A stretch of 64,000 bases of DNA from Bacteroidales bacterium (GTDB lineage: Bacteria; Bacteroidota; Bacteroidia; Bacteroidales; Marinilabiliaceae), in the NCBI GenBank assembly GCA_024401395.1, contig JAKSLD010000008.1:62001-126000 (forward strand). Reading direction: 5' to 3'. Positions 1-64,000 of the stretch are shown here, piece after piece. How positions within the stretch are numbered: the first letter of the stretch is position 1; each line of letters begins with the position of its first letter. The position numbers were made by a program, and so were the translations under genes. The notes under the pieces are model-generated. The model was given only the letters and a program-made list of their open reading frames with translations, did no database searches and was not told the origin of the DNA.

Positions 1-507
1 ATAAGTGCCCCTGTTTTGCCTACGAGAGTTTCATATTCACTCAGCCTAGGCAATAATTCGCCAGCAAGGCGCATTGCTGGTTGGGCTGCGGCTGTTGCGT
101 TATTGCTCTGTTTCGGGCCTAAGCTAAACGACGTTAATGTCCCAGAGCGCAATGAAGCGAATTTTGCATCGGTGGCATCGTTGTTTGAGACCAGTATGGT
201 TCAGCCTGTTGCCGAAACAAGTGAAGACCTATACTATGAAGTAGCAGATGATGTTGTGGAAGCTCCATCAGAAGAGAACCATTACTACATCATTATCGGC
301 AGTTATCCTTCGCTGAAAGATGCCAAGAAGCGCAGGACAGAGTTAGAGAAACGAGGAGTGACAGATATAGAGCTGGTTACGACAAAGAACAGCGATCGCA
401 TACGACTCAGTGTAGCATCATTTTCTACAGAGAGTGAGGCAAGAGCTCATAACCGAGTAATCCGTAAGATACAAGGGATGGAAAAAGCCTGGGTATTGAA
501 AGATTAA
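1..507 (+). CDS. SPOR-domain protein, C-terminal part (5' end outside window)
   Basis: The reading frame is open from base 1, so the TTG at 16 is probably not the start and the gene begins outside the window. The visible part has one hydrophobic membrane helix (after the Arg-Arg of RRIAGW, about residues 20-38 counted from base 16), an acidic linker, and a C-terminal SPOR-like domain (HYYIIIGSYPSLKDAKKR through the end) of the kind that binds denuded peptidoglycan glycan strands. In Bacteroidales a common architecture upstream of radC is an HU-like CCDC81 pair, one membrane helix and a SPOR domain; that the missing N-terminus is of this kind is inference. Role: septal or cell-wall association. 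Confidence 0.75.
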   Translation: MSAPVLPTRVSYSLSLGNNSPARRIAGWAAAVALLLCFGPKLNDVNVPERNEANFASVASLFETSMVQPVAETSEDLYYEVADDVVEAPSEENHYYIIIGSYPSLKDAKKRRTELEKRGVTDIELVTTKNSDRIRLSVASFSTESEARAHNRVIRKIQGMEKAWVLKD

Positions 508-554
508 CTACCGATTACTCCATTCTTACCACAAAATTATTAATTAACCTAGAT

Positions 555-1265
555 ATGAATTACGAGAATCAAAAATGTAATTATTTTACTATTCTAGATC
601 TTCCAGAAGACGACAGGCCTAGAGAAAAACTGATAAAGCAAGGTCCCGAGTCACTTTCCAATAAAGAATTGTTAGCCATAATGATAGGTACCGGGGTGCC
701 AGGGCATTCCGCTATTGATCTGGCTACGCAACTGTTGAAGAAATACGACAATAATCTCTCTTTACTAGGGCGTGTGGGTATCGAAGAGATTATGGACATC
801 AAAGGTATGGGCAAGGCGAAGGCGGCGCATATAATGGCTACGCTAGAGTTTGGGCGAAGAAAAGCGAAGTCGGATGCTGAGTCGGTCGTTAGCACATTTC
901 GTTCCGCCAATGAAGTCTACAAAGTGATGCAGCCCATTATGGTAGATATGCGAGAAGAGCATTTCAGAGTCATCATGCTAGACACCTCCTGTCAGCTGAT
1001 ACGCATAGAAGAGATCAGCATAGGCGGCATAGATGCCACCATTGTGGATTTGAGGGCGATGTTCAGGAAGCTACTCCTAGGAGGGGCGGCGCGCTTCATA
1101 GCTGTACACAACCATCCTTCGGGGAACAGCACACCCAGCAGGCCAGACAAAGAGCTGACGAGCCGTATTCAAGAGGCAGCCAAGACACTATGTCTGCGAT
1201 TCGACGATCATATAATAATAGGTAAAAATTCATATTTCAGTTTTAACGAAGAAGGTTTATTGTAA
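555..1265 (+). CDS. radC: RadC family JAB/MPN+ domain protein
   Basis: A 236-residue protein of the usual RadC length. The N-terminal part carries a helix-hairpin-helix-like segment (IMDIKGMGKAKAAHI). The C-terminal part is a JAB1/MPN+ metalloprotease-like domain with the metal-binding signature HNHPSGNSTPSRPD, which keeps both His and the Asp. RadC was once thought to be a DNA-repair protein; its biochemical role is still not settled. It starts with ATG at 555 after a 47-bp gap from the SPOR gene and is followed 15 bp later by an EamA permease, so the three may be co-transcribed. Codons here (CTA, ATA) are less biased than in purH or the SusC gene, suggesting low expression. Confidence 0.93.
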   Translation: MNYENQKCNYFTILDLPEDDRPREKLIKQGPESLSNKELLAIMIGTGVPGHSAIDLATQLLKKYDNNLSLLGRVGIEEIMDIKGMGKAKAAHIMATLEFGRRKAKSDAESVVSTFRSANEVYKVMQPIMVDMREEHFRVIMLDTSCQLIRIEEISIGGIDATIVDLRAMFRKLLLGGAARFIAVHNHPSGNSTPSRPDKELTSRIQEAAKTLCLRFDDHIIIGKNSYFSFNEEGLL

Positions 1266-1280
1266 TACGCATTTCTGAAT

Positions 1281-2222
1281 ATGCCTCATTTAGGAGAATT
1301 ACTATCACTTATTACAGCCGTACTGTGGACATGCTCCGCAATAATAGCCGAGAAGGCTGTAAACCGAGTTGGCCCGCTGAATGCCAATATTGTGAAAATG
1401 GCGATATCGCTACTGCTGATAATCGTGTGCCTTGCCATCTATACAGGAAATCCATTGCCGCAATATACCAATTCCACCACATGGATGTGGCTATGTATGT
1501 CGAGTATGGCAGGCTATGTCTTCGGCGATATGTGTCTGTTTACCTGCTACAAGCTCATTGGTTCGCGATTCGGTCAGCTATTTATGACCCTAGCCCCCCT
1601 TTCGGCAGCCCTATTCGGGTGGATATTGCTAGGAGAGAGGATGACGACTATGGGCTACCTAGGCATGACACTCACCATTACCGGTATTTTGATATCAGTA
1701 GTCAACCGTCAGCAAGGCGATGACGGCAAGAAGCATACCCGACTGAAATTACCCCTCTCGGGAGTGTTGTGCGGTATCGGTGCAGGCATTGGACAAGGAG
1801 TAGGACTAGTTCTCAGCAAGCAAGGTATATTAGAATACGAGACCCTGATACCAGCCGAAGACACCACCGCCATGCAGTCGCTCTCCATGTCCGCCACCTT
1901 CATGAGAGCATTTTGCGGTGTAATAGGATTTATCGTCATACTATTCCTCAAGGGCGACCATAAGAGATTTGTGCCGACAGTATTCCACCGCAAAGAGATG
2001 TTGCTTATGACAGCAGCAACGATATGCGGTCCATTTGTAGGCGTTTCGCTCTCACTAGAGGCCACACGATATGCGAGTGTCGGGGTTACGCAGACCATTA
2101 TGTCCATATCGCCAGTCATGATACTTGTGCCTGCGGTCCTTATATTTAAGCAAAAAGTTACGCTAATAGAGGTAGTGGGAGCGTTAATTAGCGTTGCAGG
2201 AGTTGCCTTGTTTTTTGTGTAA
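1281..2222 (+). CDS. EamA/DMT family permease
   Basis: A 313-residue, strongly hydrophobic protein with about ten membrane segments arranged as two EamA repeats (each about 140 residues, separated by the polar stretch NRQQGDDGKKHTRLK near the middle). It belongs to the drug/metabolite transporter superfamily; substrates of such carriers (amino acids, nucleosides, sugars) cannot be read from sequence. The start ATG lies 15 bp after radC. The frr promoter begins 14 bp after its stop, so this gene probably ends the upstream unit. A second, only distantly similar EamA permease lies on the other side of frr. Confidence 0.88.
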   Translation: MPHLGELLSLITAVLWTCSAIIAEKAVNRVGPLNANIVKMAISLLLIIVCLAIYTGNPLPQYTNSTTWMWLCMSSMAGYVFGDMCLFTCYKLIGSRFGQLFMTLAPLSAALFGWILLGERMTTMGYLGMTLTITGILISVVNRQQGDDGKKHTRLKLPLSGVLCGIGAGIGQGVGLVLSKQGILEYETLIPAEDTTAMQSLSMSATFMRAFCGVIGFIVILFLKGDHKRFVPTVFHRKEMLLMTAATICGPFVGVSLSLEATRYASVGVTQTIMSISPVMILVPAVLIFKQKVTLIEVVGALISVAGVALFFV

Positions 2223-2235
2223 TAAGAAAAATAAT

Positions 2236-2243
2236 TACCTTTG
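2236..2243 (+). promoter_or_regulatory. Bacteroidota -7 element for frr
   Basis: TACCTTTG, matching the Bacteroidota -7 consensus TAnnTTTG, 30 bp before the frr ATG. Confidence 0.65.
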
Positions 2244-2272
2244 CATCACTTAGAATAGAAACAACAAAAGCT

Positions 2273-2836
2273 ATGCAAGAAGAAATAGAACTCATAATGG
2301 ACGATGCCAAAGAGCAGATGCAGAAGGCTATCGACCACCTAGATTACGAATTGGGTAAGATTCGCGCTGGTAAGGCCAACCCTAAAATGCTTGAGGATAT
2401 CCGTGTTGAGTATTTCGGCACTGCTACTCCACTTTCACAGGTTGCAAACGTATCTGTACCAGATCCACGTACGATTGCTATCCGTCCTTGGGAGAAGTCG
2501 ATGATTCCAGCTATCGAGAAGGCCATTATGGCAGCAAATCTCGGTATGAATCCAGATAACAACGGCGAGATGATCCGTATTATGGTTCCACCATTGACAG
2601 AAGACCGTCGTCGTGACCTTTGCAAGCAGGCAAAGGGGACATGTGAGGATACCCGTATCGTTGTAAGAAACGTACGCCGCGACGCTAATGAGGAGTTCAA
2701 GAAACTTAAGAAAGACGGCCTTTCTGAAGATATTGCCAAAGATTCAGAGGCAGAGGTTCAGAAGATTCACGATGCCTTCATGAAAAAGATCGACGAGCTC
2801 TACGTTGCAAAAGAGAAGGATATAATGACAGTATAA
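2273..2836 (+). CDS. frr: Ribosome recycling factor
   Basis: A 187-residue protein that aligns over its whole length with ribosome recycling factor, which with EF-G splits the post-termination ribosome. Typical features are the N-terminal coiled-coil arm with KIRAGKANPKML (Arg and Gly conserved), the beta-rich domain segment VSVPDPRTIAIRPWEK, and the second coiled-coil half with PPLTEDRRRDL. It has its own TAnnTTTG promoter. Its stop TAA shares one base with the ATG of the next EamA gene, which implies translational coupling. Confidence 0.97.
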   Translation: MQEEIELIMDDAKEQMQKAIDHLDYELGKIRAGKANPKMLEDIRVEYFGTATPLSQVANVSVPDPRTIAIRPWEKSMIPAIEKAIMAANLGMNPDNNGEMIRIMVPPLTEDRRRDLCKQAKGTCEDTRIVVRNVRRDANEEFKKLKKDGLSEDIAKDSEAEVQKIHDAFMKKIDELYVAKEKDIMTV

Positions 2837-3771
2837 TGATGCTGACCAAGGGAATGAAATATATCCCTGCCCTGTTTACTGCGATAGTATGGGGTTCAAC
2901 GTTTGTTGCATCAAAGCATATAATAACGCATGGTGTGGAGCCATGCGTTATTATGTTTATAAGGTTCGTGCTGGCATACATATCATTGTGGTGTATATAC
3001 CCCAGATATGAGTCCATAAAGTGGAATAAAGACGAACTGAAATTTCTATTGGTAGGGTTATCGGGAGGGTCATTATATTTTCTTTTTGAATACCACGCCC
3101 TACAGCATACGACAGCTACCAATGTCGGGCTACTCACATCATCAGTTCCCATAGTAGGGACGACACTCCAATATATTGTATATCGCCAGAGACCTGGCAG
3201 GCGACATATCACAGGATTGTTAGTAGCATTTATTGGAGCCGCCCTAGTCGTTCTGTCTCCGGCGCTTCAAAGCGGGGATGTCAGTTTGCTGACAATCAAC
3301 ATATTGGGAGATTCCCTTTGTATAGTATCCGTTATGCTATGGTCGGTTTACTCCCTTATTCTAGACAGAATCAGCGACAGATACTCACCATTCTTCGTTT
3401 CGCGCAGGTTGTTTTTCTATGCTATAATTACCATATTGCCAATAGTGCTATACTATATTTCAGAAGAAGATATAAAAAGTCTGACAAAAGATTATTCCTG
3501 TGCAGTCAGTGTCTTGTACCTTGGAGTTGTAGCCTCAGCCACATGCATGTGGCTATGGAACTGGAGTTTCAACAATATAGGGTTATCGAAAACAAACGTA
3601 TTCCTTTATTTAATGCCACTTGTTTCGCTTATTACAGCTACACTATACGACACATCAGAATTCACTATTTGGGCCACGATGGGAGCCGTGTTAATATTTA
3701 TCGGGATTGTGCTCAACACACAAAATCGTGCAGAAACGAGCAGAAACGTGCGCAATCGTACAGAAAGTTGA
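2836..3771 (+). CDS. EamA/DMT family permease
   Basis: A 311-residue membrane protein with about ten hydrophobic helices and two EamA repeats; the N-terminal repeat carries AIVWGSTFVASKHII, typical of the superfamily. The start ATG overlaps the last base of the frr stop; a second in-frame ATG follows at 2839. Base composition is more AT-rich and leucine/isoleucine codons (TTA, ATA) differ from those of frr, which suggests low expression or more recent acquisition. Substrate unknown. Confidence 0.88.
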   Translation: MMLTKGMKYIPALFTAIVWGSTFVASKHIITHGVEPCVIMFIRFVLAYISLWCIYPRYESIKWNKDELKFLLVGLSGGSLYFLFEYHALQHTTATNVGLLTSSVPIVGTTLQYIVYRQRPGRRHITGLLVAFIGAALVVLSPALQSGDVSLLTINILGDSLCIVSVMLWSVYSLILDRISDRYSPFFVSRRLFFYAIITILPIVLYYISEEDIKSLTKDYSCAVSVLYLGVVASATCMWLWNWSFNNIGLSKTNVFLYLMPLVSLITATLYDTSEFTIWATMGAVLIFIGIVLNTQNRAETSRNVRNRTES

Positions 3772-3802
3772 CAAATCGCGACATTATCTTTCAGTTTCAT
3801 CG

Positions 3803-3810
3803 TATCTTTG
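3803..3810 (+). promoter_or_regulatory. Probable promoter -7 element for purH
   Basis: TATCTTTG about 90 bp before the purH ATG. A second, weaker candidate (TATATTCG near 3866) lies closer to the start. Confidence 0.5.
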
Positions 3811-3900
3811 CCCCTGTTGATTTCTAATTTTTGTTATACGCGATGGAAATCTAGTTTTTTTGTCGTATATTCGCAACTTAAAAAGAAACTGAAAAGGAAT

Positions 3901-5421
3901 ATGAGCAACCCTAAGCAAATTAAGTCAGCTCTCATCTCCGTTTTCTATAAGGACGGACTTGACGACATCGTAAGAACACTTGACTCACTCGGAGTTAAGA
4001 TTATTTCTACAGGCGGTACACAGGCATTCATTGAAGGTCTTGGTATTGAGTGTACTCCAGTTGAGAAACTTACTGGCTACCCATCAATCCTCGGTGGTCG
4101 TGTAAAGACACTACATCCAGGTGTGTTTGGTGGTATTCTCAGCCGTCGTGACAATCCAGGCGATAAGGTTCAGACAAAGCAATATAATATTCCAGAGATA
4201 GATCTCGTGATTGTTGACCTCTATCCATTCGAGGCAACGGTGGCATCTGGTGCTGCTCACGAGGATATCATTGAGAAGATAGATATAGGCGGTATATCGC
4301 TTATCCGTGCTGCCGCTAAGAACTATAAGGATGTTGTCATCATCCCTTCACAGGCTCAGTATGCTAAGTTGGCTACACTTCTTCATGAGAAGCAGGGCGT
4401 GACAGACGAGGAAGACCGTCTTGACCTTGCTATGGATGCCTTCGCAGTATCTAGCCACTACGACAGCGCTATTTTCAGTTATTTCGATAAGGATCATGCT
4501 CGTCTCCGCATTACAGCTGACGCATCTAAGTCACTTCGTTATGGTGAGAACCCACACCAGAATGGTGTATTCTTCGGCGACTTCGATGCTATGTTCGAGC
4601 AGCTCCACGGAAAAGAGATTTCATACAACAATCTCCTTGATATTGATGCAGCAATTGGACTTATCAATGAGTTTGATGAGACTACAGTTGCTATCCTCAA
4701 GCACAACAACGCTTGCGGTCTTGCTTCACGCGCTACCCTCCTTGAGGCTTGGAAAGATGCGCTTGCTGGCGACCCGGTTTCAGCATTCGGCGGCATCGTA
4801 GTATGCAACCAGCCAGTAGACAAAGAGACCGCAGAGGAGATGAACAAGATATTCTTCGAGGTAGTTATTGCTCCTTCATATTCAGAGGAGGCACTTGAGG
4901 TTCTCAAGCAGAAGAAGAATCGCATTATCCTTGTTCAGAAGTCAAAGGAAGTTTCTCCACGTACTGTACGTTCTTGCCTCAACGGTCTCCTCGTTCAGGA
5001 CCGTGACTTCAAGACAGAGACAGCTGCTGATTTGGAGAATAAGGGTGCTCGTCCTGCTACAGCAGCTGAGATTGAGGATCTTCTTTTTGCAAATAAGATT
5101 GTTAAGCATACAAAGTCAAATGCTATCGTTCTTGCCAAGAACAAGCAGCTTCTCGGCAGCGGTACAGGTCAAACAAGCCGCGTAGACTCACTCCGTCACG
5201 CTATTGCTAAGGCGCATGCTTTCAATTTTGACCTCAAGGGTGCGGCTCTTGCTTCTGACGCATTCTTCCCATTCGGCGATTGCGTAGAGATAGCTCACAA
5301 CGAGGGTATCGATGCAGTAATTGAGCCAGGCGGTTCAGTTCGCGACAACGAGACTATCGAGTACTGTGCAAACAATGGCATGGCTCTTGTGTTCTCAGGC
5401 TCTCGTCACTTCAAGCATTAA
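3901..5421 (+). CDS. purH: Bifunctional AICAR formyltransferase/IMP cyclohydrolase
   Basis: Catalyses the last two steps of IMP synthesis: formyl transfer to AICAR and cyclisation of FAICAR. From the ATG at 3901 (MSNPKQIKSAL) the protein has 506 residues, the family's usual size; a longer open frame back to 3808 lies within the promoter region and is rejected. The N-terminal MGS-like IMP cyclohydrolase domain (about 1-200) contains KTLHPGVFGG at 69-78. The AICAR formyltransferase domain contains SYNNLLDIDAA and the catalytic KHNNACG near residue 265. Codon use is strongly biased, as expected for high expression. It is followed by a terminator and mreB, a neighbour order common in Bacteroidales. 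Confidence 0.97.
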   Translation: MSNPKQIKSALISVFYKDGLDDIVRTLDSLGVKIISTGGTQAFIEGLGIECTPVEKLTGYPSILGGRVKTLHPGVFGGILSRRDNPGDKVQTKQYNIPEIDLVIVDLYPFEATVASGAAHEDIIEKIDIGGISLIRAAAKNYKDVVIIPSQAQYAKLATLLHEKQGVTDEEDRLDLAMDAFAVSSHYDSAIFSYFDKDHARLRITADASKSLRYGENPHQNGVFFGDFDAMFEQLHGKEISYNNLLDIDAAIGLINEFDETTVAILKHNNACGLASRATLLEAWKDALAGDPVSAFGGIVVCNQPVDKETAEEMNKIFFEVVIAPSYSEEALEVLKQKKNRIILVQKSKEVSPRTVRSCLNGLLVQDRDFKTETAADLENKGARPATAAEIEDLLFANKIVKHTKSNAIVLAKNKQLLGSGTGQTSRVDSLRHAIAKAHAFNFDLKGAALASDAFFPFGDCVEIAHNEGIDAVIEPGGSVRDNETIEYCANNGMALVFSGSRHFKH

Positions 5422-5428
5422 TTGATAG

Positions 5429-5458
5429 CGGGAAAGGGTATCACTCTTTCCCGTTTTT
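5429..5458 (+). terminator. Rho-independent terminator after purH
   Basis: Perfect 8-bp stem (CGGGAAAG with CTTTCCCG) followed by five T residues. Confidence 0.85.
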
Positions 5459-5486
5459 AATAACGATAGATATACATAACTGAGAT

Positions 5487-6509
5487 ATGGGTCTCTTTTC
5501 ATTTCTTTCACAGGAATTGGCTATGGACCTCGGTACTGCGAATACCATCATTATCCATAATGAGAAGGTAGCAGTAGACGAGCCATCTATAGTAGCTCTT
5601 GATCAGCATACCGGCGAGGCTATTGCTATCGGCAAGAAAGCTCGTGAGATGCAGGGTAAGGAGCATAATAATATACGTACAGTCCGCCCTCTTAAGGATG
5701 GTGTGATTGCCGACTTTAACGCTGCAGAGAAGATGATTCGTGGCATGATAAAGATTCTGCCACAGCCAAGATTCTTCAGTCCTTCTCTGACAATGGTGAT
5801 TTGCGTACCATCAGGTTCAACTGAAGTTGAGCTCCGTGCCGTACGTGACTCAGCAGAGCATGCTGGTGGTCGTGAGGTTTATATGATTTACGAGCCTATG
5901 GCTGCAGCTATCGGTATTGGTATCGATGTTGAGGCTCCACAAGGTAACATGATCGTAGATATAGGTGGAGGTACAACAGAAATCGCTGTTATCTCCCTCG
6001 GTGGTATTGTGACAAATAAGTCGATACGTATTGCTGGTGATGAGCTTACAGAAGATGTAGTTGAGTATATGCGCCGTCAGCATAATATCAAGATAGGTGA
6101 GCGTACAGCAGAACAGATTAAGATCCGTGTAGGTTCGGCTCTTCCAGAGCTTGAGACTCCGCCAGATGATTTCATTGTACGTGGTCCAAATCAGATGACA
6201 GCCCTCCCTATCGAGGTTCCAGTCAGCTATCAGGAGATTTCTCACGCACTCGAGAAGTCGGTAAGCAAGATTGAGGCTGCCGTTCTCGCTGCCCTTGAGC
6301 AGACACCTCCTGAGCTATATGCAGATATTGTAGAGAATGGTATCTACCTCACTGGTGGAGGTGCCTTGCTCCGTGGTCTTGACAAGCGTCTGTCGGACAA
6401 GCTCAATATCCCATTCCATGTTGCAGAGAATCCACTTCTCTCTGTAGCTATCGGTACCGGTATTGCGCTTAAGAACCGTCATCGCGGTCTCCCATATTTG
6501 CTCCGATAA
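5487..6509 (+). CDS. mreB: Rod shape-determining actin homologue MreB
   Basis: A 340-residue actin-fold ATPase that forms membrane-associated filaments guiding side-wall peptidoglycan synthesis. The ATP-binding signatures are present: phosphate-1 DLGTANT (about residue 15), phosphate-2 DIGGGTTEIAV (about 158) and the adenosine motif LTGGGALLRGLD (about 288). The N-terminus MGLFSFLSQELAMDLG is the usual one. In many Bacteroidales mreB is followed by mreC, mreD, a class B PBP and rodA; here a hairpin and an unrelated lipoprotein follow instead, so the elongasome operon is split. Confidence 0.97.
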   Translation: MGLFSFLSQELAMDLGTANTIIIHNEKVAVDEPSIVALDQHTGEAIAIGKKAREMQGKEHNNIRTVRPLKDGVIADFNAAEKMIRGMIKILPQPRFFSPSLTMVICVPSGSTEVELRAVRDSAEHAGGREVYMIYEPMAAAIGIGIDVEAPQGNMIVDIGGGTTEIAVISLGGIVTNKSIRIAGDELTEDVVEYMRRQHNIKIGERTAEQIKIRVGSALPELETPPDDFIVRGPNQMTALPIEVPVSYQEISHALEKSVSKIEAAVLAALEQTPPELYADIVENGIYLTGGGALLRGLDKRLSDKLNIPFHVAENPLLSVAIGTGIALKNRHRGLPYLLR

Positions 6510-6525
6510 ATTGAAAATCATTATA

Positions 6526-6560
6526 AGAGGGGACTTCTCTAAGGGAATCCCCTCTATATT
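6526..6560 (+). terminator. Hairpin after mreB, possible terminator
   Basis: 8-bp stem AGAGGGGA with TCCCCTCT around a 14-nt loop, followed by an AT-rich tail without a clean T run. It separates mreB from the next gene. Confidence 0.5.
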
Positions 6561-6600
6561 ATTATAGGTAACATTATTTTTCACCAACTGATATAACACT

Positions 6601-7365
6601 ATGAAGTATAGATCGTTTATTCTATCTGCAGTAGCATCGTCTGCTCTCATGCTAACAGCTTGTTCTGAGATGGCTACAATTGCAGGTATTGCTGGTGTGC
6701 CAGCAGCTCAACAAGTATTGTCGCAAGCTGATATCTCAGCAGGTCTCAAAGAAGCCCTTAATATAGGTGTCAACATAGGCATTCAGAAACTTGCCGCTAA
6801 AAACGGATACTATAATGATGTCTTGGCAAAAATCGGACTCCCAGAAGAGTGCGGTGTAATCCTTAAGAATATCAGCAAGGTGCCAGGTGGCAGTCAGTTG
6901 GTAGAAAACGCTATTAAGAGTATCAATGCAGCAGCTACTGATGCAGTGAAAGATACCGCCCCTATTTTTGCTAATGCTATCAAAGAGATGACATTCCAAG
7001 ATGCTACAGCAATTCTTCGAGGCAACAAGACAGCTGCATCTACATATTTCAAGTCTAAGACCAAGACAGCTCTCAAGGGTGTTTTCCGCAAGCGTATGCA
7101 GGCTTCGATCCAGAAGAAACTCGTTGGAGATATGTCTGCCGAGTCTTCATGGAACGCTCTTACCACTAAGTGGAATGCAGTAGCTAGCAACCCAGTAGGA
7201 GCTATGGCAGGTCTCAAGACAGTCAACACAGACCTCTGCGATTATCTCACAGACAAGGCTGTAGACGGTTTGTATCTCAAGGTTGGCGAGCAAGAGACCA
7301 AGATACGCACAGAAGCTTCTGCTCGTACATCTGACTTGCTCAAGAAAGTTTTTGGTAGTCGATGA
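6601..7365 (+). CDS. DUF4197 family lipoprotein
   Basis: A 254-residue protein with a lipoprotein signal (lipobox ending LTAC, Cys at about residue 21), so probably anchored in a membrane facing the periplasm. The remainder fits the DUF4197 family: NIGVNIGIQKLAAKNGYYND, a middle segment with PIFANAIKEMTFQDATAILRG, and a C-terminal DKAVDGLYLKVGEQETKIR with TSDLLKKVFG at the end. No function is established for the family. Its stop overlaps the start of the next gene by four bases (ATGA), so the two are translationally coupled. Confidence 0.85.
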   Translation: MKYRSFILSAVASSALMLTACSEMATIAGIAGVPAAQQVLSQADISAGLKEALNIGVNIGIQKLAAKNGYYNDVLAKIGLPEECGVILKNISKVPGGSQLVENAIKSINAAATDAVKDTAPIFANAIKEMTFQDATAILRGNKTAASTYFKSKTKTALKGVFRKRMQASIQKKLVGDMSAESSWNALTTKWNAVASNPVGAMAGLKTVNTDLCDYLTDKAVDGLYLKVGEQETKIRTEASARTSDLLKKVFGSR

Positions 7366-8501
7366 ATAAATTCAAATCTATAATACTCTGCATAGGATTT
7401 ATCTTTATATCCTATGCAGAGTCTTTTTCTCAAGACATATATGTATCGGAGGTACTACACGATGCGCCTCTTGATTCCTTAAGATATGGTGATATCAGAC
7501 TTTCTCTGAAAAATATTTCATATTTCAAGAATAACGAGTATTTCGGAGAGTTTGCTGAGGGGTATACACTTCCTGGTTATCGTTTTCGTCCGACACTCCA
7601 ATACCAGTTCCTTCCAAATGTCGAGTTAGTAGCTGGTGCTGAGATGATACAATATGGCGGAACTGATAAATTCGATAAAGTCTACCCATTTGTATCTGCT
7701 CGATGGCAGATTAATCCTCAGGTCTCGATCCGGCTAGGAAATATTGACGGCTCAACACGTCATCGTCTTCATAGTGCTGTCCTAGATCCTGAACGGGTTC
7801 TGTCTTCCCGTCCGGAGACAGGTGCACAGATTATCTGTCTGACAGATAAATTTGATGGTGAAATATGGATAGACTGGCAGTCGTTTATCAAGCACGGAGA
7901 TACAATACCTGAGCGTTTTATGGCTGGTGTTAGAGCAGATTGGACTCCAGTTAGTAATAATGCCATCAGGGTGCAAGTCCCATTTCGCTTGACATTCAAT
8001 CATATAGGTGGTCAGATCAGCGACTTCCCAGAGCCTGTTCAAAGTTTGATGAATCTCCAGTTAGGCCTAAGGTCTACCCATACGCTTAATGGCTCTTTCT
8101 TCCGTAAGTTCTTCTATGGGCTAGATTTTCTATATTTTAATGTATTCAACGGAGGAGAAGCACATCGAACAACAAATGGTTTTGCCATTAACCCCGAATT
8201 AGGGTTGAAATCAAAACTACTCTCTGCGTCATTGGGTTATTTTCACGCTGATGACTTCAATTCTTTGCACGGGATGCCTCTTTTGACTTGCAGTTCACGT
8301 TTCACTGGAGTGTATCGGCAGAAGCGCGACTTGATTCTTGCTCATGTAGCATTGGAAAAGCAGATTCATCGCACAGTGCGTTTCAGCCTCGACTTTAATG
8401 CATATCACGACATAAATAAATCACAGTTCGACTATAGTTATGGTTTTGCAATAGCTTTATCTCCAAACATTAAGCTAGCAAACGCAAAAATTACTGAATA
8501 A
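7362..8501 (+). CDS. Putative outer-membrane beta-barrel protein
   Basis: 379 residues with a signal peptide (about 1-23, cleavage near ESFSQ). The mature part is rich in alternating aromatic and polar residues and repeated strand-like stretches ([41 protein letters not shown]), as in an outer-membrane barrel or porin-like protein of Bacteroidota. I do not recognise a named family. ATGA overlap with the DUF4197 lipoprotein gene implies joint translation. The gene ends 6 bp before the tyrS promoter element. Confidence 0.65.
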
Positions 8502-8506
8502 TAACT

Positions 8507-8514
8507 ACCTTTGC
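8507..8514 (+). promoter_or_regulatory. -7 element for tyrS
   Basis: TACCTTTG, 32 bp upstream of the tyrS ATG. Confidence 0.65.
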
Positions 8515-8545
8515 ACCCAATAAATATAAATCATACATTCATTCG

Positions 8546-9832
8546 ATGAATTTTGTTGAAGAATTGAAATGGAGAGGCATGCTCCACAACATCATGCCAG
8601 GTACTGAAGAGCAACTCCAGAAGGAGATGACGACTGCGTATCTAGGTATAGACCCTACCGCAGATTCTCTTCACATCGGTCACCTTGTCGGCGTGATGAT
8701 TCTTAAACACTTTCAGGCTGCAGGTCACAAGCCTATAGCACTCGTTGGTGGTGCTACAGGTATGATTGGCGACCCTTCAATGAAGTCTGCAGAGCGTAAC
8801 CTCCTTGATGAGGAGACACTCGCAAAGAATCAGGCTGGTATCAAGAAGCAGCTCGAGCGCTTCCTCGATTTCAAGAGTGATGCCCCTAATGCAGCAGTAA
8901 TGGTGAATAATTATGACTGGATGAAGGACTTCTCGTTCCTCTCTTTCATTCGTGACATCGGTAAGCACATCACAGTTAACTATATGATGGCTAAGGATTC
9001 TGTTAAGAAACGTCTCAGCGCTGATAGCCGCGAGGGTATGTCTTTCACAGAATTCTCATATCAACTTGTACAAGGCTATGACTTCCTTTATCTCAATGAG
9101 CACATGAACTGTAAGCTCCAGCTCGGTGGTTCTGATCAATGGGGTAATATCACAACCGGTACAGAGCTTATCCGCCGTAAGACTGGCAACGAGGCTTTCG
9201 CTATGACTTGTCCACTCCTCACAAAGGCAGATGGTACTAAGTTCGGCAAGACAGAGAGCGGTAACGTATGGCTTGATCCAGAACGTACCAGCCCATATAA
9301 GTTCTACCAGTTCTGGCTTAATACATCTGACGAGGATGCAGCCCGTTATATCAAGATCTTCACAATGCTTTCTCAGGAGGAGATCGCAGAGCTCGAAAAG
9401 CAGCAGGCAGAAGATCCAGGTCTTCGCCCTCTTCAGAAGAAGCTAGCAGAGCAGATTACTATAATGGTACACGGTGAAGAGGCTCTCCAGACGGCTATCT
9501 CAGCTTCTCAGCTTCTCTTCGGTAAGGGTACTACAGAGATGCTCCAGCAGATGGACGAGGCTACTATCCTTTCAGTATTCGAAGGCGTAGAGAAGTATGA
9601 TATATCTTTGGATGCTCTCAAGGCAGGTGTACAGGTTGCTGATCTCCTCACAGCTTCAGCTCCAGTGTTTCCATCAAAGGGTGAATTGAAGAGAAATGTT
9701 GCCGGTCTTCAGATTAACAAGGCAAAGGTTAATGCTCCTGAGGATGTAATCAACGATTCTTCCCTTTTGAAAGGGAAATACCTCCTCGTTCAGAAAGGTA
9801 AGAAGAACTACTACCTTTTGACCGCGAAATAG
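8546..9832 (+). CDS. tyrS: Tyrosyl-tRNA synthetase
   Basis: 428 residues, class Ic aminoacyl-tRNA synthetase that charges tRNA-Tyr. HIGH motif at residues 43-46 (SLHIGHLVG); the KMSKS-loop equivalent is KFGKT in [17 protein letters not shown] near residue 230; the tyrosine pocket segment [24 protein letters not shown] is intact. The C-terminal part (about 345-428) is an S4-like RNA-binding domain. Strong codon bias, own promoter, and a strong terminator downstream make it a single-gene unit. Confidence 0.97.
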
Positions 9833-9858
9833 TAACTCCTTTTAACAGTTTACATACA

Positions 9859-9897
9859 ACCCGTGTACGATTTTATATCCTACACGGGTGTTTTTTT
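9859..9897 (+). terminator. Rho-independent terminator after tyrS
   Basis: Perfect 9-bp stem ACCCGTGTA with TACACGGGT, followed by GT and a run of seven T. Confidence 0.9.
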
Positions 9898-9904
9898 ATC
9901 TATA

Positions 9905-10059
9905 TGCGCAAATATAGCAACAAATTTGCGCAACCATATAACTTCCTATTGCGTAGGCATATGATATATCCCAAGGGGGGACAAATTGACTATTTCGTGC
10001 GCACAATTGTCCAATGTCAAATAATTGCGCACTAGTGTTAATTTAAGTTTATACTTTCG
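9905..10059 (+). promoter_or_regulatory. Upstream region of the SusC operon with four TGCGCA sites
   Basis: Four TGCGCA hexamers start at 9905, 9927, 9998 and 10026. The first two form a 9-bp inverted repeat (TGCGCAAAT at 9905-9913, ATTTGCGCA at 9924-9932). A second imperfect inverted repeat (GGACAAATTG near 9979, CAATTGTCC near 10003) overlaps the third site. A -7-like TACTTTCG lies at 10052-10059, 67 bp before the SusC ATG. The cluster looks like an operator array, which is inference; the regulator is not in the window. Confidence 0.5.
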
Positions 10060-10125
10060 CCCTTGGAATTTTCACGCGAATAGAAAGTTCCAACCTGATA
10101 ACAAAAAAATCAAACAAGTAGATTT

Positions 10126-13100
10126 ATGAAAAGCAAACTTCTAATCTTACTTCTGTTAAATATAATGGCTGGCATTTTGTATGCACAGACCAAGACCGTG
10201 ACAGGAGTCGTTGTAGATGAGCTCGACTCACCTATTCCTGGTGTGAATGTTGTAGTCTCAGGTACAACTAATGGTACTATCACAGATTTTGATGGTAAGT
10301 ATTCTATTAATGTTCCAGATGGAGCTCAGCTTACTTTCAGCTTCATCGGTTACAATGTTGTTACTATCCCTGTAACTGGCACAAAGCATGATGTTAAACT
10401 CGAGCCTGAGTTCACAGCTCTTGATGAGGTTGTTGCTGTCGGTTACGGTACGCAGAAGCGTAAAGACATTACAGGTTCTGTAGCGTCTGTTTCTTCTGAC
10501 GTTCTCGCCGCAGTTCCTGTATCTTCAGCTTCAGAGGCCCTCACAGGTAAGATGGCTGGTGTACAGATTACAACTACAGAAGGTTCTCCTGATGCAGACG
10601 TAACAATCCGCGTTCGTGGTGGTGGTTCTATCACAGGTGATAATTCCCCACTATATATCGTAGATGGTTTCCCTGTAGAGAGCATCTCTGATATCGCAGC
10701 TTCTGATATTGAGTCTATCGACGTACTCAAGGATGCATCTTCAACAGCTATCTACGGTTCCCGTGGTGCTAACGGTGTAATCCTCGTTACTACAAAGGGC
10801 GGTAAGGAAGGTAAGACTTCTGTATCTTACAATGCATACTATTCTTGGAAGAAGGTTGCTAAGACTCTCGACGTCCTCGATTCGTATGATTATGCTCGTT
10901 GGAACTATGAGCACGCTATGTTGGAGGAAAATAAGCCAGATGAAATCAACCCAGAGGCTTATACTAAATACTTCGGTAACTTCCAGGATATGGACCAGTA
11001 CAAGGATATTGAGACTAATGATTGGCAGGATCTCACCTTCGGTCGTATCGGTCACACTTTCAACCACAACCTCAGCATCACAGGTGGTGTAGATAAGTTC
11101 AAGTATAACTTCGGTTATGCGACTATCAACGATAAGGCTATCATGGAAATGTCTAATTTCCGTCGTGATAACATATCTCTTAAGTTGAGCGCAAAGCCTC
11201 ACAAGCGTGTCGGTGTTGATTTCTCTGTACGTTTCGCTAAGACTAAGGTTAATGGTGCTGGTGCTAACGAGTCTAAGACAGAGGCTTCTTCTGCAGATTC
11301 TCGTCTTAAGCACGCTGTTCTCTTCACTCCATTCCCTGTTGATGGTTTGACAAATGTCAGCGCTGATGACTCTGACCCATCTTCTTCTCTCTACAACCCA
11401 GTTGAGAACCTCGCTGATAATGACCAGTCTCGTCTCCGTAAGGATTTGAACCTCGCCGGTTCTGTAAACTACGAGTTCATCGATGGTTTCACTCTTAAGG
11501 CTGAGGTTGGCTATAATGATTACAAGCAGAATACTAACCGTTTCTTCGGTCGTACAACTTATTTCGTACGTAACAATGCTCCTGCTGCATATCAAGGTTC
11601 TCCTGCTGTTATCTTCACAAATGTTGCTAAGGAGAAGCTTCGTAGCACAAATACTTTGAATATGAACTTCAAGAATATCATTCCTGAGGATCATAGCTTG
11701 ACTCTCCTCGTTGGTCATGAGTATATCATCTCTAAGTCAGAGACTCAGACTAATAAGGTTTATGGTCTCCCTAAGACATTCAACGCTCAGCAGGGCTTTA
11801 AGCTCTCTGCTCTCGGTGCTAATGCTGCTGTTGATAACTATTTGTCACCAGATGATAAGCTCCTCTCTTTCTTCGGTCGTGCTAATTACGACTTCCAGGG
11901 TAAGTACCTCGTAAGCGCTACATTCCGCGCCGATGGTTCTTCTAAGTTCTCTGAGGGTAATAAATGGGGTATGTTCCCTTCTGCTGCCTTGGCTTGGCGT
12001 ATCTCTTCTGAGTCTTTCATGGATGCAACTCAGGGCTGGTTGGACGACCTCAAGCTCCGTTTGAGCTTCGGTACTGCTGGTAACAATAATATTCCAGCTG
12101 GTCAGATGGTTCAGTCTTATGCTGCTAGTGATTCTCAGTGGATCAATGGTTATTCTAGCTTCTGGAACCCTTCTAAGACTATGGCTAACCCAGATCTTAC
12201 TTGGGAGACAACAATTACTCGTAACGCTGGTATCGATTTCACAACTTTCGGCGGTAAGTTCTCTGGTACTCTCGAGGCTTACTACAATTCAACAAAGGAC
12301 CTCTTGATCAACTTCCCTGTTCCTGGTACAGGTTATGATACTCAGTACCGTAATATGGGCGAGACTCAGAACAAGGGTTTCGAGGTGACTCTTAACTATG
12401 TTGTGCTTGATCACGCTGACTACGGATTGACAATCAGTGCTAATGCTGGTATCAACCGTAACGAGATTGTGGACCTCGGTTTGATGGACGACTTCGGTGC
12501 TGAATCTAGCTGGGCTTCTTCTGAAATCGGCTATGATTACTGGATCTCTAAGGGCGGTCGCGTAGGTCAGATGTATGGTTATCAGTATGATGGACGCTAC
12601 GAGGTAAGCGACTTCAGCCACTACGATGCAGCCGCTAAGAAGTGGGTTCTCAAGGAGGGCGTTGCTGATAACAGCACAATCATCGGTAAGAACCAGCTCC
12701 GTCCAGGTGCTATCAAGTTCAAGAATACCGACGGTAGCGAGGATAATCAGGTAACAACAGACGACCGTTCTATCATCGGCGATGCTAACCCAGACCTTAC
12801 CGGTGGTTTCTCTATCAATGCTCGCGCTTATGGTTTCGACCTCGCTGCTAACTTCAACTTCGTAATCGGTAACGATGTCTACAACGCTAACAAGATGGAG
12901 TATACTTCTACATCTAAGAATAAGAACCGTAACATGATTTCTGATATGGCTATGGGTAAGCGTTGGAATAACCTCAACGAGGATGGTACTATCTGTAACG
13001 ATCCAGTAGCTTTGGCAGCAATGAATGAGGGTACTACAATGCACTCTCCTTGGATGTCTAAGCACGCTTTCTCTGATTGGGCAGTAGAGGATGGCTCTTT

Positions 13101-13338
13101 CCTCCGTCTCTCAACACTTACTCTCGGTTATACTCTTCCTAAGTCTTGGACATCTAAGTGGGCTTGCCAGTCGTTCCGTGTATATTGTACAGCATACAAC
13201 GTATTCTGCTTGACAAATTACTCTGGTTTCGATCCTGAGGTATCTACACGTACTAAGACAGCTCTCACACCTAACGTTGATTACTCTGCTTATCCAAAGA
13301 GCCGTCAGCTTGTTGTAGGTCTTAATCTCAATTTCTAA
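10126..13338 (+). CDS. SusC/RagA family TonB-linked outer-membrane transporter
   Basis: 1070 residues. Signal peptide about 1-20 (ending LYAQ), then a CarboxypepD-regulatory-like domain (KTVTGVVVDELDSPIPGV, about 22-100), the linker DEVVAVGYGTQKRKDITGSV, a TonB plug domain (about 115-225) and a large beta-barrel to the C-terminal Phe. This is the pore of a SusCD nutrient importer energised by TonB-ExbBD; it acts in the outer membrane on oligosaccharides or similar ligands. It is followed 21 bp later by susD and then a SusE-position lipoprotein. Codon bias is extreme (CTC, GGT, GCT, CGT), suggesting very high expression. No glycoside hydrolase gene adjoins it. Confidence 0.96.
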   Translation: MKSKLLILLLLNIMAGILYAQTKTVTGVVVDELDSPIPGVNVVVSGTTNGTITDFDGKYSINVPDGAQLTFSFIGYNVVTIPVTGTKHDVKLEPEFTALDEVVAVGYGTQKRKDITGSVASVSSDVLAAVPVSSASEALTGKMAGVQITTTEGSPDADVTIRVRGGGSITGDNSPLYIVDGFPVESISDIAASDIESIDVLKDASSTAIYGSRGANGVILVTTKGGKEGKTSVSYNAYYSWKKVAKTLDVLDSYDYARWNYEHAMLEENKPDEINPEAYTKYFGNFQDMDQYKDIETNDWQDLTFGRIGHTFNHNLSITGGVDKFKYNFGYATINDKAIMEMSNFRRDNISLKLSAKPHKRVGVDFSVRFAKTKVNGAGANESKTEASSADSRLKHAVLFTPFPVDGLTNVSADDSDPSSSLYNPVENLADNDQSRLRKDLNLAGSVNYEFIDGFTLKAEVGYNDYKQNTNRFFGRTTYFVRNNAPAAYQGSPAVIFTNVAKEKLRSTNTLNMNFKNIIPEDHSLTLLVGHEYIISKSETQTNKVYGLPKTFNAQQGFKLSALGANAAVDNYLSPDDKLLSFFGRANYDFQGKYLVSATFRADGSSKFSEGNKWGMFPSAALAWRISSESFMDATQGWLDDLKLRLSFGTAGNNNIPAGQMVQSYAASDSQWINGYSSFWNPSKTMANPDLTWETTITRNAGIDFTTFGGKFSGTLEAYYNSTKDLLINFPVPGTGYDTQYRNMGETQNKGFEVTLNYVVLDHADYGLTISANAGINRNEIVDLGLMDDFGAESSWASSEIGYDYWISKGGRVGQMYGYQYDGRYEVSDFSHYDAAAKKWVLKEGVADNSTIIGKNQLRPGAIKFKNTDGSEDNQVTTDDRSIIGDANPDLTGGFSINARAYGFDLAANFNFVIGNDVYNANKMEYTSTSKNKNRNMISDMAMGKRWNNLNEDGTICNDPVALAAMNEGTTMHSPWMSKHAFSDWAVEDGSFLRLSTLTLGYTLPKSWTSKWACQSFRVYCTAYNVFCLTNYSGFDPEVSTRTKTALTPNVDYSAYPKSRQLVVGLNLNF

Positions 13339-13359
13339 TCTCTTAAATATAGAAAGACG

Positions 13360-15141
13360 ATGAATAAGTATATATATATGACAATGGCAGCAGCTGCTCT
13401 TGCATTCACAGCTTGTGAGGATGCTATAGAGTCTGAGACCAAGTCGTCGATGGATGCCGCAAACATCTTCTCGATTCCTCAGTTGGCCGATGCTGCAGTA
13501 ATGGGTATTCACGTATCATTCGCTGAGACTAACTCTTACCGTGGTCGTTTTACCCCATATTATGGTTTGAATACTGATGCTGAGTGGCTCAATTCTCACT
13601 CTACACCAGGCGACGATAAGTCTCGTATCTGTAACTACAACCCAGACCCAGCTGGTACTAACATGAATACAGCTAACAATGCTTATGCTAAGTTCTATGA
13701 GGGTATCGAGCGCGCTAATATGTGTATCAAGGGTCTTCGCGAGTATGGTAACTCTGATGAGCTCAAGCAGCTCCTCGGTGAGGCTCTTACTCTCCGTGCT
13801 ATGATTTACCTCGACCTCGTAAAGGGTTGGCGCGATGTTCCAGCTCGTTTCGAGCCTAATACAACAGAGACTATCTACCTCGCTAAGTCTTCTTGCGATG
13901 TAATCTATAAGCAGCTTCTCGCTGACCTCAAGGAGGCAGAGGATTATTGCGCTTGGCCTAACGAGAATAGCTATACTAAGAGCACTGAGCGTGTTTCTAA
14001 GGCTTTCGTAAAGTCTCTCCGCGCTCGTATCGCTCTCTACGCAGGTGGTTATTGCCAGCGTGCTGATGGTAGCGTTTCTCTCTCTTCTGATCCTGAGCTC
14101 TCACGCTCTGCTATGTATCAGATCGCTAAGCAGGAGTGTATCGATGTTATCAATCAGGGCTGCAATAAGCTCGGTTCTTTCGAGGCTAACTTCAAGGCTC
14201 TCAGCCAGGATGTCGTTACTGCTGGTAACGAGTCTATCTACGAGATTCCTTTCGCTGATGGTCGCGGTCGCGTTCTCTATACTTTCGGTGTAAAGCATAA
14301 GGATGTTAACCGCTACACTGGCCAGGCTCAGGGTGGTACTAATGGTCCTATCCCAACATTGTTCTATGACTACGATGTGGATGATGTTCGCCGCGATATC
14401 ACTTGCGTTCCTTATGAGTGGACTCTCCAGGATGGTCAGGTTAAGGGCGCTGACGCTCTCGTTTGGCAGTCTCTCCGTAGTGTAAATAGCTGGTGCTTCG
14501 GTAAACTCCGTTACGAGTGGATGACTCGCCGTGTAGTTTCTTCTAACGATGATGGTATCAACTGGCAGGTTATGCGTCTTGCTGATGTATATATGATGGC
14601 TGCAGAGGCTATTAATGAACTCGATGGCCCAGCAAGCGCTGCTCAGTACCTCAAGCCAATCCTCGACCGCGCTCTCCCAGCTGAAAAGGTTAACGCTATC
14701 CTCGCCGCTGCTTCTACTAAGGAGGCTTTCTTCAACACTATCGTTGAACAGCGCCGCTTCGAGTTCGCAGGTGAGATGCTCCGTAAGCACGACCTTATCC
14801 GTTGGAACCTCCTCGGTAAGAACCTCGCTTCTGTTAAGCAGGACCTCTACGACCTCCGCAACCGCGAGGGTAAGTATGCTGACCTCCCAGAGAACCTCTA
14901 CTGGACTCGTAATGGCGAGGAACTCGTAGTCTATGGTCTCAACCATGGCGAGACTGACGCAGTAGGCGCTACTCTCAGCGACTATACTAAGCAGTCTTGG
15001 TTGGGTGAGTCTAAGATTAAGGATGAGGTTATCGAGACTATCTATGTCAACGATCCTGATAAGTATCAGTTCTGGCCTATCTGGCAGAATTTCATCGATG
15101 GCAGCAACGGTATGCTTGTTAACGATCCTCAGTGGAACTAA
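13360..15141 (+). CDS. SusD/RagB family nutrient-binding lipoprotein
   Basis: 593 residues. Lipoprotein signal with lipobox LAFTAC (Cys about residue 19). The body has the SusD arrangement: an N-terminal TPR-like part (GEALTLRAMIYLDLVKGW is the typical SusD helix) and the C-terminal RagB/SusD region with ADVYMMAAEAINEL, VEQRRFEFAGEMLRKHDLIRW, and the WPIWQN end. It caps the SusC channel on the cell surface and delivers ligand. Gene order, 21-bp spacing and shared codon bias with the SusC gene indicate one operon. Confidence 0.95.
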   Translation: MNKYIYMTMAAAALAFTACEDAIESETKSSMDAANIFSIPQLADAAVMGIHVSFAETNSYRGRFTPYYGLNTDAEWLNSHSTPGDDKSRICNYNPDPAGTNMNTANNAYAKFYEGIERANMCIKGLREYGNSDELKQLLGEALTLRAMIYLDLVKGWRDVPARFEPNTTETIYLAKSSCDVIYKQLLADLKEAEDYCAWPNENSYTKSTERVSKAFVKSLRARIALYAGGYCQRADGSVSLSSDPELSRSAMYQIAKQECIDVINQGCNKLGSFEANFKALSQDVVTAGNESIYEIPFADGRGRVLYTFGVKHKDVNRYTGQAQGGTNGPIPTLFYDYDVDDVRRDITCVPYEWTLQDGQVKGADALVWQSLRSVNSWCFGKLRYEWMTRRVVSSNDDGINWQVMRLADVYMMAAEAINELDGPASAAQYLKPILDRALPAEKVNAILAAASTKEAFFNTIVEQRRFEFAGEMLRKHDLIRWNLLGKNLASVKQDLYDLRNREGKYADLPENLYWTRNGEELVVYGLNHGETDAVGATLSDYTKQSWLGESKIKDEVIETIYVNDPDKYQFWPIWQNFIDGSNGMLVNDPQWN

Positions 15142-15162
15142 TATTAATTGATGACTATTATT

Positions 15163-16731
15163 ATGAAGAAATTTATATACAACGCAGCTCTTTGCATGGC
15201 TCTCACCGCTACTTTCGTAGCGTGTGAGGAGCAGAGCGATGAGGTTACAGAGTTTGTGTACAACCGCACATTCTCTCCAATGGATGTTAAGGCTCAGGTT
15301 ATTAACCGTGTCCAGCTCCGCTTGGCTTGGAATCAGCTCAAGGATGCTGACTCTTATGTCATCGAATTGGCTAATGATACAATAACAGCCGAGGAGGCTA
15401 CTCCAGCTGGCGCTATTGTGGAGACAGCTACTTCTTCTCCTTTCATTAAGAGATACAATGGCGACACTAAGTATTATGGTCGTATCAAGGCTGTTCGTAA
15501 TGGTAAGGGCGACTCTAAGTATGTCACATTTACTTTCAAGACCGACGAGGAGCAGATTGTTCTCGCTGGTAATGATGCCGTAGATGTTGCCGCTACTTCT
15601 GTCAAGATCACTTGGCCAGCTGGCGAGGAGGTTACTTCTATCGTCTATAAGCAGAATGGCGAGGAGGTAGTATATACTCTCTCTGCTGAAGAAATCGCAG
15701 CAGGTGAGGCTACTGTAACTGGTCTTACAGGTGAGACTTCTTATAAGTTCAAGCTTATGAATGGCTCAGTAGTTCGCGGTTCTAAGGAGGCTACAACTCT
15801 TATGGACTTCGGTGACGCTACTCCAGTTTACGCTGGCGATAACTTTAAGTCTATGCTCGACGCCGCTGAGGATGGCGCTGAGTTTATCCTCGTTGATGAG
15901 GCTGAATTTAAGATCGGTTCTTACGCTCTTACTAAGTCTGTGACTATCTCTGGTCTCAAGCCTGCAGCTCGCCCAACTCTTAATGGTGCTTTCACTCTCG
16001 GTACTGATGAGGTTAGCCTTAAGCTTAAGAGCGTAATTATGAATGGTTCATACGAGGATACAGATGATAGCGGCGCTACAACAAATGTTCTCAAGGGCCA
16101 CCCATTCGATTGTACTGCTAATGCTGCAACAATCGCTTCTATTGAGTTGGAGGATTGCCTCTTCCAGAATTACCAGAAGGGCTTTATCTACAACAATAAG
16201 AAGGCTAACGTTGGTTCTATCATCATCAATAATTGCGTTATCAAGGATATCGAGGGTGATGGCGGTGACTTCATCGACTTCCGCGGTGGTTCCCTCGAGA
16301 ACTGCACAGTTACTAATTCTACATTCATGAATGGCGGCCGCGCATTCCTCCGTGTCCAGGTTGCAGCTGCTATCTCTTTCAAGAATTGTACTTTCTACCG
16401 TATGTGTATCTTCGATAACAGCAATAACTCTGGTATCGTTCGTATGAAGGATGGCGGTTCTATCTCATTCGAGAACTGTCTCTTCGATAAGATCGGCGAT
16501 GGCGTAGCATTCGGCCTCTGGGCTAAGGCTGGTAACATTACTGCCGAGGAGTCTTATAAGAACAACTACTATAATAGTTGTGCTAACCTCTGGGAGGGCT
16601 TCTATACAGTTCCTGCCGATGGCTTCTCTGCCGCAGATCCACAACCTGCTGATGCCGCTAACGGCGACCTTACAATTACCAACCTCGACTTCCCTGCAAA
16701 CGTAGGTGACCCTCGTTGGTACCGTAAGTAA
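15163..16731 (+). CDS. SusE-position surface lipoprotein, FN3-like plus DUF4957/DUF5123-like beta-helix
   Basis: About 522 residues from ATG 15163 (MKKFIYNAALC); TTG 15148 and ATG 15151 give longer frames but place extra residues before the signal peptide. Lipobox TFVAC (Cys about residue 21). Then a fibronectin-III-like region (about 30-200: VKAQVINRVQLRLAWNQL, followed by TSVKITW) and a C-terminal right-handed beta-helix-like part with short repeats (SIIINNCVIKDI, SFKNCTFYRM, ISFENCLFDKI) ending in VGDPRWYRK. This matches lipoproteins with DUF4957/DUF5123 domains found in pectin-type Sus loci. Likely role: surface binding of polysaccharide for the SusCD pair. Confidence 0.78.
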   Translation: MKKFIYNAALCMALTATFVACEEQSDEVTEFVYNRTFSPMDVKAQVINRVQLRLAWNQLKDADSYVIELANDTITAEEATPAGAIVETATSSPFIKRYNGDTKYYGRIKAVRNGKGDSKYVTFTFKTDEEQIVLAGNDAVDVAATSVKITWPAGEEVTSIVYKQNGEEVVYTLSAEEIAAGEATVTGLTGETSYKFKLMNGSVVRGSKEATTLMDFGDATPVYAGDNFKSMLDAAEDGAEFILVDEAEFKIGSYALTKSVTISGLKPAARPTLNGAFTLGTDEVSLKLKSVIMNGSYEDTDDSGATTNVLKGHPFDCTANAATIASIELEDCLFQNYQKGFIYNNKKANVGSIIINNCVIKDIEGDGGDFIDFRGGSLENCTVTNSTFMNGGRAFLRVQVAAAISFKNCTFYRMCIFDNSNNSGIVRMKDGGSISFENCLFDKIGDGVAFGLWAKAGNITAEESYKNNYYNSCANLWEGFYTVPADGFSAADPQPADAANGDLTITNLDFPANVGDPRWYRK

Positions 16732-16759
16732 TCTGGCTTTTTTTCACTGGTTATACAGT

Positions 16760-16795
16760 ACCCCACAGGAGATTTCTTCCTGTGGGGTTATTTAT
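16760..16795 (+). terminator. Terminator of the SusCD operon
   Basis: Perfect 11-bp stem ACCCCACAGGA with TCCTGTGGGGT, followed by a T-rich tail. Confidence 0.85.
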
Positions 16796-16813
16796 TTCCG
16801 TCGGGTTCGTAAA

Positions 16814-16898
16814 TAAAAAAACTGCGAGCAACAAGGAGCTTCTCTTAATACAGACCGTACTCAGACGGTAGGCATCCCGTATGCTGCGACTTGTCTTC
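16814..16898 (+). repeat. Interspersed head-plus-11-nt repeat, copy 1
   Basis: T plus seven A, then the 11-mers CTGCGAGCAAC (16822) and AAGGAGCTTCT (16833), then about five degenerate 11-nt units; three successive ones (16855, 16866, 16877) have the pattern C-C/G-G-T-A-N-N-C. It lies between the terminators of two convergent operons. No ORF or terminal inverted repeat is attached. The right end is not sharply defined. Confidence 0.75.
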
Positions 16899-16904
16899 TT
16901 GCCC

Positions 16905-16955
16905 TTGTAAAAAAGAAAAGCCCCTCACTGACTATTGCCGGTGAGGGGGTCTTTT
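16905..16955. terminator. Bidirectional terminator between SusE-like and DUF4954 genes
   Basis: Stem CCCCTCAC (16921-16928) with GTGAGGGG (16941-16948). An A-rich stretch to the left gives a T run on the minus strand, and CTTTT follows on the plus strand. Main use is probably to end the minus-strand DUF4954 gene. Confidence 0.8.
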
Positions 16956-16974
16956 ATGTTGCTTTATTTGTCTC

Positions 16975-18588
16975 TTATGACAATGCAGCGATATAGTCTC
17001 TTATTACTTTCACAGCTGCCTGCGCATCATCGTCAAGTGACGAGTGTACAAATGCAAAGTCTTTCGCACACTCTTCTGCATCGCCATCAAGACCATAGCC
17101 AACTGTCATGCGGCCGTTGCTTTCTCTCTGTGCATCAAACAGCAGTGTGTCAAGAAGATTCTCAAATGTCTTCTTGGCTTTTGCCATCTCTTCGTTTACT
17201 TTCTCAGTATTCGACAGGTCGTCAATACCAAGATATGTATGCATCATCGATACTATGGCCTTTACAATATTGTGTTGCTTTGTCTGCTGTAGGAAGAATA
17301 GCTCGTCTGTAATCTTGTCTACACAGCAGTATTTGCCGTCGGCAATATTCTGCTCTACTGTATCTATGACTCTCTTGTTGAACCACGATCCGCAGAGGTC
17401 TATCCACTTCCAGTTCTCACAGTCGCCCTCAACACCGATGAATGCGTTGCACTCTTTGCGCTTCTTCGCATAACGTGCCATAAGTAGCGCCTGTGCCATG
17501 CTCTTGTATGTCTCAATGGCTGGCTTTGCCATTATCTTCTGGATACGGCATCCTTCGTATGTGATGATGTCTCCTTTTGCCTTCTCTACAAGTTCTTCTA
17601 GGACCTTGGCTGCCTGGAACAGCTTGTTTACGTATGTAGGACGGTCAATGGAGAAGTCTGGTACAATAGCATCATTGGCCAACTTGTATCTTGATGGCCA
17701 CTTGGCTAAATCGCGCCACATTCCGATGGCTTTGAAGTTCTGTGCCGGAAATATCACGCTCGACCCTTCTTTCTCTATTACATACGAGAATGGAAGCTTC
17801 GATGTATTTGGATGGTTGTAATGCTTGCCTACCACCATAGAGAAGTCTCCGAAGTGCGCTGGCTGTAGTACATAACTGCCCGAACCTGTCTTTACACCAC
17901 GGTTGTATATCGCCTGGTGAATAGGACCGAGACGATAGTTGTGGTTGGACGAGTTCGTATTGCTGCCTGCATTGTAGAATGAGTAATAGCCCGCGATAAG
18001 GAGGGTAGATTTGTGATGGCTGACTGTCATCGGGCCACAGAATGCTGCCACGCCTTCACCATATGCAAGGTGACAGTTCTCTGCGATAAAGCAGTTGTCT
18101 GCCGTAAACCCTTCAAGTACGGTGTGGTGTCCGATATATGAATTGTGGATTGTACACCCGTTCTTGATCTTTACGTCTTTGGCTACCGTACAGAGGTCGT
18201 CCTCAGATTGTAGCTTCTTGAATCCTTCTTGCAATCCTGGCTTGTATGTGTGGAATGCCTCCATATACGCAATCTGCGCCGTAAGCCCTGGTGTACAGTA
18301 TATCACACGGTTGCCTGCCTCATTGAGTATATGTATCGTATTGCCGTCGGCTTCTAGGGTACTGTTGATTACTATCGAGTTGTCAAGTATCTCATACCCG
18401 GAAATTGTACAGCCTACTATCTCTAGATTGGCTCCTAGATACGCCTTGCCACGGAAATATGTATTACGAATGTTGAGGGCTGTGAACCCTTCTTCTGTTA
18501 CTCTGACCAGATCCCAGTCTGTAGCAATATTGCCACGACGCTCCAATTGTGTGACCTCTGATGGGGTCAAGGGTCTACTGCTTCTCAT
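16975..18588 (-). CDS. DUF4954 family protein, left-handed beta-helix-like N-terminal part
   Basis: 537 residues. The N-terminal half has successive short isoleucine/glycine/valine-rich turns (LEIVGCTISGYEILDNSIVINS; VKIKNGCTIHNSYIGHHTVLEG; FIAENCHLAYGEGVAAFCGPM) like sugar-nucleotide acyltransferase beta-helices. The C-terminal half is helical and charged. This fits the Bacteroidota DUF4954 family, whose function is unknown; members I recall are often longer, around 650 residues, so this one may be a shorter form. Its start overlaps the stop of the upstream YfhO gene by four bases. It ends before a bidirectional terminator. Confidence 0.75.
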   Translation of the reverse strand: MRSSRPLTPSEVTQLERRGNIATDWDLVRVTEEGFTALNIRNTYFRGKAYLGANLEIVGCTISGYEILDNSIVINSTLEADGNTIHILNEAGNRVIYCTPGLTAQIAYMEAFHTYKPGLQEGFKKLQSEDDLCTVAKDVKIKNGCTIHNSYIGHHTVLEGFTADNCFIAENCHLAYGEGVAAFCGPMTVSHHKSTLLIAGYYSFYNAGSNTNSSNHNYRLGPIHQAIYNRGVKTGSGSYVLQPAHFGDFSMVVGKHYNHPNTSKLPFSYVIEKEGSSVIFPAQNFKAIGMWRDLAKWPSRYKLANDAIVPDFSIDRPTYVNKLFQAAKVLEELVEKAKGDIITYEGCRIQKIMAKPAIETYKSMAQALLMARYAKKRKECNAFIGVEGDCENWKWIDLCGSWFNKRVIDTVEQNIADGKYCCVDKITDELFFLQQTKQHNIVKAIVSMMHTYLGIDDLSNTEKVNEEMAKAKKTFENLLDTLLFDAQRESNGRMTVGYGLDGDAEECAKDFAFVHSSLDDDAQAAVKVIRDYIAALS

Positions 18589-21080
18589 TGCTTCTTAGAT
18601 TTTTTAATGTTGTAAAATATTCCGCCAGCCAATAGCAGTATCGCAAGTATGGATCCAATAATGGATACCGTCTTGCCTACTGTGTATGACCGTGGATGGA
18701 ATGTGAATCTTATCTTGTGCTTGCCGGCAGGTACCTGTAGGGCTCGTAGTATATAGTCGGCGTGAAGTATCTCTGCCTCTTTGCCGTCTATATATGCCTT
18801 CCAGCCTGCTGGATAGTATATCTCACTGAATACCGCTACTTGTGGTACTGCCGCCGTCGCCTCATACACAATCTCTTCTGGTGTGTAGGATACTTGTTGT
18901 ATGGTGGCTGTACTGTCTGCCGAGGTGTTCAGTTTCTTTATGTCGTAATTTTCTATAATCGCAACTTCTTGTACGTCTGTCTCTCCGATAGCTTCTATGG
19001 CTTCGTCTGGTGTGGCTGCCGCTATGACGCCTGATACGAACCACGCACCTCCTAAAGCATGTGGGTTGAGTATCGGTTCTGCTTCTGGATTGTATATGAA
19101 GTATTTAGTATTCAGCATATTAAGCGCATTCGACTCCTCTAGCGTAGTTTGTAGCGCTGCTATATTCTGATTTCTCAGACATTGCTGAAGCATATTCCAA
19201 TCTGGACGTAGATATCTGTCTATCACGTCTTGGTATCTGCGTAGCTTTGCTCCGTGATAGCCACCTACTGAATGGTGATAGTAGCTGGTCGATACCTCAT
19301 TGAATGGATCTCTGTATAATGCTATCACTCGATGTGGCGCCTTGTCTGCCATTATCAGTTTGTCTGCCTTCGAAATAGGGAATTCTGTCTTTCCTAATGT
19401 CTTTTGCGTGAAGTGCTTCTCTGATAGATAGCGTTTGTCTATGCTCCAAAGGTCAAATAGTATAAGTATGCCAAGTGTCGCCAATGCTATCTTGGAATTT
19501 ATCTTCCCTACCGCAAAGAACCATAATGCAGATGATCCTAGGAATATGAATAGCACGGTTCTCCACGCATCTGCCGACGCTAATTCTACTCGCGCTTCTA
19601 TGACTCCCATCTCAAATAGCGCATACGCCTGCCCGTTTTCTCCTGCTTTTAGCTGCGCAAACATGTCTGCTTCTTGTGGGGCTAGGAAATCATAGAATAA
19701 TGTCGGCGCAAGTGCAATGATTAATGCAAAACCTGCCGTGATGCCCATGGCACCGAAGAATTTGCCGACCTCATATCTTATGCGCTCTGGGTTCTCAAAT
19801 AGTTCTTTCAAGCCTAGGAAGCCAAGCATAGGTATGGTCATCGAGGCTATTACTAATGCCATCTCTACCGTACGGAACTTGTTGTACATCGGGAAATAGT
19901 AGAACATCAGGTCGGTAAATGGCATGAAATTCTTTCCCCACGCTAGGAATATCGAAAGTATGGTCGCAGCTATCAGCCACCACTTGTGCTTGCCTTCATA
20001 GTAGAATACTCCAAGGAAGAATAGGAAGCAGATTATAGCTCCCGCATAAACCGGACCGGAGGTGAAACTGCGTCCGCCCCAGTATTTAGGCATCTGCTGT
20101 GCCACAGCATCGCGTATCTGTGGGTCCATTCTGCTTACGGCTTTGTTGTCGTAGCCTATGAGCTCACTTGCTCCGCCTACTATATTCGGTATGAGTAGGG
20201 TAGGGGTCTCGTGTATGCCGTAACTCCAGTCTAGAGCATACTCTTTGTCTAGACCGTCATGCTGGCGCTCTTCTGTAGTGGACTTTAACTCTGATGGCCC
20301 TCGTGTGGAGAACTTGCTGTACTCGTAGGTAGACCACATATTGGTCATTCCTGGTAGTACCGCTAGTATGGCTGCTCCTGCTAATACTAGACACGAAATA
20401 GCAAATGTCTTTATCTTCTTGCTCTTTATGGCAATGATAAATTCTGCTATTATCATTACTAATACTGCCAATCCTAGGTAGTATGTTATCTGGACGTGGT
20501 TGTATGCTAGTTCCATGCCTAGCCCGACCATGGTGTACAGCCCGCCGACAACCCAGCGCTCGTTGTATATCATTATTATTCCTGCCAGAACTACAGGCAT
20601 GAGCGCTATGGCGTATGCTTTCGTAATGTGTCCGGCAATGATGATTATGATGTTATACGAGCCGAACGCAAACGCAATGGCTCCCACCATCGCCATCCAT
20701 GGCTTGAACTTCATAGATACTAGTAGAAGATAGAATCCTAATAGGTACATGAAGAGTATGCCCATCGTATGGTATGGCAGATTGAGTCTCGCTATCTGGT
20801 TGAATATTTTATATACGTTCTGCGACGAATCGCTTCTTATCTGGTATGCTGGCATTCCGCCAAACATGGAGTCTGTCCATTGCGCAAATTCGCCTGTCTC
20901 TTTCTGATATTGTACTAGTTCTTGTGCCGCACCCTTGGCGTTGATGTCATCTCCCTGACGTATCTCTTTGCCTTGCATGACAGGCAGGAAATATGCACAC
21001 GTCAATACAACGAATGCAACAATAACCACACAATGTGGCCATAGACGGTGCCAATAATCGGTAATAGTCTGTTTATTCAT
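18585..21080 (-). CDS. YfhO family multi-spanning membrane protein
   Basis: 831 residues. An N-terminal helix (about 14-32) is followed by an extracytoplasmic loop with GDDINAKGAAQEL and MFGGMPAYQI, then about a dozen helices, a soluble C-terminal segment (about 580-790), and a last helix before the basic KKSKKQ end. This is the layout of YfhO proteins, GT-C-like polytopic proteins; in Gram-positives YfhO is tied to glycosylation of wall or lipoteichoic polymers. Substrate here is unknown. Four-base overlap with the DUF4954 gene suggests co-translation. The ansA promoter and repeat copy 2 lie divergently upstream. Confidence 0.88.
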   Translation of the reverse strand: MNKQTITDYWHRLWPHCVVIVAFVVLTCAYFLPVMQGKEIRQGDDINAKGAAQELVQYQKETGEFAQWTDSMFGGMPAYQIRSDSSQNVYKIFNQIARLNLPYHTMGILFMYLLGFYLLLVSMKFKPWMAMVGAIAFAFGSYNIIIIIAGHITKAYAIALMPVVLAGIIMIYNERWVVGGLYTMVGLGMELAYNHVQITYYLGLAVLVMIIAEFIIAIKSKKIKTFAISCLVLAGAAILAVLPGMTNMWSTYEYSKFSTRGPSELKSTTEERQHDGLDKEYALDWSYGIHETPTLLIPNIVGGASELIGYDNKAVSRMDPQIRDAVAQQMPKYWGGRSFTSGPVYAGAIICFLFFLGVFYYEGKHKWWLIAATILSIFLAWGKNFMPFTDLMFYYFPMYNKFRTVEMALVIASMTIPMLGFLGLKELFENPERIRYEVGKFFGAMGITAGFALIIALAPTLFYDFLAPQEADMFAQLKAGENGQAYALFEMGVIEARVELASADAWRTVLFIFLGSSALWFFAVGKINSKIALATLGILILFDLWSIDKRYLSEKHFTQKTLGKTEFPISKADKLIMADKAPHRVIALYRDPFNEVSTSYYHHSVGGYHGAKLRRYQDVIDRYLRPDWNMLQQCLRNQNIAALQTTLEESNALNMLNTKYFIYNPEAEPILNPHALGGAWFVSGVIAAATPDEAIEAIGETDVQEVAIIENYDIKKLNTSADSTATIQQVSYTPEEIVYEATAAVPQVAVFSEIYYPAGWKAYIDGKEAEILHADYILRALQVPAGKHKIRFTFHPRSYTVGKTVSIIGSILAILLLAGGIFYNIKKSKKQ

Positions 21081-21152
21081 CTCATTTTATACAATTAGTG
21101 CAAAAATACTATAATTATTGATACTACAACCATAGCAACAATGGAAATGTAC

Positions 21153-21160
21153 TAACTTTG
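21153..21160 (+). promoter_or_regulatory. -7 element for ansA
   Basis: TAACTTTG ending 7 bp before repeat copy 2. If used, transcription would start at or near the left edge of the repeat, so the repeat would form most of the ansA leader. Confidence 0.6.
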
Positions 21161-21167
21161 TGTTTAC

Positions 21168-21230
21168 TAAAAAAACTGCGAGCAACAAGGACCTTCCCCG
21201 AGACTAGCCTTATACTAGCAAGGGGGTTCT
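21168..21230 (+). repeat. Interspersed head-plus-11-nt repeat, copy 2
   Basis: T plus seven A, CTGCGAGCAAC at 21176, AAGGACCTTCC at 21187, then two related units at 21198 and 21209 both ending CTAGC, and a unit at 21220 (AAGGGGGTTCT) that echoes the second head unit. It lies between the ansA promoter element and the ansA ATG (21252). Confidence 0.75.
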
Positions 21231-21251
21231 CTTTGATTATTTTTTGTGTGT

Positions 21252-22277
21252 ATGTCTAGCGTACTTATAGTATATACGGGTGGTACTATCGGTATGGTGA
21301 AGTCTCCTTCTACCAATACTCTGGTGCCTATGGATTTCTCTAATATCCGTAAGAAGGTTCCTGAACTGAATATGTTCGACTTCGTAGTGGATACCATCAC
21401 TTTCGACCCTCCTCTGGATTCGTCCGAAATGTGCCCCGAGGTTTGGGTCCGACTTTGTAATATCATTAAGGATAATTACGATAATTATGATGGCTTCGTA
21501 ATATTGCATGGTACGGATACTATGGCTTATACCGCGTCGGCTTTGAGCTTTATGCTCCAGAACCTGACTAAGGCTGTGGTTCTCACGGGTTCTCAGTTGC
21601 CTATGGGTACTATCCGTACTGATGGTAAGGAGAATCTTATCGCCGCACTGGAAATCGCCGCCGCTCAGGAGAATGGTATGTCTATCGTCCCGGAGGTCTC
21701 TGTATTCTTCCAGTCTAAACTCTATCGCGGTAATAGGTGTACTAAGATTAATGCCGACAATTTTAAGGCTTTTACTTCTCAGAGCTATCCTCACTTGGCA
21801 GAGGTGGGTATAGATATTAAATACTCTTACCCCCATATCCGTTACTCCCCGGTCGAGGGCCCTCTGGCCGTATCTACCGAAATGGAGCAAAATGTGGCCC
21901 TCTTGAAAATTTTTCCTGGTATGACTCGCGCCTATGTACATCACGTGCTGAATATCCCCGGAGTGCGCGGTATCGTAATGGAAACTTTCGGATCTGGTAA
22001 CGCACCGACTACCCGTTGGTTCCTCGACGAACTGCATCAGGCTCTCCTCCGTGGAGTGGTCATACTCAATGTGACTCAGTGTCTTGCGGGAAGCGTAGAA
22101 ATGTGGAGGTACGACACAGGAAGACATCTTATGGAGATGGGCGTCGTCTCTGGAAGGGATATTACAACCGAAGCAGCGTTAACCAAATTAATGTATATTT
22201 TAGGGAATTATACAAATCCAGCGGAGATACGTATCATGTTAAACAAGTCTTTGAGGGGCGAAATTTCTCTCAGATAG
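21252..22277 (+). CDS. ansA: Type I (cytoplasmic) L-asparaginase
   Basis: Hydrolyses asparagine to aspartate and ammonia. From ATG 21252 (MSSVLIVYTGGTIGM) the protein has 341 residues; a GTG at 21246 would add two residues and is less likely. The two active-site threonine signatures are present: YTGGTIGMVKS at the N-terminus and LHGTDTMAYTASALSFML near residue 85. No signal peptide, so cytoplasmic. The roughly 85-nt leader consists largely of repeat copy 2. A weak hairpin follows the gene. Confidence 0.94.
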   Translation: MSSVLIVYTGGTIGMVKSPSTNTLVPMDFSNIRKKVPELNMFDFVVDTITFDPPLDSSEMCPEVWVRLCNIIKDNYDNYDGFVILHGTDTMAYTASALSFMLQNLTKAVVLTGSQLPMGTIRTDGKENLIAALEIAAAQENGMSIVPEVSVFFQSKLYRGNRCTKINADNFKAFTSQSYPHLAEVGIDIKYSYPHIRYSPVEGPLAVSTEMEQNVALLKIFPGMTRAYVHHVLNIPGVRGIVMETFGSGNAPTTRWFLDELHQALLRGVVILNVTQCLAGSVEMWRYDTGRHLMEMGVVSGRDITTEAALTKLMYILGNYTNPAEIRIMLNKSLRGEISLR

Positions 22278-22314
22278 CTTGTATTTTCGGAAAAATAAGT
22301 AATTTAGCAAACTG

Positions 22315-22339
22315 AAAGGGGGGGTACGTACACCCTTTT
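22315..22339 (+). terminator. Weak hairpin after ansA
   Basis: AAAGGG paired with CCCTTT around a G-rich loop containing the palindrome GTACGTAC, with only a short T run. Confidence 0.45.
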
Positions 22340-22414
22340 CAAAATAGGTCTATTGACTTATTCTTAAATTTAACTTAACTAATTTTAAATATCTAAAACA
22401 TTTTATTTTAAATT

Positions 22415-23194
22415 ATGAAAAAGCTATTCGCGTCAATCGCAGTACTCTCTATGATGAGTTTCGGAGCTTTTGCTCAGGATGCTCAGCCAGAGGCAGAATC
22501 AGCACCAGTTGAGGTAGCCGCATCAGACGAGGCAGCACCTGCAGCTCAGGCAGCAGAGGTAAGCATGCACCAGGTACTTAAGGAGAAGTTCGTTGAGGGT
22601 GGTGTAGGATGGATGCTCCCAGTGTTGGCATGTATCGTTCTCGGTCTTGCTATTGCTATCGAGCGTATTATTTACCTCACAGCAGCAAACACAAACACAA
22701 AGAAGCTTCTCGAGAAGGTAGAGAAGGCTCTTAACGAAGGTGGTGTTGAGAAGGCTAAGGATGTTTGCCGTAACACAAGTGGTCCAGTAGCTTCTATTTT
22801 CTATCAGGGTCTTGAGCGTTACGACGAGGGTCTCGACATGGTTGAGAAGTCAGTTGTATCTTATGGTTCAGTTCAGATGGGTCAGCTCGAGAGCGGTATG
22901 ACTTGGATTTCATTGTTCATCGCACTTGCTCCATCCCTCGGATTCATGGGTACTGTAGTAGGTATGATCGGTGCATTCGACTCAATCCAGGCTATGGGTG
23001 ATATCTCTCCTATCGCAGTTGCTGGCGGTATCAAGGTTGCCCTCTTGACAACATTGTTCGGTTTGATCGCAGCCGTTATTCTTCAAGTATTCTACAACTA
23101 CATCGTTGTTAAGATCGACGGTATCGTAAACAAGATGGAGGATGCTTCTATCTCGTTCATGGATATCCTCTTGAAGTACAAGTCAAACCATTAA
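22415..23194 (+). CDS. exbB: MotA/TolQ/ExbB proton channel family protein
   Basis: 259 residues. It begins with a signal-peptide-like segment (MKKLFASIAVLSMMSFGAFAQ), then an Ala/Glu-rich linker (about 21-50), then the ExbB/TolQ core: helix 1 WMLPVLACIVLGLAIAIERI, and the paired helices around SLFIALAPSLGFMGTVVGMIGAFD and GGIKVALLTTLFGLIAAVILQVFYNYI. With ExbD it converts proton-motive force to power TonB and so SusC-type receptors. It heads a four-gene set with a membrane protein and two ExbD genes. Codon bias is strong. Confidence 0.92.
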   Translation: MKKLFASIAVLSMMSFGAFAQDAQPEAESAPVEVAASDEAAPAAQAAEVSMHQVLKEKFVEGGVGWMLPVLACIVLGLAIAIERIIYLTAANTNTKKLLEKVEKALNEGGVEKAKDVCRNTSGPVASIFYQGLERYDEGLDMVEKSVVSYGSVQMGQLESGMTWISLFIALAPSLGFMGTVVGMIGAFDSIQAMGDISPIAVAGGIKVALLTTLFGLIAAVILQVFYNYIVVKIDGIVNKMEDASISFMDILLKYKSNH

Positions 23195-23227
23195 TCAATT
23201 GTCCGTCTAACTTAATACTATTATTAG

Positions 23228-23674
23228 ATGAAGACAGTAGGTTTAGTTGGTAAAATAGTGATGGCCGCTATCGTTGTGATAGGTCTCGTCCTCGCCCTCC
23301 TTATGGGTATCAAGGGTGAGATTCTCGCAGAGGCGGTTAACCCAAATGCAAGTGCCGATGGCTCTTGGACGGGTGTCATCATCACTTTCACAATTTGCGC
23401 ATTTGGCCTCGGTATCCTAGGCCTCTTGGTTGACTTCCTCCTCGGTCTTAATCTTAAGACCTGGATTATCGTAGTCGCAATCGTAGCATTTACAGCATTC
23501 CTCTACTTGGTAATGGCTGATGGTACTCCTATGAAACTCGTCGGTTACGAAGGTACAGACAACCAGTCTCCTTGGTTGGAGATTGCTGATACAGGTATTT
23601 TCTTGTTCTACACATCTGCAGGATTGGCTGTAATCTCTATCCTTTATTCAGAGATCCGCCAGTTGTTCAGATAA
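23228..23674 (+). CDS. Conserved membrane protein of the ExbB/ExbD operon
   Basis: 148 residues with four hydrophobic helices (about 7-29, 50-76, 80-97, 125-143) and no recognisable enzymatic motif. It lies between exbB and the first exbD with short gaps (33 and 37 bp), a position where Bacteroidota often have a small membrane protein. A role as an accessory subunit of the proton-driven complex is inference from position. Confidence 0.7.
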   Translation: MKTVGLVGKIVMAAIVVIGLVLALLMGIKGEILAEAVNPNASADGSWTGVIITFTICAFGLGILGLLVDFLLGLNLKTWIIVVAIVAFTAFLYLVMADGTPMKLVGYEGTDNQSPWLEIADTGIFLFYTSAGLAVISILYSEIRQLFR

Positions 23675-23711
23675 TAACCATTTAGTGGTTTAACAGAAAG
23701 ATTTTAAGAAT

Positions 23712-24284
23712 ATGGCAAAGAAAGAAACACCAGAACTTAACGCAAGTTCATTGGCCGATATCGCCTTCTTGCTCCTTATCTTCTTCCTTGTAGCCACAAC
23801 AATGAGCACGGATACAGGTTTGGCACGTATGTTGCCACCTATCATGCCTAATCAGGAGGACGATGCTCCACCTATTAAGGAGAGAAACGTGTTCACTGTG
23901 CTTCTCAACTTCAAGAACGATCTCTTGGTTGAGGGTGAGTGGTTGGACGTTAAGGATTTGCGTGCTAAGGCTAAGGAGTTCATTGCCAACCCAGGTAATT
24001 TGGAATCTCTTCCAGAGAAAACTGATACAGAAGTCGAATTCTTCGGCACTTACCCAGTCTCTAAGGGAGTTATCTCTCTTCAGAACGACCGCGGTAGCCA
24101 GTATCAGGCTTACCTTAAGGTGCAGAACGAACTTCAGGCAGCATACAATGAATTGCGTGAGGAGCTAGCGAAGCAGAAGTTCCATAAGAGCTATGACGAT
24201 TGCAGCGAGGCTGAGCAAAAGGCTATCAAAGTAATCTACCCACAGCGTATTTCAGAGGCTGACCCTAAAAACTACAAGAAGTAA
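23712..24284 (+). CDS. exbD: ExbD/TolR family biopolymer transport protein, long form
   Basis: 190 residues: short cytoplasmic N-terminus, one membrane helix with the key aspartate in SSLADIAFLLLIFFLVATTM (about 11-30), then a periplasmic domain. The proton-path Asp of the family is present (LADIAF). The periplasmic part is longer than in enterobacterial ExbD and contains a Gln/Glu-rich segment (about 120-160) likely to be helical. Its stop overlaps the start of the second exbD by one base. Confidence 0.9.
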   Translation: MAKKETPELNASSLADIAFLLLIFFLVATTMSTDTGLARMLPPIMPNQEDDAPPIKERNVFTVLLNFKNDLLVEGEWLDVKDLRAKAKEFIANPGNLESLPEKTDTEVEFFGTYPVSKGVISLQNDRGSQYQAYLKVQNELQAAYNELREELAKQKFHKSYDDCSEAEQKAIKVIYPQRISEADPKNYKK

Positions 24285-24742
24285 TGGCAAAATTCAGAAA
24301 AGAAAGAAAGGGTGGCCAACAGAAGTTGAATACCTCTTCACTGCCTGATATCGTGTTCATGCTTTTGTTCTTCTTCATGGTTGCAACATCTATGAAGGAG
24401 GTTACAATGCAGGTTAAGATTAAGTCTCCTGAAGCTACTGAGGTTACTAAGCTCGAACAGAAATCATTGGTATCTTACATCTATGTAGGTGTACCTATGA
24501 GTACTAAGAAGTTTGGTTCAGAGCCTCGTATTCAGCTTAACGATTCGTTTGCTTCTGTAGATGATATCCAGAATTATATCCTTCAAGAGCGCGAGGGTAT
24601 GAAGGAGGCTGATCGTCCTAAGATGACAGTTTCCATCAAGGCCGACTCTGATGTTCAGATGGGTACAATCACTGATATCAAGCAAGCTCTTCGTAAGGCT
24701 CAGGCGCTAAAGATTAGCTATTCTGCACGTAAGGCGCAGTAA
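24284..24742 (+). CDS. exbD: ExbD/TolR family biopolymer transport protein, short form
   Basis: 152 residues; N-terminal basic stretch, membrane helix with the conserved aspartate (SSLPDIVFMLLFFFMVATSM, about 18-37), then a typical ExbD periplasmic domain ending in ALKISYSARKAQ. Two different ExbD subunits in tandem are usual in Bacteroidota and may form a heteromeric pair within the ExbB ring (inference). Ends at a strong terminator. No tonB gene follows here. Confidence 0.9.
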   Translation: MAKFRKERKGGQQKLNTSSLPDIVFMLLFFFMVATSMKEVTMQVKIKSPEATEVTKLEQKSLVSYIYVGVPMSTKKFGSEPRIQLNDSFASVDDIQNYILQEREGMKEADRPKMTVSIKADSDVQMGTITDIKQALRKAQALKISYSARKAQ

Positions 24743-24776
24743 AAAAGAAATTATAACAAGTCAAAGTCAAGTCAAA

Positions 24777-24810
24777 ACAGCTACGGATGCGGGTCCGTAG
24801 CTGTTTTTTA
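24777..24810 (+). terminator. Terminator of the ExbB/ExbD operon
   Basis: Perfect 11-bp stem ACAGCTACGGA with TCCGTAGCTGT, then six T. Confidence 0.92.
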
Positions 24811-24894
24811 TTTGCACATTCTCACCATAACTCTCTGATTGTTTAATAATCTCACGCCATATTGCTTTTGGAATTATTTTTCCGTAATTTTGCA

Positions 24895-24902
24895 ATATAG
24901 AA
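24895..24902 (+). promoter_or_regulatory. -7 element for the trpFBA operon
   Basis: TAATTTTG, only 10 bp before the trpF ATG, implying a very short leader with no room for an attenuator. Confidence 0.55.
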
Positions 24903-24912
24903 TCACGATAAT

Positions 24913-25536
24913 ATGGTAAAAGTCAAAATTTGCGGTATGACTGATATAGATAATATCAGTAAATGCCTGTTCTTAGAGCCGGATTACCTTGGGTTTATAT
25001 TCTATCCCAAGTCGCCAAGGTATGTCGTGGGCCGACTTAAGCCAGAAATGCTCAGCATTATTCCTGAAAATGTGCATCGTGTGGGCCTCTTCGTAAATTC
25101 TACCGAAACAGAAATCCGTCAGACAGCCGCTCTCTATGGCCTTCAGACTATCCAGCTTCATGGTAACGAGTCTACTCGTCTCTGCTCTGCTCTTAAGGAT
25201 TCTGGCTTCGAAGTAATCAAGGCTTTCCATATCGAGACAGCTCGTGATTTTGAAAATGTGGCAGATTATGCCGATTGCACGGATTATTACCTCTTTGATA
25301 CTAAGACACCCACGTACGGCGGAAGCGGACGTGGGTTCGATTGGCAACTTATCCTGCGACAGCCAATCCGTAACCCTTGGTTCGTCGCCGGAGGTATCGG
25401 CCCGGATAATATAGTCGAGGCTGCCACTTGCGGAGCTTCTGCTATAGATTTGAATAGTAAGTTCGAAACAGCTTCGGGAATTAAAGATTTTGACCTCCTC
25501 CGTGAGTCATTGGCCAAAATAAGAGGACATCAATAA
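24913..25536 (+). CDS. trpF: Phosphoribosylanthranilate isomerase
   Basis: 207 residues, the usual TrpF length. Catalyses the Amadori rearrangement of phosphoribosylanthranilate in tryptophan synthesis. The TIM-barrel signatures are visible: VKICGMTD at the N-terminus with the catalytic Cys, QLHGNES, the catalytic Asp region [20 protein letters not shown], and the phosphate-binding [10 protein letters not shown]. Followed 19 bp later by trpB. Confidence 0.95.
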
Positions 25537-25555
25537 ACTGATTACACACACACAA

Positions 25556-26740
25556 ATGTCAAAATATTCAGTAAACTCAAATGGATACTATGGTCGTTTC
25601 GGCGGACAGTTCGTGCCAGAAATGTTGTATCCCAATGTGGATAACCTTAAAAAGGTATACCAAGAGATTCTAGATTCGGAATCATTCCAGAAAGAATATA
25701 AGCAACTCCTAAAGGAGTACGTGGGTCGCCCTACGCCTCTGACTTATGCTAAGCGTATGTCTGCCGCATACGGAACAAATATATTCCTTAAGCGTGAGGA
25801 TTGCGCCCACACTGGTGCTCATAAGATCAATAACGCTATTGGCCAGATTCTTATCGCTAAGCAGATGGGTAAGACTCGTATCATCGCAGAGACTGGTGCC
25901 GGTCAGCATGGCGTAGCAACTGCAACTGTATGCGCTCTCATGGGTCTTAAGTGCGCAGTTTATATGGGCGAGGTTGATATCCAGCGTCAGGCTCCTAACG
26001 TGGCTCGTATGAAAATGCTTGGCGCTGAGGTTATTCCTGCTATGACTGGTAACCGTACATTGAAAGATGCGACTAATGAGGCTCTCAGAGATTGGATTTC
26101 TAACCCTGAGGATACTTTCTATATTATCGGTTCTGTAGTAGGCCCTCACCCATACCCTGATATGGTGGCTAAACTTCAGGCTATCATTTCTGAGGAGACT
26201 AAGTGGCAGTTCCGTGAGCAGACAGGTAAGGATCTCCCTGATTATGTAATGGCATGTATCGGTGGTGGATCTAATGCTGCCGGTTCTTTCTATAACTTTC
26301 TTGACGATGAGTCTGTTAAGCTCGTAGCTGTTGAGGCTGCTGGCCTTGGCCTGGATACTGCCGATACAGCTGCTTCTATAGCTCGCGGTACTGAGGGTAT
26401 CATCCACGGCTCTCGTACTATGCTTATGCAGACTGATGACGGCCAGATAATTGAGCCATACTCAATTTCTGCAGGTCTCGATTACCCAGGTGTAGGCCCA
26501 TTGCACTCTTTCCTCGCTGAGAGCGGCCGCGCTACAGTGTTGGCAGCTACCGACCAGGAGGCTCTTGATGCCGCATTGGAACTTACTCGCCTCGAAGGTA
26601 TCATTCCTGCTCTTGAGAGCGCTCACGCTTTGGCTGGCTTGAAGAAGATTGACTTCAAGGCTACAGATAATGTCGTTGTGACTGTTTCTGGTCGCGGCGA
26701 TAAGGATATGGCAACTTATATGAATCGTTTCAAACTCTAA
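25556..26740 (+). CDS. trpB: Tryptophan synthase beta chain
   Basis: 394 residues. PLP enzyme that condenses indole with serine. The Schiff-base lysine is K90 in [15 protein letters not shown]. The glycine-rich phosphate loop [10 protein letters not shown] and the catalytic GRYGGQF-type N-terminus (here [12 protein letters not shown]) are intact, and the C-terminal [10 protein letters not shown] matches. It pairs with TrpA, whose gene follows after 6 bp. Confidence 0.97.
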
Positions 26741-26746
26741 TTACTC

Positions 26747-27514
26747 ATGGCAATTAATAGAATAGATAGCCTTTTCAATCAGAAGAAGGGCTTGCTTTCA
26801 ATATATTTTACCGCTGGCTATCCTCAGTTGGAGGATACTATGTCGGTTCTTTCTGAACTTCAGGCAGCAGGTGTCGATATGGTGGAGATCGGTATGCCTT
26901 TCTCTGACCCTTTGGCTGATGGGCCTGTAATCCAACTCGCAAGCCTTCAGGCTTTGAATAATGGTATTACTATCAAGAAAATCCTTGACCAGATTAAGGA
27001 TATGCGTAAAACCATTACTATGCCGGTAGTGCTTATGGGCTATGTCAACCCTGTAGTGCATTATGGCTTTGAGAAGTTTATGGCCGATTGTAAGGCGGTT
27101 GGCGTAGATGGCGTAATCATTCCTGACCTCCCATTTGATGAGTATATCGAACATTATAAGGATATGATGGATAGTTATGGTATTCACTATATCCCTATGA
27201 TTGCTCCTCAGTCATCGGATGAACGTATCAAGTACATCGATTCTAAGGCTTCTGGCTTTATCTATATGGTGGCTTCTGCTGGTATTACTGGTAATATTAA
27301 GGCTAGCCTTGATACCCGTACAGCTTACTACCAGAGAATCAAGGCTTTGGACTTGAAGAACAAGACTATGATAGGCTTCGGTATTAAGGATAAGGCGTCC
27401 TACGACCACGCTTGCGTAAATGCCGATGGCGCTATCATTGGTACTGCGTTCATCAAGCATCTCTCGGAAAAGGGTGTAGCTGCTACTAAGGAGTTCGTCT
27501 CAGCTATTCGCTGA
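26747..27514 (+). CDS. trpA: Tryptophan synthase alpha chain
   Basis: 255 residues, slightly short for the family (about 268) but complete. Cleaves indole-3-glycerol phosphate to indole. Catalytic Glu in MVEIGMPFSDPLADGP and catalytic Asp in GVIIPDLPFDE are present, as are the phosphate-binding GFGIKDKAS and IIGTAF segments. Last gene of the trpF-B-A unit; trpE, trpG, trpD and trpC are not in the window. Confidence 0.95.
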   Translation: MAINRIDSLFNQKKGLLSIYFTAGYPQLEDTMSVLSELQAAGVDMVEIGMPFSDPLADGPVIQLASLQALNNGITIKKILDQIKDMRKTITMPVVLMGYVNPVVHYGFEKFMADCKAVGVDGVIIPDLPFDEYIEHYKDMMDSYGIHYIPMIAPQSSDERIKYIDSKASGFIYMVASAGITGNIKASLDTRTAYYQRIKALDLKNKTMIGFGIKDKASYDHACVNADGAIIGTAFIKHLSEKGVAATKEFVSAIR

Positions 27515-27553
27515 TTCGTTGTCTTATAAACCATTCCTAAATATTATACTACA

Positions 27554-30199
27554 ATGACATATCAGGGTCTCTCTGAAGCTCAAGTCGCGGAAAGCCGCAG
27601 AAAATATGGCACTAACATACTGACTCCCCCTCAAAAGGAGCCTCTATGGAAGAAATTTTTGTCAAAGTTCGAGGACCCGTTGATTATCATTTTGCTCGTA
27701 GCAGGTGTACTTTCTATAGGTATCTCTTTCTATGAGTACATAGGTCTCGATAAGCCGGTTAGTGTTTTCTTCGAGCCTGTGGGTATATTTATGGCAATAA
27801 TTCTTGCTACTGGCCTCGCTTTTGTCTTCGAATTGCAAGCTGAGCGTGAATTTGCTATCTTGAATCAGGTTAATGACGATGAGCCTGTTAAGGTTATCCG
27901 TAATAATAATACAATACAAATCCCTCGCCGCGATGTCGTGGTGGGGGATATTGTTATTGTGGCTACAGGTGACGAAATCCCTGCCGACGGATTGCTGCTC
28001 GAGGCTGTTTCGCTTCAGGTCGACGAGTCGTCTCTAACAGGTGAACCTATCTGTGCAAAAACTATAGTTGAGTCTGACTTCGATATTAACGCTACTTACC
28101 CTTCTAATCAGATACTTAGAGGAACTAAGGTAATGGAGGGGCACGCCATATATGAGGTGAAGGCTGTGGGTGACGCTACCGAGAATGGCAAGGTTTTCGT
28201 AGAGGCGCAGATTGATCAGAGCGTGAAAACGCCTCTGAATATTCAGCTGGAGAAATTGTCTAACCTCATTACTTGGGCATCTTATACTATCGCCGCCCTC
28301 ATATTTGTGGGTCGAGTCATAATGTATATGGTTAGTCTGCCAGCCGATAGTGCTTGGGATTGGGTGGATTTTATCACATATCTTCTTCAGACTGTGATGA
28401 TCGTTGTGGCTCTTATCGTCGTGGCTGTTCCAGAGGGCTTGCCTATGGCGGTTACTTTGAGCTTGGCTTATAGTATGAGGAGTATGCTGAAAACGAATAA
28501 TCTAGTCCGTAAGATGCACGCTTGCGAAACTATGGGTGCAACGACAGTAATATGTACTGATAAGACGGGAACTCTTACGCAGAACCGTATGTCGGTTCGC
28601 GAATCATATTTCTTCGCACCAGATGGGGGTGTTCTGAGAGGACTGGCTGACGATAATTATTCTTCTTTGATAGCTGAGTCTATATCTGTCAATTCTTCTG
28701 CTTCACTGGATTTTTCTACTCAGACTCCTACTCCTGTCGGTAATCCTACGGAGGGCGCATTGCTTCTCTGGATAGCTGCTTCTGGCTATGATTATCGTAC
28801 TATCCAGTCAAAGGTTAAGCGTATTTCTGAAACTCCATTTTCTACAGAGAGAAAATATATGGAGTCTACTGTGCTCTCTGCTGTCTTGAACAGGGAGGTC
28901 TCTTTCGTTAAGGGTGCCCCTGAAATCGTTATGGCTATGTGTGCAGATGAACACAATTCCGAGATAATGGGTGTCTTGTCCGAATATCAGCAGCAGGCTA
29001 TGCGTACTCTAGGTTTCGCTTGCAAGGTGGCTGGGGCAGAAAAATATACCTTTATGGGTGTAGTCGCTATCGCAGATCCTATTCGTGCCGATGTTTCTGT
29101 GGCTGTCTCTGAGTGTCGTGGCGCTGGTATTCAGGTCAAAGTGGTTACTGGTGATACTGTAAATACTGCTAGGGAAATAGCTCGACAGATAGGGTTGTGG
29201 TCCGAAAATGACTCTGATATGGCTGTCGTGACTGGTCCTGAATTTGCAGATATCCCTGATTCTCAGTTGCCTGATAGGGTAGAGCAGATTAAAATAATCG
29301 CTCGCGCTAGACCAATGGACAAAAAGCGTCTCGTTGAGGCTCTGCAGAAAAATGGTCACGTCGTGGCTGTTACGGGTGATGGTACTAATGACGCCCCAGC
29401 GTTGAAGTCTGCCCACGTGGGTTTGTCTATGGGCGACGGCACTAGCGTGGCTAAGGAGGCTAGCGATATTACTATAGTCGACAATTCTTTCGCTTCTATA
29501 GGTCGCGCCGTGATGTGGGGACGTTCTCTCTACCAGAATATTCAGCGGTTTATCCTTTTCCAGATGACTGTGAATGTGGCTGCCTGCCTCGTCGTACTTA
29601 TAGGTGCTTTCCTCGGCACTGAGTCTCCTCTGACTGTGACGCAGATGTTGTGGGTAAACCTGATAATGGATACTTTCGCAGCTATGGCACTGGCATCTCT
29701 GCCTCCTTCTAGCTCGGTTATGAACGATAAGCCGCGCGATAGAAGGGCTTTCATCATTTCTAAGCCTATGGCATGGAGTATCATTACTTGGGGTATGATT
29801 TTCTTTGGCTTATTGTTGTTATTATGGCAATATTTCCATTATAACGATATTAATTACGATACCCCAATAAGTGGTTTGTTAAGAGCTAGGGATATGGCTA
29901 AGCCTATGTTGGACCCTTACGAGTGTAGCTTGTTCTTTACCATATTTGTTATGTTGCAGTTCTGGAACTTGTTCAATGCTCGCGCTTTTCAGACTAAGCG
30001 TTCTGCGTTCCATTTCAGGAATTGTAAGGGTTTCCTGACTATTGTCGCTTTGATTTTCTTCGGCCAGATATTTATCGTGACTTTCGGTGGAGAACTTTTT
30101 AATGTCGAGCCTCTGAGCTTTACCCACTGGGTACTTATTATAATAGGTACAATGCCAGTTCTCTTGGTCGGCGAGCTTATGCGTCTGTTGAGAAAATAG
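27554..30199 (+). CDS. Calcium-translocating P-type ATPase, PMCA/SERCA-like
   Basis: 881 residues. All P-type motifs are present: actuator TGEP at 162-165, the ion-site helix VAVPEGLPMAV (PEGLP 293-297), the phosphorylated Asp336 in ICTDKTGTLTQNRM, and the hinge TGDGTNDAPALKSA. Helices M7-M10 are visible in the C-terminal 200 residues. The P2-type layout and PEGLP suggest Ca2+ export. There is no regulatory tail. The gene follows trpA by 39 bp and converges with the mlaF gene, 3 bp away, without a visible terminator. Confidence 0.9.
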   Translation: MTYQGLSEAQVAESRRKYGTNILTPPQKEPLWKKFLSKFEDPLIIILLVAGVLSIGISFYEYIGLDKPVSVFFEPVGIFMAIILATGLAFVFELQAEREFAILNQVNDDEPVKVIRNNNTIQIPRRDVVVGDIVIVATGDEIPADGLLLEAVSLQVDESSLTGEPICAKTIVESDFDINATYPSNQILRGTKVMEGHAIYEVKAVGDATENGKVFVEAQIDQSVKTPLNIQLEKLSNLITWASYTIAALIFVGRVIMYMVSLPADSAWDWVDFITYLLQTVMIVVALIVVAVPEGLPMAVTLSLAYSMRSMLKTNNLVRKMHACETMGATTVICTDKTGTLTQNRMSVRESYFFAPDGGVLRGLADDNYSSLIAESISVNSSASLDFSTQTPTPVGNPTEGALLLWIAASGYDYRTIQSKVKRISETPFSTERKYMESTVLSAVLNREVSFVKGAPEIVMAMCADEHNSEIMGVLSEYQQQAMRTLGFACKVAGAEKYTFMGVVAIADPIRADVSVAVSECRGAGIQVKVVTGDTVNTAREIARQIGLWSENDSDMAVVTGPEFADIPDSQLPDRVEQIKIIARARPMDKKRLVEALQKNGHVVAVTGDGTNDAPALKSAHVGLSMGDGTSVAKEASDITIVDNSFASIGRAVMWGRSLYQNIQRFILFQMTVNVAACLVVLIGAFLGTESPLTVTQMLWVNLIMDTFAAMALASLPPSSSVMNDKPRDRRAFIISKPMAWSIITWGMIFFGLLLLLWQYFHYNDINYDTPISGLLRARDMAKPMLDPYECSLFFTIFVMLQFWNLFNARAFQTKRSAFHFRNCKGFLTIVALIFFGQIFIVTFGGELFNVEPLSFTHWVLIIIGTMPVLLVGELMRLLRK

Positions 30200-30202
30200 C
30201 TC

Positions 30203-30943
30203 TTATTCAAATCGTAACCTGTATGGCTCCAGAAATTCCTTCATCGCTGGTATGTCTGCTTGAAGGATCGTTTCTCGTGTGCCGTCCCATTCTTTGTTGC
30301 CGGAATTGATAAATATAATATGCTCCCCAATATTTATGACGCTGTTCATGTCATGGGTGTTGATTATTGTGGTTATATTATACTCTTTTGTAATTTCATG
30401 AATCAAGTTATCTATCACGCTTGATGTTAATGGGTCAAGCCCCGAATTTGGCTCGTCGCAGAAAAGGTATTTTGGTCGCAACGCTATGGCTCTGGCTATG
30501 GCAGCTCGCTTCTGCATGCCTCCAGATATCTCTGATGGAAATAGCTTGTACGACTCTTTGGGCATATTCACGCGCTCCAGACAGGCAATGGCTTGATTCT
30601 TCCTCTCTTGTAATGTCATGTTTGTAAACATGTCCAATGGAAATCTCACGTTTTCTTCTACCGTAAGCGAATCAAATAGTGCCGAACCCTGAAATAGCAT
30701 CCCTATCTCTCTGCGGAGTGCTAGACTGCGTTTGTGCGACAGGTTAATGGTGGAACGCCCGTCAAAAAGAATATCTCCACTCTCTGGCTGATATAGTCCT
30801 ACAAGGGATTTCAGCAGTACAGTCTTGCCCGAACCGCTCTTTCCTATGATAAGATTGGTCTTCCCGGTCTCAAATGTAGCCGAAATGCCGTGCATTACCT
30901 CTCGGTCTCCAAATGTCTTGTGTATATCAATTGCCTCTATCAT
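30203..30943 (-). CDS. mlaF: ABC transporter ATPase, MlaF-like
   Basis: 246 residues. Walker A GKSGSGKT (about 34-41), signature SEISGGMQKR, Walker B KYLFCDEPNSGLDP and a switch His in INTHDMNSV. With the upstream MlaE permease, whose stop lies directly next to its start, it forms the inner-membrane motor that moves phospholipids between membranes to maintain outer-membrane asymmetry. An MlaD/MCE protein gene is not present in the window, so the substrate-binding part is encoded elsewhere. Confidence 0.88.
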   Translation of the reverse strand: MIEAIDIHKTFGDREVMHGISATFETGKTNLIIGKSGSGKTVLLKSLVGLYQPESGDILFDGRSTINLSHKRSLALRREIGMLFQGSALFDSLTVEENVRFPLDMFTNMTLQERKNQAIACLERVNMPKESYKLFPSEISGGMQKRAAIARAIALRPKYLFCDEPNSGLDPLTSSVIDNLIHEITKEYNITTIINTHDMNSVINIGEHIIFINSGNKEWDGTRETILQADIPAMKEFLEPYRLRFE

Positions 30944-31690
30944 TTAGTTAAGCCATATTTGTGTAATTAGAAGATTGAATATCAATATAACAATTGAAGA
31001 TACTACTACCGTCTTAGTGCTGGCACGGCCGACTTCTAGGGCGCCGCCTTTTACATAATACCCCCAGTATGAAGCAATGGTGGATATCGTAAATGCAAAC
31101 GTCAGCGATTTTACTAGGGAGTATACTACGTAATAGGGTTTGAAGGCATAATGTATGCCGTGTATGTAATCGTCACTCGGACAGAGACCTGTATAATCTC
31201 CAGCCATCCATCCCCCGAATATGCCTATGCACATGCTGTATGCAACAAGTATAGGTACCGAAATCAGCATGGCTATTACTTTTGGTGTGACTAGATAGCC
31301 AACCGAATTTACTCCCATTATCTCTAATGCATCTATCTGCTCTGTGATTCGCATCGTGCCTATCTCACTGGAAATGTTCGACCCTACCTTGCCCGCTAGT
31401 ATCAGACAGACAATGGTCGATGAGAATTCTAGTAGTATGGATTCTCTCGCCGCCGTACCTACAGTATATTTCGGAATAAACGGATTGTCAAGGTTTGTCG
31501 CTGTCTGGATGGTGATGACAGCACCCACAAAAAGGGATATGATCGTAACAATGCCGAATGAATCAACACCCAGCTTGTCTATCTCTACCAATATGCGTTT
31601 GCCAAGTATCCTCCATTTCTCAGGACGACGAAACATCTGCCCTAGAAACACAAAATATCGGCCAAGGTGGAAGAAAAAGGATTTGAACAT
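30944..31690 (-). CDS. mlaE: MlaE family lipid ABC transporter permease
   Basis: 248 residues with five to six hydrophobic helices and the MlaE signature around SSEIGTMRITEQIDALEIMGVNSVGYLVTPK, including the EQIDAL core. It is followed without a gap by the ATPase gene. The N-terminal amphipathic segment (about 1-35) is basic and aromatic, as in the family. It is divergent from manC, and the gap between the two genes contains a perfect 13-bp inverted repeat. Confidence 0.9.
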   Translation of the reverse strand: MFKSFFFHLGRYFVFLGQMFRRPEKWRILGKRILVEIDKLGVDSFGIVTIISLFVGAVITIQTATNLDNPFIPKYTVGTAARESILLEFSSTIVCLILAGKVGSNISSEIGTMRITEQIDALEIMGVNSVGYLVTPKVIAMLISVPILVAYSMCIGIFGGWMAGDYTGLCPSDDYIHGIHYAFKPYYVVYSLVKSLTFAFTISTIASYWGYYVKGGALEVGRASTKTVVVSSIVILIFNLLITQIWLN

Positions 31691-31778
31691 TTCTTTTTGT
31701 ATTGCTTTTATTGTACCAAAAGTACAACTTATTTCGCCTGGTCTATGTAAAAGAATGAAAAAAAATATGTAATTTCGT

Positions 31779-31821
31779 CACACTAGCATAAATGGTAATT
31801 GGTTACACTTATGCTAGTGTG
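31779..31821. repeat. Perfect 13-bp inverted repeat between mlaE and manC
   Basis: CACACTAGCATAA (31779-31791) and its exact reverse complement (31809-31821) flank a 17-nt spacer. It sits between divergent genes, 36 bp before the manC ATG. It could be an operator or a hairpin in the manC leader; there is no T run. Confidence 0.7.
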
Positions 31822-31856
31822 CCATATTTGTATAATTGCGCGTAAAAAACTTATAT

Positions 31857-32942
31857 ATGGAGAAGTCAACTTTATATTGTACTATAATGGCCGGCGGACA
31901 AGGTACTCGCTTGTGGCCACTTAGCCGACAGGCTGCTCCTAAACAGTTTTTAGACTTGATGGGAGTAGGCCGTACAATGCTCCAAATGACTTACGACCGT
32001 TTCCGGTCAATTTGCGATCCTGAGCATTTTGTCGTCGTAACTAATGATATGTATAGGGACTTGGTGCATCAGCAGTTGCCAGAAGTTCCTCAGGATAATA
32101 TTATTACTGAGCCTTTTAGACGTAATACTGCCCCTTGTATCGCTTTCGCTACAGGCTTCGTCAAGCAGAAATGCCCCGACGCAACTATAATCGTTACCCC
32201 TTCTGACCATTTGATCGTTACTCCTTCTCAGTTCATCGAGGACGTGAAGACTGGTGTGGCTTTCGCTAAATATAATGATGCTTTGGTGACCGTGGGCGTT
32301 CGCGCTAAACGCGCTGAGACAGCTTTCGGTTATATTCAGGTGGGCGCTCCAGTCAAGGGCAACTATAAAATGCTCAACGAGGTGCGTACCTTTACCGAGA
32401 AACCTAATGCAGAGATGGCTCAGGTGTTCTACGAGACTGGCGAGTTCTGCTGGAATACAGGTGTATTCATCTGGACTGTTGAGTCTATTACTAACGCAAT
32501 GACTAAGTTCTTGCCTAATGTCCAGTCTCAGTTCGATATCCTCGATTCTGTCCCTTTGTCTCACTGGAATGCCGATACTGTACGTAAAGCCTATGACGAA
32601 TGCGAGAATATCTCTATCGACTATGGCGTGATGGAGAAGGCTCGTAACGTATATGTTCAGCAGACCGAATCTCTGTGGGCCGACCTCGGTAGCTGGGGCG
32701 CCGTATACGAACAGGCTATTCTCGATGATATCCATAACGCTATCTTGTCTGGTAACGCTATCCTTAAAAATACCGAGGGGTGTATGGTACATATCCCAGA
32801 AGGTAAGACTTGTATAATTGATGGCTTGAGGGATTATCTCGTCGTTGAGCGTGATGGTATTATTCTTATCTGCCCTCGCGAAGGAGCTAAGGATACTTTG
32901 AAGTACAAGGCCGAAATGAAGGCTAAAATGAATAACGAATAA
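31857..32942 (+). CDS. manC: Mannose-1-phosphate guanylyltransferase
   Basis: 361 residues from ATG 31857 (MEKSTLYCTIMAGGQGTRLW); a TTG-initiated frame from 31836 adds seven unlikely residues. Makes GDP-mannose from mannose-1-phosphate and GTP for polysaccharide and glycolipid synthesis. The pyrophosphorylase signature GGQGTRLWPLSRQAAPKQFL is complete, along with FTEKPNAEMA and WNTGVFIW. The short form, without the phosphomannose isomerase domain, is the usual one in Bacteroidota. It is followed by a conserved unknown gene. Confidence 0.93.
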   Translation: MEKSTLYCTIMAGGQGTRLWPLSRQAAPKQFLDLMGVGRTMLQMTYDRFRSICDPEHFVVVTNDMYRDLVHQQLPEVPQDNIITEPFRRNTAPCIAFATGFVKQKCPDATIIVTPSDHLIVTPSQFIEDVKTGVAFAKYNDALVTVGVRAKRAETAFGYIQVGAPVKGNYKMLNEVRTFTEKPNAEMAQVFYETGEFCWNTGVFIWTVESITNAMTKFLPNVQSQFDILDSVPLSHWNADTVRKAYDECENISIDYGVMEKARNVYVQQTESLWADLGSWGAVYEQAILDDIHNAILSGNAILKNTEGCMVHIPEGKTCIIDGLRDYLVVERDGIILICPREGAKDTLKYKAEMKAKMNNE

Positions 32943-32954
32943 CAACTGTAATTT

Positions 32955-33647
32955 ATGCCATATCGTAGATTGCCAAATACAGATCAAGCCCGACTTCGAG
33001 CTCTTCATTCTGCCTTGGATATGGCAGATCACGTGGGCGTCGAATCAATGCTCATTACCCCTAAGATGCATCTCGATACTAAAATGTTTACCCCTCTCTT
33101 CGAACAGGTGGTCAACCAGTATAATGATGCCCGCGATTTGCAGTCCGACTTGAGCCGTCAGGTCGATAACGCCTCCCGTCTCGCTAAAATGTACCTGTCT
33201 CATTATATCCAGGTCTTTAATATGTGTGTCGCTCGTGGCGAAATCAAAAAGGAAATGCGCCAGGGATGGGGCTTGAACCTGAACGAAGACTCTGTCCCTG
33301 CTATCGAGACTGTCTCTCAGATGCTCTCTTGGGGTAAAAAGGTCGTCGATAGCGAGGAGAAAAGAGGCGGTAACCGAATATATAACCCGTCTATAGCGGT
33401 GGTAAAGGTCAAATTGCAGCAGTTGAGCGAGGTGCATAACAAACATCAGGATCTTTTGCAGACTATACAGAAACATCACGCTAAGGTCGAGGAAATACGC
33501 CCTAAGGCTGATGCCTTGATTTTGGAACTTTGGAACGAGGTCGAAAAAAGACTGGAGCCTAATACTGCCGAGGAACGCCGTGAAATAGCTGCTAGATATG
33601 GCGTAGTCTATGTCTATCGCCCCTCGGAAAAGAAGTACGGAATATAA
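32955..33647 (+). CDS. Conserved Bacteroidota protein of unknown function
   Basis: 230 residues, soluble, mostly helical, without signal peptide or membrane helix. The N-terminus MPYRRLPNTDQARLRAL looks like a conserved Bacteroidota family I have seen only as hypothetical protein. A central helical region (about 50-190) with heptad-like leucines could form a bundle. The C-terminus ends with a Tyr/Val-rich tail (GVVYVYRPSEKKYGI). It lies 12 bp after manC and 12 bp before the M16 peptidase gene, so the three probably share a transcript. Confidence 0.6.
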   Translation: MPYRRLPNTDQARLRALHSALDMADHVGVESMLITPKMHLDTKMFTPLFEQVVNQYNDARDLQSDLSRQVDNASRLAKMYLSHYIQVFNMCVARGEIKKEMRQGWGLNLNEDSVPAIETVSQMLSWGKKVVDSEEKRGGNRIYNPSIAVVKVKLQQLSEVHNKHQDLLQTIQKHHAKVEEIRPKADALILELWNEVEKRLEPNTAEERREIAARYGVVYVYRPSEKKYGI

Positions 33648-33659
33648 TGTGATTTTTTC

Positions 33660-34886
33660 GTGTCCCAAATACCTGTATTTTCACTCTCAAATGGTATCCG
33701 CGTTGTCGTGCAGACAAATCTGAGCGATGTTTGCCATTGTGGTATAGTCATAGCTACTGGCTCGCGCGATGAATTGCCGGCTGAGTATGGTATGGCTCAT
33801 TTTATAGAACATACTGTCTTCAAGGGCACAAGTCACCGCACTAGTATGCAGATTCTTAACCGACTCGATGCTGTCGGCGGCGAACTTAATGCTTATACCA
33901 CAAAGGATGAGACGGCTCTCCACGCCGCATTCCTCGCTAAGGATATCGAAAGGGCTGTCGAACTCCTCTCTGATATGGTGTTCTGCCCCACATTTCCCGA
34001 AAAGGAGATTCTGAAGGAGCGCGACGTAATCCTCGATGAAATTAATTCCTACAAGGATTCTCCTTCCGATTTGATATTCGACGATTTCGAGGAACTTGTC
34101 TTTTCTCACCCGGCTTTGTCTCATAATATCCTCGGAACTCCTGATACTTTGCTTAATTTCGATGGCGACGCTGCTCGCCGCTTTATGCAGCGTACCTATC
34201 ATACTGATAATATCGTACTTAGCGTAATCGGTAACGTCTCTGCCGAAAGGGTACTACGCCTTGCCGAAAAGTATCTCGGCTCTTGCCCTGCTAAATACCG
34301 TCCCGATAATTTCCGCCAGAGCGCTTCTAATTATAGACGTGTCGAGCAGCGCGACGAACGTGGCTATAATCAGGCTCACGTCTTGATGGGTAATATAGCC
34401 CCTTCTGCTATGGATAGGGATAGAGTCCCTCTCTATGTGCTTAATAATATTATAGGCGGACCGTCTATGAACGCTCGCCTTAGCGTCGCCTTGAGGGAGC
34501 GTAATGGTATAGCTTATAATGTTGAATCGGAATATACATCGTTTTCTGACGTGGGCCTGGAGGTCATATACTTTGGTACCGATCCCGATAAGGTGAAGAA
34601 AAGTATCCGTATCGTGCGTAATGATCTGGATAAATTGTGTTCTAAGCCTTTTTCTGATACCCAACTCAAAAAAATAAAGACTCAGATCGAAGGTCAGCTC
34701 CTTATGGCTTCTGCCGATGGCGAGAATCTTATGCTGGCCGCCGCCCGAAGTGTCATTTTGTATGGCTCTGCCGATAGCCTCGATTCTTCCGTGGCTTCTG
34801 TCCACTCTGTCTCCGCAGCTGATATCCATAGAGTCGCTCAGTCCGTATTCAACCCGGATATGATGTCTACTTTGATATATGTATAA
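33660..34886 (+). CDS. M16 family zinc peptidase
   Basis: 408 residues, the size of single-domain-pair M16B peptidases. The inverted zinc motif HFIEH is at 47-51, in AEYGMAHFIEHTVFKG; the third ligand Glu lies in the downstream ERDVILDEINSYKDSP. The C-terminal half repeats the fold without the metal site. Such enzymes degrade peptides or process envelope proteins. The start is GTG at 33660: no ATG lies between the preceding in-frame stop (33647) and the conserved N-terminus. Cytoplasmic by lack of a signal peptide. Confidence 0.9.
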   Translation: MSQIPVFSLSNGIRVVVQTNLSDVCHCGIVIATGSRDELPAEYGMAHFIEHTVFKGTSHRTSMQILNRLDAVGGELNAYTTKDETALHAAFLAKDIERAVELLSDMVFCPTFPEKEILKERDVILDEINSYKDSPSDLIFDDFEELVFSHPALSHNILGTPDTLLNFDGDAARRFMQRTYHTDNIVLSVIGNVSAERVLRLAEKYLGSCPAKYRPDNFRQSASNYRRVEQRDERGYNQAHVLMGNIAPSAMDRDRVPLYVLNNIIGGPSMNARLSVALRERNGIAYNVESEYTSFSDVGLEVIYFGTDPDKVKKSIRIVRNDLDKLCSKPFSDTQLKKIKTQIEGQLLMASADGENLMLAAARSVILYGSADSLDSSVASVHSVSAADIHRVAQSVFNPDMMSTLIYV

Positions 34887-35100
34887 AAAAATGAAAGGCA
34901 CCGAGATCACCTCGCTACCTTCCATCGTGAATAAATCACCCAAACACACTTATCAACTAATCAACGAAAAAAACTTCGTTTGCCGTCTATATACGGCATT
35001 TTCTTCTCGATGTTACGATTAATTGCACATTTTTTTACATTTAATTGCAAATTATTTCTTTCTCTCTGCTTTCCCTCTGCCTGTCTCTTGTCTTCATTAT

Positions 35101-35152
35101 TAAAAAAACTGCGAGCAACAAGGACTCTCATACTACCCACATATAACTCATA
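35101..35152 (+). repeat. Interspersed head-plus-11-nt repeat, copy 3
   Basis: T plus seven A, CTGCGAGCAAC at 35109, AAGGACTCTCA at 35120, then weaker 11-nt units at 35131 and 35142. This copy has the most degenerate tail. Confidence 0.7.
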
Positions 35153-35297
35153 CATGATTTTCCCATAACTTCTGCCCGACTTTTTGATACAACCCTGCGG
35201 ACTCCTTCGCTCTCTATAATGCCTTCTCTATATTGCTTTTTTCTGCTTGGAATCTTATTTTGCCTCATGTTTCGGGTGTAGATTCAACTAATTTCTA

Positions 35298-35305
35298 TAT
35301 ATTTG
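35298..35305 (+). promoter_or_regulatory. -7 element for the Rpn-family gene
   Basis: TATATTTG, 21 bp before the ATG at 35327; it supports that start against the GTG at 35303, which lies within the promoter. Confidence 0.6.
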
Positions 35306-35326
35306 TGCTCTACAATTACTATAAAT

Positions 35327-36187
35327 ATGACTCAAAAAAAATTTATTAGCCCGCTCACAGATTTTGGCTTTAAGCATATCTTTGGCGATAAGGACATTTT
35401 GTTGGCTTTCTTAAATGACCTTTTTGAAGGCGAGATGCAGTTCAAGGATCTTACCTATTCCGACAAGGAGGTAAAAGGTGATTCCGAAGAAGATAAAACT
35501 ATCATTTACGACATTCATTGCACAACTCACGATGATAAGATGGTGATTGTGGAAATGCAGAATCAAGGCAACGAATTGTTCAAGGACCGAATTCTCTTCT
35601 ACGCATCAAGAGATATTTCTAATCAAGGCGAAGCTGGTTCTGGTTGGAAATATGATGACTTGAAGGCTGTTTATTCAATATTCTTTACTAATTTTGAACT
35701 GTTCAGAGTGCAAAGTACAGGCGAAGCGCTTATGCGTCACGATGTCAAATTAATGGATATAACGACCAATAAGCCTTTTACTGATAAACTTCATATTGTC
35801 TGCCTTCAGCTCCCTTTGGCAGTAAGTGAGATTTCGCAGAGCGAAACAAAGCTGGATACGTGGATGTATAACATAAAAAACATGTCAGATATGCAACAGT
35901 TGGCTCAATCGGAAGACATGCCAATCTTTAAGAGATTGGAACAGGTGGCAGAATATCATAATCTGTCACCCGAGGATCGTCGTGCCTATGACAGAAGCTA
36001 CAAGCATTGGTTGGATATGTATAATGTCAAGGAAATAGCTCGTAGTGAAGGTCATGCTGAAGGCCTTGCCGAGGGAAGGGCTGAAGGTAAGCTTGAGATT
36101 GCAACAGCTTTAAAGCGTATCGGCGTAGATGTCGCCATCATCTCCCAAAGTACAGGACTTTCCCTGGAAGAGATAGATAAACTATAA
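35327..36187 (+). CDS. Rpn family PD-(D/E)XK nuclease / transposase-like protein
   Basis: 286 residues. The N-terminus FISPLTDFGFKHIFGDKDIL and the following block YDIHCTTHDDKMVIVEMQNQGNELFKDRILFYASRDI are the hallmark of the Rpn/PDDEXK_2 family (recombination-promoting nucleases, often annotated as putative transposase). The nuclease core would be D in YDIHC and E-x-Q in VEMQNQ. The C-terminal tail carries a short charged repeat (GHAEGLAEGRAEGK) typical of the family. It has its own promoter and terminator and no partner gene. Members are often mobile and patchily distributed, so it may be an acquired gene. Confidence 0.88.
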   Translation: MTQKKFISPLTDFGFKHIFGDKDILLAFLNDLFEGEMQFKDLTYSDKEVKGDSEEDKTIIYDIHCTTHDDKMVIVEMQNQGNELFKDRILFYASRDISNQGEAGSGWKYDDLKAVYSIFFTNFELFRVQSTGEALMRHDVKLMDITTNKPFTDKLHIVCLQLPLAVSEISQSETKLDTWMYNIKNMSDMQQLAQSEDMPIFKRLEQVAEYHNLSPEDRRAYDRSYKHWLDMYNVKEIARSEGHAEGLAEGRAEGKLEIATALKRIGVDVAIISQSTGLSLEEIDKL

Positions 36188-36211
36188 AAGCCTCCCCCAT
36201 AGGAGGCTTTT
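36186..36211 (+). terminator. Terminator of the Rpn-family gene
   Basis: Perfect 10-bp stem AAAAGCCTCC with GGAGGCTTTT around six bases, ending in TTTT. Confidence 0.85.
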
Positions 36212-36339
36212 CGTGATAGTATGTAATTTATAAAAACGCAATTCTCTCCATTGCCTCTGATTTCTAGTGTATTACATATTTAGCGGAAAATTTTTTGCAA
36301 AAAACTTCTCAAAACGCTTGCAGGTTCAGAAAAAGTACC

Positions 36340-36347
36340 TAACTTTG
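36340..36347 (+). promoter_or_regulatory. -7 element for tRNA-Phe
   Basis: TAACTTTG, 48 bp before the mature tRNA 5' end. Confidence 0.65.
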
Positions 36348-36395
36348 CACTCGCAATCGGGAAGGAACACGACTCGAAAGCAAAAACAGCAAGTT

Positions 36396-36468
36396 GGTGC
36401 CATAGCTCAGTTGGTAGAGCAAAGGACTGAAAATCCTTGTGTCCCCGGTTCGATTCCTGGTGGCACCA
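36396..36468 (+). tRNA. tRNA-Phe (anticodon GAA)
   Basis: 73 nt including the discriminator A. Acceptor stem GGTGCCA pairs perfectly with TGGCACC; D arm GCTC/GAGC; anticodon stem AAGGA/TCCTT with loop CTGAAAA. The T stem (CCCGG with CCTGG) has one C-U mismatch at 51:63. CCA is not encoded. It has its own promoter. Confidence 0.95.
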
Positions 36469-36561
36469 CTGAAAGAGAGATACGCCTAATAGCGTGTCTC
36501 TTTTTTGTTGTTGTATATGTGATAATTTGTTGGCAACTTTGAGGTGTAGTTTTTCGTATAT

Positions 36562-37005
36562 ATGATTATGGAAAAATCAAAACAGACATTACTGGACCAG
36601 CGTTACCTGGCTATGGCTCGTATCTGGTCTCAGAATTCATACTGCCAGCGTAGGCAGGTGGGCGCCCTTATGGTCAAGGATAAGATGATTATCTCTGATG
36701 GCTATAATGGGACTCCGTCTGGTTTTGAGAATATTTGCGAGGATGAGGAGGGTAAGACTAAGCCTTATGTTCTCCACGCAGAGGCTAACGCTATCTCTAA
36801 AATCGCTAAAAGTAGTAATAGCTCCGATGGCGCAACTATGTACGTGACTGCTTCTCCTTGCCTCGAATGTGCCAAACTTATCATTCAGGCTGGAATACGT
36901 CGCGTAGTCTACTCCGAGGAGTACCGACTCACCGATGGTATAGATCTGCTCCGCCGCGCAGGTGTAACAGTCGATCATATAGAAGAAGAAATAATCATCA
37001 AGTGA
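36562..37005 (+). CDS. dCMP deaminase (cytidine/deoxycytidylate deaminase family)
   Basis: 147 residues. Zinc-dependent deaminase with the HAEANAI motif (His ligand and catalytic Glu) and the Cys pair in PCLEC. The N-terminal GYNGTPSGFENICED is typical of deoxycytidylate deaminase, which converts dCMP to dUMP for dTTP synthesis. A second ATG at 36568 is equally possible as start. The S41 peptidase gene follows 10 bp later. Confidence 0.92.
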   Translation: MIMEKSKQTLLDQRYLAMARIWSQNSYCQRRQVGALMVKDKMIISDGYNGTPSGFENICEDEEGKTKPYVLHAEANAISKIAKSSNSSDGATMYVTASPCLECAKLIIQAGIRRVVYSEEYRLTDGIDLLRRAGVTVDHIEEEIIIK

Positions 37006-37015
37006 ACTTTTAATT

Positions 37016-38614
37016 ATGCGTTATAAGAAACTTTGGTCCCCTATAATACTCGGTATCGCTGTAATCGTTGGTATTTTTCTCGGCCGTTTGTCTACGCCTA
37101 AGCAGCAGGCTGACGATTACGAGGGCGTGCAGGTAATGCAGATGCCTACATCAACTAATAAGCTCCAGCAGATCCTTGATGCTGTCGAACTTTATTATGT
37201 CGATAATGTATCTACAGATTCTATTCTCGAAAAGGTAATACCTCAGGTCCTCGAGGATCTGGATCCTCATACAACGTATATCCCTGCCGATTTGCTTAAT
37301 GATGTCAATAGTGAGTTGAAATCTAATTTCGGAGGCGTTGGCGTTCAGTTCGCTATAATCCAGGATACGGTGAATATCGTCGCAGTGGTGAATGGTGGAC
37401 CGTCTTCTCATCTCGGAGTGCTCCCTGGTGATAGAATTATCAAGGTGAATAACGAACCTTTCGTCGGACCGTCAATAACCAATCAGATGGTTATCGACTC
37501 TCTCAGGGGTGATATCGGCACGACTGTCGATATTACTGTATTCCGCGCAGGTACTAACATAGATTTCCGCATCACACGTGGCTTGATTCCTCAATATAGC
37601 GTCAATGCTTCTTATATGCTGACGGATAGCATCGGTTATATCTCTATCGACCGCTTCGCAGAGAATACCTACGAGGAGATGCTTCAGGGTATCGCTAAGC
37701 TTAAGACGCAGGGCTGTACTAAATTGGTGGTTGACTTGAGGTCTAATCAGGGTGGTCTGCTGGATGTCGTCATCCGAATGTGTAATGAGTTCTTGGGTGC
37801 AAGGGATCTTATCGTTTATACTGAGGGCGCTCACCAGGTTCGCCAGGAGGCTCGAGCCGATGGTCGTGGCGTGTGCCAGGATATGGAGGTCGTTACTCTG
37901 ATTGATGAATTTTCTGCTTCTGCTAGCGAAATATTCGCAGGTGCAATGCAGGATAATGACCGCGGCCTGGTAATCGGACGCCGTTCGTTTGGTAAGGGTC
38001 TCGTGCAGACTCAGTTGCAACTGCCTGATTTGTCTGCCCTCCGTCTGACTATCTCTAGATATCATACCCCAAGTGGCAGATGTATCCAGCGCCCTTATTC
38101 TGATGGTCGTGAGGATTATTATCAGGAAATGGGTCGCCGTTTCGCGAATGAACTTTTTAAGGTGGATAGTACGAAGATGGATCTGGAACATAAATACTCG
38201 ACCAAGAATGGTCGTACCGTTTTCGGTGGCGGCGGTATTATTCCAGATATCTTCATCCCTCACGATACCACAAAGGCTTCGGTCTTCTTGTATAATTTGC
38301 GAGCAAAGACTGTCCTCTATTCTTATTCGCTCGAATATGCTAATAAGCATAGGGATGAATATAAGGGAATGTCTACTAAGTCGGTAGTGGAGGCTCTGAA
38401 GCAGAAGAGTCTTTGGACTGATGTGCTGAATTATGCTGCTTCTAAGGGTATTAGCCCTAAGGGTAAGATTAATCCTGTCGAGAAAAATATCATTGAGCAG
38501 GATGTTAGGGCATATATTGCTAAGGATATATCGGGCAATGATGCTTTCTATGCTATCCTTAACGAAACAGACCCAGCAATTCTGAAGGCTATAGAGTCTA
38601 TGGAAGGTAAATAA
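37016..38614 (+). CDS. S41 family C-terminal processing peptidase
   Basis: 532 residues. An N-terminal signal anchor (about 8-24) places it in the periplasm. A PDZ domain follows (about 90-185: GGVGVQFAI through GDRIIKVNNEPF). The protease core has the catalytic Ser in DEFSASASEIFAGAMQD and Lys in GRRSFGKGLVQTQ. The helical C-terminal 150 residues are typical of Bacteroidota CtpA-like enzymes. Its stop overlaps the next gene's start (TAATG). Confidence 0.94.
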   Translation: MRYKKLWSPIILGIAVIVGIFLGRLSTPKQQADDYEGVQVMQMPTSTNKLQQILDAVELYYVDNVSTDSILEKVIPQVLEDLDPHTTYIPADLLNDVNSELKSNFGGVGVQFAIIQDTVNIVAVVNGGPSSHLGVLPGDRIIKVNNEPFVGPSITNQMVIDSLRGDIGTTVDITVFRAGTNIDFRITRGLIPQYSVNASYMLTDSIGYISIDRFAENTYEEMLQGIAKLKTQGCTKLVVDLRSNQGGLLDVVIRMCNEFLGARDLIVYTEGAHQVRQEARADGRGVCQDMEVVTLIDEFSASASEIFAGAMQDNDRGLVIGRRSFGKGLVQTQLQLPDLSALRLTISRYHTPSGRCIQRPYSDGREDYYQEMGRRFANELFKVDSTKMDLEHKYSTKNGRTVFGGGGIIPDIFIPHDTTKASVFLYNLRAKTVLYSYSLEYANKHRDEYKGMSTKSVVEALKQKSLWTDVLNYAASKGISPKGKINPVEKNIIEQDVRAYIAKDISGNDAFYAILNETDPAILKAIESMEGK

Positions 38615-39045
38615 TGGAAGAACTTGGATATCTGAGCCTGTTCACCGCGAGTTTTCTCTCCGCAACTGTCCTTCCTTTTTCTTCTGAGGCCATAGTGGCA
38701 GCTATGGTTCTTGGTAGTTTCAATCCGTGGTATATCCTCGTCATCGCAACTATAGGTAACTGGCTTGGCAGCGTATTGACTTATTATATGGGCTACGTCG
38801 GCGATTGGAACAGAATCCAGCGATGGCTTAGAATCGATGAGAAGAAAACGGAGAAATACGTTGTCTATTCAAGACGATATGGCGCTTGGGTGGGCTTACT
38901 TGTATGGTTGCCTGGTATTGGAGATGTCCTCGCAATATGTATGGGCCTGATAAGATGTAATCAATTGTTGTCTGCTACGACAATCCTTATGGGTAAATTC
39001 GCCCGATATGCCATTATCATATACCTGACGTGTCTGGCTAAATAA
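38614..39045 (+). CDS. YqaA-like small membrane protein (SNARE-associated/VTT family)
   Basis: 143 residues with about four helices. YLSLFTASFLSATVLPFSSEAIV, NWLGSVLTYYMGYVG and WLPGIGDVLAICMGLIRC match the YqaA branch of the DedA/VTT superfamily. Function uncertain; larger DedA proteins act in lipid flipping and membrane homeostasis. The one-base overlap with the S41 peptidase gene implies coupling. It ends at a bidirectional terminator shared with secG. Confidence 0.85.
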   Translation: MEELGYLSLFTASFLSATVLPFSSEAIVAAMVLGSFNPWYILVIATIGNWLGSVLTYYMGYVGDWNRIQRWLRIDEKKTEKYVVYSRRYGAWVGLLVWLPGIGDVLAICMGLIRCNQLLSATTILMGKFARYAIIIYLTCLAK

Positions 39046-39082
39046 TAATGGCATTGTCATTATATGTATAATATGACAAAAT

Positions 39083-39122
39083 AAAAAAGCCTGAGTCCCA
39101 ATATCGCGACTCAGGCTTTTTT
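39083..39122. terminator. Bidirectional terminator between yqaA-like gene and secG
   Basis: Perfect 15-bp stem starting AAAAAAGCCTGAGTC (39083) paired with 39108-39122; A run on one side and T run on the other serve both strands. Confidence 0.92.
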
Positions 39123-39149
39123 ATTCTCGTTTGGAATAGTTCCTCGAAT

Positions 39150-39491
39150 TTACTCTGCTGGCTGCTCTGTAGCGCTAGGAGTTGGGAACGATGGTGCTGC
39201 AGGAGCTGTCTGCTGCTGATTTCTCAACAACTGGTCAATCTCAGCGTTGCTGTTTGTTCCAGCATTTCGAGAAGGAATGAGTGCTACAGCAACGAAAGAG
39301 AACAACATGATAGCTGCTGCAAGAGTCCATGTAGACTTCTCGAGAAAATCTGTTGTCTTTCTTACGCCAAACTGTGCCTGCTGGCTAGCAAACTGCTGTG
39401 ACAAACCGCCACCCTTCGAATTCTGTACCAACACTGTGATGATCAAAAATACGCAGATCACCATTATTATCCATGTTATTACTGTATACAT
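39150..39491 (-). CDS. secG: Preprotein translocase subunit SecG
   Basis: 113 residues. Two membrane helices (about 3-22 and 53-73) flank the conserved loop VLVQNSKGGGLSQQFAS and FGVRKTTDFLEKSTW. SecG helps SecA-driven export through SecYEG. The C-terminus is a disordered Gln/Pro/Ala-rich tail, usual in Bacteroidota. Last gene of the minus-strand set sigma-54 regulator, lptE, TPR, secG. Confidence 0.93.
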   Translation of the reverse strand: MYTVITWIIMVICVFLIITVLVQNSKGGGLSQQFASQQAQFGVRKTTDFLEKSTWTLAAAIMLFSFVAVALIPSRNAGTNSNAEIDQLLRNQQQTAPAAPSFPTPSATEQPAE

Positions 39492-39509
39492 GTCTTTAAG
39501 TTTATAGAC

Positions 39510-40322
39510 TTATTTATTTTCTAATTCGTTAATACGAGATGCAAAGTAACTGCTTTTTTCTGGATATTTCAAACCTAATTTGCGGAATATGTTAATCGCT
39601 TTGTCAAATTGGCCTTGTTTTATGTAAATTCTTGCCAATGTCTCGGTCAAAATATCGTCATTGTCAGCATTTAGCTGTGTCTCTTCATGTTGTGTGTCCG
39701 TCTTTTGTTGCGCCTCAGTGTGGGGTGCACTGTTGGTGACACTACGGGGTATTATGCTTTCTGCTTTGTCGCTGCTCAAGAACGACTCTATCAGATCCAG
39801 ACTTCTTGAACGTGTGTTTTTTCTCCTGTCGTCTTTTGGAACCTCTGCTTTCTTGTTTGGCATTGATGGCTGTTTGTCCATGTAATCCAACCAATCGGAG
39901 AATCCGCAGTTGTCTTTTTCTGACACTTGTTTGGTGATATCTTCAATGGAGTATATCCCATTGCTCTCATTTGATTGTGCCTCTGCCGAGAAATCGAATT
40001 CGTAATCGCCCATGCTCCACGACACAATATCTTCTGTGGGCTTTTCTCTCTCTCTTTCTACCGATTCTGCAATTTGCTCGGTTATGTCGGGCTTGCTTTG
40101 TATAAGGTTGAATAGGGCACTTCGGTTCGAAATGCAAATAGCACCCTTATGGAGCGATGCGTCGTAATTCGTAATCCCGATGTCGCTCATTCCCTTGAGC
40201 ATAAGCATCCATCCTGCCTCAAAGTAGGGATGTTCTGTAATCTCGTGCTCTAATTTTTCTACAACACTGGCAGATAAGTGCAACGGGTCGGATATGGAAC
40301 TGTAAAATTCTTCTTGCGTCAT
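39510..40322 (-). CDS. TPR-containing protein between lptE and secG
   Basis: 270 residues, no signal peptide. The N-terminal 80 residues form a conserved helical part (LEHEITEHPYFEAGWMLMLKGM), the middle is low-complexity and polar, and the C-terminus has a tetratricopeptide-like pair (ILTETLARIYIKQGQFDKAINIFRKLGLKYPEKS). The position between lptE and secG is conserved in Bacteroidales. Function unknown. Confidence 0.75.
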   Translation of the reverse strand: MTQEEFYSSISDPLHLSASVVEKLEHEITEHPYFEAGWMLMLKGMSDIGITNYDASLHKGAICISNRSALFNLIQSKPDITEQIAESVEREREKPTEDIVSWSMGDYEFDFSAEAQSNESNGIYSIEDITKQVSEKDNCGFSDWLDYMDKQPSMPNKKAEVPKDDRRKNTRSRSLDLIESFLSSDKAESIIPRSVTNSAPHTEAQQKTDTQHEETQLNADNDDILTETLARIYIKQGQFDKAINIFRKLGLKYPEKSSYFASRINELENK

Positions 40323-40325
40323 ATT

Positions 40326-40850
40326 CTACCAGTCTGCAAATGCCTTGTTGAAAATATTTTGTGTCAATTCCTCTATAATCTCAGCAGTGGCTTCTGCTTC
40401 TATATCGTTGAGGTTGATGTCTGATTTGTAGTCGTAATATGCCGAGAAGGATTGTTCCCAGTCTTTTTTCGGGTCTTTCGAATTCCTGCAGCGTATCTTG
40501 ACGGTCACCGTGAGTCGCGTTTCTGCCGATACAGCATCTGCCTTCATCGCCATAGGCTGCGTAGCATAGCCTGTAATGTTGCCAGAGAAATCTACATCTC
40601 CATTATCCACAACAAGCACTAGTCGCGATTCGTTCTGTATCCTGTCTTTTAACCCTTCTGTCAGGTTGGGAGATAGTTCCGGATAAATCAATGGCGCTCG
40701 GTTGTTGATAAACTGAACGGAGAATGTGTTCAGATTTTCTGGTATTGAGGCTCCACTGAGAGTGAACGATACGGTACACCCGATCGCCATAATGCATGTT
40801 ATGACAACCATGGCAATGCCTAGCCAGATATTTTTACGTGTATATTTCAT
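40326..40850 (-). CDS. lptE: LptE-like LPS-assembly lipoprotein
   Basis: 174 residues with a lipoprotein signal (lipobox MAIGC, Cys about residue 25), followed by VSFTLSGASIPENLNTFSVQFINNRA, which is characteristic of Bacteroidota LptE. LptE plugs the LptD barrel and assists LPS placement in the outer membrane. The start overlaps the stop of the sigma-54 regulator by one base. lptD is not in the window. Confidence 0.88.
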   Translation of the reverse strand: MKYTRKNIWLGIAMVVITCIMAIGCTVSFTLSGASIPENLNTFSVQFINNRAPLIYPELSPNLTEGLKDRIQNESRLVLVVDNGDVDFSGNITGYATQPMAMKADAVSAETRLTVTVKIRCRNSKDPKKDWEQSFSAYYDYKSDINLNDIEAEATAEIIEELTQNIFNKAFADW

Positions 40851-42115
40851 TATTTTAATCCGTAAGCTTCTATTTTACGGTAAAGAGTTCTTTCTGCTAT
40901 CCCTAATTCTTGCGCTGCAAGTTTTCGCTTGCCGTTGTGCTTTTCAAGAGCCTTCCGTATCAATTCTCTCTCGTTTTCTGGAATTGAGAAGGATGCTTCT
41001 TCATCATTGCCCAATACTTCTTCGGTATCTTGAATGTCTCGTATATGCTCGTCCGAATTCAGGATATGGTGTATATGATGGCTGTTATTGTCGTATGATG
41101 GCTTGTGCATTAGCGTCAGTCCGTCTTCTACTGTATACCTGTCAAGTATCTGCTGGTTTTCTACGCTCATATTGCCATGATGCTCGGCCATATCAAGCAC
41201 TAGTTTCTTGAGGTCGGCCATCTCTCGGCGCATGTCAAACAATACCTTGTAGAGTATCTCTCTCTCGTTTTCGAATGTCTCTTGTCCGTTGTTCGATGCG
41301 CGTCCAGGTAGTATCAATGACATGCCATTATGGCTCTCTGGTAGAAATCTTTGTAATTCTACGGCATCTACTATCCTGTCTGATGCCAAAACGGTGACTT
41401 GCTCTGCAATGTTTTTCAGTTGTCGCACATTACCTGGCCACTCATATTTCTTGAGCAGTTCTTTGGCATCTTGCGTCAGTGAAACCGCTGGCATCTGATT
41501 CTTTTCTGAAAAATCATTGGTAAAGCGATGGAATAATGCAGGAATATCGCCCACACGATTGCGCAACGGCGGTATGCGTATCATAATGCCATTGAGACGG
41601 TAGAATAAATCTTCCCTGAATTTTCCGTTTTTAATGGCTTCTTCAAGGTTGACGTTCGTCGCAGCCACAATGCGCACGTCTGTTTTCTTTACAACTGATG
41701 AGCCGACTTTCATGTACTCTCCTTTTTCAAGTACACGGAGTAGCTTGGCTTGGGTGGCTAATGGCAACTCGCCTATTTCGTCAAGGAATATAGTGCCGGT
41801 ATTCGCCTCCTCAAAATAACCTTTGCGGTCTGCCAACGCACCGGTAAATGAGCCTTTTTCATGACCGAATAGTTCGGAGTCCATAGTTCCTTCTGGAATG
41901 GCTCCGCAGTTCACTGCTACATATGGTTTGTGTTTTCTCTGGCTGAACTGATGGATAATCTGTGGGAAGAATTCTTTGCCGCTTCCGCTCTCGCCTATTA
42001 TGAGGGCGGATAGCTGTATAGGCGCAACTTGTACAGCTGTGTCTATCGCACGGTCTAGCATAGGGTCACTGCCTACTATGCCAAAGCGTTTCTTTATTTC
42101 TTCAATCTTCTCCAT
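40850..42115 (-). CDS. Sigma-54-dependent transcriptional activator
   Basis: 421 residues from ATG 42115 (MEKIEEIKKRF); the longer frame back to 42256 is rejected because it reads through non-coding sequence ending at repeat copy 4. AAA+ domain: Walker A GESGSGKE at 41-48, the sigma-54 contact loop GSFTGA at 88-93 (a Ser for the usual Ala), Walker B GTIFLDEIGE at 107-116. The C-terminus is a Fis-type helix-turn-helix (NGKRKLAAQELGIAERTLYRKIEAYGLK). There is no N-terminal receiver or sensor domain, so activity control is not visible. It leads the lptE-TPR-secG set. Confidence 0.93.
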   Translation of the reverse strand: MEKIEEIKKRFGIVGSDPMLDRAIDTAVQVAPIQLSALIIGESGSGKEFFPQIIHQFSQRKHKPYVAVNCGAIPEGTMDSELFGHEKGSFTGALADRKGYFEEANTGTIFLDEIGELPLATQAKLLRVLEKGEYMKVGSSVVKKTDVRIVAATNVNLEEAIKNGKFREDLFYRLNGIMIRIPPLRNRVGDIPALFHRFTNDFSEKNQMPAVSLTQDAKELLKKYEWPGNVRQLKNIAEQVTVLASDRIVDAVELQRFLPESHNGMSLILPGRASNNGQETFENEREILYKVLFDMRREMADLKKLVLDMAEHHGNMSVENQQILDRYTVEDGLTLMHKPSYDNNSHHIHHILNSDEHIRDIQDTEEVLGNDEEASFSIPENERELIRKALEKHNGKRKLAAQELGIAERTLYRKIEAYGLK

Positions 42116-42258
42116 TGTTAGATTACCAAAGTAGTACAAAGATAGTTTGAATTCTACAAATAGACAAGGACACGGCTTTTCATTTGTTCCTATGCTAAAT
42201 GGAATGGCATACTGCCCATGAAAGCATATAGTGAGGTCGATAAAATGGTGTCGCATTA

Positions 42259-42320
42259 TAAAAAACTGCGATGAACAAGGAGCTTCTCCGTATCTAGCCC
42301 GTACCTAGCCCGAGACTACA
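42259..42320 (+). repeat. Interspersed head-plus-11-nt repeat, copy 4
   Basis: T plus six A, CTGCGATGAAC at 42266 (the GATGAAC variant shared with copy 7), AAGGAGCTTCT at 42277, then three clean units: CCGTATCTAGC (42288), CCGTACCTAGC (42299) and CCGAGACTACA (42310). Confidence 0.78.
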
Positions 42321-42392
42321 GATACCGAATTATTATGTTCCGTGATAGCCATGGACTTGGTCCTGGATGGGACCGCCGAGAGGTAGGGGTAT

Positions 42393-42425
42393 AAAAAAAG
42401 AGTTGGCTGACCATCACGGCCAGCC
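42393..42425 (-). terminator. Terminator of the Nudix gene
   Basis: On the minus strand GGCTGGCC pairs with GGTCAGCC (one G-U type mismatch), followed by AACTC and a T run. Confidence 0.75.
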
Positions 42426-42471
42426 CTTACTCATAACCACTCAAAACTCTATATATTACACGTCATATGTT

Positions 42472-42930
42472 CTATGCAATTTTGCCAGTTTGAAGAATCC
42501 TGTCTACAAGACCATCAATTATTGGCATATCTGAAGGTGGCCAAGCTAAACCCATTAGCTGTATCGGCATAAACCATGCTACATAAGAATGTCCATGAAG
42601 CATTACCTTGCCATCTTCAATCTCTGCTAGGAATGGGTGAATGACAAATGTCTTGTCGTTCTTGTCATTGTTAACCTCATACGAAGGCAGATCTTCTTTT
42701 ATACAAATGTTGATGTCGAGCTCTTCCTTAACACGTCTGACAGCACATTCTCTTGGTGTCTCTCCCTCTTGAGGCTTGCCTCCAGGGAACTCCCAGCTGC
42801 CACTGTTCGATAACTCCTCGCCTCGACGGGCAGCCAATACCATGCCATTCCTTATAATGACTGCGCATGCTACATCCTGTCTCGTCTTAGCTTTCATCAA
42901 TTCATTCATTTTGGTTCTTTTAACGTTCAT
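42472..42930 (-). CDS. Nudix hydrolase, MutT-like
   Basis: 152 residues. The Nudix box is GGKPQEGETPRECAVRRVKEELDI; the core RxxxEE is kept but the Glu after the first Arg is Arg and the Gly is Asp. The preamble VACAVIIRNGMVLAARRGEELSNSGSWEFPGG is that of MutT/8-oxo-dGTP diphosphatases, which clean the nucleotide pool. Starts at 42930 or at ATG 42909 (MNELMKAK) cannot be told apart. Its start region is 73 bp from the divergent kdsB ATG, so the two promoters nearly touch. Confidence 0.85.
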   Translation of the reverse strand: MNVKRTKMNELMKAKTRQDVACAVIIRNGMVLAARRGEELSNSGSWEFPGGKPQEGETPRECAVRRVKEELDINICIKEDLPSYEVNNDKNDKTFVIHPFLAEIEDGKVMLHGHSYVAWFMPIQLMGLAWPPSDMPIIDGLVDRILQTGKIA

Positions 42931-42974
42931 CCCTACTTTAAGGTTACAAGTTTCTCAAAGTTTTTGAAAAATTC

Positions 42975-42982
42975 TATCTTTG
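42975..42982 (+). promoter_or_regulatory. -7 element for kdsB
   Basis: TATCTTTG, 20 bp before ATG 43003. It rules out the upstream in-frame ATG at 42964. Confidence 0.65.
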
Positions 42983-43002
42983 CGGTCTCAAATAGAGTAG
43001 AT

Positions 43003-43761
43003 ATGAATGCAAATATATTAGGCCTTATCCCAGCTCGATACGCTTCGACGCGTTTCCCTGGTAAACCTCTTGCCGATATCGGAGGTAAACCAATGATCCA
43101 ACGAGTATATGAACGCGCTGCAAGCGTGTTGGATCATGTTTATGTCGCAACTGATGATGAACGTATCGCTAATGTCGTAAGAAACTTTGGCGGTAGGGTA
43201 GTCATGACTGCCGATACTCATAAAAGTGGTACCGATCGCTGTGCAGAGGCTCTCAATACTGTTCAGTCTGAATTGGGAATCTCTTTTCACGCTGTTATCA
43301 ATATTCAGGGTGATGAGCCTTTTATCGAGCCTACGCAGATCAAACTATTGTCTTCGGCATTCGATAACGCTGCAACTGAAATCGCAACGCTGGTGAAGCC
43401 TGTTGATAATCAGGATGACCTCCTCTCGCCAAATAAGCCGAAGGTCGTCCTTTCTCAAGATGGCAACGCTCTCTACTTTAGCCGCCAGCCTATCCCTTAT
43501 CTCCGTGGCGTGGAAGTGGATAAGTGGCTCGAAAGTGGCCTTAAATACTATAACCATATAGGTATGTATGGCTATCGCTCTGATGTCCTCGGCGCTATTA
43601 CTAAATTGCCTCTGGGAACTCTAGAGAAGGCTGAGTCTCTTGAGCAGTTGCGATGGCTCGAGAATGGCTATTCTATAAAGGTTCTTGAAACAGAGCTGGA
43701 AAGTCTCTCTATTGATACCCCTGAGGATCTTCAGGCATTGAAGAATCGCGGTTTAATCTAA
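43003..43761 (+). CDS. kdsB: 3-deoxy-manno-octulosonate cytidylyltransferase
   Basis: 252 residues from ATG 43003 ([23 protein letters not shown]), the family's usual size. Activates Kdo as CMP-Kdo for lipid A-Kdo synthesis. The nucleotide-binding signature [15 protein letters not shown], the metal/sugar site NIQGDEPFI, and the later [20 protein letters not shown], and [12 protein letters not shown] are intact. metA follows 19 bp later. Confidence 0.96.
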
Positions 43762-43780
43762 CCTATTAAATAAGTCCATT

Positions 43781-44686
43781 ATGCCAATTAGAATTCCAGA
43801 TACCCTCCCCGCTAGACAGATTCTAGAGAGCGAGAATGTGTTTGTTATGAGCGAAACTCGCGCTCTCCAACAGGATATCCGCCCTTTGAAGATTTTGATT
43901 CTCAATCTTATGCCTACAAAGATCACAACAGAGACCCAACTCCTCCGTTGTCTCTCTAACTCGCCTTTGCAGGTTGATGTTGAGTTCCTTCGTACTCGTA
44001 CACATAATTCTAAGAATACTCCTAATGAGCACCTTAGTAATTTTTATAAGGACTTTGAGGAGGTAAGGGGCCATAAATATGATGGTATGATTATTACTGG
44101 AGCCCCTGTTGAGCAGATGCAGTTCGAACAAGTGGATTACTGGGAGGAATTGGTAATGATAATGGATTGGTCAAAAACTAATGTTACTAATACTTTCCAT
44201 ATCTGCTGGGGCGCTCAGGCTGGCTTGTATTACCATTATGGTATAAACAAACATCCTCTCAGTCAGAAAATGTTCGGTATTTATAAGCATAATGTCATCA
44301 ATCCTCAGGAACCTTTAATGCGCGGCTTCGACGATTATTTCTTCGCACCTCATTCGAGACATACTGCCGTTCGTAGTGAGGATATCCGAGGAAACGAGGG
44401 ACTGCATCTTTTGGCTGAATCTCCAGACGCTGGAGCGTACATCGTAATATCTGCCGACCGTCGCCAGATATTCGTAACAGGTCATTCTGAGTATGATCGA
44501 GATACTTTGAAGGGTGAATATGTACGTGATTTGGGTCGTGGTTTGGACATCCAACAGCCTGTGAATTATTTCCCTGATGGCGATGCCAGCGCTATCCCAA
44601 ATGTGATATGGCGAGCCCATGCTCACTTGCTTTATACCAATTGGTTGAATTATTATGTATATCAGGCAACACCATACAACCTGTAA
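43781..44686 (+). CDS. metA: Homoserine O-acyltransferase, predicted acetyl-CoA type
   Basis: 301 residues. Catalyses the first committed step of methionine synthesis. The catalytic Cys is in [15 protein letters not shown], the His in FAPHSRHT and Glu in [10 protein letters not shown]. Residue 111, in TGAPVEQM, is Glu. In this family Glu111 goes with acetyl-CoA use and Gly111 with succinyl-CoA use, so the enzyme is predicted to be homoserine O-acetyltransferase (MetAA) although often annotated as succinyltransferase. It follows kdsB by 19 bp. Confidence 0.95.
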
Positions 44687-44725
44687 ATTTTAGTTTTTTT
44701 TACATTGATATGTGAAAAAAGTATT

Positions 44726-44733
44726 TAACTTTG
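44726..44733 (+). promoter_or_regulatory. -7 element for the tRNA-Lys pair
   Basis: TAACTTTG, 30 bp before the first tRNA-Lys. Confidence 0.65.
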
Positions 44734-44763
44734 CACCGCCTTAAGACAAGGCAAAACTAGGTT

Positions 44764-44836
44764 GAATCAGTAGCTCAGTAGGTAGAGCACAACACTTTTA
44801 ATGTTGGGGTCCTGGGTTCGAACCCCAGCTGGTTCA
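44764..44836 (+). tRNA. tRNA-Lys (anticodon TTT), copy 1
   Basis: 73 nt. Acceptor GAATCAG with CTGGTTC (one G-U), D arm GCTC/GAGC, anticodon stem CAACA/TGTTG with loop CTTTTAA, T stem CTGGG/CCCAG. CCA is not encoded. Confidence 0.95.
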
Positions 44837-44874
44837 CTCTCACCAAGGTGGGAAACGAGTTTTTACATTAGGTC

Positions 44875-44947
44875 GAATCAGTAGCTCAGTAGGTAGAGCA
44901 CAACACTTTTAATGTTGGGGTCCTGGGTTCGAACCCCAGCTGGTTCA
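44875..44947 (+). tRNA. tRNA-Lys (anticodon TTT), copy 2
   Basis: Identical over 73 nt to copy 1 and placed 111 bp downstream in the same direction; a recent tandem duplication. One promoter and one terminator enclose both. Confidence 0.95.
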
Positions 44948-44987
44948 CTTTATTAAGGTAAGGTTATTTATTAGGTTGGTAAATGTA

Positions 44988-45027
44988 AAACCCCGTAAGA
45001 GATGTGATATTTCTTGCGGAGTTTTTT
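44988..45027 (+). terminator. Terminator of the tRNA-Lys operon
   Basis: AAACCCCGTAAGA pairs with TCTTGCGGAGTTT (one mismatch, one G-U), followed by a T run. Confidence 0.8.
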
Positions 45028-45045
45028 ATTGTCAACTAGAATACA

Positions 45046-45053
45046 TATCTTTA
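45046..45053 (+). promoter_or_regulatory. Possible -7 element for glmS
   Basis: TATCTTTA, one base off the consensus, 46 bp before the glmS ATG. No glmS ribozyme is visible in the short leader. Confidence 0.45.
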
Positions 45054-45099
45054 CGTACAATATAGACAAACAAGGATACTAACAAAACACTACCTACTT

Positions 45100-46941
45100 A
45101 TGTGTGGAATAGTCGGATATATCGGAGGCAGAACAGCTTACCCTATACTCATCAAAGGACTGCAGCGCCTTGAATACCGTGGTTACGATTCTGCCGGTAT
45201 AGCTCTCGTCAATAATACAAATGTAAATACATATAAGTGTCGCGGCAAGGTTAAAGACCTCGAGAAACTTATCGGAACACAGGATATTTCTGGTTCAATA
45301 GGTATCGGCCATACCCGTTGGGCTACTCATGGCGCACCAAATGATACGAATGCCCACCCTCACGTGTCTATGAATGGTAAGTTTGTCGTTGTGCATAATG
45401 GTATCATCGAGAATTATACTTTCATAAAGAACCGTCTCGTAGAGAAGGGTTATACTTTCAAGAGCCAGACTGATACCGAAGTTCTCGCAAACTTTATCGA
45501 AGATATTTATCTCACTAGCAAATGTTCTGCCGAAGAGGCTGTTCGCTCTGCTCTTCTCCGCATCATCGGCGCCTATGGCCTCGCTATCATCTGTACTGAT
45601 GAGCCTGATAAGTTGTTCGGTACACGTAAGGGCTCTCCTCTAGTGCTGGGTATCGGTAACGGTGAACATTTCTTGGCTTCTGATGCTACTCCTATCGTAG
45701 AGTACACAGATAAGATGATTTATCTTAATGATGAGGAGCTTGTTATCGCAACCGCAAACGAGATTCGCTTGACTAATATTCATGAGAGTGGCGACAAGCA
45801 GATTAATGTTACAAAGGTCGACCTGAGCATAGATAATATAGATAAGGGTAACTTTCCTCACTATATGCTCAAGGAGATTCATGAGCAGCCTCTCACTATA
45901 GCTGATACTCTCCGTGGTCGTCTCCTCCCTGATGCGCACGAAATCCACTTGGGTGGTATCGCTGATGTTATGCCTCGACTCATGCAGGCTCAGCGTATCA
46001 TTATCATAGCTTGTGGTACTTCTTACTATGCAGGTATGGTGGGTGAATATCTTATCGAGGAATATGCCCGCGTAAGCGTAGAGGTGGAATATGCTTCTGA
46101 ATTCCGATACCGTAATCCTATAATTACCCCTAATGACGTCATTATTGCTATATCTCAATCTGGTGAGACTGCCGATACTTTGGCTGCTATCCGTATGGCA
46201 AAGGAGCGTGGCGCTCTCATCCTTGGCGTATGTAACGTTGTGGGTAGTAGTATCGCTCGCGAGACGGATGCAGGTATCTATACTCACGCCGGACCAGAAA
46301 TAGGCGTGGCTTCTACTAAGGCATTTACAGCTCAGGCTGTGGTTATGACTCTTCTCGCTCTCCAACTCGGCAGAAAGAAGGGTGTCCTCTCTGAGGAACG
46401 CTACAAGTCTTTTATAGACGACCTCGTAAATGTCCCTGCCGCTATTAATCGTATCCTTGCCGATGAGGACAAAATACGTGAAATCGCAGAGAAATACCGC
46501 TCTGCAAGTAATTCTATCTACCTAGGTCGTGGTCTTCTCTATCCAGTAGCACTCGAAGGTGCTCTCAAACTTAAGGAGATCTCATATATCCACGCTGAGG
46601 GATATCCTGCAGCAGAGATGAAGCACGGTCCTATCGCCCTTATCGATAACCTTATGCCGGTATTCGTTCTTGCTACCAAGGATAGGTATTATGAAAAGGT
46701 TGTCAATAATATTCAGGAGGTAAAGGCTCGCCAGGGTCAGGTTATCGCTGTCGTTACAGCAGGTGATACTGTCATCCGTAAAATGGCGGATTATGTAATC
46801 GAAATTCCTCATACCGAGGATCCTTTCATTCCTCTCTTGGCAGTTGTCCCATTGCAGTTGTTTAGTTACTATGTGGCTGTTATGCGCGGTTGCAACGTCG
46901 ATCAGCCTCGTAACTTGGCAAAGAGCGTAACTGTCGAGTAA
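45100..46941 (+). CDS. glmS: Glutamine-fructose-6-phosphate aminotransferase (isomerizing)
   Basis: 613 residues. Makes glucosamine-6-phosphate for peptidoglycan and LPS. N-terminal glutaminase domain with Cys2 as nucleophile after Met removal (MCGIVGYIG, then RLEYRGYDSAG and HTRWATHGAP). Two SIS domains follow (IIACGTSYYAG, AISQSGETADT, and later LGRGLLYPVALEGALKLKE). It ends with the catalytic NLAKSVTVE. The leader is short with no ribozyme. rbfA follows 23 bp later. Confidence 0.97.
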   Translation: MCGIVGYIGGRTAYPILIKGLQRLEYRGYDSAGIALVNNTNVNTYKCRGKVKDLEKLIGTQDISGSIGIGHTRWATHGAPNDTNAHPHVSMNGKFVVVHNGIIENYTFIKNRLVEKGYTFKSQTDTEVLANFIEDIYLTSKCSAEEAVRSALLRIIGAYGLAIICTDEPDKLFGTRKGSPLVLGIGNGEHFLASDATPIVEYTDKMIYLNDEELVIATANEIRLTNIHESGDKQINVTKVDLSIDNIDKGNFPHYMLKEIHEQPLTIADTLRGRLLPDAHEIHLGGIADVMPRLMQAQRIIIIACGTSYYAGMVGEYLIEEYARVSVEVEYASEFRYRNPIITPNDVIIAISQSGETADTLAAIRMAKERGALILGVCNVVGSSIARETDAGIYTHAGPEIGVASTKAFTAQAVVMTLLALQLGRKKGVLSEERYKSFIDDLVNVPAAINRILADEDKIREIAEKYRSASNSIYLGRGLLYPVALEGALKLKEISYIHAEGYPAAEMKHGPIALIDNLMPVFVLATKDRYYEKVVNNIQEVKARQGQVIAVVTAGDTVIRKMADYVIEIPHTEDPFIPLLAVVPLQLFSYYVAVMRGCNVDQPRNLAKSVTVE

Positions 46942-46964
46942 TCTTCTAATTATCTTATCTAGTT

Positions 46965-47303
46965 ATGGAATCTACAAGACAAAAGAAAATATCTCGTCTC
47001 CTCCAGAAGGAGACTGCCGAACTTCTCCAGCAGGAGCTGCGCGAACTTACTCTCGGAGCTATGGTGAGTATTACTATAGCGCGCGTCTCTAGCGACCTTA
47101 GTCAGGTTAAGTTCTATATCTCTGTCTTCCCTACTGAGAAGACTCAGGCTGTTCTTGATAGCATAAATCAGAACATTCATCGTGTTCGTTTCGGTATCGG
47201 TCAACGTACTGGAAAGCAACTCCGTATAGTCCCTAATCCTATATTCTTCATAGACGATAGCTTGGATTATCTGGAGAATATCGACGAATTGCTTAAGAAA
47301 TAA
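46965..47303 (+). CDS. rbfA: Ribosome-binding factor A
   Basis: 112 residues, KH-like fold. N-terminal RQKKISRLLQKETAELLQQE and the KH core ARVSSDLSQVKFYISVF, ending with RIVPNPIFFIDDSLDY, match RbfA, which matures the 30S subunit's 16S 5' end. It is followed by a methyltransferase gene after 12 bp. Confidence 0.93.
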   Translation: MESTRQKKISRLLQKETAELLQQELRELTLGAMVSITIARVSSDLSQVKFYISVFPTEKTQAVLDSINQNIHRVRFGIGQRTGKQLRIVPNPIFFIDDSLDYLENIDELLKK

Positions 47304-47315
47304 TCTTTAATTCGT

Positions 47316-48131
47316 ATGCAGTACGACCCAATTAAGCGTAGCCTGGGATCTGTAGTAAGCCACGCCCCGTGGATGCGAGTGCTGTTCTACCACTTGCTGG
47401 ATCTCCTCCTTCTCCGCTCTTGGCATATCAAACGGGCCCTTAATAGATGGAGTAGACTGAACGCTAAGGCGTCTATCCTCGATGCTGGTAGCGGATTCGG
47501 TCAGTATTCCTATGGCTTGGCTCGCCTGAATGGGTCGTATAACATCTTGGGTGTCGATGTGAAGGACGAACAGATTGCAGATTGCAATGAGTTCTTCTCG
47601 AAAATTAATCTCTCTGATAGGGTGCACTTCGAGGTGCAGGATCTTACTAAATATAAGGTGGATAATGCCTATGACCTCGTGCTTTCTGTCGATGTGATGG
47701 AGCATATCCTCGAAGATGAACAGGTATTCCGCAATTTCTACGCTTCTATGCGCGAGGGCGGAATGCTTCTTATTTCTACTCCTTCTGATCTCGGTGGCTC
47801 TGATTCTGATGAACACGATGAGGATGGCGCTCATGGTTTTATTGATGAACATGTGCGTGATGGCTATAATATCAACGACATTCAGGAGAAACTCGCTCGA
47901 GCTGGGTTCAAAAATGTCAATGCAAAATATTCCTATGGCACTTCAGGTCATATTTCTTGGGTCTTGTCTATGAAATGGCCTATTACAATGCTGGGCATTA
48001 GTAAGGCGTTCTTCGTTGTCCTGCCTTTCTATTATGTCGTTTTCTTCCCTTGGTGCCTGTTGCTGAATATTCTTGATCTTTATATGTCACACCGCTCAGG
48101 TACTGGTCTTATCGTCGAAGCCTATAAGTAA
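47316..48131 (+). CDS. Class I SAM-dependent methyltransferase with hydrophobic C-terminus
   Basis: 271 residues. The SAM-binding motif I is ILDAGSGFGQYSYGLA (about 50-65), followed by the acidic end of beta-2 (NILGVDVKDEQI) and VLSVDVMEHI. The C-terminal part (about 215-262) is two hydrophobic stretches (ISKAFFVVLPFYYVVFFPWCLLLNILDLY), suggesting membrane association and perhaps a lipid or glycolipid substrate; this is inference. It lies between rbfA and a LolC/E-type permease with short gaps (12 and 5 bp). Confidence 0.83.
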   Translation: MQYDPIKRSLGSVVSHAPWMRVLFYHLLDLLLLRSWHIKRALNRWSRLNAKASILDAGSGFGQYSYGLARLNGSYNILGVDVKDEQIADCNEFFSKINLSDRVHFEVQDLTKYKVDNAYDLVLSVDVMEHILEDEQVFRNFYASMREGGMLLISTPSDLGGSDSDEHDEDGAHGFIDEHVRDGYNINDIQEKLARAGFKNVNAKYSYGTSGHISWVLSMKWPITMLGISKAFFVVLPFYYVVFFPWCLLLNILDLYMSHRSGTGLIVEAYK

Positions 48132-48136
48132 TCTCT

Positions 48137-49375
48137 ATGCGAATACCGTTAAGAATAGCATGGCGTTACCTCTTCGCTAAGAAATCACAGAATATAATTA
48201 ATGTGATCTCTTGGATATCTCTCCTCGGTGTGTTGGTGGGTAGCGCGGCAATTCTTATCGTGCTTAGTGTTTTTAATGGCCTTCATTCTTTCATAGGGTC
48301 TCTCTTTGGTAATTTCGATCCCGACCTTAAAATCGAGATTGTCGAGGGTAAAACTTTTGAGGCGACCGACTCTTTGCTTTCTCTTATCCGTAGGACTGAT
48401 GGGGTGGATATGGCTACTTGTTATCTCGTGGATAATGCTCTTGTCAAATACGATCAGCGCCAGATGCCTGCTATGGTGATGGGTGTTGATGAATATTTTG
48501 GAAGTGTTACTAATATCGATAGCATAACTATATCTGGTCAATACCCTGTATGGAGATTTGAAGACGACAATACGTGTGCTCTCGGGTATGTGCTGGCTCA
48601 GCAGTTGGGGGTTAGCCCTCTGGCTTTCTCTAACCAGCTTATGATATATGCCCCTAAACGTACGGGTAATATCAATATGAGTAATCCCGACCAGTCTTTT
48701 ATCAAGCAGGTGACTTCTGTCTCCAGCACTTTCGCAGTCCAGCAGGTCGATTATGACTCTCAGTATGCTATCATCAGCCTTCCCCAGGCAAGAAAATTAT
48801 TCTGCTATTCTGGTCGCGAAGTGTCGGGTGTCGGTATAAAAACTGCGAGCAACGGCAAGACTGATAGAATACAGGCCGAACTCTCGGAACAACTTGGCCC
48901 TGATTTTTCTGTAAAGAATCGCTGGGAACAGCACTCTTCTTTCTTCCGTATGATGGAGGTCGAGAAGTTTATGGCTTTCTTGATTTTGTTGTTTATCTTG
49001 GCAATCGCCGCTTTTAATATAATAGGTACTCTCTCTATGTTGATCTACGAAAAGAAGGAGAGTATTTTTATCCTTAAGGCTATGGGGGCTACACGGCAAA
49101 TCGTGACTAGGGTCTTCCTCTTCGAGGGCTTGCTTGTTTCTGTGGGTGGAGCACTGATTGGCCTCTTGTTGGGTATAGTATTGGTTCTGTTGCAGCAGAA
49201 TTTCGGTATCATCAATTTTCGAGACTCTTCTTCCTATCTGCTGGAGTCTTATCCGGTCGAATTGGCAGGCTTGGATGTCGTAATCGTATTCGTATCTGTA
49301 ATCATAGTGGGTTATCTCGCCGCTTGGTATCCTGTGCATACTATCGTGCATAGGTATTACGATGAAACAAAATAA
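48137..49375 (+). CDS. LolC/LolE-type ABC transporter permease (FtsX superfamily)
   Basis: 412 residues with the four-helix MacB/FtsX layout: helix 1 near 25-50, a long periplasmic domain (about 55-270), and three C-terminal helices (about 275-300, 325-352, 372-398). FIARRYLFAKK-type N-terminus (here IAWRYLFAKKSQN) and the basic WYPVHTIVHRYY end match lipoprotein-releasing permeases. It probably extracts lipoproteins from the inner membrane together with a LolD ATPase encoded elsewhere. Bases 48837-48882 of the coding sequence match the interspersed repeat family without disturbing the protein. Confidence 0.88.
   Translation: MRIPLRIAWRYLFAKKSQNIINVISWISLLGVLVGSAAILIVLSVFNGLHSFIGSLFGNFDPDLKIEIVEGKTFEATDSLLSLIRRTDGVDMATCYLVDNALVKYDQRQMPAMVMGVDEYFGSVTNIDSITISGQYPVWRFEDDNTCALGYVLAQQLGVSPLAFSNQLMIYAPKRTGNINMSNPDQSFIKQVTSVSSTFAVQQVDYDSQYAIISLPQARKLFCYSGREVSGVGIKTASNGKTDRIQAELSEQLGPDFSVKNRWEQHSSFFRMMEVEKFMAFLILLFILAIAAFNIIGTLSMLIYEKKESIFILKAMGATRQIVTRVFLFEGLLVSVGGALIGLLLGIVLVLLQQNFGIINFRDSSSYLLESYPVELAGLDVVIVFVSVIIVGYLAAWYPVHTIVHRYYDETK
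48837..48882 (+). repeat. Repeat-family-like segment inside the permease gene (copy 8, partial)
   Basis: AAAAACTGCGAGCAAC matches the family head exactly. Reading on at the same offsets, AATACAG, CCG and ACTC also match copy 1 without gaps. The segment encodes KTASNGKTDRIQAEL, an ordinary stretch of the periplasmic domain. Similarity beyond the 16-mer may be partly chance. Confidence 0.5.
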
Positions 49376-49395
49376 GCTTGTTCATCTTTATTTTA

Positions 49396-49480
49396 TAAAA
49401 AAACTGCGAGCAACAAGGGACTTCTCTATGACTAGCGTATGACTAGACGATGTCTAAACGCTGCCTATACACTGTCTCGC
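49396..49480 (+). repeat. Interspersed head-plus-11-nt repeat, copy 5
   Basis: T plus seven A, CTGCGAGCAAC at 49404, AAGGGACTTCT at 49415, then five successive 11-nt units starting at 49426, 49437, 49448, 49459 and 49470 that all fit NNNTGNCTNNN. This is the clearest periodic tail. It lies between two convergent genes and runs up to the stop codon of the next one. Confidence 0.8.
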
Positions 49481-49482
49481 TT

Positions 49483-51549
49483 TTATTCTAATGCCATCTC
49501 AAATGACACGCAAGGTAGCCCCTCTATATTCTTAAGACTGCCTGTAGTCATATTCTGTGCAGCATATCTGACTCTCTTCGGATGTGGTACCGCGTGTGAG
49601 AATACTGCTATGTCTTCTCCTTGTACGAATGATGTCGCCGTGAAATATTCTCCATCTTCTCCCGCAACCTCAAATTGACATTTCTCCGTATCTACTGTCA
49701 TGCCTTCTGCATTCTTGAATCGTATGACAAGTAGCGGATCTGAGGCCATCATTGAAATAGGTTCCGGACCAGCATCGTTCTTTATGTCGTATCCATAGGT
49801 CCTGGATAGGGCCATTCTAGCTAGTCTTTCTCCCATAGGTCTCTTGTATGGTGTGTGGAATGTCTTATGACCAGCATCTATCGTAGATACTGTGCCTTGT
49901 TTTGGCTGACCTTTCGTTACAAGATACTGGGCTGTCCTGACTCCAAGCATGGTGCATTCGTTCGGCTTTCCTTTGTAAGCATACTCGCTAGGTGTCGCTT
50001 GTAGCTGATAAAATGATATGTCTTCTCCTAAATATGTCTTGAATGTCTTGATATTCGCTTTGTTGATAGCATGATATGTCGTGTCTGCATCAAACTCATT
50101 ATGCTCTCCTTGATACCAGATGACTCCTTTGACCGCAACATTCTTGAATGGAGCTAGCATGCCGTTGACCGCAACGGTAGGTAGCGATTCGTTGTATGGC
50201 CAGTTCGGCAGTGGCGCATTGGTGAGCTCATCTACTTCTGTGTTGAGTAGGTATATCTCATTGCTGCGTTTTAGCGCAGTGACTCTGTATTTCCATTGCC
50301 CGTCTATGTACTTTTTCTTTGATGCATCATTGGCTAATGTGATTCTCATACGCCCGTTCTTGCATCCTCTGAAGCCACCTTCTCCTCCTGTGTTGATGAC
50401 TCTTATGGCTAGCGTGAAGTGTGTGTTCTTGACATACTTGCTGTCTATCTCATACACTCTCTCCTCGTTGAATTGGTTGCTGGCCATATGTTTGCCAACC
50501 TCATAGCCGTTGAAGAATACCATGTCTCGATCGTCTATGGCTCCTAAATGTAGTTTCAGTTTCTTGCCAAGCCAACTTCTCGGTATGGTGTCGCTCTTTA
50601 CATACCAGCAAATGCCTTGTAGCGATTTTAGGTTGGACTGACTCCATAGTGATGGCAATGTCAGCGTAGCCCATTTCGAATAGTCGTTTTCCGACATCAA
50701 TATGGCTTCGTCCCTGAACTCTAGTGTCTGACCTTTATATGACGAGTACGGGTCTTCTCCATTCGGACCGTATTTCAAACGCCTGTGTGTATGCTTCGAT
50801 AGCCATTTGTCATATTTGTCTATTTCATTTGTAATCGCAGCTATCTGTTCGTTCCAATTCGCACTATACATATTGGCTGCGTAGTTGGGCATATTTTCAG
50901 CGCTGATCCACGACTCAGCACGACTCTCGCCGAGTGTATTGATAATTACTCCTACTGGAATCTGTAGACTGTCTCTCAATGTCTTGGCAAAATGATAGGC
51001 AATGGCACTGATTTCATTGCGTGTCAATGTGTCGTCAATTATCCAGTGCCCTCCTACATCATGCACTGGCCTGATGGCATATTGTGTCTCTGAATGATAG
51101 AATCTCAACAATGTGTCGGGCAGGTCTTCTTTGATTGTTCGCAGCCCTCCTTCTATCGTGTCTGGCGCCCATCCTTGTAGCGGAAATTCCATCGCAGACT
51201 CTCCCGATGCCATCCACAATTCTCCTATGAGCACATTCTTGATTGTCTTCTTGTCTTCTGATGAGGTGAGTGTAATAGTGTGGCTCTTCAGATCTGTCTT
51301 CGGAGTTACAATGACAACCTCCCAAATGCTGTCGTTGTGCGTCGTGGCGGAAAACGAACAGTCCCAGTCTGTCTCTATCTTGACACTGGTTCCTGGCGCC
51401 GCCTTGCCCCATAGTCTCGTTTGCGCATTCTGCTGCAGTACCATGCCGTCTGAAATGTAAGTCGCAGGAATAATTAACGACTCTTTCTGCGTGCAGGCAC
51501 TGCAGATTGCAATAATGACAGATATTATATATGATTTATATCGATTCAT
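49483..51549 (-). CDS. Sialate O-acetylesterase-like SGNH hydrolase
   Basis: 688 residues with a lipoprotein-like signal (CSAC near residues 16-19). Layout of the SASA/DUF303 family: beta-rich start, catalytic block GELWMASGESAMEFPLQGW (Ser118), an inserted beta-galactosidase-like jelly roll (about 290-400), the GVIWYQGEHNE block and the C-terminal FHTPYKRPMGERLARMAL. The usual SGQSNME is here SGESAME, and the common IHP before the final helix is FHTP, so activity may differ. Likely removes acetyl esters from glycans in the periplasm or at the surface. Its start lies 3 bp after the tannase stop; the two form an operon. Confidence 0.85.
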   Translation of the reverse strand: MNRYKSYIISVIIAICSACTQKESLIIPATYISDGMVLQQNAQTRLWGKAAPGTSVKIETDWDCSFSATTHNDSIWEVVIVTPKTDLKSHTITLTSSEDKKTIKNVLIGELWMASGESAMEFPLQGWAPDTIEGGLRTIKEDLPDTLLRFYHSETQYAIRPVHDVGGHWIIDDTLTRNEISAIAYHFAKTLRDSLQIPVGVIINTLGESRAESWISAENMPNYAANMYSANWNEQIAAITNEIDKYDKWLSKHTHRRLKYGPNGEDPYSSYKGQTLEFRDEAILMSENDYSKWATLTLPSLWSQSNLKSLQGICWYVKSDTIPRSWLGKKLKLHLGAIDDRDMVFFNGYEVGKHMASNQFNEERVYEIDSKYVKNTHFTLAIRVINTGGEGGFRGCKNGRMRITLANDASKKKYIDGQWKYRVTALKRSNEIYLLNTEVDELTNAPLPNWPYNESLPTVAVNGMLAPFKNVAVKGVIWYQGEHNEFDADTTYHAINKANIKTFKTYLGEDISFYQLQATPSEYAYKGKPNECTMLGVRTAQYLVTKGQPKQGTVSTIDAGHKTFHTPYKRPMGERLARMALSRTYGYDIKNDAGPEPISMMASDPLLVIRFKNAEGMTVDTEKCQFEVAGEDGEYFTATSFVQGEDIAVFSHAVPHPKRVRYAAQNMTTGSLKNIEGLPCVSFEMALE

Positions 51550-51552
51550 TTA

Positions 51553-52911
51553 TTATCGTGTAAGTTTCGATAGCCATTCAAATAGTTCGTTGAGCCTGTA
51601 ATCCCCATTATGAGGTTCGTCCCACTGAAAAGCAAAGTTAACGTCTGCTCCGGAAATAAACAACTTATGTTTTAAAAGTATTGATATAGGATAAGATGTG
51701 TCTCTGTCTAATGTTCCGTATCTAATGTACCAATGCTTGCATTTAAGATTCTTCTTGCAGATGTAATTCATCGGATTCATTATTCTGACTCTCCACTTTA
51801 TGTCGTCTCCTAATTCGTAATTGCCTTCTAACTGGTTGTGTGCCGCAAATTCCGTGAAGTTCTGGTCTTTGTTTTGTACACTGCCGAATAGCTTATTCTC
51901 AAATGTGGCGTGTTTGTTCGCTACATTGTAAGCATCAAATGCAGGTGTGGTTTTAAGGGGTTGCGCCTCTGCTACGTAATGTAGTAGCGCTGTCATGTCT
52001 ATTGTGGTGTCTGCTAGTGATATGCCTGTCTTGGGTGATATTGTTTGACCTTCGTCGTATGCTTTCTTAGCCGCATTCAGAATATGTTTCCTTATCCAGA
52101 AGTCAATTTGGGCTTCCGTAACGCCTTGTGTCGCGAGGTATCCTGGGAATTGTGAGGCTAATTGTCCCGATAGCAGCAGCTGTCGTTCTGATAATTCTCT
52201 GGATTCGTTAATGGCGCAGAACTGCCACTCGTATGCCATATCCGAATTTTCTAGATTTGTTATCGGACAGTATGATACGGCCGCCCAGATCTCGTCGCTT
52301 GAGTCTGCCGCTCCCATTATCTTTAATGGTAAGTCGTAGTCGCTGTGGTTGGCAGATGCTCCTAGTAATGCAACTAACGCTCCGCCAGCACTGGTTCCGT
52401 CTGCTATTATCCTGTTCGCATCTCCAGGTATTATTGAGTCGTTGTAGTGTAGATACCTTACAGCTGCCTTTAAATCAAGTATCGGCTCTGGCGCTCTGCC
52501 GTTGTATGTCCCGTTGATTGATGAATTCCAACCTCGGTTGCCTGCTATGCACACTACGTACCCTTCCGACAACGCATAGCCGGTGGCATCATTTGCAGAG
52601 GGTCCCTTCGCCTTGGATGCCATATAGCCTCCACAGTATGTCCTTAAAAATATAGGCGGGTTTTCTTCTCTGAGGTTGTTCGGAACGTATATGTTCAGGT
52701 ATTGATACGTTGTGTCGGCATTCCTCGAAACATATATTAATTTTTCGTATGCTGTATATTTCACAGGCACTTCACCGACAGTCAGAGTCCTGTGTTCTCC
52801 TTTGTTTGTCGTGTCCCACTTCAGACTCCCAGCCTCCTTTGAACAGGAGTATAACGCCAGGGACATCAAGAGTATTATGTATACGTATGTGTATTTAATA
52901 AGCCGGTTCAT
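51553..52911 (-). CDS. Subtype-B tannase-like esterase lipoprotein
   Basis: 452 residues from ATG 52911 (MNRLIKYTYVYIILLMSLALYSC); the longer frame to 52959 is rejected because it precedes the signal peptide. Lipobox Cys23. The nucleophile is Ser174 in IIADGTSAGGALVALLG; the following SYCPITNLENSDMAYEWQF, the Asp in RYGTLDRDTSYP (about 402-404) and His434 in WDEPHNGDYRL give the triad layout of subtype-B tannase as known from the Lactobacillus plantarum enzyme. These hydrolyse gallate esters; other phenolic esters are possible. It is exported and paired with an SGNH esterase, which suggests de-esterification of plant material. Confidence 0.85.
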   Translation of the reverse strand: MNRLIKYTYVYIILLMSLALYSCSKEAGSLKWDTTNKGEHRTLTVGEVPVKYTAYEKLIYVSRNADTTYQYLNIYVPNNLREENPPIFLRTYCGGYMASKAKGPSANDATGYALSEGYVVCIAGNRGWNSSINGTYNGRAPEPILDLKAAVRYLHYNDSIIPGDANRIIADGTSAGGALVALLGASANHSDYDLPLKIMGAADSSDEIWAAVSYCPITNLENSDMAYEWQFCAINESRELSERQLLLSGQLASQFPGYLATQGVTEAQIDFWIRKHILNAAKKAYDEGQTISPKTGISLADTTIDMTALLHYVAEAQPLKTTPAFDAYNVANKHATFENKLFGSVQNKDQNFTEFAAHNQLEGNYELGDDIKWRVRIMNPMNYICKKNLKCKHWYIRYGTLDRDTSYPISILLKHKLFISGADVNFAFQWDEPHNGDYRLNELFEWLSKLTR

Positions 52912-53001
52912 TTTTTTCGTGCTATGTTTAGTAGAATCATACAATACAAAAGTAATCATATTTTATTACACATTGGTGTGCTCTACCTCAAAAAAAACTC
53001 C

Positions 53002-53009
53002 TACATTTG
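53002..53009 (+). promoter_or_regulatory. -7 element for tRNA-Arg(CCT)
   Basis: TACATTTG, 18 bp before the tRNA 5' end. Confidence 0.6.
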
Positions 53010-53027
53010 CATCCGGAAATAAAGGAT

Positions 53028-53099
53028 GGCCTTATAGTTCAAGGGATAGAACGAAAGTTTCCTAAACTTTAGATTCGAGTTCGAGTCTCGGTGGGGCTA
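53028..53099 (+). tRNA. tRNA-Arg (anticodon CCT)
   Basis: 72 nt. Acceptor GGCCTTA pairs with TGGGGCT using three G-U pairs; D arm GTTC/GAAC; anticodon stem AAAGT/ACTTT with loop TTCCTAA; T stem TCGAG/CTCGG. Reads AGG. It ends 27 bp before the cvpA ATG with no terminator between. Confidence 0.9.
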
Positions 53100-53126
53100 C
53101 ATATTGTTAATCAACACTACTTTAGG

Positions 53127-53657
53127 ATGGCAACTTTTGATATCATCGTCTTTGTAATTTCCTTGATAGCTTTCTTTTACGGCATGAGACGTGGTCTTAT
53201 TATGGAGGTCACAGGGCTGGTGGGTATCATCATTGCAATCTGGATAGCAACTCATTTTTCATACATAGTTCACGATTGGATATCTGAACATTTCGATTTC
53301 CCGACTGGCGGGTCTCTGATAGCTTTCGGCCTGACTGTCCTTCTGGCTATGGTGGGTATCCATTTCTTGGCTAACATGATCAGCAGGTTGCTTTCTTCTT
53401 TACCTATTATAGGTATCGTGAATTCTGTAGGTGGCGCTTTGCTGTCTACCATTAAGGTGCTCTTCATTCTTAGTTGCCTTGTCTATATCTGTGACGAGTA
53501 CGATAAGTCTAATGTCATTATCCCGTCTTCTGTTCGCGAGGGTTCTATTACCTACGGGCCTGTGAGGTCTATGGCAAATGTCATCATTAGTCAGGTCGAT
53601 ATCCCAGCTAGCAAGCAGAAACTAATGGAACTTCTCGAAAAGAATCCCGTGAAATGA
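53127..53657 (+). CDS. CvpA family membrane protein
   Basis: 176 residues from ATG 53127 (MATFDIIVFVISLIAFFYGMRRG); a longer frame from 53091 overlaps the tRNA and is rejected. Four membrane helices and the conserved GMRRGLIMEVTGLVGIIIAIW near the start place it in the CvpA family (named for colicin V production; wider role in envelope homeostasis). ATGA overlap with the MFS gene that follows. Confidence 0.88.
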   Translation: MATFDIIVFVISLIAFFYGMRRGLIMEVTGLVGIIIAIWIATHFSYIVHDWISEHFDFPTGGSLIAFGLTVLLAMVGIHFLANMISRLLSSLPIIGIVNSVGGALLSTIKVLFILSCLVYICDEYDKSNVIIPSSVREGSITYGPVRSMANVIISQVDIPASKQKLMELLEKNPVK

Positions 53658-54901
53658 TTAAGCCTTACGCTTATATCCCTACGCTTTACCTCTATCAGGC
53701 TATCCCTTATAGCATCGTCATGACCACTAGTGTCTTGATGTATCAGCAATTGGGTATTCCTGTGTCTTCTTTCGCATTCTGGACTTCTTTGCTTTATCTG
53801 CCTTGGACTATTAAGCCTCTATGGAGCCCTGTCGTGGAGAGCTACGGTACTAAGCGTAAATGGATTGTCATTACGCAGTTCCTCATGGCGGCTATGTTCG
53901 CTCTTTTGGGCCTCGCTCTCCAGTCTGGCGCTTTCTACCTCTTGAGCCTCTTGGGCTTGGCTCTCATCGCATTTACTTCTGCTAGCCATGATATAGCTTG
54001 TGATGGTTTCTATATATTGGCTCTTAATGAACGTGAGCAGAATTACTACGTCGGCATAAGGTCTACATTCTATAGGCTTGGTTCTATGTCTGCTATAGGC
54101 TTGATTCCCATTCTTGTCGGATGTCTGAACCCTGTTTCTTCGTCGCCTTGGTCTTTTGCTTTCTTTATTCTGGGCCTGATATTGTGCGCATTGGCTGCAG
54201 CTAATGCTTTCTTGATGCCGAAACCTGTCGATACAACGGCTGATTCTAGTAGTGGTGTGGTCTATCTGGAGGTCTTGAAATCTTTTTTCTCTAAGCCTGG
54301 AGTGAAGGCCGCTGTCGCTTTTATGTTGCTCTATCGCCTCGGAGAAGCTCAGTTGTCTAAAATCGCTACTCCTTTTTTGGTCGATGCCGTAGATAAGGGT
54401 GGATTGGGATTGTCGGAGACTCAGTATGGCGTTATATATGGTACGGCTGGCGTAATAGCTCTTACTCTGGGTGGTATTCTGGGTGGCCTTGTCGCGGGGA
54501 AGTGGGGTCTGAAAAGGTCTATGTGGATTATGGTCTTGGCTATGAATCTCCCCAATGTTCTGTATCTCTTTTTGGCTTATTTTCAGCCTTCTAATGATAG
54601 CTGGCTTATTTGGGCTGCTGTGACAACCGAGCAGTTTGGCTATGGTTTTGGTTTTTGTGCCTATATGCTTTTCCTTATAGATTATGTCCGCGATGCTAAA
54701 TATAAGACTGCTGAATACGCACTGGCTACCGCTATCATGGCTCTGGGTATGATGCTTCCTGGTATGATTTCTGGGTGGGTATTCGAATTTCTCGACTCTT
54801 CCTACTCGCTTTTCTTCTTCTACGTACTTGTATGTACCGTTCCAGGTATGGCGCTTGTCCCTTTCTTGAAAAGGAATCTTAATTCTGCCATAAATAGTTG
54901 A
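53654..54901 (+). CDS. MFS transporter, AmpG/PAT-like
   Basis: 415 residues with twelve membrane helices. TSLLYLPWTIKPLWSPVVE, TSASHDIACDGFYILALNE and NYYVGIRSTFYRLGS resemble the AmpG/PAT branch of the major facilitator superfamily; AmpG imports muropeptides for wall recycling. Substrate assignment here is inference. Four-base overlap with cvpA indicates co-translation. A tRNA-Arg with its own promoter follows 137 bp later. Confidence 0.83.
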   Translation: MIKPYAYIPTLYLYQAIPYSIVMTTSVLMYQQLGIPVSSFAFWTSLLYLPWTIKPLWSPVVESYGTKRKWIVITQFLMAAMFALLGLALQSGAFYLLSLLGLALIAFTSASHDIACDGFYILALNEREQNYYVGIRSTFYRLGSMSAIGLIPILVGCLNPVSSSPWSFAFFILGLILCALAAANAFLMPKPVDTTADSSSGVVYLEVLKSFFSKPGVKAAVAFMLLYRLGEAQLSKIATPFLVDAVDKGGLGLSETQYGVIYGTAGVIALTLGGILGGLVAGKWGLKRSMWIMVLAMNLPNVLYLFLAYFQPSNDSWLIWAAVTTEQFGYGFGFCAYMLFLIDYVRDAKYKTAEYALATAIMALGMMLPGMISGWVFEFLDSSYSLFFFYVLVCTVPGMALVPFLKRNLNSAINS

Positions 54902-54995
54902 TTCCTTTATGCCGTCTGATGCTGTTGGAACATAGATACTATAAAATTTCAAATAAATTAACCCTTAATAAATAGGATTTCCCGAAATAACAACG

Positions 54996-55003
54996 TATCT
55001 TTG
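54996..55003 (+). promoter_or_regulatory. -7 element for tRNA-Arg(TCT)
   Basis: TATCTTTG, 35 bp before the tRNA. Confidence 0.6.
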
Positions 55004-55038
55004 CACCGCATTTGAGCAATATGCCTCAAATTTAGGTT

Positions 55039-55112
55039 GGTCTCGTAGCTCAGCTGGATAGAGCAGCAGCCTTCTAAGCTGCGGGTCGTGGGTTCGAATC
55101 CCGCCGGGATCA
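55039..55112 (+). tRNA. tRNA-Arg (anticodon TCT)
   Basis: 74 nt. Acceptor GGTCTCG with CGGGATC (one G-U), D arm GCTC/GAGC, anticodon stem GCAGC/GCTGC with loop CTTCTAA, T stem GTGGG/CCCGC. Reads AGA. Confidence 0.94.
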
Positions 55113-55162
55113 CAGAGTTAAAAGTTTTTGCTCCAATATTTGCAAAGTTCAAATTTTAACTT

Positions 55163-55170
55163 TACCTTTG
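55163..55170 (+). promoter_or_regulatory. -7 element for initiator tRNA
   Basis: TACCTTTG, 46 bp before the tRNA 5' end. Confidence 0.6.
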
Positions 55171-55216
55171 CATCGCAAAAACGAAATAACGGCCGCAAGG
55201 CTTAAAGATATTACAT

Positions 55217-55289
55217 TGCGGGGTGGAGCAGTTGGCAGCTCGTTGGGCTCATAACCCAAAGGTCAGTCGTTCGAGTCGGCTCCCCGCTA
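55217..55289 (+). tRNA. Initiator tRNA-fMet (anticodon CAT)
   Basis: 73 nt. Anticodon stem TTGGG/CCCAA with the three G-C pairs typical of initiators and loop CTCATAA; D arm GAGC/GCTC; T stem AGTCG/CGGCT. Acceptor TGCGGGG with CCCCGCT leaves position 1:72 as U-U, fitting the unpaired end required for formylation though C-A is usual. Confidence 0.92.
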
Positions 55290-55295
55290 CTCGAT

Positions 55296-55326
55296 AAGGA
55301 TTCATCTCTCGATGAGTCCTTTTTTA
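55296..55326 (+). terminator. Terminator of the initiator tRNA gene
   Basis: AAGGATTCAT pairs with ATGAGTCCTT (one G-U), followed by a T run. It ends 10 bp before the FKBP ATG, so the FKBP gene may depend on read-through or an overlooked promoter. Confidence 0.8.
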
Positions 55327-55335
55327 TTTCTCATT

Positions 55336-55740
55336 ATGGCAAAGAATAAGGTTAATAGGTATCTGTTGGATAACGAGGGATTCTTGACTGATGTCAAGTC
55401 GCAGGATGGTGTATGCGAACTTTCTCAGGGTGTGTTATATAAGGTATTGAACTCTGGTTCGGGTAAACAGGCTGATCCTCGTAGCGTGGTGTCTGTATTC
55501 TATAAGGGTAGTCTCATAAGTGGTAAGGTCTTTGACGATAATTTTTCTCAGGGTTATCCTGATGCTTTCCGCCTCACAGAATTGATTGCGGGCTGGCAGA
55601 TTGCTATAGCTCAGATGAGGGAGGGTGATAGGTGGATTGTCTATGTCCCGGCTGCTTTGGGATATGGCTCGAAGGGTGTGCCGGGTATTCCGGGCCATTC
55701 TACTCTTATCTTCGAAATAGAATTGGTAAAGGTAATGTAA
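55336..55740 (+). CDS. FKBP-type peptidyl-prolyl cis-trans isomerase
   Basis: 134 residues from ATG 55336 (MAKNKVNRYLL); the frame from 55312 starts inside a terminator. One FKBP domain: VSVFYKGSLISGKVFDDNF, FRLTELIAGWQIAIAQMREGDRWIVYVPAALGYGSKG and the closing STLIFEIELVKV. No signal peptide or lipobox is seen, so it is probably cytoplasmic, whereas many Bacteroidota FKBPs are exported. It is followed by a strong terminator. Confidence 0.9.
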   Translation: MAKNKVNRYLLDNEGFLTDVKSQDGVCELSQGVLYKVLNSGSGKQADPRSVVSVFYKGSLISGKVFDDNFSQGYPDAFRLTELIAGWQIAIAQMREGDRWIVYVPAALGYGSKGVPGIPGHSTLIFEIELVKVM

Positions 55741-55759
55741 CGTATTATTTTTTTTGATA

Positions 55760-55787
55760 GGGCAGTGGTTTCCACTGCCTTTTTTTG
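55760..55787 (+). terminator. Terminator of the FKBP gene
   Basis: GGCAGTGG with CCACTGCC around a three-base loop, then seven T. Confidence 0.9.
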
Positions 55788-55819
55788 TTTGTCTTTTCTG
55801 CTCGCTTGGCTCTTTTTAA

Positions 55820-55882
55820 TAAAAAAACTGCGAGCAACAAGGATGCTCGCTTAATGCAGCGACTACTCACGCGCTCTTCTCT
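55820..55882 (+). repeat. Interspersed head-plus-11-nt repeat, copy 6
   Basis: T plus seven A, CTGCGAGCAAC at 55828, AAGGATGCTCG at 55839, CTTAATGCAGC at 55850 (close to the third unit of copy 1), then degenerate units. The right end is uncertain and the periodic T/C pattern may continue toward 55930. Confidence 0.72.
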
Positions 55883-55978
55883 CATAGTCCATCAAGTGCC
55901 TTTGCATTGTCTCTGTGCCGTTCTGGTGGCTCTTCTTCTTTATTTTGTTTATTTGCTCTTGTGTGTCTATTTTATTAT

Positions 55979-55986
55979 TACATTTG
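55979..55986 (+). promoter_or_regulatory. -7 element for the acyltransferase gene
   Basis: TACATTTG, 29 bp before the ATG at 56016. Confidence 0.6.
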
Positions 55987-56015
55987 CACAGTTAACAATC
56001 TAAAATTTCGAATCA

Positions 56016-57071
56016 ATGAAACAAAGGCTTTTTTATATTGATTATATCAGACTCTTTTTGAGTTGCGTAGTGATTTTTCACCATACTGCTATATCATTCG
56101 GTGCGTCTGGTGGTTGGTATTATTTCTCTCCAGTTAGACTTGAGGGATTGTCTCAACTTCTGTATTCTATACAGATGGGTATAGATCAGTCTTATTTCAT
56201 GGCTCTCTTTTTCTTCGTTTCGGCTCTCTTTACTCCTAAGTCTGTCGATAAGAAGGGTATCAAGGGATTCCTCAAGGATAGGTTTTTCAGGCTCGCCATA
56301 CCAATGCTGGTTTATGTGTTCGTGCTTAATCCTATTCTTATAGTGTCTATATATGGTATGGAGGCGGGGTATCAACAGCAGCTCGGACCTCTTTGGTTCG
56401 TCTTTTCTCTCATAGTCTTCGAATTTACATATCTCTTCATCAGAAGATTCAACCTCCCTTGCCCGAATATCAAGATTAATAGCTGGACTATGGGATTATT
56501 TGCGCTTTTGATTGGATTGCTGGCTTTCGTGTTGCGTATCTTCGTGGACACTCATCATGCTACCATGGGTATTGTCTTAGCTAACTTCGTCTCTTATATC
56601 GCTATGTACGTTTTGGGTATCTTGGTTTCGCGATTGAATATCCTTGACTCTAGCCTCGATACTACTCGCAGTTATAAGTGGTTGTCTATTGCTGTGTTCA
56701 CATGGTTGTCTATGTTGGCTGTGGCATCTAATAACGTCGAGCAGACTGCTGGCGGATTGAATTATGTCTCTCTCGTCTATTCTGTATGGGAGGCTGTTTC
56801 TTGCGTGGCACTTTCTTATTTCCTCCTCACTATGGGTAGAAGGTATTTCAATGTCGCTCATAAGTTCTTCCTCCCCGTGGCTTCTAATTCTTTTATGGCT
56901 TTTGTTATTCACCCTTTCCCTGTGGTGTTCTTGACCATGCTCATGGAGAAAACGGGTGTCTGCCCCGAATTGCTTATCCCTATAACTTCTGTTTTGGCTA
57001 TTGTAGCCTCTTTCTTGATAGCTCAAGTTTTGCGAGGCCTGCTCCGTAAATTGAACTATTATTGGGTCTAG
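56016..57071 (+). CDS. Acyltransferase 3 family membrane protein
   Basis: 351 residues with about ten helices. The family signature is at the N-terminus: YIDYIRLFLSCVVIFHHTAISFG (with the conserved His) and RFFRLAIPMLVYVFVLNP further on. Such proteins move acyl or succinyl groups onto envelope sugars (OpgC/OafA type). Acceptor unknown. It has its own promoter and precedes uxuA, which also has its own. Confidence 0.85.
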   Translation: MKQRLFYIDYIRLFLSCVVIFHHTAISFGASGGWYYFSPVRLEGLSQLLYSIQMGIDQSYFMALFFFVSALFTPKSVDKKGIKGFLKDRFFRLAIPMLVYVFVLNPILIVSIYGMEAGYQQQLGPLWFVFSLIVFEFTYLFIRRFNLPCPNIKINSWTMGLFALLIGLLAFVLRIFVDTHHATMGIVLANFVSYIAMYVLGILVSRLNILDSSLDTTRSYKWLSIAVFTWLSMLAVASNNVEQTAGGLNYVSLVYSVWEAVSCVALSYFLLTMGRRYFNVAHKFFLPVASNSFMAFVIHPFPVVFLTMLMEKTGVCPELLIPITSVLAIVASFLIAQVLRGLLRKLNYYWV

Positions 57072-57087
57072 TATTTGAGCAAAAAAC

Positions 57088-57118
57088 CTAACATAAAATG
57101 TTGTTAGTATGTGTTTTT
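57088..57118 (+). terminator. Possible terminator after the acyltransferase gene
   Basis: CTAACA with TGTTAG, a weak 6-bp stem, followed a few bases on by six T. Confidence 0.4.
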
Positions 57119-57194
57119 TGATTATTTAACTCAATTATTTTCAAAATAATACCTAAACGGGGCTCTTGGAAAATAGGAATTAGGAATAAGTCCT

Positions 57195-57202
57195 TATCTT
57201 TG
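57195..57202 (+). promoter_or_regulatory. -7 element for uxuA
   Basis: TATCTTTG, 41 bp before the uxuA ATG. Confidence 0.65.
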
Positions 57203-57243
57203 CCCTTAGTTAAGTACAAACAACAAATTAAATATACGCATTT

Positions 57244-58428
57244 ATGGAAAAGACATGGCGTTGGTTCGGGAAGAACGACAAGATCTCCCTTCAAATGCTC
57301 CGTCAGATTGGCGTTGAGGGTATCGTGACCGCTCTCCACCAGGTTAAGAATGGTGATATCTGGACTTATGAGGATATCATGGACCTAAAGAATTACATCG
57401 AAAAGGCTGGTCTTCGTTGGAGCGTAGTGGAGAGCCTTCCTGTAATGGAGTCTATCAAATACGGCGGACCAGATCGCGACGAACTCATCGAAAAGTATAT
57501 CATCTCTCTCGAGAATCTTGGCCGCGCTGGCGTAAAGACTGTTTGCTACAATTTTATGCCGGTTATCGACTGGGTGCGTACTGATCTCGAACACCCATGG
57601 CCTGATGGCACTTCTTCTTTGTATTTCAATCGTACAGAATTCGCATATTTCGAAATATATATCCTCGAGCGTGAGGGAGCGCGCGATTGCTATTCTCCTG
57701 CAGAATTGGCTCGCGTCGACGCTATGCACAAGACAGCTACTGATGAGTTCCGTCAGCAGCTCGTTGAGAATATCATCATCAAGACTCAGGGCTTCGTTAA
57801 TGGTAATATCTCTGAGGAGGATAATAACCCAGTGAAGAAATTCAAGGATCTCCTCGCTCTCTATAAGGGTATCGACCGTGATACTCTCCGTAACAATATG
57901 AAGTATTGGTTGGAGAAGATTATGCCTGTTTGCGATAAGTGGGGTATTAATATGTGTGTGCATCCTGATGATCCTCCATTCCAGTTGCTGGGCCTCCCTC
58001 GTATAGTAACTTGCGCCGAGGATATCCGTTGGTTCCTCAATGCAGTGCCTAATGTTCATAATGGTCTCACTTTCTGTGCCGGTTCTCTCTCTGCTGGTCT
58101 CCATAATGATGTACCTGCTATGGCTCGCGAGTTCGTTGACCGTATTCACTTCATCCACCTCCGTTCTACTATGGCTACTCCTGATGGCAATTTCATCGAG
58201 GCTCTCCATACTGGCGGTCGCGCTAATGTTGCCGATTTGGTATGCTTCTTCGAGCAGAACGCTAAGGCTGATGTCCCAATGCGTGTAGACCACGGACGTA
58301 TGATGCTTGGCGATGAGGATAAGGGCTATAACGCTGGTTACTCTTTCCATGGCCGTATGTATGCTCTCGCTCAGGTTGATGGTATGATGGCTATGGTTCG
58401 CCAAGGCCATACAGCAGAACACAAGTAA
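57244..58428 (+). CDS. uxuA: D-mannonate dehydratase
   Basis: 394 residues, the usual UxuA length. TIM-barrel metal enzyme converting D-mannonate to 2-keto-3-deoxygluconate in glucuronate breakdown. Typical segments: N-terminal WRWFGKNDKISLQMLRQIGVEGIVTALH, CYNFMPVIDWVRTDL, the metal ligands in NMCVHPDDPP and in FIHLRS, and MRVDHGRMMLGD near the C-terminus. It is followed after 20 bp by an SDR oxidoreductase, the partner step. Confidence 0.96.
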   Translation: MEKTWRWFGKNDKISLQMLRQIGVEGIVTALHQVKNGDIWTYEDIMDLKNYIEKAGLRWSVVESLPVMESIKYGGPDRDELIEKYIISLENLGRAGVKTVCYNFMPVIDWVRTDLEHPWPDGTSSLYFNRTEFAYFEIYILEREGARDCYSPAELARVDAMHKTATDEFRQQLVENIIIKTQGFVNGNISEEDNNPVKKFKDLLALYKGIDRDTLRNNMKYWLEKIMPVCDKWGINMCVHPDDPPFQLLGLPRIVTCAEDIRWFLNAVPNVHNGLTFCAGSLSAGLHNDVPAMAREFVDRIHFIHLRSTMATPDGNFIEALHTGGRANVADLVCFFEQNAKADVPMRVDHGRMMLGDEDKGYNAGYSFHGRMYALAQVDGMMAMVRQGHTAEHK

Positions 58429-58448
58429 TATTCGACATATTTTTTACA

Positions 58449-59252
58449 ATGAAAAAACTAGAAGGTAAAGTAGCAGTCGTTACAGGTGGTAGCGGCGTAC
58501 TTGGTTCAAATATAAGCAAGGGCCTCCTCGCAGCAGGTTGCCGTGTATATATAGTAGGTGCTCACCAGAATAAGGTGGATGCAGCTCTCTCTGAAATGAA
58601 GGCTCTCGGCGATGTCGAGGGTTCTGCATGTGACGTTCTCAGTAAGGCAGAGGTGGATGCCCTCGCTATCGAGTTGTCAAAGAAGTATGGCCATATCGAT
58701 ATCCTCGTTAACTGCGCAGGTGGTAACGTGGCTGGTGCTAATGTTATGGACGACCAGCATGTATTCGATATCAAGGATGAGGATCTCCGTCGTGTAATCG
58801 ACCTTAACCTCTATGGTACTATCTACCCTTGTCTCGCTTTCGGCCGCATAATGGCTCAGCAGAAGAGTGGTAATATCATCAATATCTCTTCTATGGCTGC
58901 TTATGACGCCCTGACTCGCGTTATGGGTTATGCCGTAGCTAAGGAGGGTGTCGTAGCTCTCACTAAGTGGCTCGCTCAGGAGATGGCTATCAAATATTCT
59001 GAAAAAATCCGCGTCAACGCTATCGCTCCAGGTTTCTTTATCGGCGAACAGAACCGTCGCGCACTCATCAACGAGGATGGCAGCCTTACAGAACGTAGCC
59101 ACAAGGTTATCGCTAAGACTCCTATGCGCCGTTTCGGTGATATCAGCGAACTTAATGGTATCGTCGCATTCCTCTGCTCTGAGGAGGCTAGCTTCGTAAC
59201 TGGTACTATCATCCCTGTAGATGGCGGTTTCTCTAGTTTCTCAGGCGTATAA
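58449..59252 (+). CDS. SDR-family oxidoreductase, probable D-mannonate oxidoreductase
   Basis: 267 residues. Classical short-chain dehydrogenase: cofactor loop VVTGGSGVLGSNIS, NCAGGN, catalytic Ser in IINISSMAA and Tyr-x-x-x-Lys in GYAVAKEG. The C-terminal GGFSSFSGV end is typical. Gene pairing with uxuA, in place of the long-chain UxuB, indicates reduction of fructuronate to mannonate; this is inference from context. It ends the two-gene operon. Confidence 0.88.
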   Translation: MKKLEGKVAVVTGGSGVLGSNISKGLLAAGCRVYIVGAHQNKVDAALSEMKALGDVEGSACDVLSKAEVDALAIELSKKYGHIDILVNCAGGNVAGANVMDDQHVFDIKDEDLRRVIDLNLYGTIYPCLAFGRIMAQQKSGNIINISSMAAYDALTRVMGYAVAKEGVVALTKWLAQEMAIKYSEKIRVNAIAPGFFIGEQNRRALINEDGSLTERSHKVIAKTPMRRFGDISELNGIVAFLCSEEASFVTGTIIPVDGGFSSFSGV

Positions 59253-59296
59253 GGTTAAATATGCTTAATGCTAGTTGAAAATTAAACAACAAGTAT

Positions 59297-59304
59297 TATA
59301 TTTG
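59297..59304 (+). promoter_or_regulatory. -7 element for asd
   Basis: TATATTTG, 31 bp before the asd ATG. Confidence 0.65.
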
Positions 59305-59335
59305 CACGCAAAAAGAAACGCAAACAACAAATACA

Positions 59336-60343
59336 ATGAAAGTAGCTATTGTAGGTACAAGTGGTGCCGTAGGACAGGAGTTCCTAAAGGTATTGGAGGA
59401 GAGAAACTTTCCTCTCGATGAGTTGGTATTGTTCGGCTCAGAGCGTAGTGCTGGCCGTAAGTACACTTTCCGTGGTAAGGAGCTTACCGTTAAGGAGCTC
59501 AAGCACGATACAGAGGATTTCAAGGGCGTAGATATCGTCCTCGCTTCTGCTGGTGCTGGTGTATCTAAGGAGTTCGAGAAGGATATCACTAAGTATGGTG
59601 CTATCATGATCGATAACTCAAGCGCTTTCCGTATGGATACTGATGTGCCATTGGTAGTACCTGAGGTTAACCCTACAGATGCTCTCAATACTCCTCGTAA
59701 CGTTATCGCTAACCCTAACTGTACAACTATCATGATGGTTGTAGCTCTTAAGGCTATCGAGCAGATCAGTCACATCAAGCGTGTTCACGTAGCAACTTAC
59801 CAAGCTGCTTCTGGTGCAGGCGCAACAGGTATGGCAGAGCTCGAGCAGCAGGTTAAGGACGTAGTAGCTGGCAAGCCAGTCGAAGCTAAGAAGTTCCAGT
59901 ACCAGCTCGCTATGAATATCATCCCTCAGGTTGATGTCTTCACAGACAACGACTACACTAAGGAGGAGATGAAGATGTTCAACGAGACTCGTAAGATCAT
60001 GCACTCTGATATCCAGGTTTCTGCAACTTGCGTTCGTATCCCAGTTATGCGTTCTCACTCAGAGGCTATCTGGTGCGAGATGGAGTCTCCTGTTACTCCA
60101 GCTCAGGCTAAAGAGGCTTTCTCTAAGGCTGAGGGCGTAGTTCTCATGGACGACCCAGCTAATAAGGTTTACCCAATGCCTCTCTTCCTCGCAGGCAAGG
60201 ATCCAGTACACATCGGTCGCGTTCGTGCCGACCTCTCTAATCCTAACGGCCTCAGCTTCTGGTTGGTATCCGACCAGATAAAGAAGGGTGCAGCTCTCAA
60301 CGCAGTCCAAATCGCTGAGTGGCTCATCAAGAACAAGAAGTAA
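59336..60343 (+). CDS. asd: Aspartate-semialdehyde dehydrogenase
   Basis: 335 residues. Reduces aspartyl phosphate to the semialdehyde, the branch point for lysine/diaminopimelate, threonine and methionine. NADP site [18 protein letters not shown], catalytic Cys in [12 protein letters not shown], substrate site [16 protein letters not shown], and the C-terminal His in HIGRVRADL are present. Strong codon bias. It is a single-gene unit with its own promoter and terminator. Confidence 0.97.
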
Positions 60344-60364
60344 GATTAAATATACTTATATTGG

Positions 60365-60398
60365 AACTGCCCCAATCTTCCGATTGGGGCAGTTTTTT
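60365..60398 (+). terminator. Terminator of asd
   Basis: Perfect 13-bp stem starting AACTGCCCCAATC at 60365, paired with 60382-60394, with six T in all; A residues on the left allow weak use on the minus strand. Confidence 0.92.
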
Positions 60399-60418
60399 AT
60401 TTCTACATACATATAGTT

Positions 60419-61057
60419 TTATTCATCCATAATTATATTAAGCCCCTCAAAATCTTTCCAAGTCTTCTTCTCAATGGCATGTTCGGTGGTATTTTTCAAG
60501 ACAAATTTTCCTTCACTACTTATTGTATATGTTTTATCAACATATTGCATGTAGAACTCCTTAGGGATATACCCCCCACACATAAGTGTATTGTCTATTA
60601 ACGAAGTAATTACGGCTTGTCTTACTATAATGCTCTTGTCAACTTGTATTTTGCTCTGCATTGGGCTAATATGGTAGTCGTTATTAGAGACGAATACCAT
60701 AAGATTATCTATAACTTTCCCGTTGGAATCAATCGTTAAAAGGTATTGTACGCCATGCATATAATTGCCGTAATCCAAGATAACCAAATAAAACGAAGAG
60801 GACCAATTCCACTTCGCGAATACTGCGCTGCATGCGTCTACACATTCGCTTGTTTGTTTCATGTCCAGACTCATATAGATTTTATCTTCTATAGTCTCAC
60901 CATAAACGCCATGTGCCTCATGACCATCACCCCAATTATAGCACATGAAATAAGGCGTATATTCATTGTCTAGATAATCTATAGACCATTTTTCTATCTG
61001 ACTGTAAACATTGATACTTGTCAGCATTATCAATATCATAAAGAAAAATCTTTTCAT
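60419..61057 (-). CDS. Secreted protein of unknown function
   Basis: 212 residues. A signal peptide (MKRFFFMILIMLTSINVYSQ, about 1-20) predicts export. The mature part is rich in Tyr, Asn and Ile and beta-strand-like, with three Cys (CYNWGDGH, ECVDAC); no domain is recognised. Base composition is clearly more AT-rich than its neighbours, with ATA/ATT and TTA codons, which suggests low expression or recent acquisition. It lies alone between asd (convergent) and repeat copy 7. Confidence 0.65.
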   Translation of the reverse strand: MKRFFFMILIMLTSINVYSQIEKWSIDYLDNEYTPYFMCYNWGDGHEAHGVYGETIEDKIYMSLDMKQTSECVDACSAVFAKWNWSSSFYLVILDYGNYMHGVQYLLTIDSNGKVIDNLMVFVSNNDYHISPMQSKIQVDKSIIVRQAVITSLIDNTLMCGGYIPKEFYMQYVDKTYTISSEGKFVLKNTTEHAIEKKTWKDFEGLNIIMDE

Positions 61058-61139
61058 ATTTATTGTACTTCAGGTTGAGGTTGCGTATTTGAATTGTCTC
61101 CATCGTTTGCCGCACTTGCTCCTATCTCGCTAATTTAAA

Positions 61140-61202
61140 TAAAAAAACTGCGATGAACAAGGACCTTCTCCGTACCTAGCCTGAGTGCAGCCCGAACTTT
61201 CA
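61140..61202 (+). repeat. Interspersed head-plus-11-nt repeat, copy 7
   Basis: T plus seven A, CTGCGATGAAC at 61148 (variant shared with copy 4), AAGGACCTTCT at 61159, CCGTACCTAGC at 61170 (identical to a unit of copy 4), then CTGAGTGCAGC at 61181 and a weaker unit. Confidence 0.76.
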
Positions 61203-61310
61203 AAAGACATATCCACTAGGTCTAAGCCTATCTCTTATATGTTGTTCTTAATAGTTCTCCCGTGTAAATATACCAATGGATGATAATTAATGCAACTAAT
61301 TATTATGAAC

Positions 61311-61341
61311 AAAAAAAAGAGTAGCCAGCTATGCCGACTAC
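61311..61341 (-). terminator. Terminator of the TonB receptor gene
   Basis: On the minus strand GTAGTCGG pairs with CTGGCTAC (with G-U pairs), followed by TC and a run of eight T. Confidence 0.75.
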
Positions 61342-61369
61342 CCCTTTTCTTTTGCCCGTATTCTGTTTA

Positions 61370-64000
61370 TTAGAATCTACAGCTCATACCTGTTGTGAGC
61401 ATCGCCTTGACAGGGTCGCCATATATGAATTCTTGCTTGTCGTTGTTCAGGAGATTGTGACCCTGAACGAAGAACTCTACATGGTCGTTTGGTGTCCATC
61501 CTAACTTGAGGTTCAGGTTGCAGATGGCATCTTGAGTAGCACTGCCGTATGATGTCACAAATTCACGCTTCGACATGAAACTCATCAATGCTGATACGTT
61601 TATGATGTTTGTTGGCTTGTAGATAAGTCCAACTGAACCATAGAACGAAGGTGTCGACTTGTGCTTGTGATTGTTCTCAAGTATTGGCGAAGGTTGCTTG
61701 GTACTTGCAATGGAGAACAGACCTGTATTCTTGTCAATCGCAATATCATACTTGCAACCATAATATATACCGAGGAAGTCGCTTCTGTTGATTACTGTGC
61801 CCTTCTCGCCAGTGTATGTCTGGTCGCCATTGAGGTATGCCTGATGAATCTTCTCGTAATCTGCCTCTGTAAGCAGACCTTCATATTTCGTCTTCAAACC
61901 TGCAGGGGCATTCGCACAATCTTGACCGTATGCTACAATGCTGGCCATGAATCTTGGGTCTGCTTGTGTATACTGATTCTTCATCGCCTCCATTGTAGCG
62001 TATGTCGTTGCGCCTGTTAGAATGGCGCTTGTGAAACCAGCTACAGATTTGTTTACACGTCCTTCCTCAGCAGCTTTGGCATCATTTACACAGTTGCCTA
62101 ACTGACTTCTGACACTACCAGCCTGTGAATACTCATAGAAATTGTCTACGCGTGTCTGCTGCCAGTTGAGGTTGGCCTTCATAATGAGTTTTGGAGTGAT
62201 AATCCAATCCACATTAGCCGAAACACCCATTTGCTTAGCCTTGAAAGGCACATTGCCATACTTGTATATTGAATGTGTATCGTATGTCTGGTCCCAGTTG
62301 TTGGTAATGTACCCAGCTACACCATCTGCTCCTTGTGTACTGTATGCCGACAAGGCGCCGTACATCCACTGCATGAATTTGTCGCCTGTAGTTGTAAGGT
62401 ACGAACTCATGGCCTTCAATGCTCCATAATCTTTCGATATAGAGTAATATGCCTCAAGGTCAATCATGATAGTGCTTGTAGGACGGGTACGATAACCGAG
62501 CTCAAATCCATCAAGATACATAAGGTCATGTGTCGAACCCTCAAGGTGAACGTACTTAGGCTTTGATACCGACTGACGGTCCATGAGGTATACTACTGAT
62601 GTATTTGTCAATACCGCAGCACGTGTAGCACGACCGTATGAGAATCTGATGAAGTTGCTGCCGTTGAGCTCTTTGTTTGCCTCTACCTGCCAGTTGAGGT
62701 TCTCTCGAGCTGGGTTTGTCGTGATGTCTAGACGCGCAGCAGCAGTGAATTTCCACTTGTTGTCTGTCTTGTAGTCTGCCTTAAATGCAGGAGCAATAGT
62801 GTATGTCGAAACCTTACCGCCCCAGAATGATGACATGGAGTATTCTACTCCGTTGATTGTCTCTAATCTGTCTTCTTCCTTGTCCTCTGACATATACATT
62901 GTCCATTCTACTGAAGGACGTATCTGCATCTTGTTGTCCATAAGGTTGAAGGTGTAGTCTGCAATAGCTCCAGCTCTGGTTACGTGAACTCGATAGCCTG
63001 GTGTGCCGACACAGTAGTCGTTTGCATGACGGTCATAGTTGAGAATCAATGACAATCCTTTGATCTTGCCGTTGATGTCAAAGAATATACCCTGGTTCTT
63101 ACGACCACCAAGTGTAAATACGCACTCGTCAAGTGTAGATGTATTTACGTTTGTCTTATTGTAACCTACTGTGAAGTCAAATGTGCTGTTCTCGCCTCTG
63201 ACGTTGAGGTAACCGTTGATAGCCTGCTGTTCCTTGGCCATCGATGGGTCTGGAATGAGCTCGTTGATATTAATCTGCTGGAATGTAACAGGATAATATA
63301 CTGGATTCTCATTTGTGCCCTCATTTGTACGGAGCTTGCCGACTTTGTCAAGGCTTATCCAGCCGCCTTTGAATGGCTCGGCTTTGCCTTCCCATGTACC
63401 ACCTTGTGGACCTTCCATGTAGCCTAGAGCTTCCCACTCTGGTGAATACCAGTAGTTCGCTTTGGTGCCAGGAACATATACGTCAGTTGTCGTACGCTTT
63501 CTTGTCTCAAGGTTGATCGAAACACCACCGGCAACGCGCTTGCCCATCTTCATGCGTGTGGCTGCCGATGCTACTGTCGTGCCGTTGTCAAGTGAAGTCT
63601 GGATTGTACCGCTTGTCATGTAGTCTGACTTGTCTCCTGGCTTTTCTGTAATGATGTTGATCACACCCGTAACAGCATTCTGACCATAAAGTGCAGATAC
63701 CGGACCACGTACTACCTCGATACATTTGATGTCCTCAATACCAATAGGAAGGTATTCCATGAACATCGATCCCGAAACGTAATCTGTGAGGTCTCGACCG
63801 TCCAGCAATAAACGTGTGCACTGGTTCTCTGTGTAGAGAAGTCGCTGTCCATCTGTAATGTTGTTTAGACCACGGAGCTGAACATCAAAGTTTCCGTTTG
63901 TCTTTGTCGATACCATGACACCAGGAACTAGTCGTAATGCCTCCTCAATAGAATTGCATCCCCATTGAAGAATCTCTTCCTTTGTAATCATCGTCGATGC
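61370..64000 (-). CDS. TonB-dependent receptor (5' end outside window)
   Basis: At least 876 residues are visible; the frame stays open past 63991 to the window edge, so the signal peptide and any N-terminal extension are missing. TonB plug domain: EEALRLVPGVMVSTKTNGNFDVQLRGL, the TRLLLDGRDLTDY loop and EVVRGPVSALYGQNAVTGVINIIT. A long beta-barrel follows, ending in the aromatic MLTTGMSCRF. It imports a large ligand such as a siderophore, cobalamin or glycan using TonB-ExbBD. No SusD-like partner adjoins downstream. Two isolated Cys pairs do not suggest a known subfamily. Confidence 0.92.
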   Translation of the reverse strand, partial: ASTMITKEEILQWGCNSIEEALRLVPGVMVSTKTNGNFDVQLRGLNNITDGQRLLYTENQCTRLLLDGRDLTDYVSGSMFMEYLPIGIEDIKCIEVVRGPVSALYGQNAVTGVINIITEKPGDKSDYMTSGTIQTSLDNGTTVASAATRMKMGKRVAGGVSINLETRKRTTTDVYVPGTKANYWYSPEWEALGYMEGPQGGTWEGKAEPFKGGWISLDKVGKLRTNEGTNENPVYYPVTFQQININELIPDPSMAKEQQAINGYLNVRGENSTFDFTVGYNKTNVNTSTLDECVFTLGGRKNQGIFFDINGKIKGLSLILNYDRHANDYCVGTPGYRVHVTRAGAIADYTFNLMDNKMQIRPSVEWTMYMSEDKEEDRLETINGVEYSMSSFWGGKVSTYTIAPAFKADYKTDNKWKFTAAARLDITTNPARENLNWQVEANKELNGSNFIRFSYGRATRAAVLTNTSVVYLMDRQSVSKPKYVHLEGSTHDLMYLDGFELGYRTRPTSTIMIDLEAYYSISKDYGALKAMSSYLTTTGDKFMQWMYGALSAYSTQGADGVAGYITNNWDQTYDTHSIYKYGNVPFKAKQMGVSANVDWIITPKLIMKANLNWQQTRVDNFYEYSQAGSVRSQLGNCVNDAKAAEEGRVNKSVAGFTSAILTGATTYATMEAMKNQYTQADPRFMASIVAYGQDCANAPAGLKTKYEGLLTEADYEKIHQAYLNGDQTYTGEKGTVINRSDFLGIYYGCKYDIAIDKNTGLFSIASTKQPSPILENNHKHKSTPSFYGSVGLIYKPTNIINVSALMSFMSKREFVTSYGSATQDAICNLNLKLGWTPNDHVEFFVQGHNLLNNDKQEFIYGDPVKAMLTTGMSCRF

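Follow-up and report, generated by a model that had tools for sequence, protein, structure and literature searches.

A high-copy, lineage-restricted dispersed element with an 11-nt register in a genus of Bacteroidales

Is the array at positions 49404-49480 of the window (the whole 64,000-nucleotide stretch of Bacteroidales DNA that was analyzed) truly built on an 11-nt register, as an initial annotation of this DNA proposed, and what kind of element would carry such a step? Read from its CTGCG head, the array divides into seven 11-mers (CTGCGAGCAAC AAGGGACTTCT CTATGACTAGC GTATGACTAGA CGATGTCTAAA CGCTGCCTATA CACTGTCTCGC), and a direct reading of the sequence agrees with the earlier statement that five successive units of this copy (units 3 to 7 of copy 5) match the single pattern NNNTGNCTNNN. 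Within the 64-kb window, this array alone displays a lag-11 identity of at least 0.66 over 44 nt; the same threshold applied at lags 8, 9, 10, 12, 13 and 14 returns zero stretches. Its parts are as follows:

49396-49403, + strand: A-run TAAAAAAA, preceding the head of the focal copy
49404-49414, + strand: head unit CTGCGAGCAAC, with head consensus YTRCGAnnAAC
49415-49425, + strand: unit 2, AAGGGACTTCT, the commonest second unit
49426-49480, + strand: five degenerate 11-nt units, NNNTGNCTNNN, forming the lag-11 block

Seven copies are present in the window, with heads at 16822, 21176, 35109, 42266, 49404, 55828 and 61148 (all on the + strand), where 0.01 head matches would be expected by chance. 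In addition to the focal copy, these are:

16822-16887, + strand: copy 1, head and five units
21176-21230, + strand: copy 2, head and four units, upstream of an asparaginase-like gene at 21246
35109-35185, + strand: copy 3, head and weak units
42266-42320, + strand: copy 4, head and four units, with CTACA at its end
55828-55893, + strand: copy 6, head and five units
61148-61202, + strand: copy 7, head and four units

Three units of copy 4 open with CCG, just as the annotation had described. A head-like sequence, AACTGCGAGCAAC, is also found at 48841-48853, within a lolCE-family permease gene (lolC) and without AAGG; it probably corresponds to native codons or coincidence.

The proposed register was examined across 129 distinct copies that the head pattern gathered from G000, the genome to which the window belongs, through the measurement of base identity in the tail past the two conserved units, against shuffled controls. 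Identity at lag 11 is 0.508, as compared to 0.264 after shuffling (z=37.6), and is raised again at lag 22 (0.447, z=22) and lag 33 (0.369, z=9). The autocorrelation that the annotation had named as its own check, at lags 9 to 13 over genomic copies, therefore peaks at 11 and not at 9, 10, 12 or 13, where identity in the same 129 copies is no higher than chance; this confirms that the register is real. The lag-11 signal in the tail is already evident on the window's 7 copies (z=8.9) and on 33 copies (z=18), and is absent from control DNA located 110-154 nt past the heads. Two congeners likewise have a clear peak at lag 11, G008 at z=10.2 and G010 at z=8.4; in a third congener, G011, lag 11 is weak (z=3.1) and lag 15 is similarly raised (3.4), and the spacings between heads are multiples of 11 in nine of nine cases. 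Across the four genomes, 36 of 40 tandem head spacings are multiples of 11, and two of the four off-step spacings miss such a multiple by a single base. The register thereby extends past what was first seen in a single array: complete modules, A-run included, recur head to tail at multiples of 11 (44, 55, 66, 77, 88, 110, 121 and 176 nt). In arrays of G011 (L113, L115 and L047), CTAG recurs at about 9-10 nt within the larger 11-nt step.

Each copy is laid out as an A-run, then the head, then usually AAGGnnCTTCY, and most often between one and five further units scoring in phase; column information agrees with the earlier description of two conserved units followed by weaker ones. The A-run precedes nearly all copies and, in tandem copies, is itself included in a unit of 11 nt, for instance CAATAAAAAAA. 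Four head forms dominate (CTGCGAGCAAC, TTACGATGAAC, TTGCGATGAAC and CTGCGATGAAC), the first being the commonest (37 of 129 copies); the invariance of the head letters is partly imposed by the search pattern. AAGG, which was not so imposed, is common and not obligatory (105/129). The later units are degenerate and centred on TA(G), with positions 8-9 (T/C, A) best conserved, so that a TA step recurs there in each unit. Letters inside a unit are strongly linked, and units are therefore drawn from a limited vocabulary (for example CTTATACTAGC, CCGAGTGTAGA, ATAGGTCTAGT and AAGGGACTAGA); as read by eye rather than tallied, CTACA followed by AA closes many arrays. The element spans roughly 30-180 bp and has no open reading frame of its own.

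The arrays consist of head-to-tail copies of a single unit length, as in a minisatellite. Adjacent units within a copy resemble each other beyond what column composition provides (z 12-14), and this likeness declines with distance, which points to unit duplication. The element behaves in the manner of a miniature inverted-repeat transposable element (MITE) but was not filed as one, because nearly all copies lack paired inverted ends (only 2 of 129 have heads that face inward within 165 nt). An old 11-bp tandem repeat without mobility, seeded at A-runs and maintained by replication slippage, would accommodate the resemblance of adjacent units, the slippage-prone nature of the A-run and the retention of the step by modules of 44-176 nt. 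However, slippage is unable to seed one head at 100-plus unrelated sites, nor can it yield the same body between different flanks in two copies (described below), and units within an array are often less than 60% identical and are thus poor slippage substrates, so that such an origin seems rather improbable.

A search of genomes with a 20-nt head pattern, allowing one mismatch, returned 173 matches in G000, 42 in G008, 40 in G010 and 76 in G011, and zero in eleven other congeners. Of 294 other genomes sampled in the order, six match, each at a single isolated site. The arrays are thus copies of a high-copy, lineage-restricted dispersed element, which the initial annotation had not recognized; it is confined to four related gut species of the genus, at a density of one copy per roughly 12-19 kb.

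Comparisons between copies and between species bear on how the element may have spread and changed. Two copies (L076:18021 and L137:1504), with inward-facing heads, harbor near-identical bodies between unrelated flanks, and those bodies differ by exactly one 11-nt unit. At the site of copy 2, G008 has a copy in the matching position with different units, and G011 has no copy; other orthologous sites likewise have a copy in one species that is missing from another. Where orthologous copies are shared, the head, place and strand are kept and the unit sequences differ. Neither a target-site duplication nor an exact intergenic boundary could be read, because the intergenic DNA is too diverged.

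One verified insertion lies in coding DNA. In the hrpB genes of G000 and G010 (family identity confirmed as HrpB), KKL is followed by exactly 11 residues that the congeners lack, such that MSATIDASDFAKKLDAPIIESKGR in the congeners becomes MSATIDVDPLIKKL-RATREMQGSSK-GVAHIQSEGR in G000. The insertion in G000 comprises 33 nt, or three units, in frame and after an A-run; G010 harbors the same insertion with other units, and in G011 it is present and broken by an assembly gap. The empty site in G001 already has an A-run (native sequence AAAAAAACTC), and the A-run may be either a target or a part of the element. The earlier remark that 11 nt is not a coding multiple accordingly stands for the intergenic copies and fails at hrpB, where exactly three units preserve the frame.

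Two further coding matches behave differently. In birA, a head, AAGG and a unit-like stretch are found in G000, with similar stretches in G008 and G011 (L246-L248), and the length of the protein is unchanged in all three relative to element-free congeners; a simple insertion therefore does not explain this case, and either a loss offset the insertion or arrays are able to overwrite resident sequence. A match in polA was considered as a copy and judged a coincidence, as congeners have equal length and similar native codons; some coding matches are thus coincidental. The N-terminal region of polA is itself 99% identical between species (L232, L233 and L234, from G000, G008 and G010), as compared to 90% for the asparaginase (G008) and 82% for hrpB (G010), which looks like recent exchange.

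Most copies lie between genes, without regard to the direction in which those genes run; a role as terminator or promoter was rejected on the grounds of that random orientation. Neighboring copies nonetheless tend to share a strand (76 same versus 38 switched, permutation p=2e-4). Heads also favor the C-rich strand in regions with local |GC skew| above 0.08, by 30:6 in G000 and 14:1 in G010; with every G000 copy pooled, the preference is a modest 50:29 (p=0.02). GC skew is correlated with the coding strand (r=0.58), and the head strand may on that basis be read as the lagging strand. It probably follows replication, with GC skew as a proxy for replication direction.

On balance, with confidence that is just above even, we regard the element as a non-autonomous, MITE-like, high-copy element with a divergent 11-bp minisatellite body, copied on single-stranded lagging-strand DNA at the fork. 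A trans-acting factor would copy it there, at replication forks, which would produce the strand bias; the head would be the end that this factor recognizes, and new copies would join beside A-runs. The 11-bp units may act as helically phased contact sites for the copying factor or for a nucleoid protein, such that phased contacts would hold the step while duplication, slippage and inter-copy conversion would rewrite the sequences of the units.

The annotation had also suggested that 11 nt, close to one helical turn, might allow a factor to read the same face repeatedly, and a putative protein that contacts a single face of the DNA at each turn would be consistent with the observations, among them the TA step at positions 8-9 of each unit. 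That idea can be carried further, to a functional site oriented by replication, in which selected, 11-bp phased binding arrays serve a lineage-specific nucleoid or fork protein and spread is secondary. Several subunits on one face would fit the strict step, and the TA step in every unit, the strand bias with GC skew, the copy density given above and the persistence of orthologous heads while their units drift are all in keeping with it. Yet eleven congeners have no copy at all, orthologous places are often empty, placement is random relative to genes, no such protein was found, and the heads were picked by a pattern that makes them invariant partly by construction; we therefore hold this reading to be unlikely.

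The companion suggestion, that an RNA pairs in register (or that the arrays form a transcribed regulatory RNA), draws on the equivalence of 11 bp to one A-form turn. It is unsupported, and the least credible of the readings considered here: the arrays fold no more than expected (mean z near 0.1 for one strand and -0.3 for the other), no Rfam family matches them, and they have no preferred direction to genes. A second dispersed repeat, a near-perfect hairpin of ~102 nt (-64 kcal/mol) containing GGTTTACGAAAGCGAC, is found 77-131 nt past the head, on the same strand, at L023, L017, L026 and L150 (also L080); in the examined DNA, where the loci are biased to heads, it occurs downstream of four heads and nowhere else.

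No transposase or cognate protein was found for the element, and no autonomous parent was found among the loci examined. Convergent head pairs at kb distance, considered as possible transposon ends, enclose only host genes. Lagging-strand targeting has been documented for IS608/ISDra2 and other IS200/IS605 elements, and REPs are palindromic hairpins tied to RAYT genes (PMC6006769, PMC3116915). A REP/RAYT-type element moved by a Y1 HUH transposase would exhibit the same strand bias, small size, extragenic location and high copy number, and RAYT-like genes are indeed found in G000, G008 and G010. However, such genes also occur in element-free congeners, none (Y1 or RAYT-like) was found in G011 despite its 76 copies, no head lies near the eleven RAYT-like loci that were checked, and the arrays have neither the hairpin or fold nor the flanked RAYT gene; this origin is largely refuted, and we consider it very improbable.

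G000 has two reverse transcriptase genes, G008 and G010 have one apiece, and none was found in G011; those of G000 may be read, from their open reading frames and neighbors, as DGR-like. At L097, a reverse transcriptase gene adjoins an open reading frame read as a RAYT-like transposase, which has no Pfam match at E<=0.001. A different process again would be a bacterial unit-by-unit repeat writer, in which 11-mers are added beside A-runs from a template as the lagging strand is synthesized, perhaps from a short repeated cDNA, or in steps of about one primer length (~11 nt) at CTA or TTA sites; the limited vocabulary would then be written in place rather than transposed. We think this distinctly doubtful.

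As a rule, the dispersed repeats of bacteria are palindromes or carry one long unit. The mycobacterial MIRU, intergenic minisatellite modules of 40-100 bp that are likewise dispersed, resemble the 11-nt element to that extent; they are not known to have an 11-nt substructure, a head or an orientation with respect to replication. The literature searched contains no account of an 11-nt Bacteroidales repeat. The closest described relative in kind is BrickBuilt of Porphyromonas gingivalis, a dispersed intergenic MITE-like element of the Bacteroidales with an internal imperfect minisatellite and a limited host range, present in 19 copies with a 23-nt unit (AGAYCATARTATCCTCTCRTRTG), a leader and tail with IS5-like terminal inverted repeats, and long stem-loops (PMC4596501). 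Both are dispersed and intergenic with a minisatellite body, and both gain or lose whole units at conserved loci; in contrast, the unit here is 11 nt long and of unrelated sequence, heads match at 173 sites, and the element has a single A-run head, tandem heads in step and a strand bias, but no fold. The Rickettsia palindromic elements, ~150-bp palindromes found mostly in genes and in frame within protein genes (reviewed in PMC10969869), likewise exemplify a small repeat inserted in frame, whereas the 11-nt element is mostly intergenic and has a single verified in-frame insertion, of 33 nt.

The constraint upon this element is almost purely metric: a step of 11 is kept across units, modules and species, while the wording of the units changes freely. 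As hrpB demonstrates, such units can turn into 11 extra residues with the frame of a helicase otherwise intact. The element thus offers a natural test of what fixes a step of this kind, whether helical phasing by a bound protein or the mechanism of copying.
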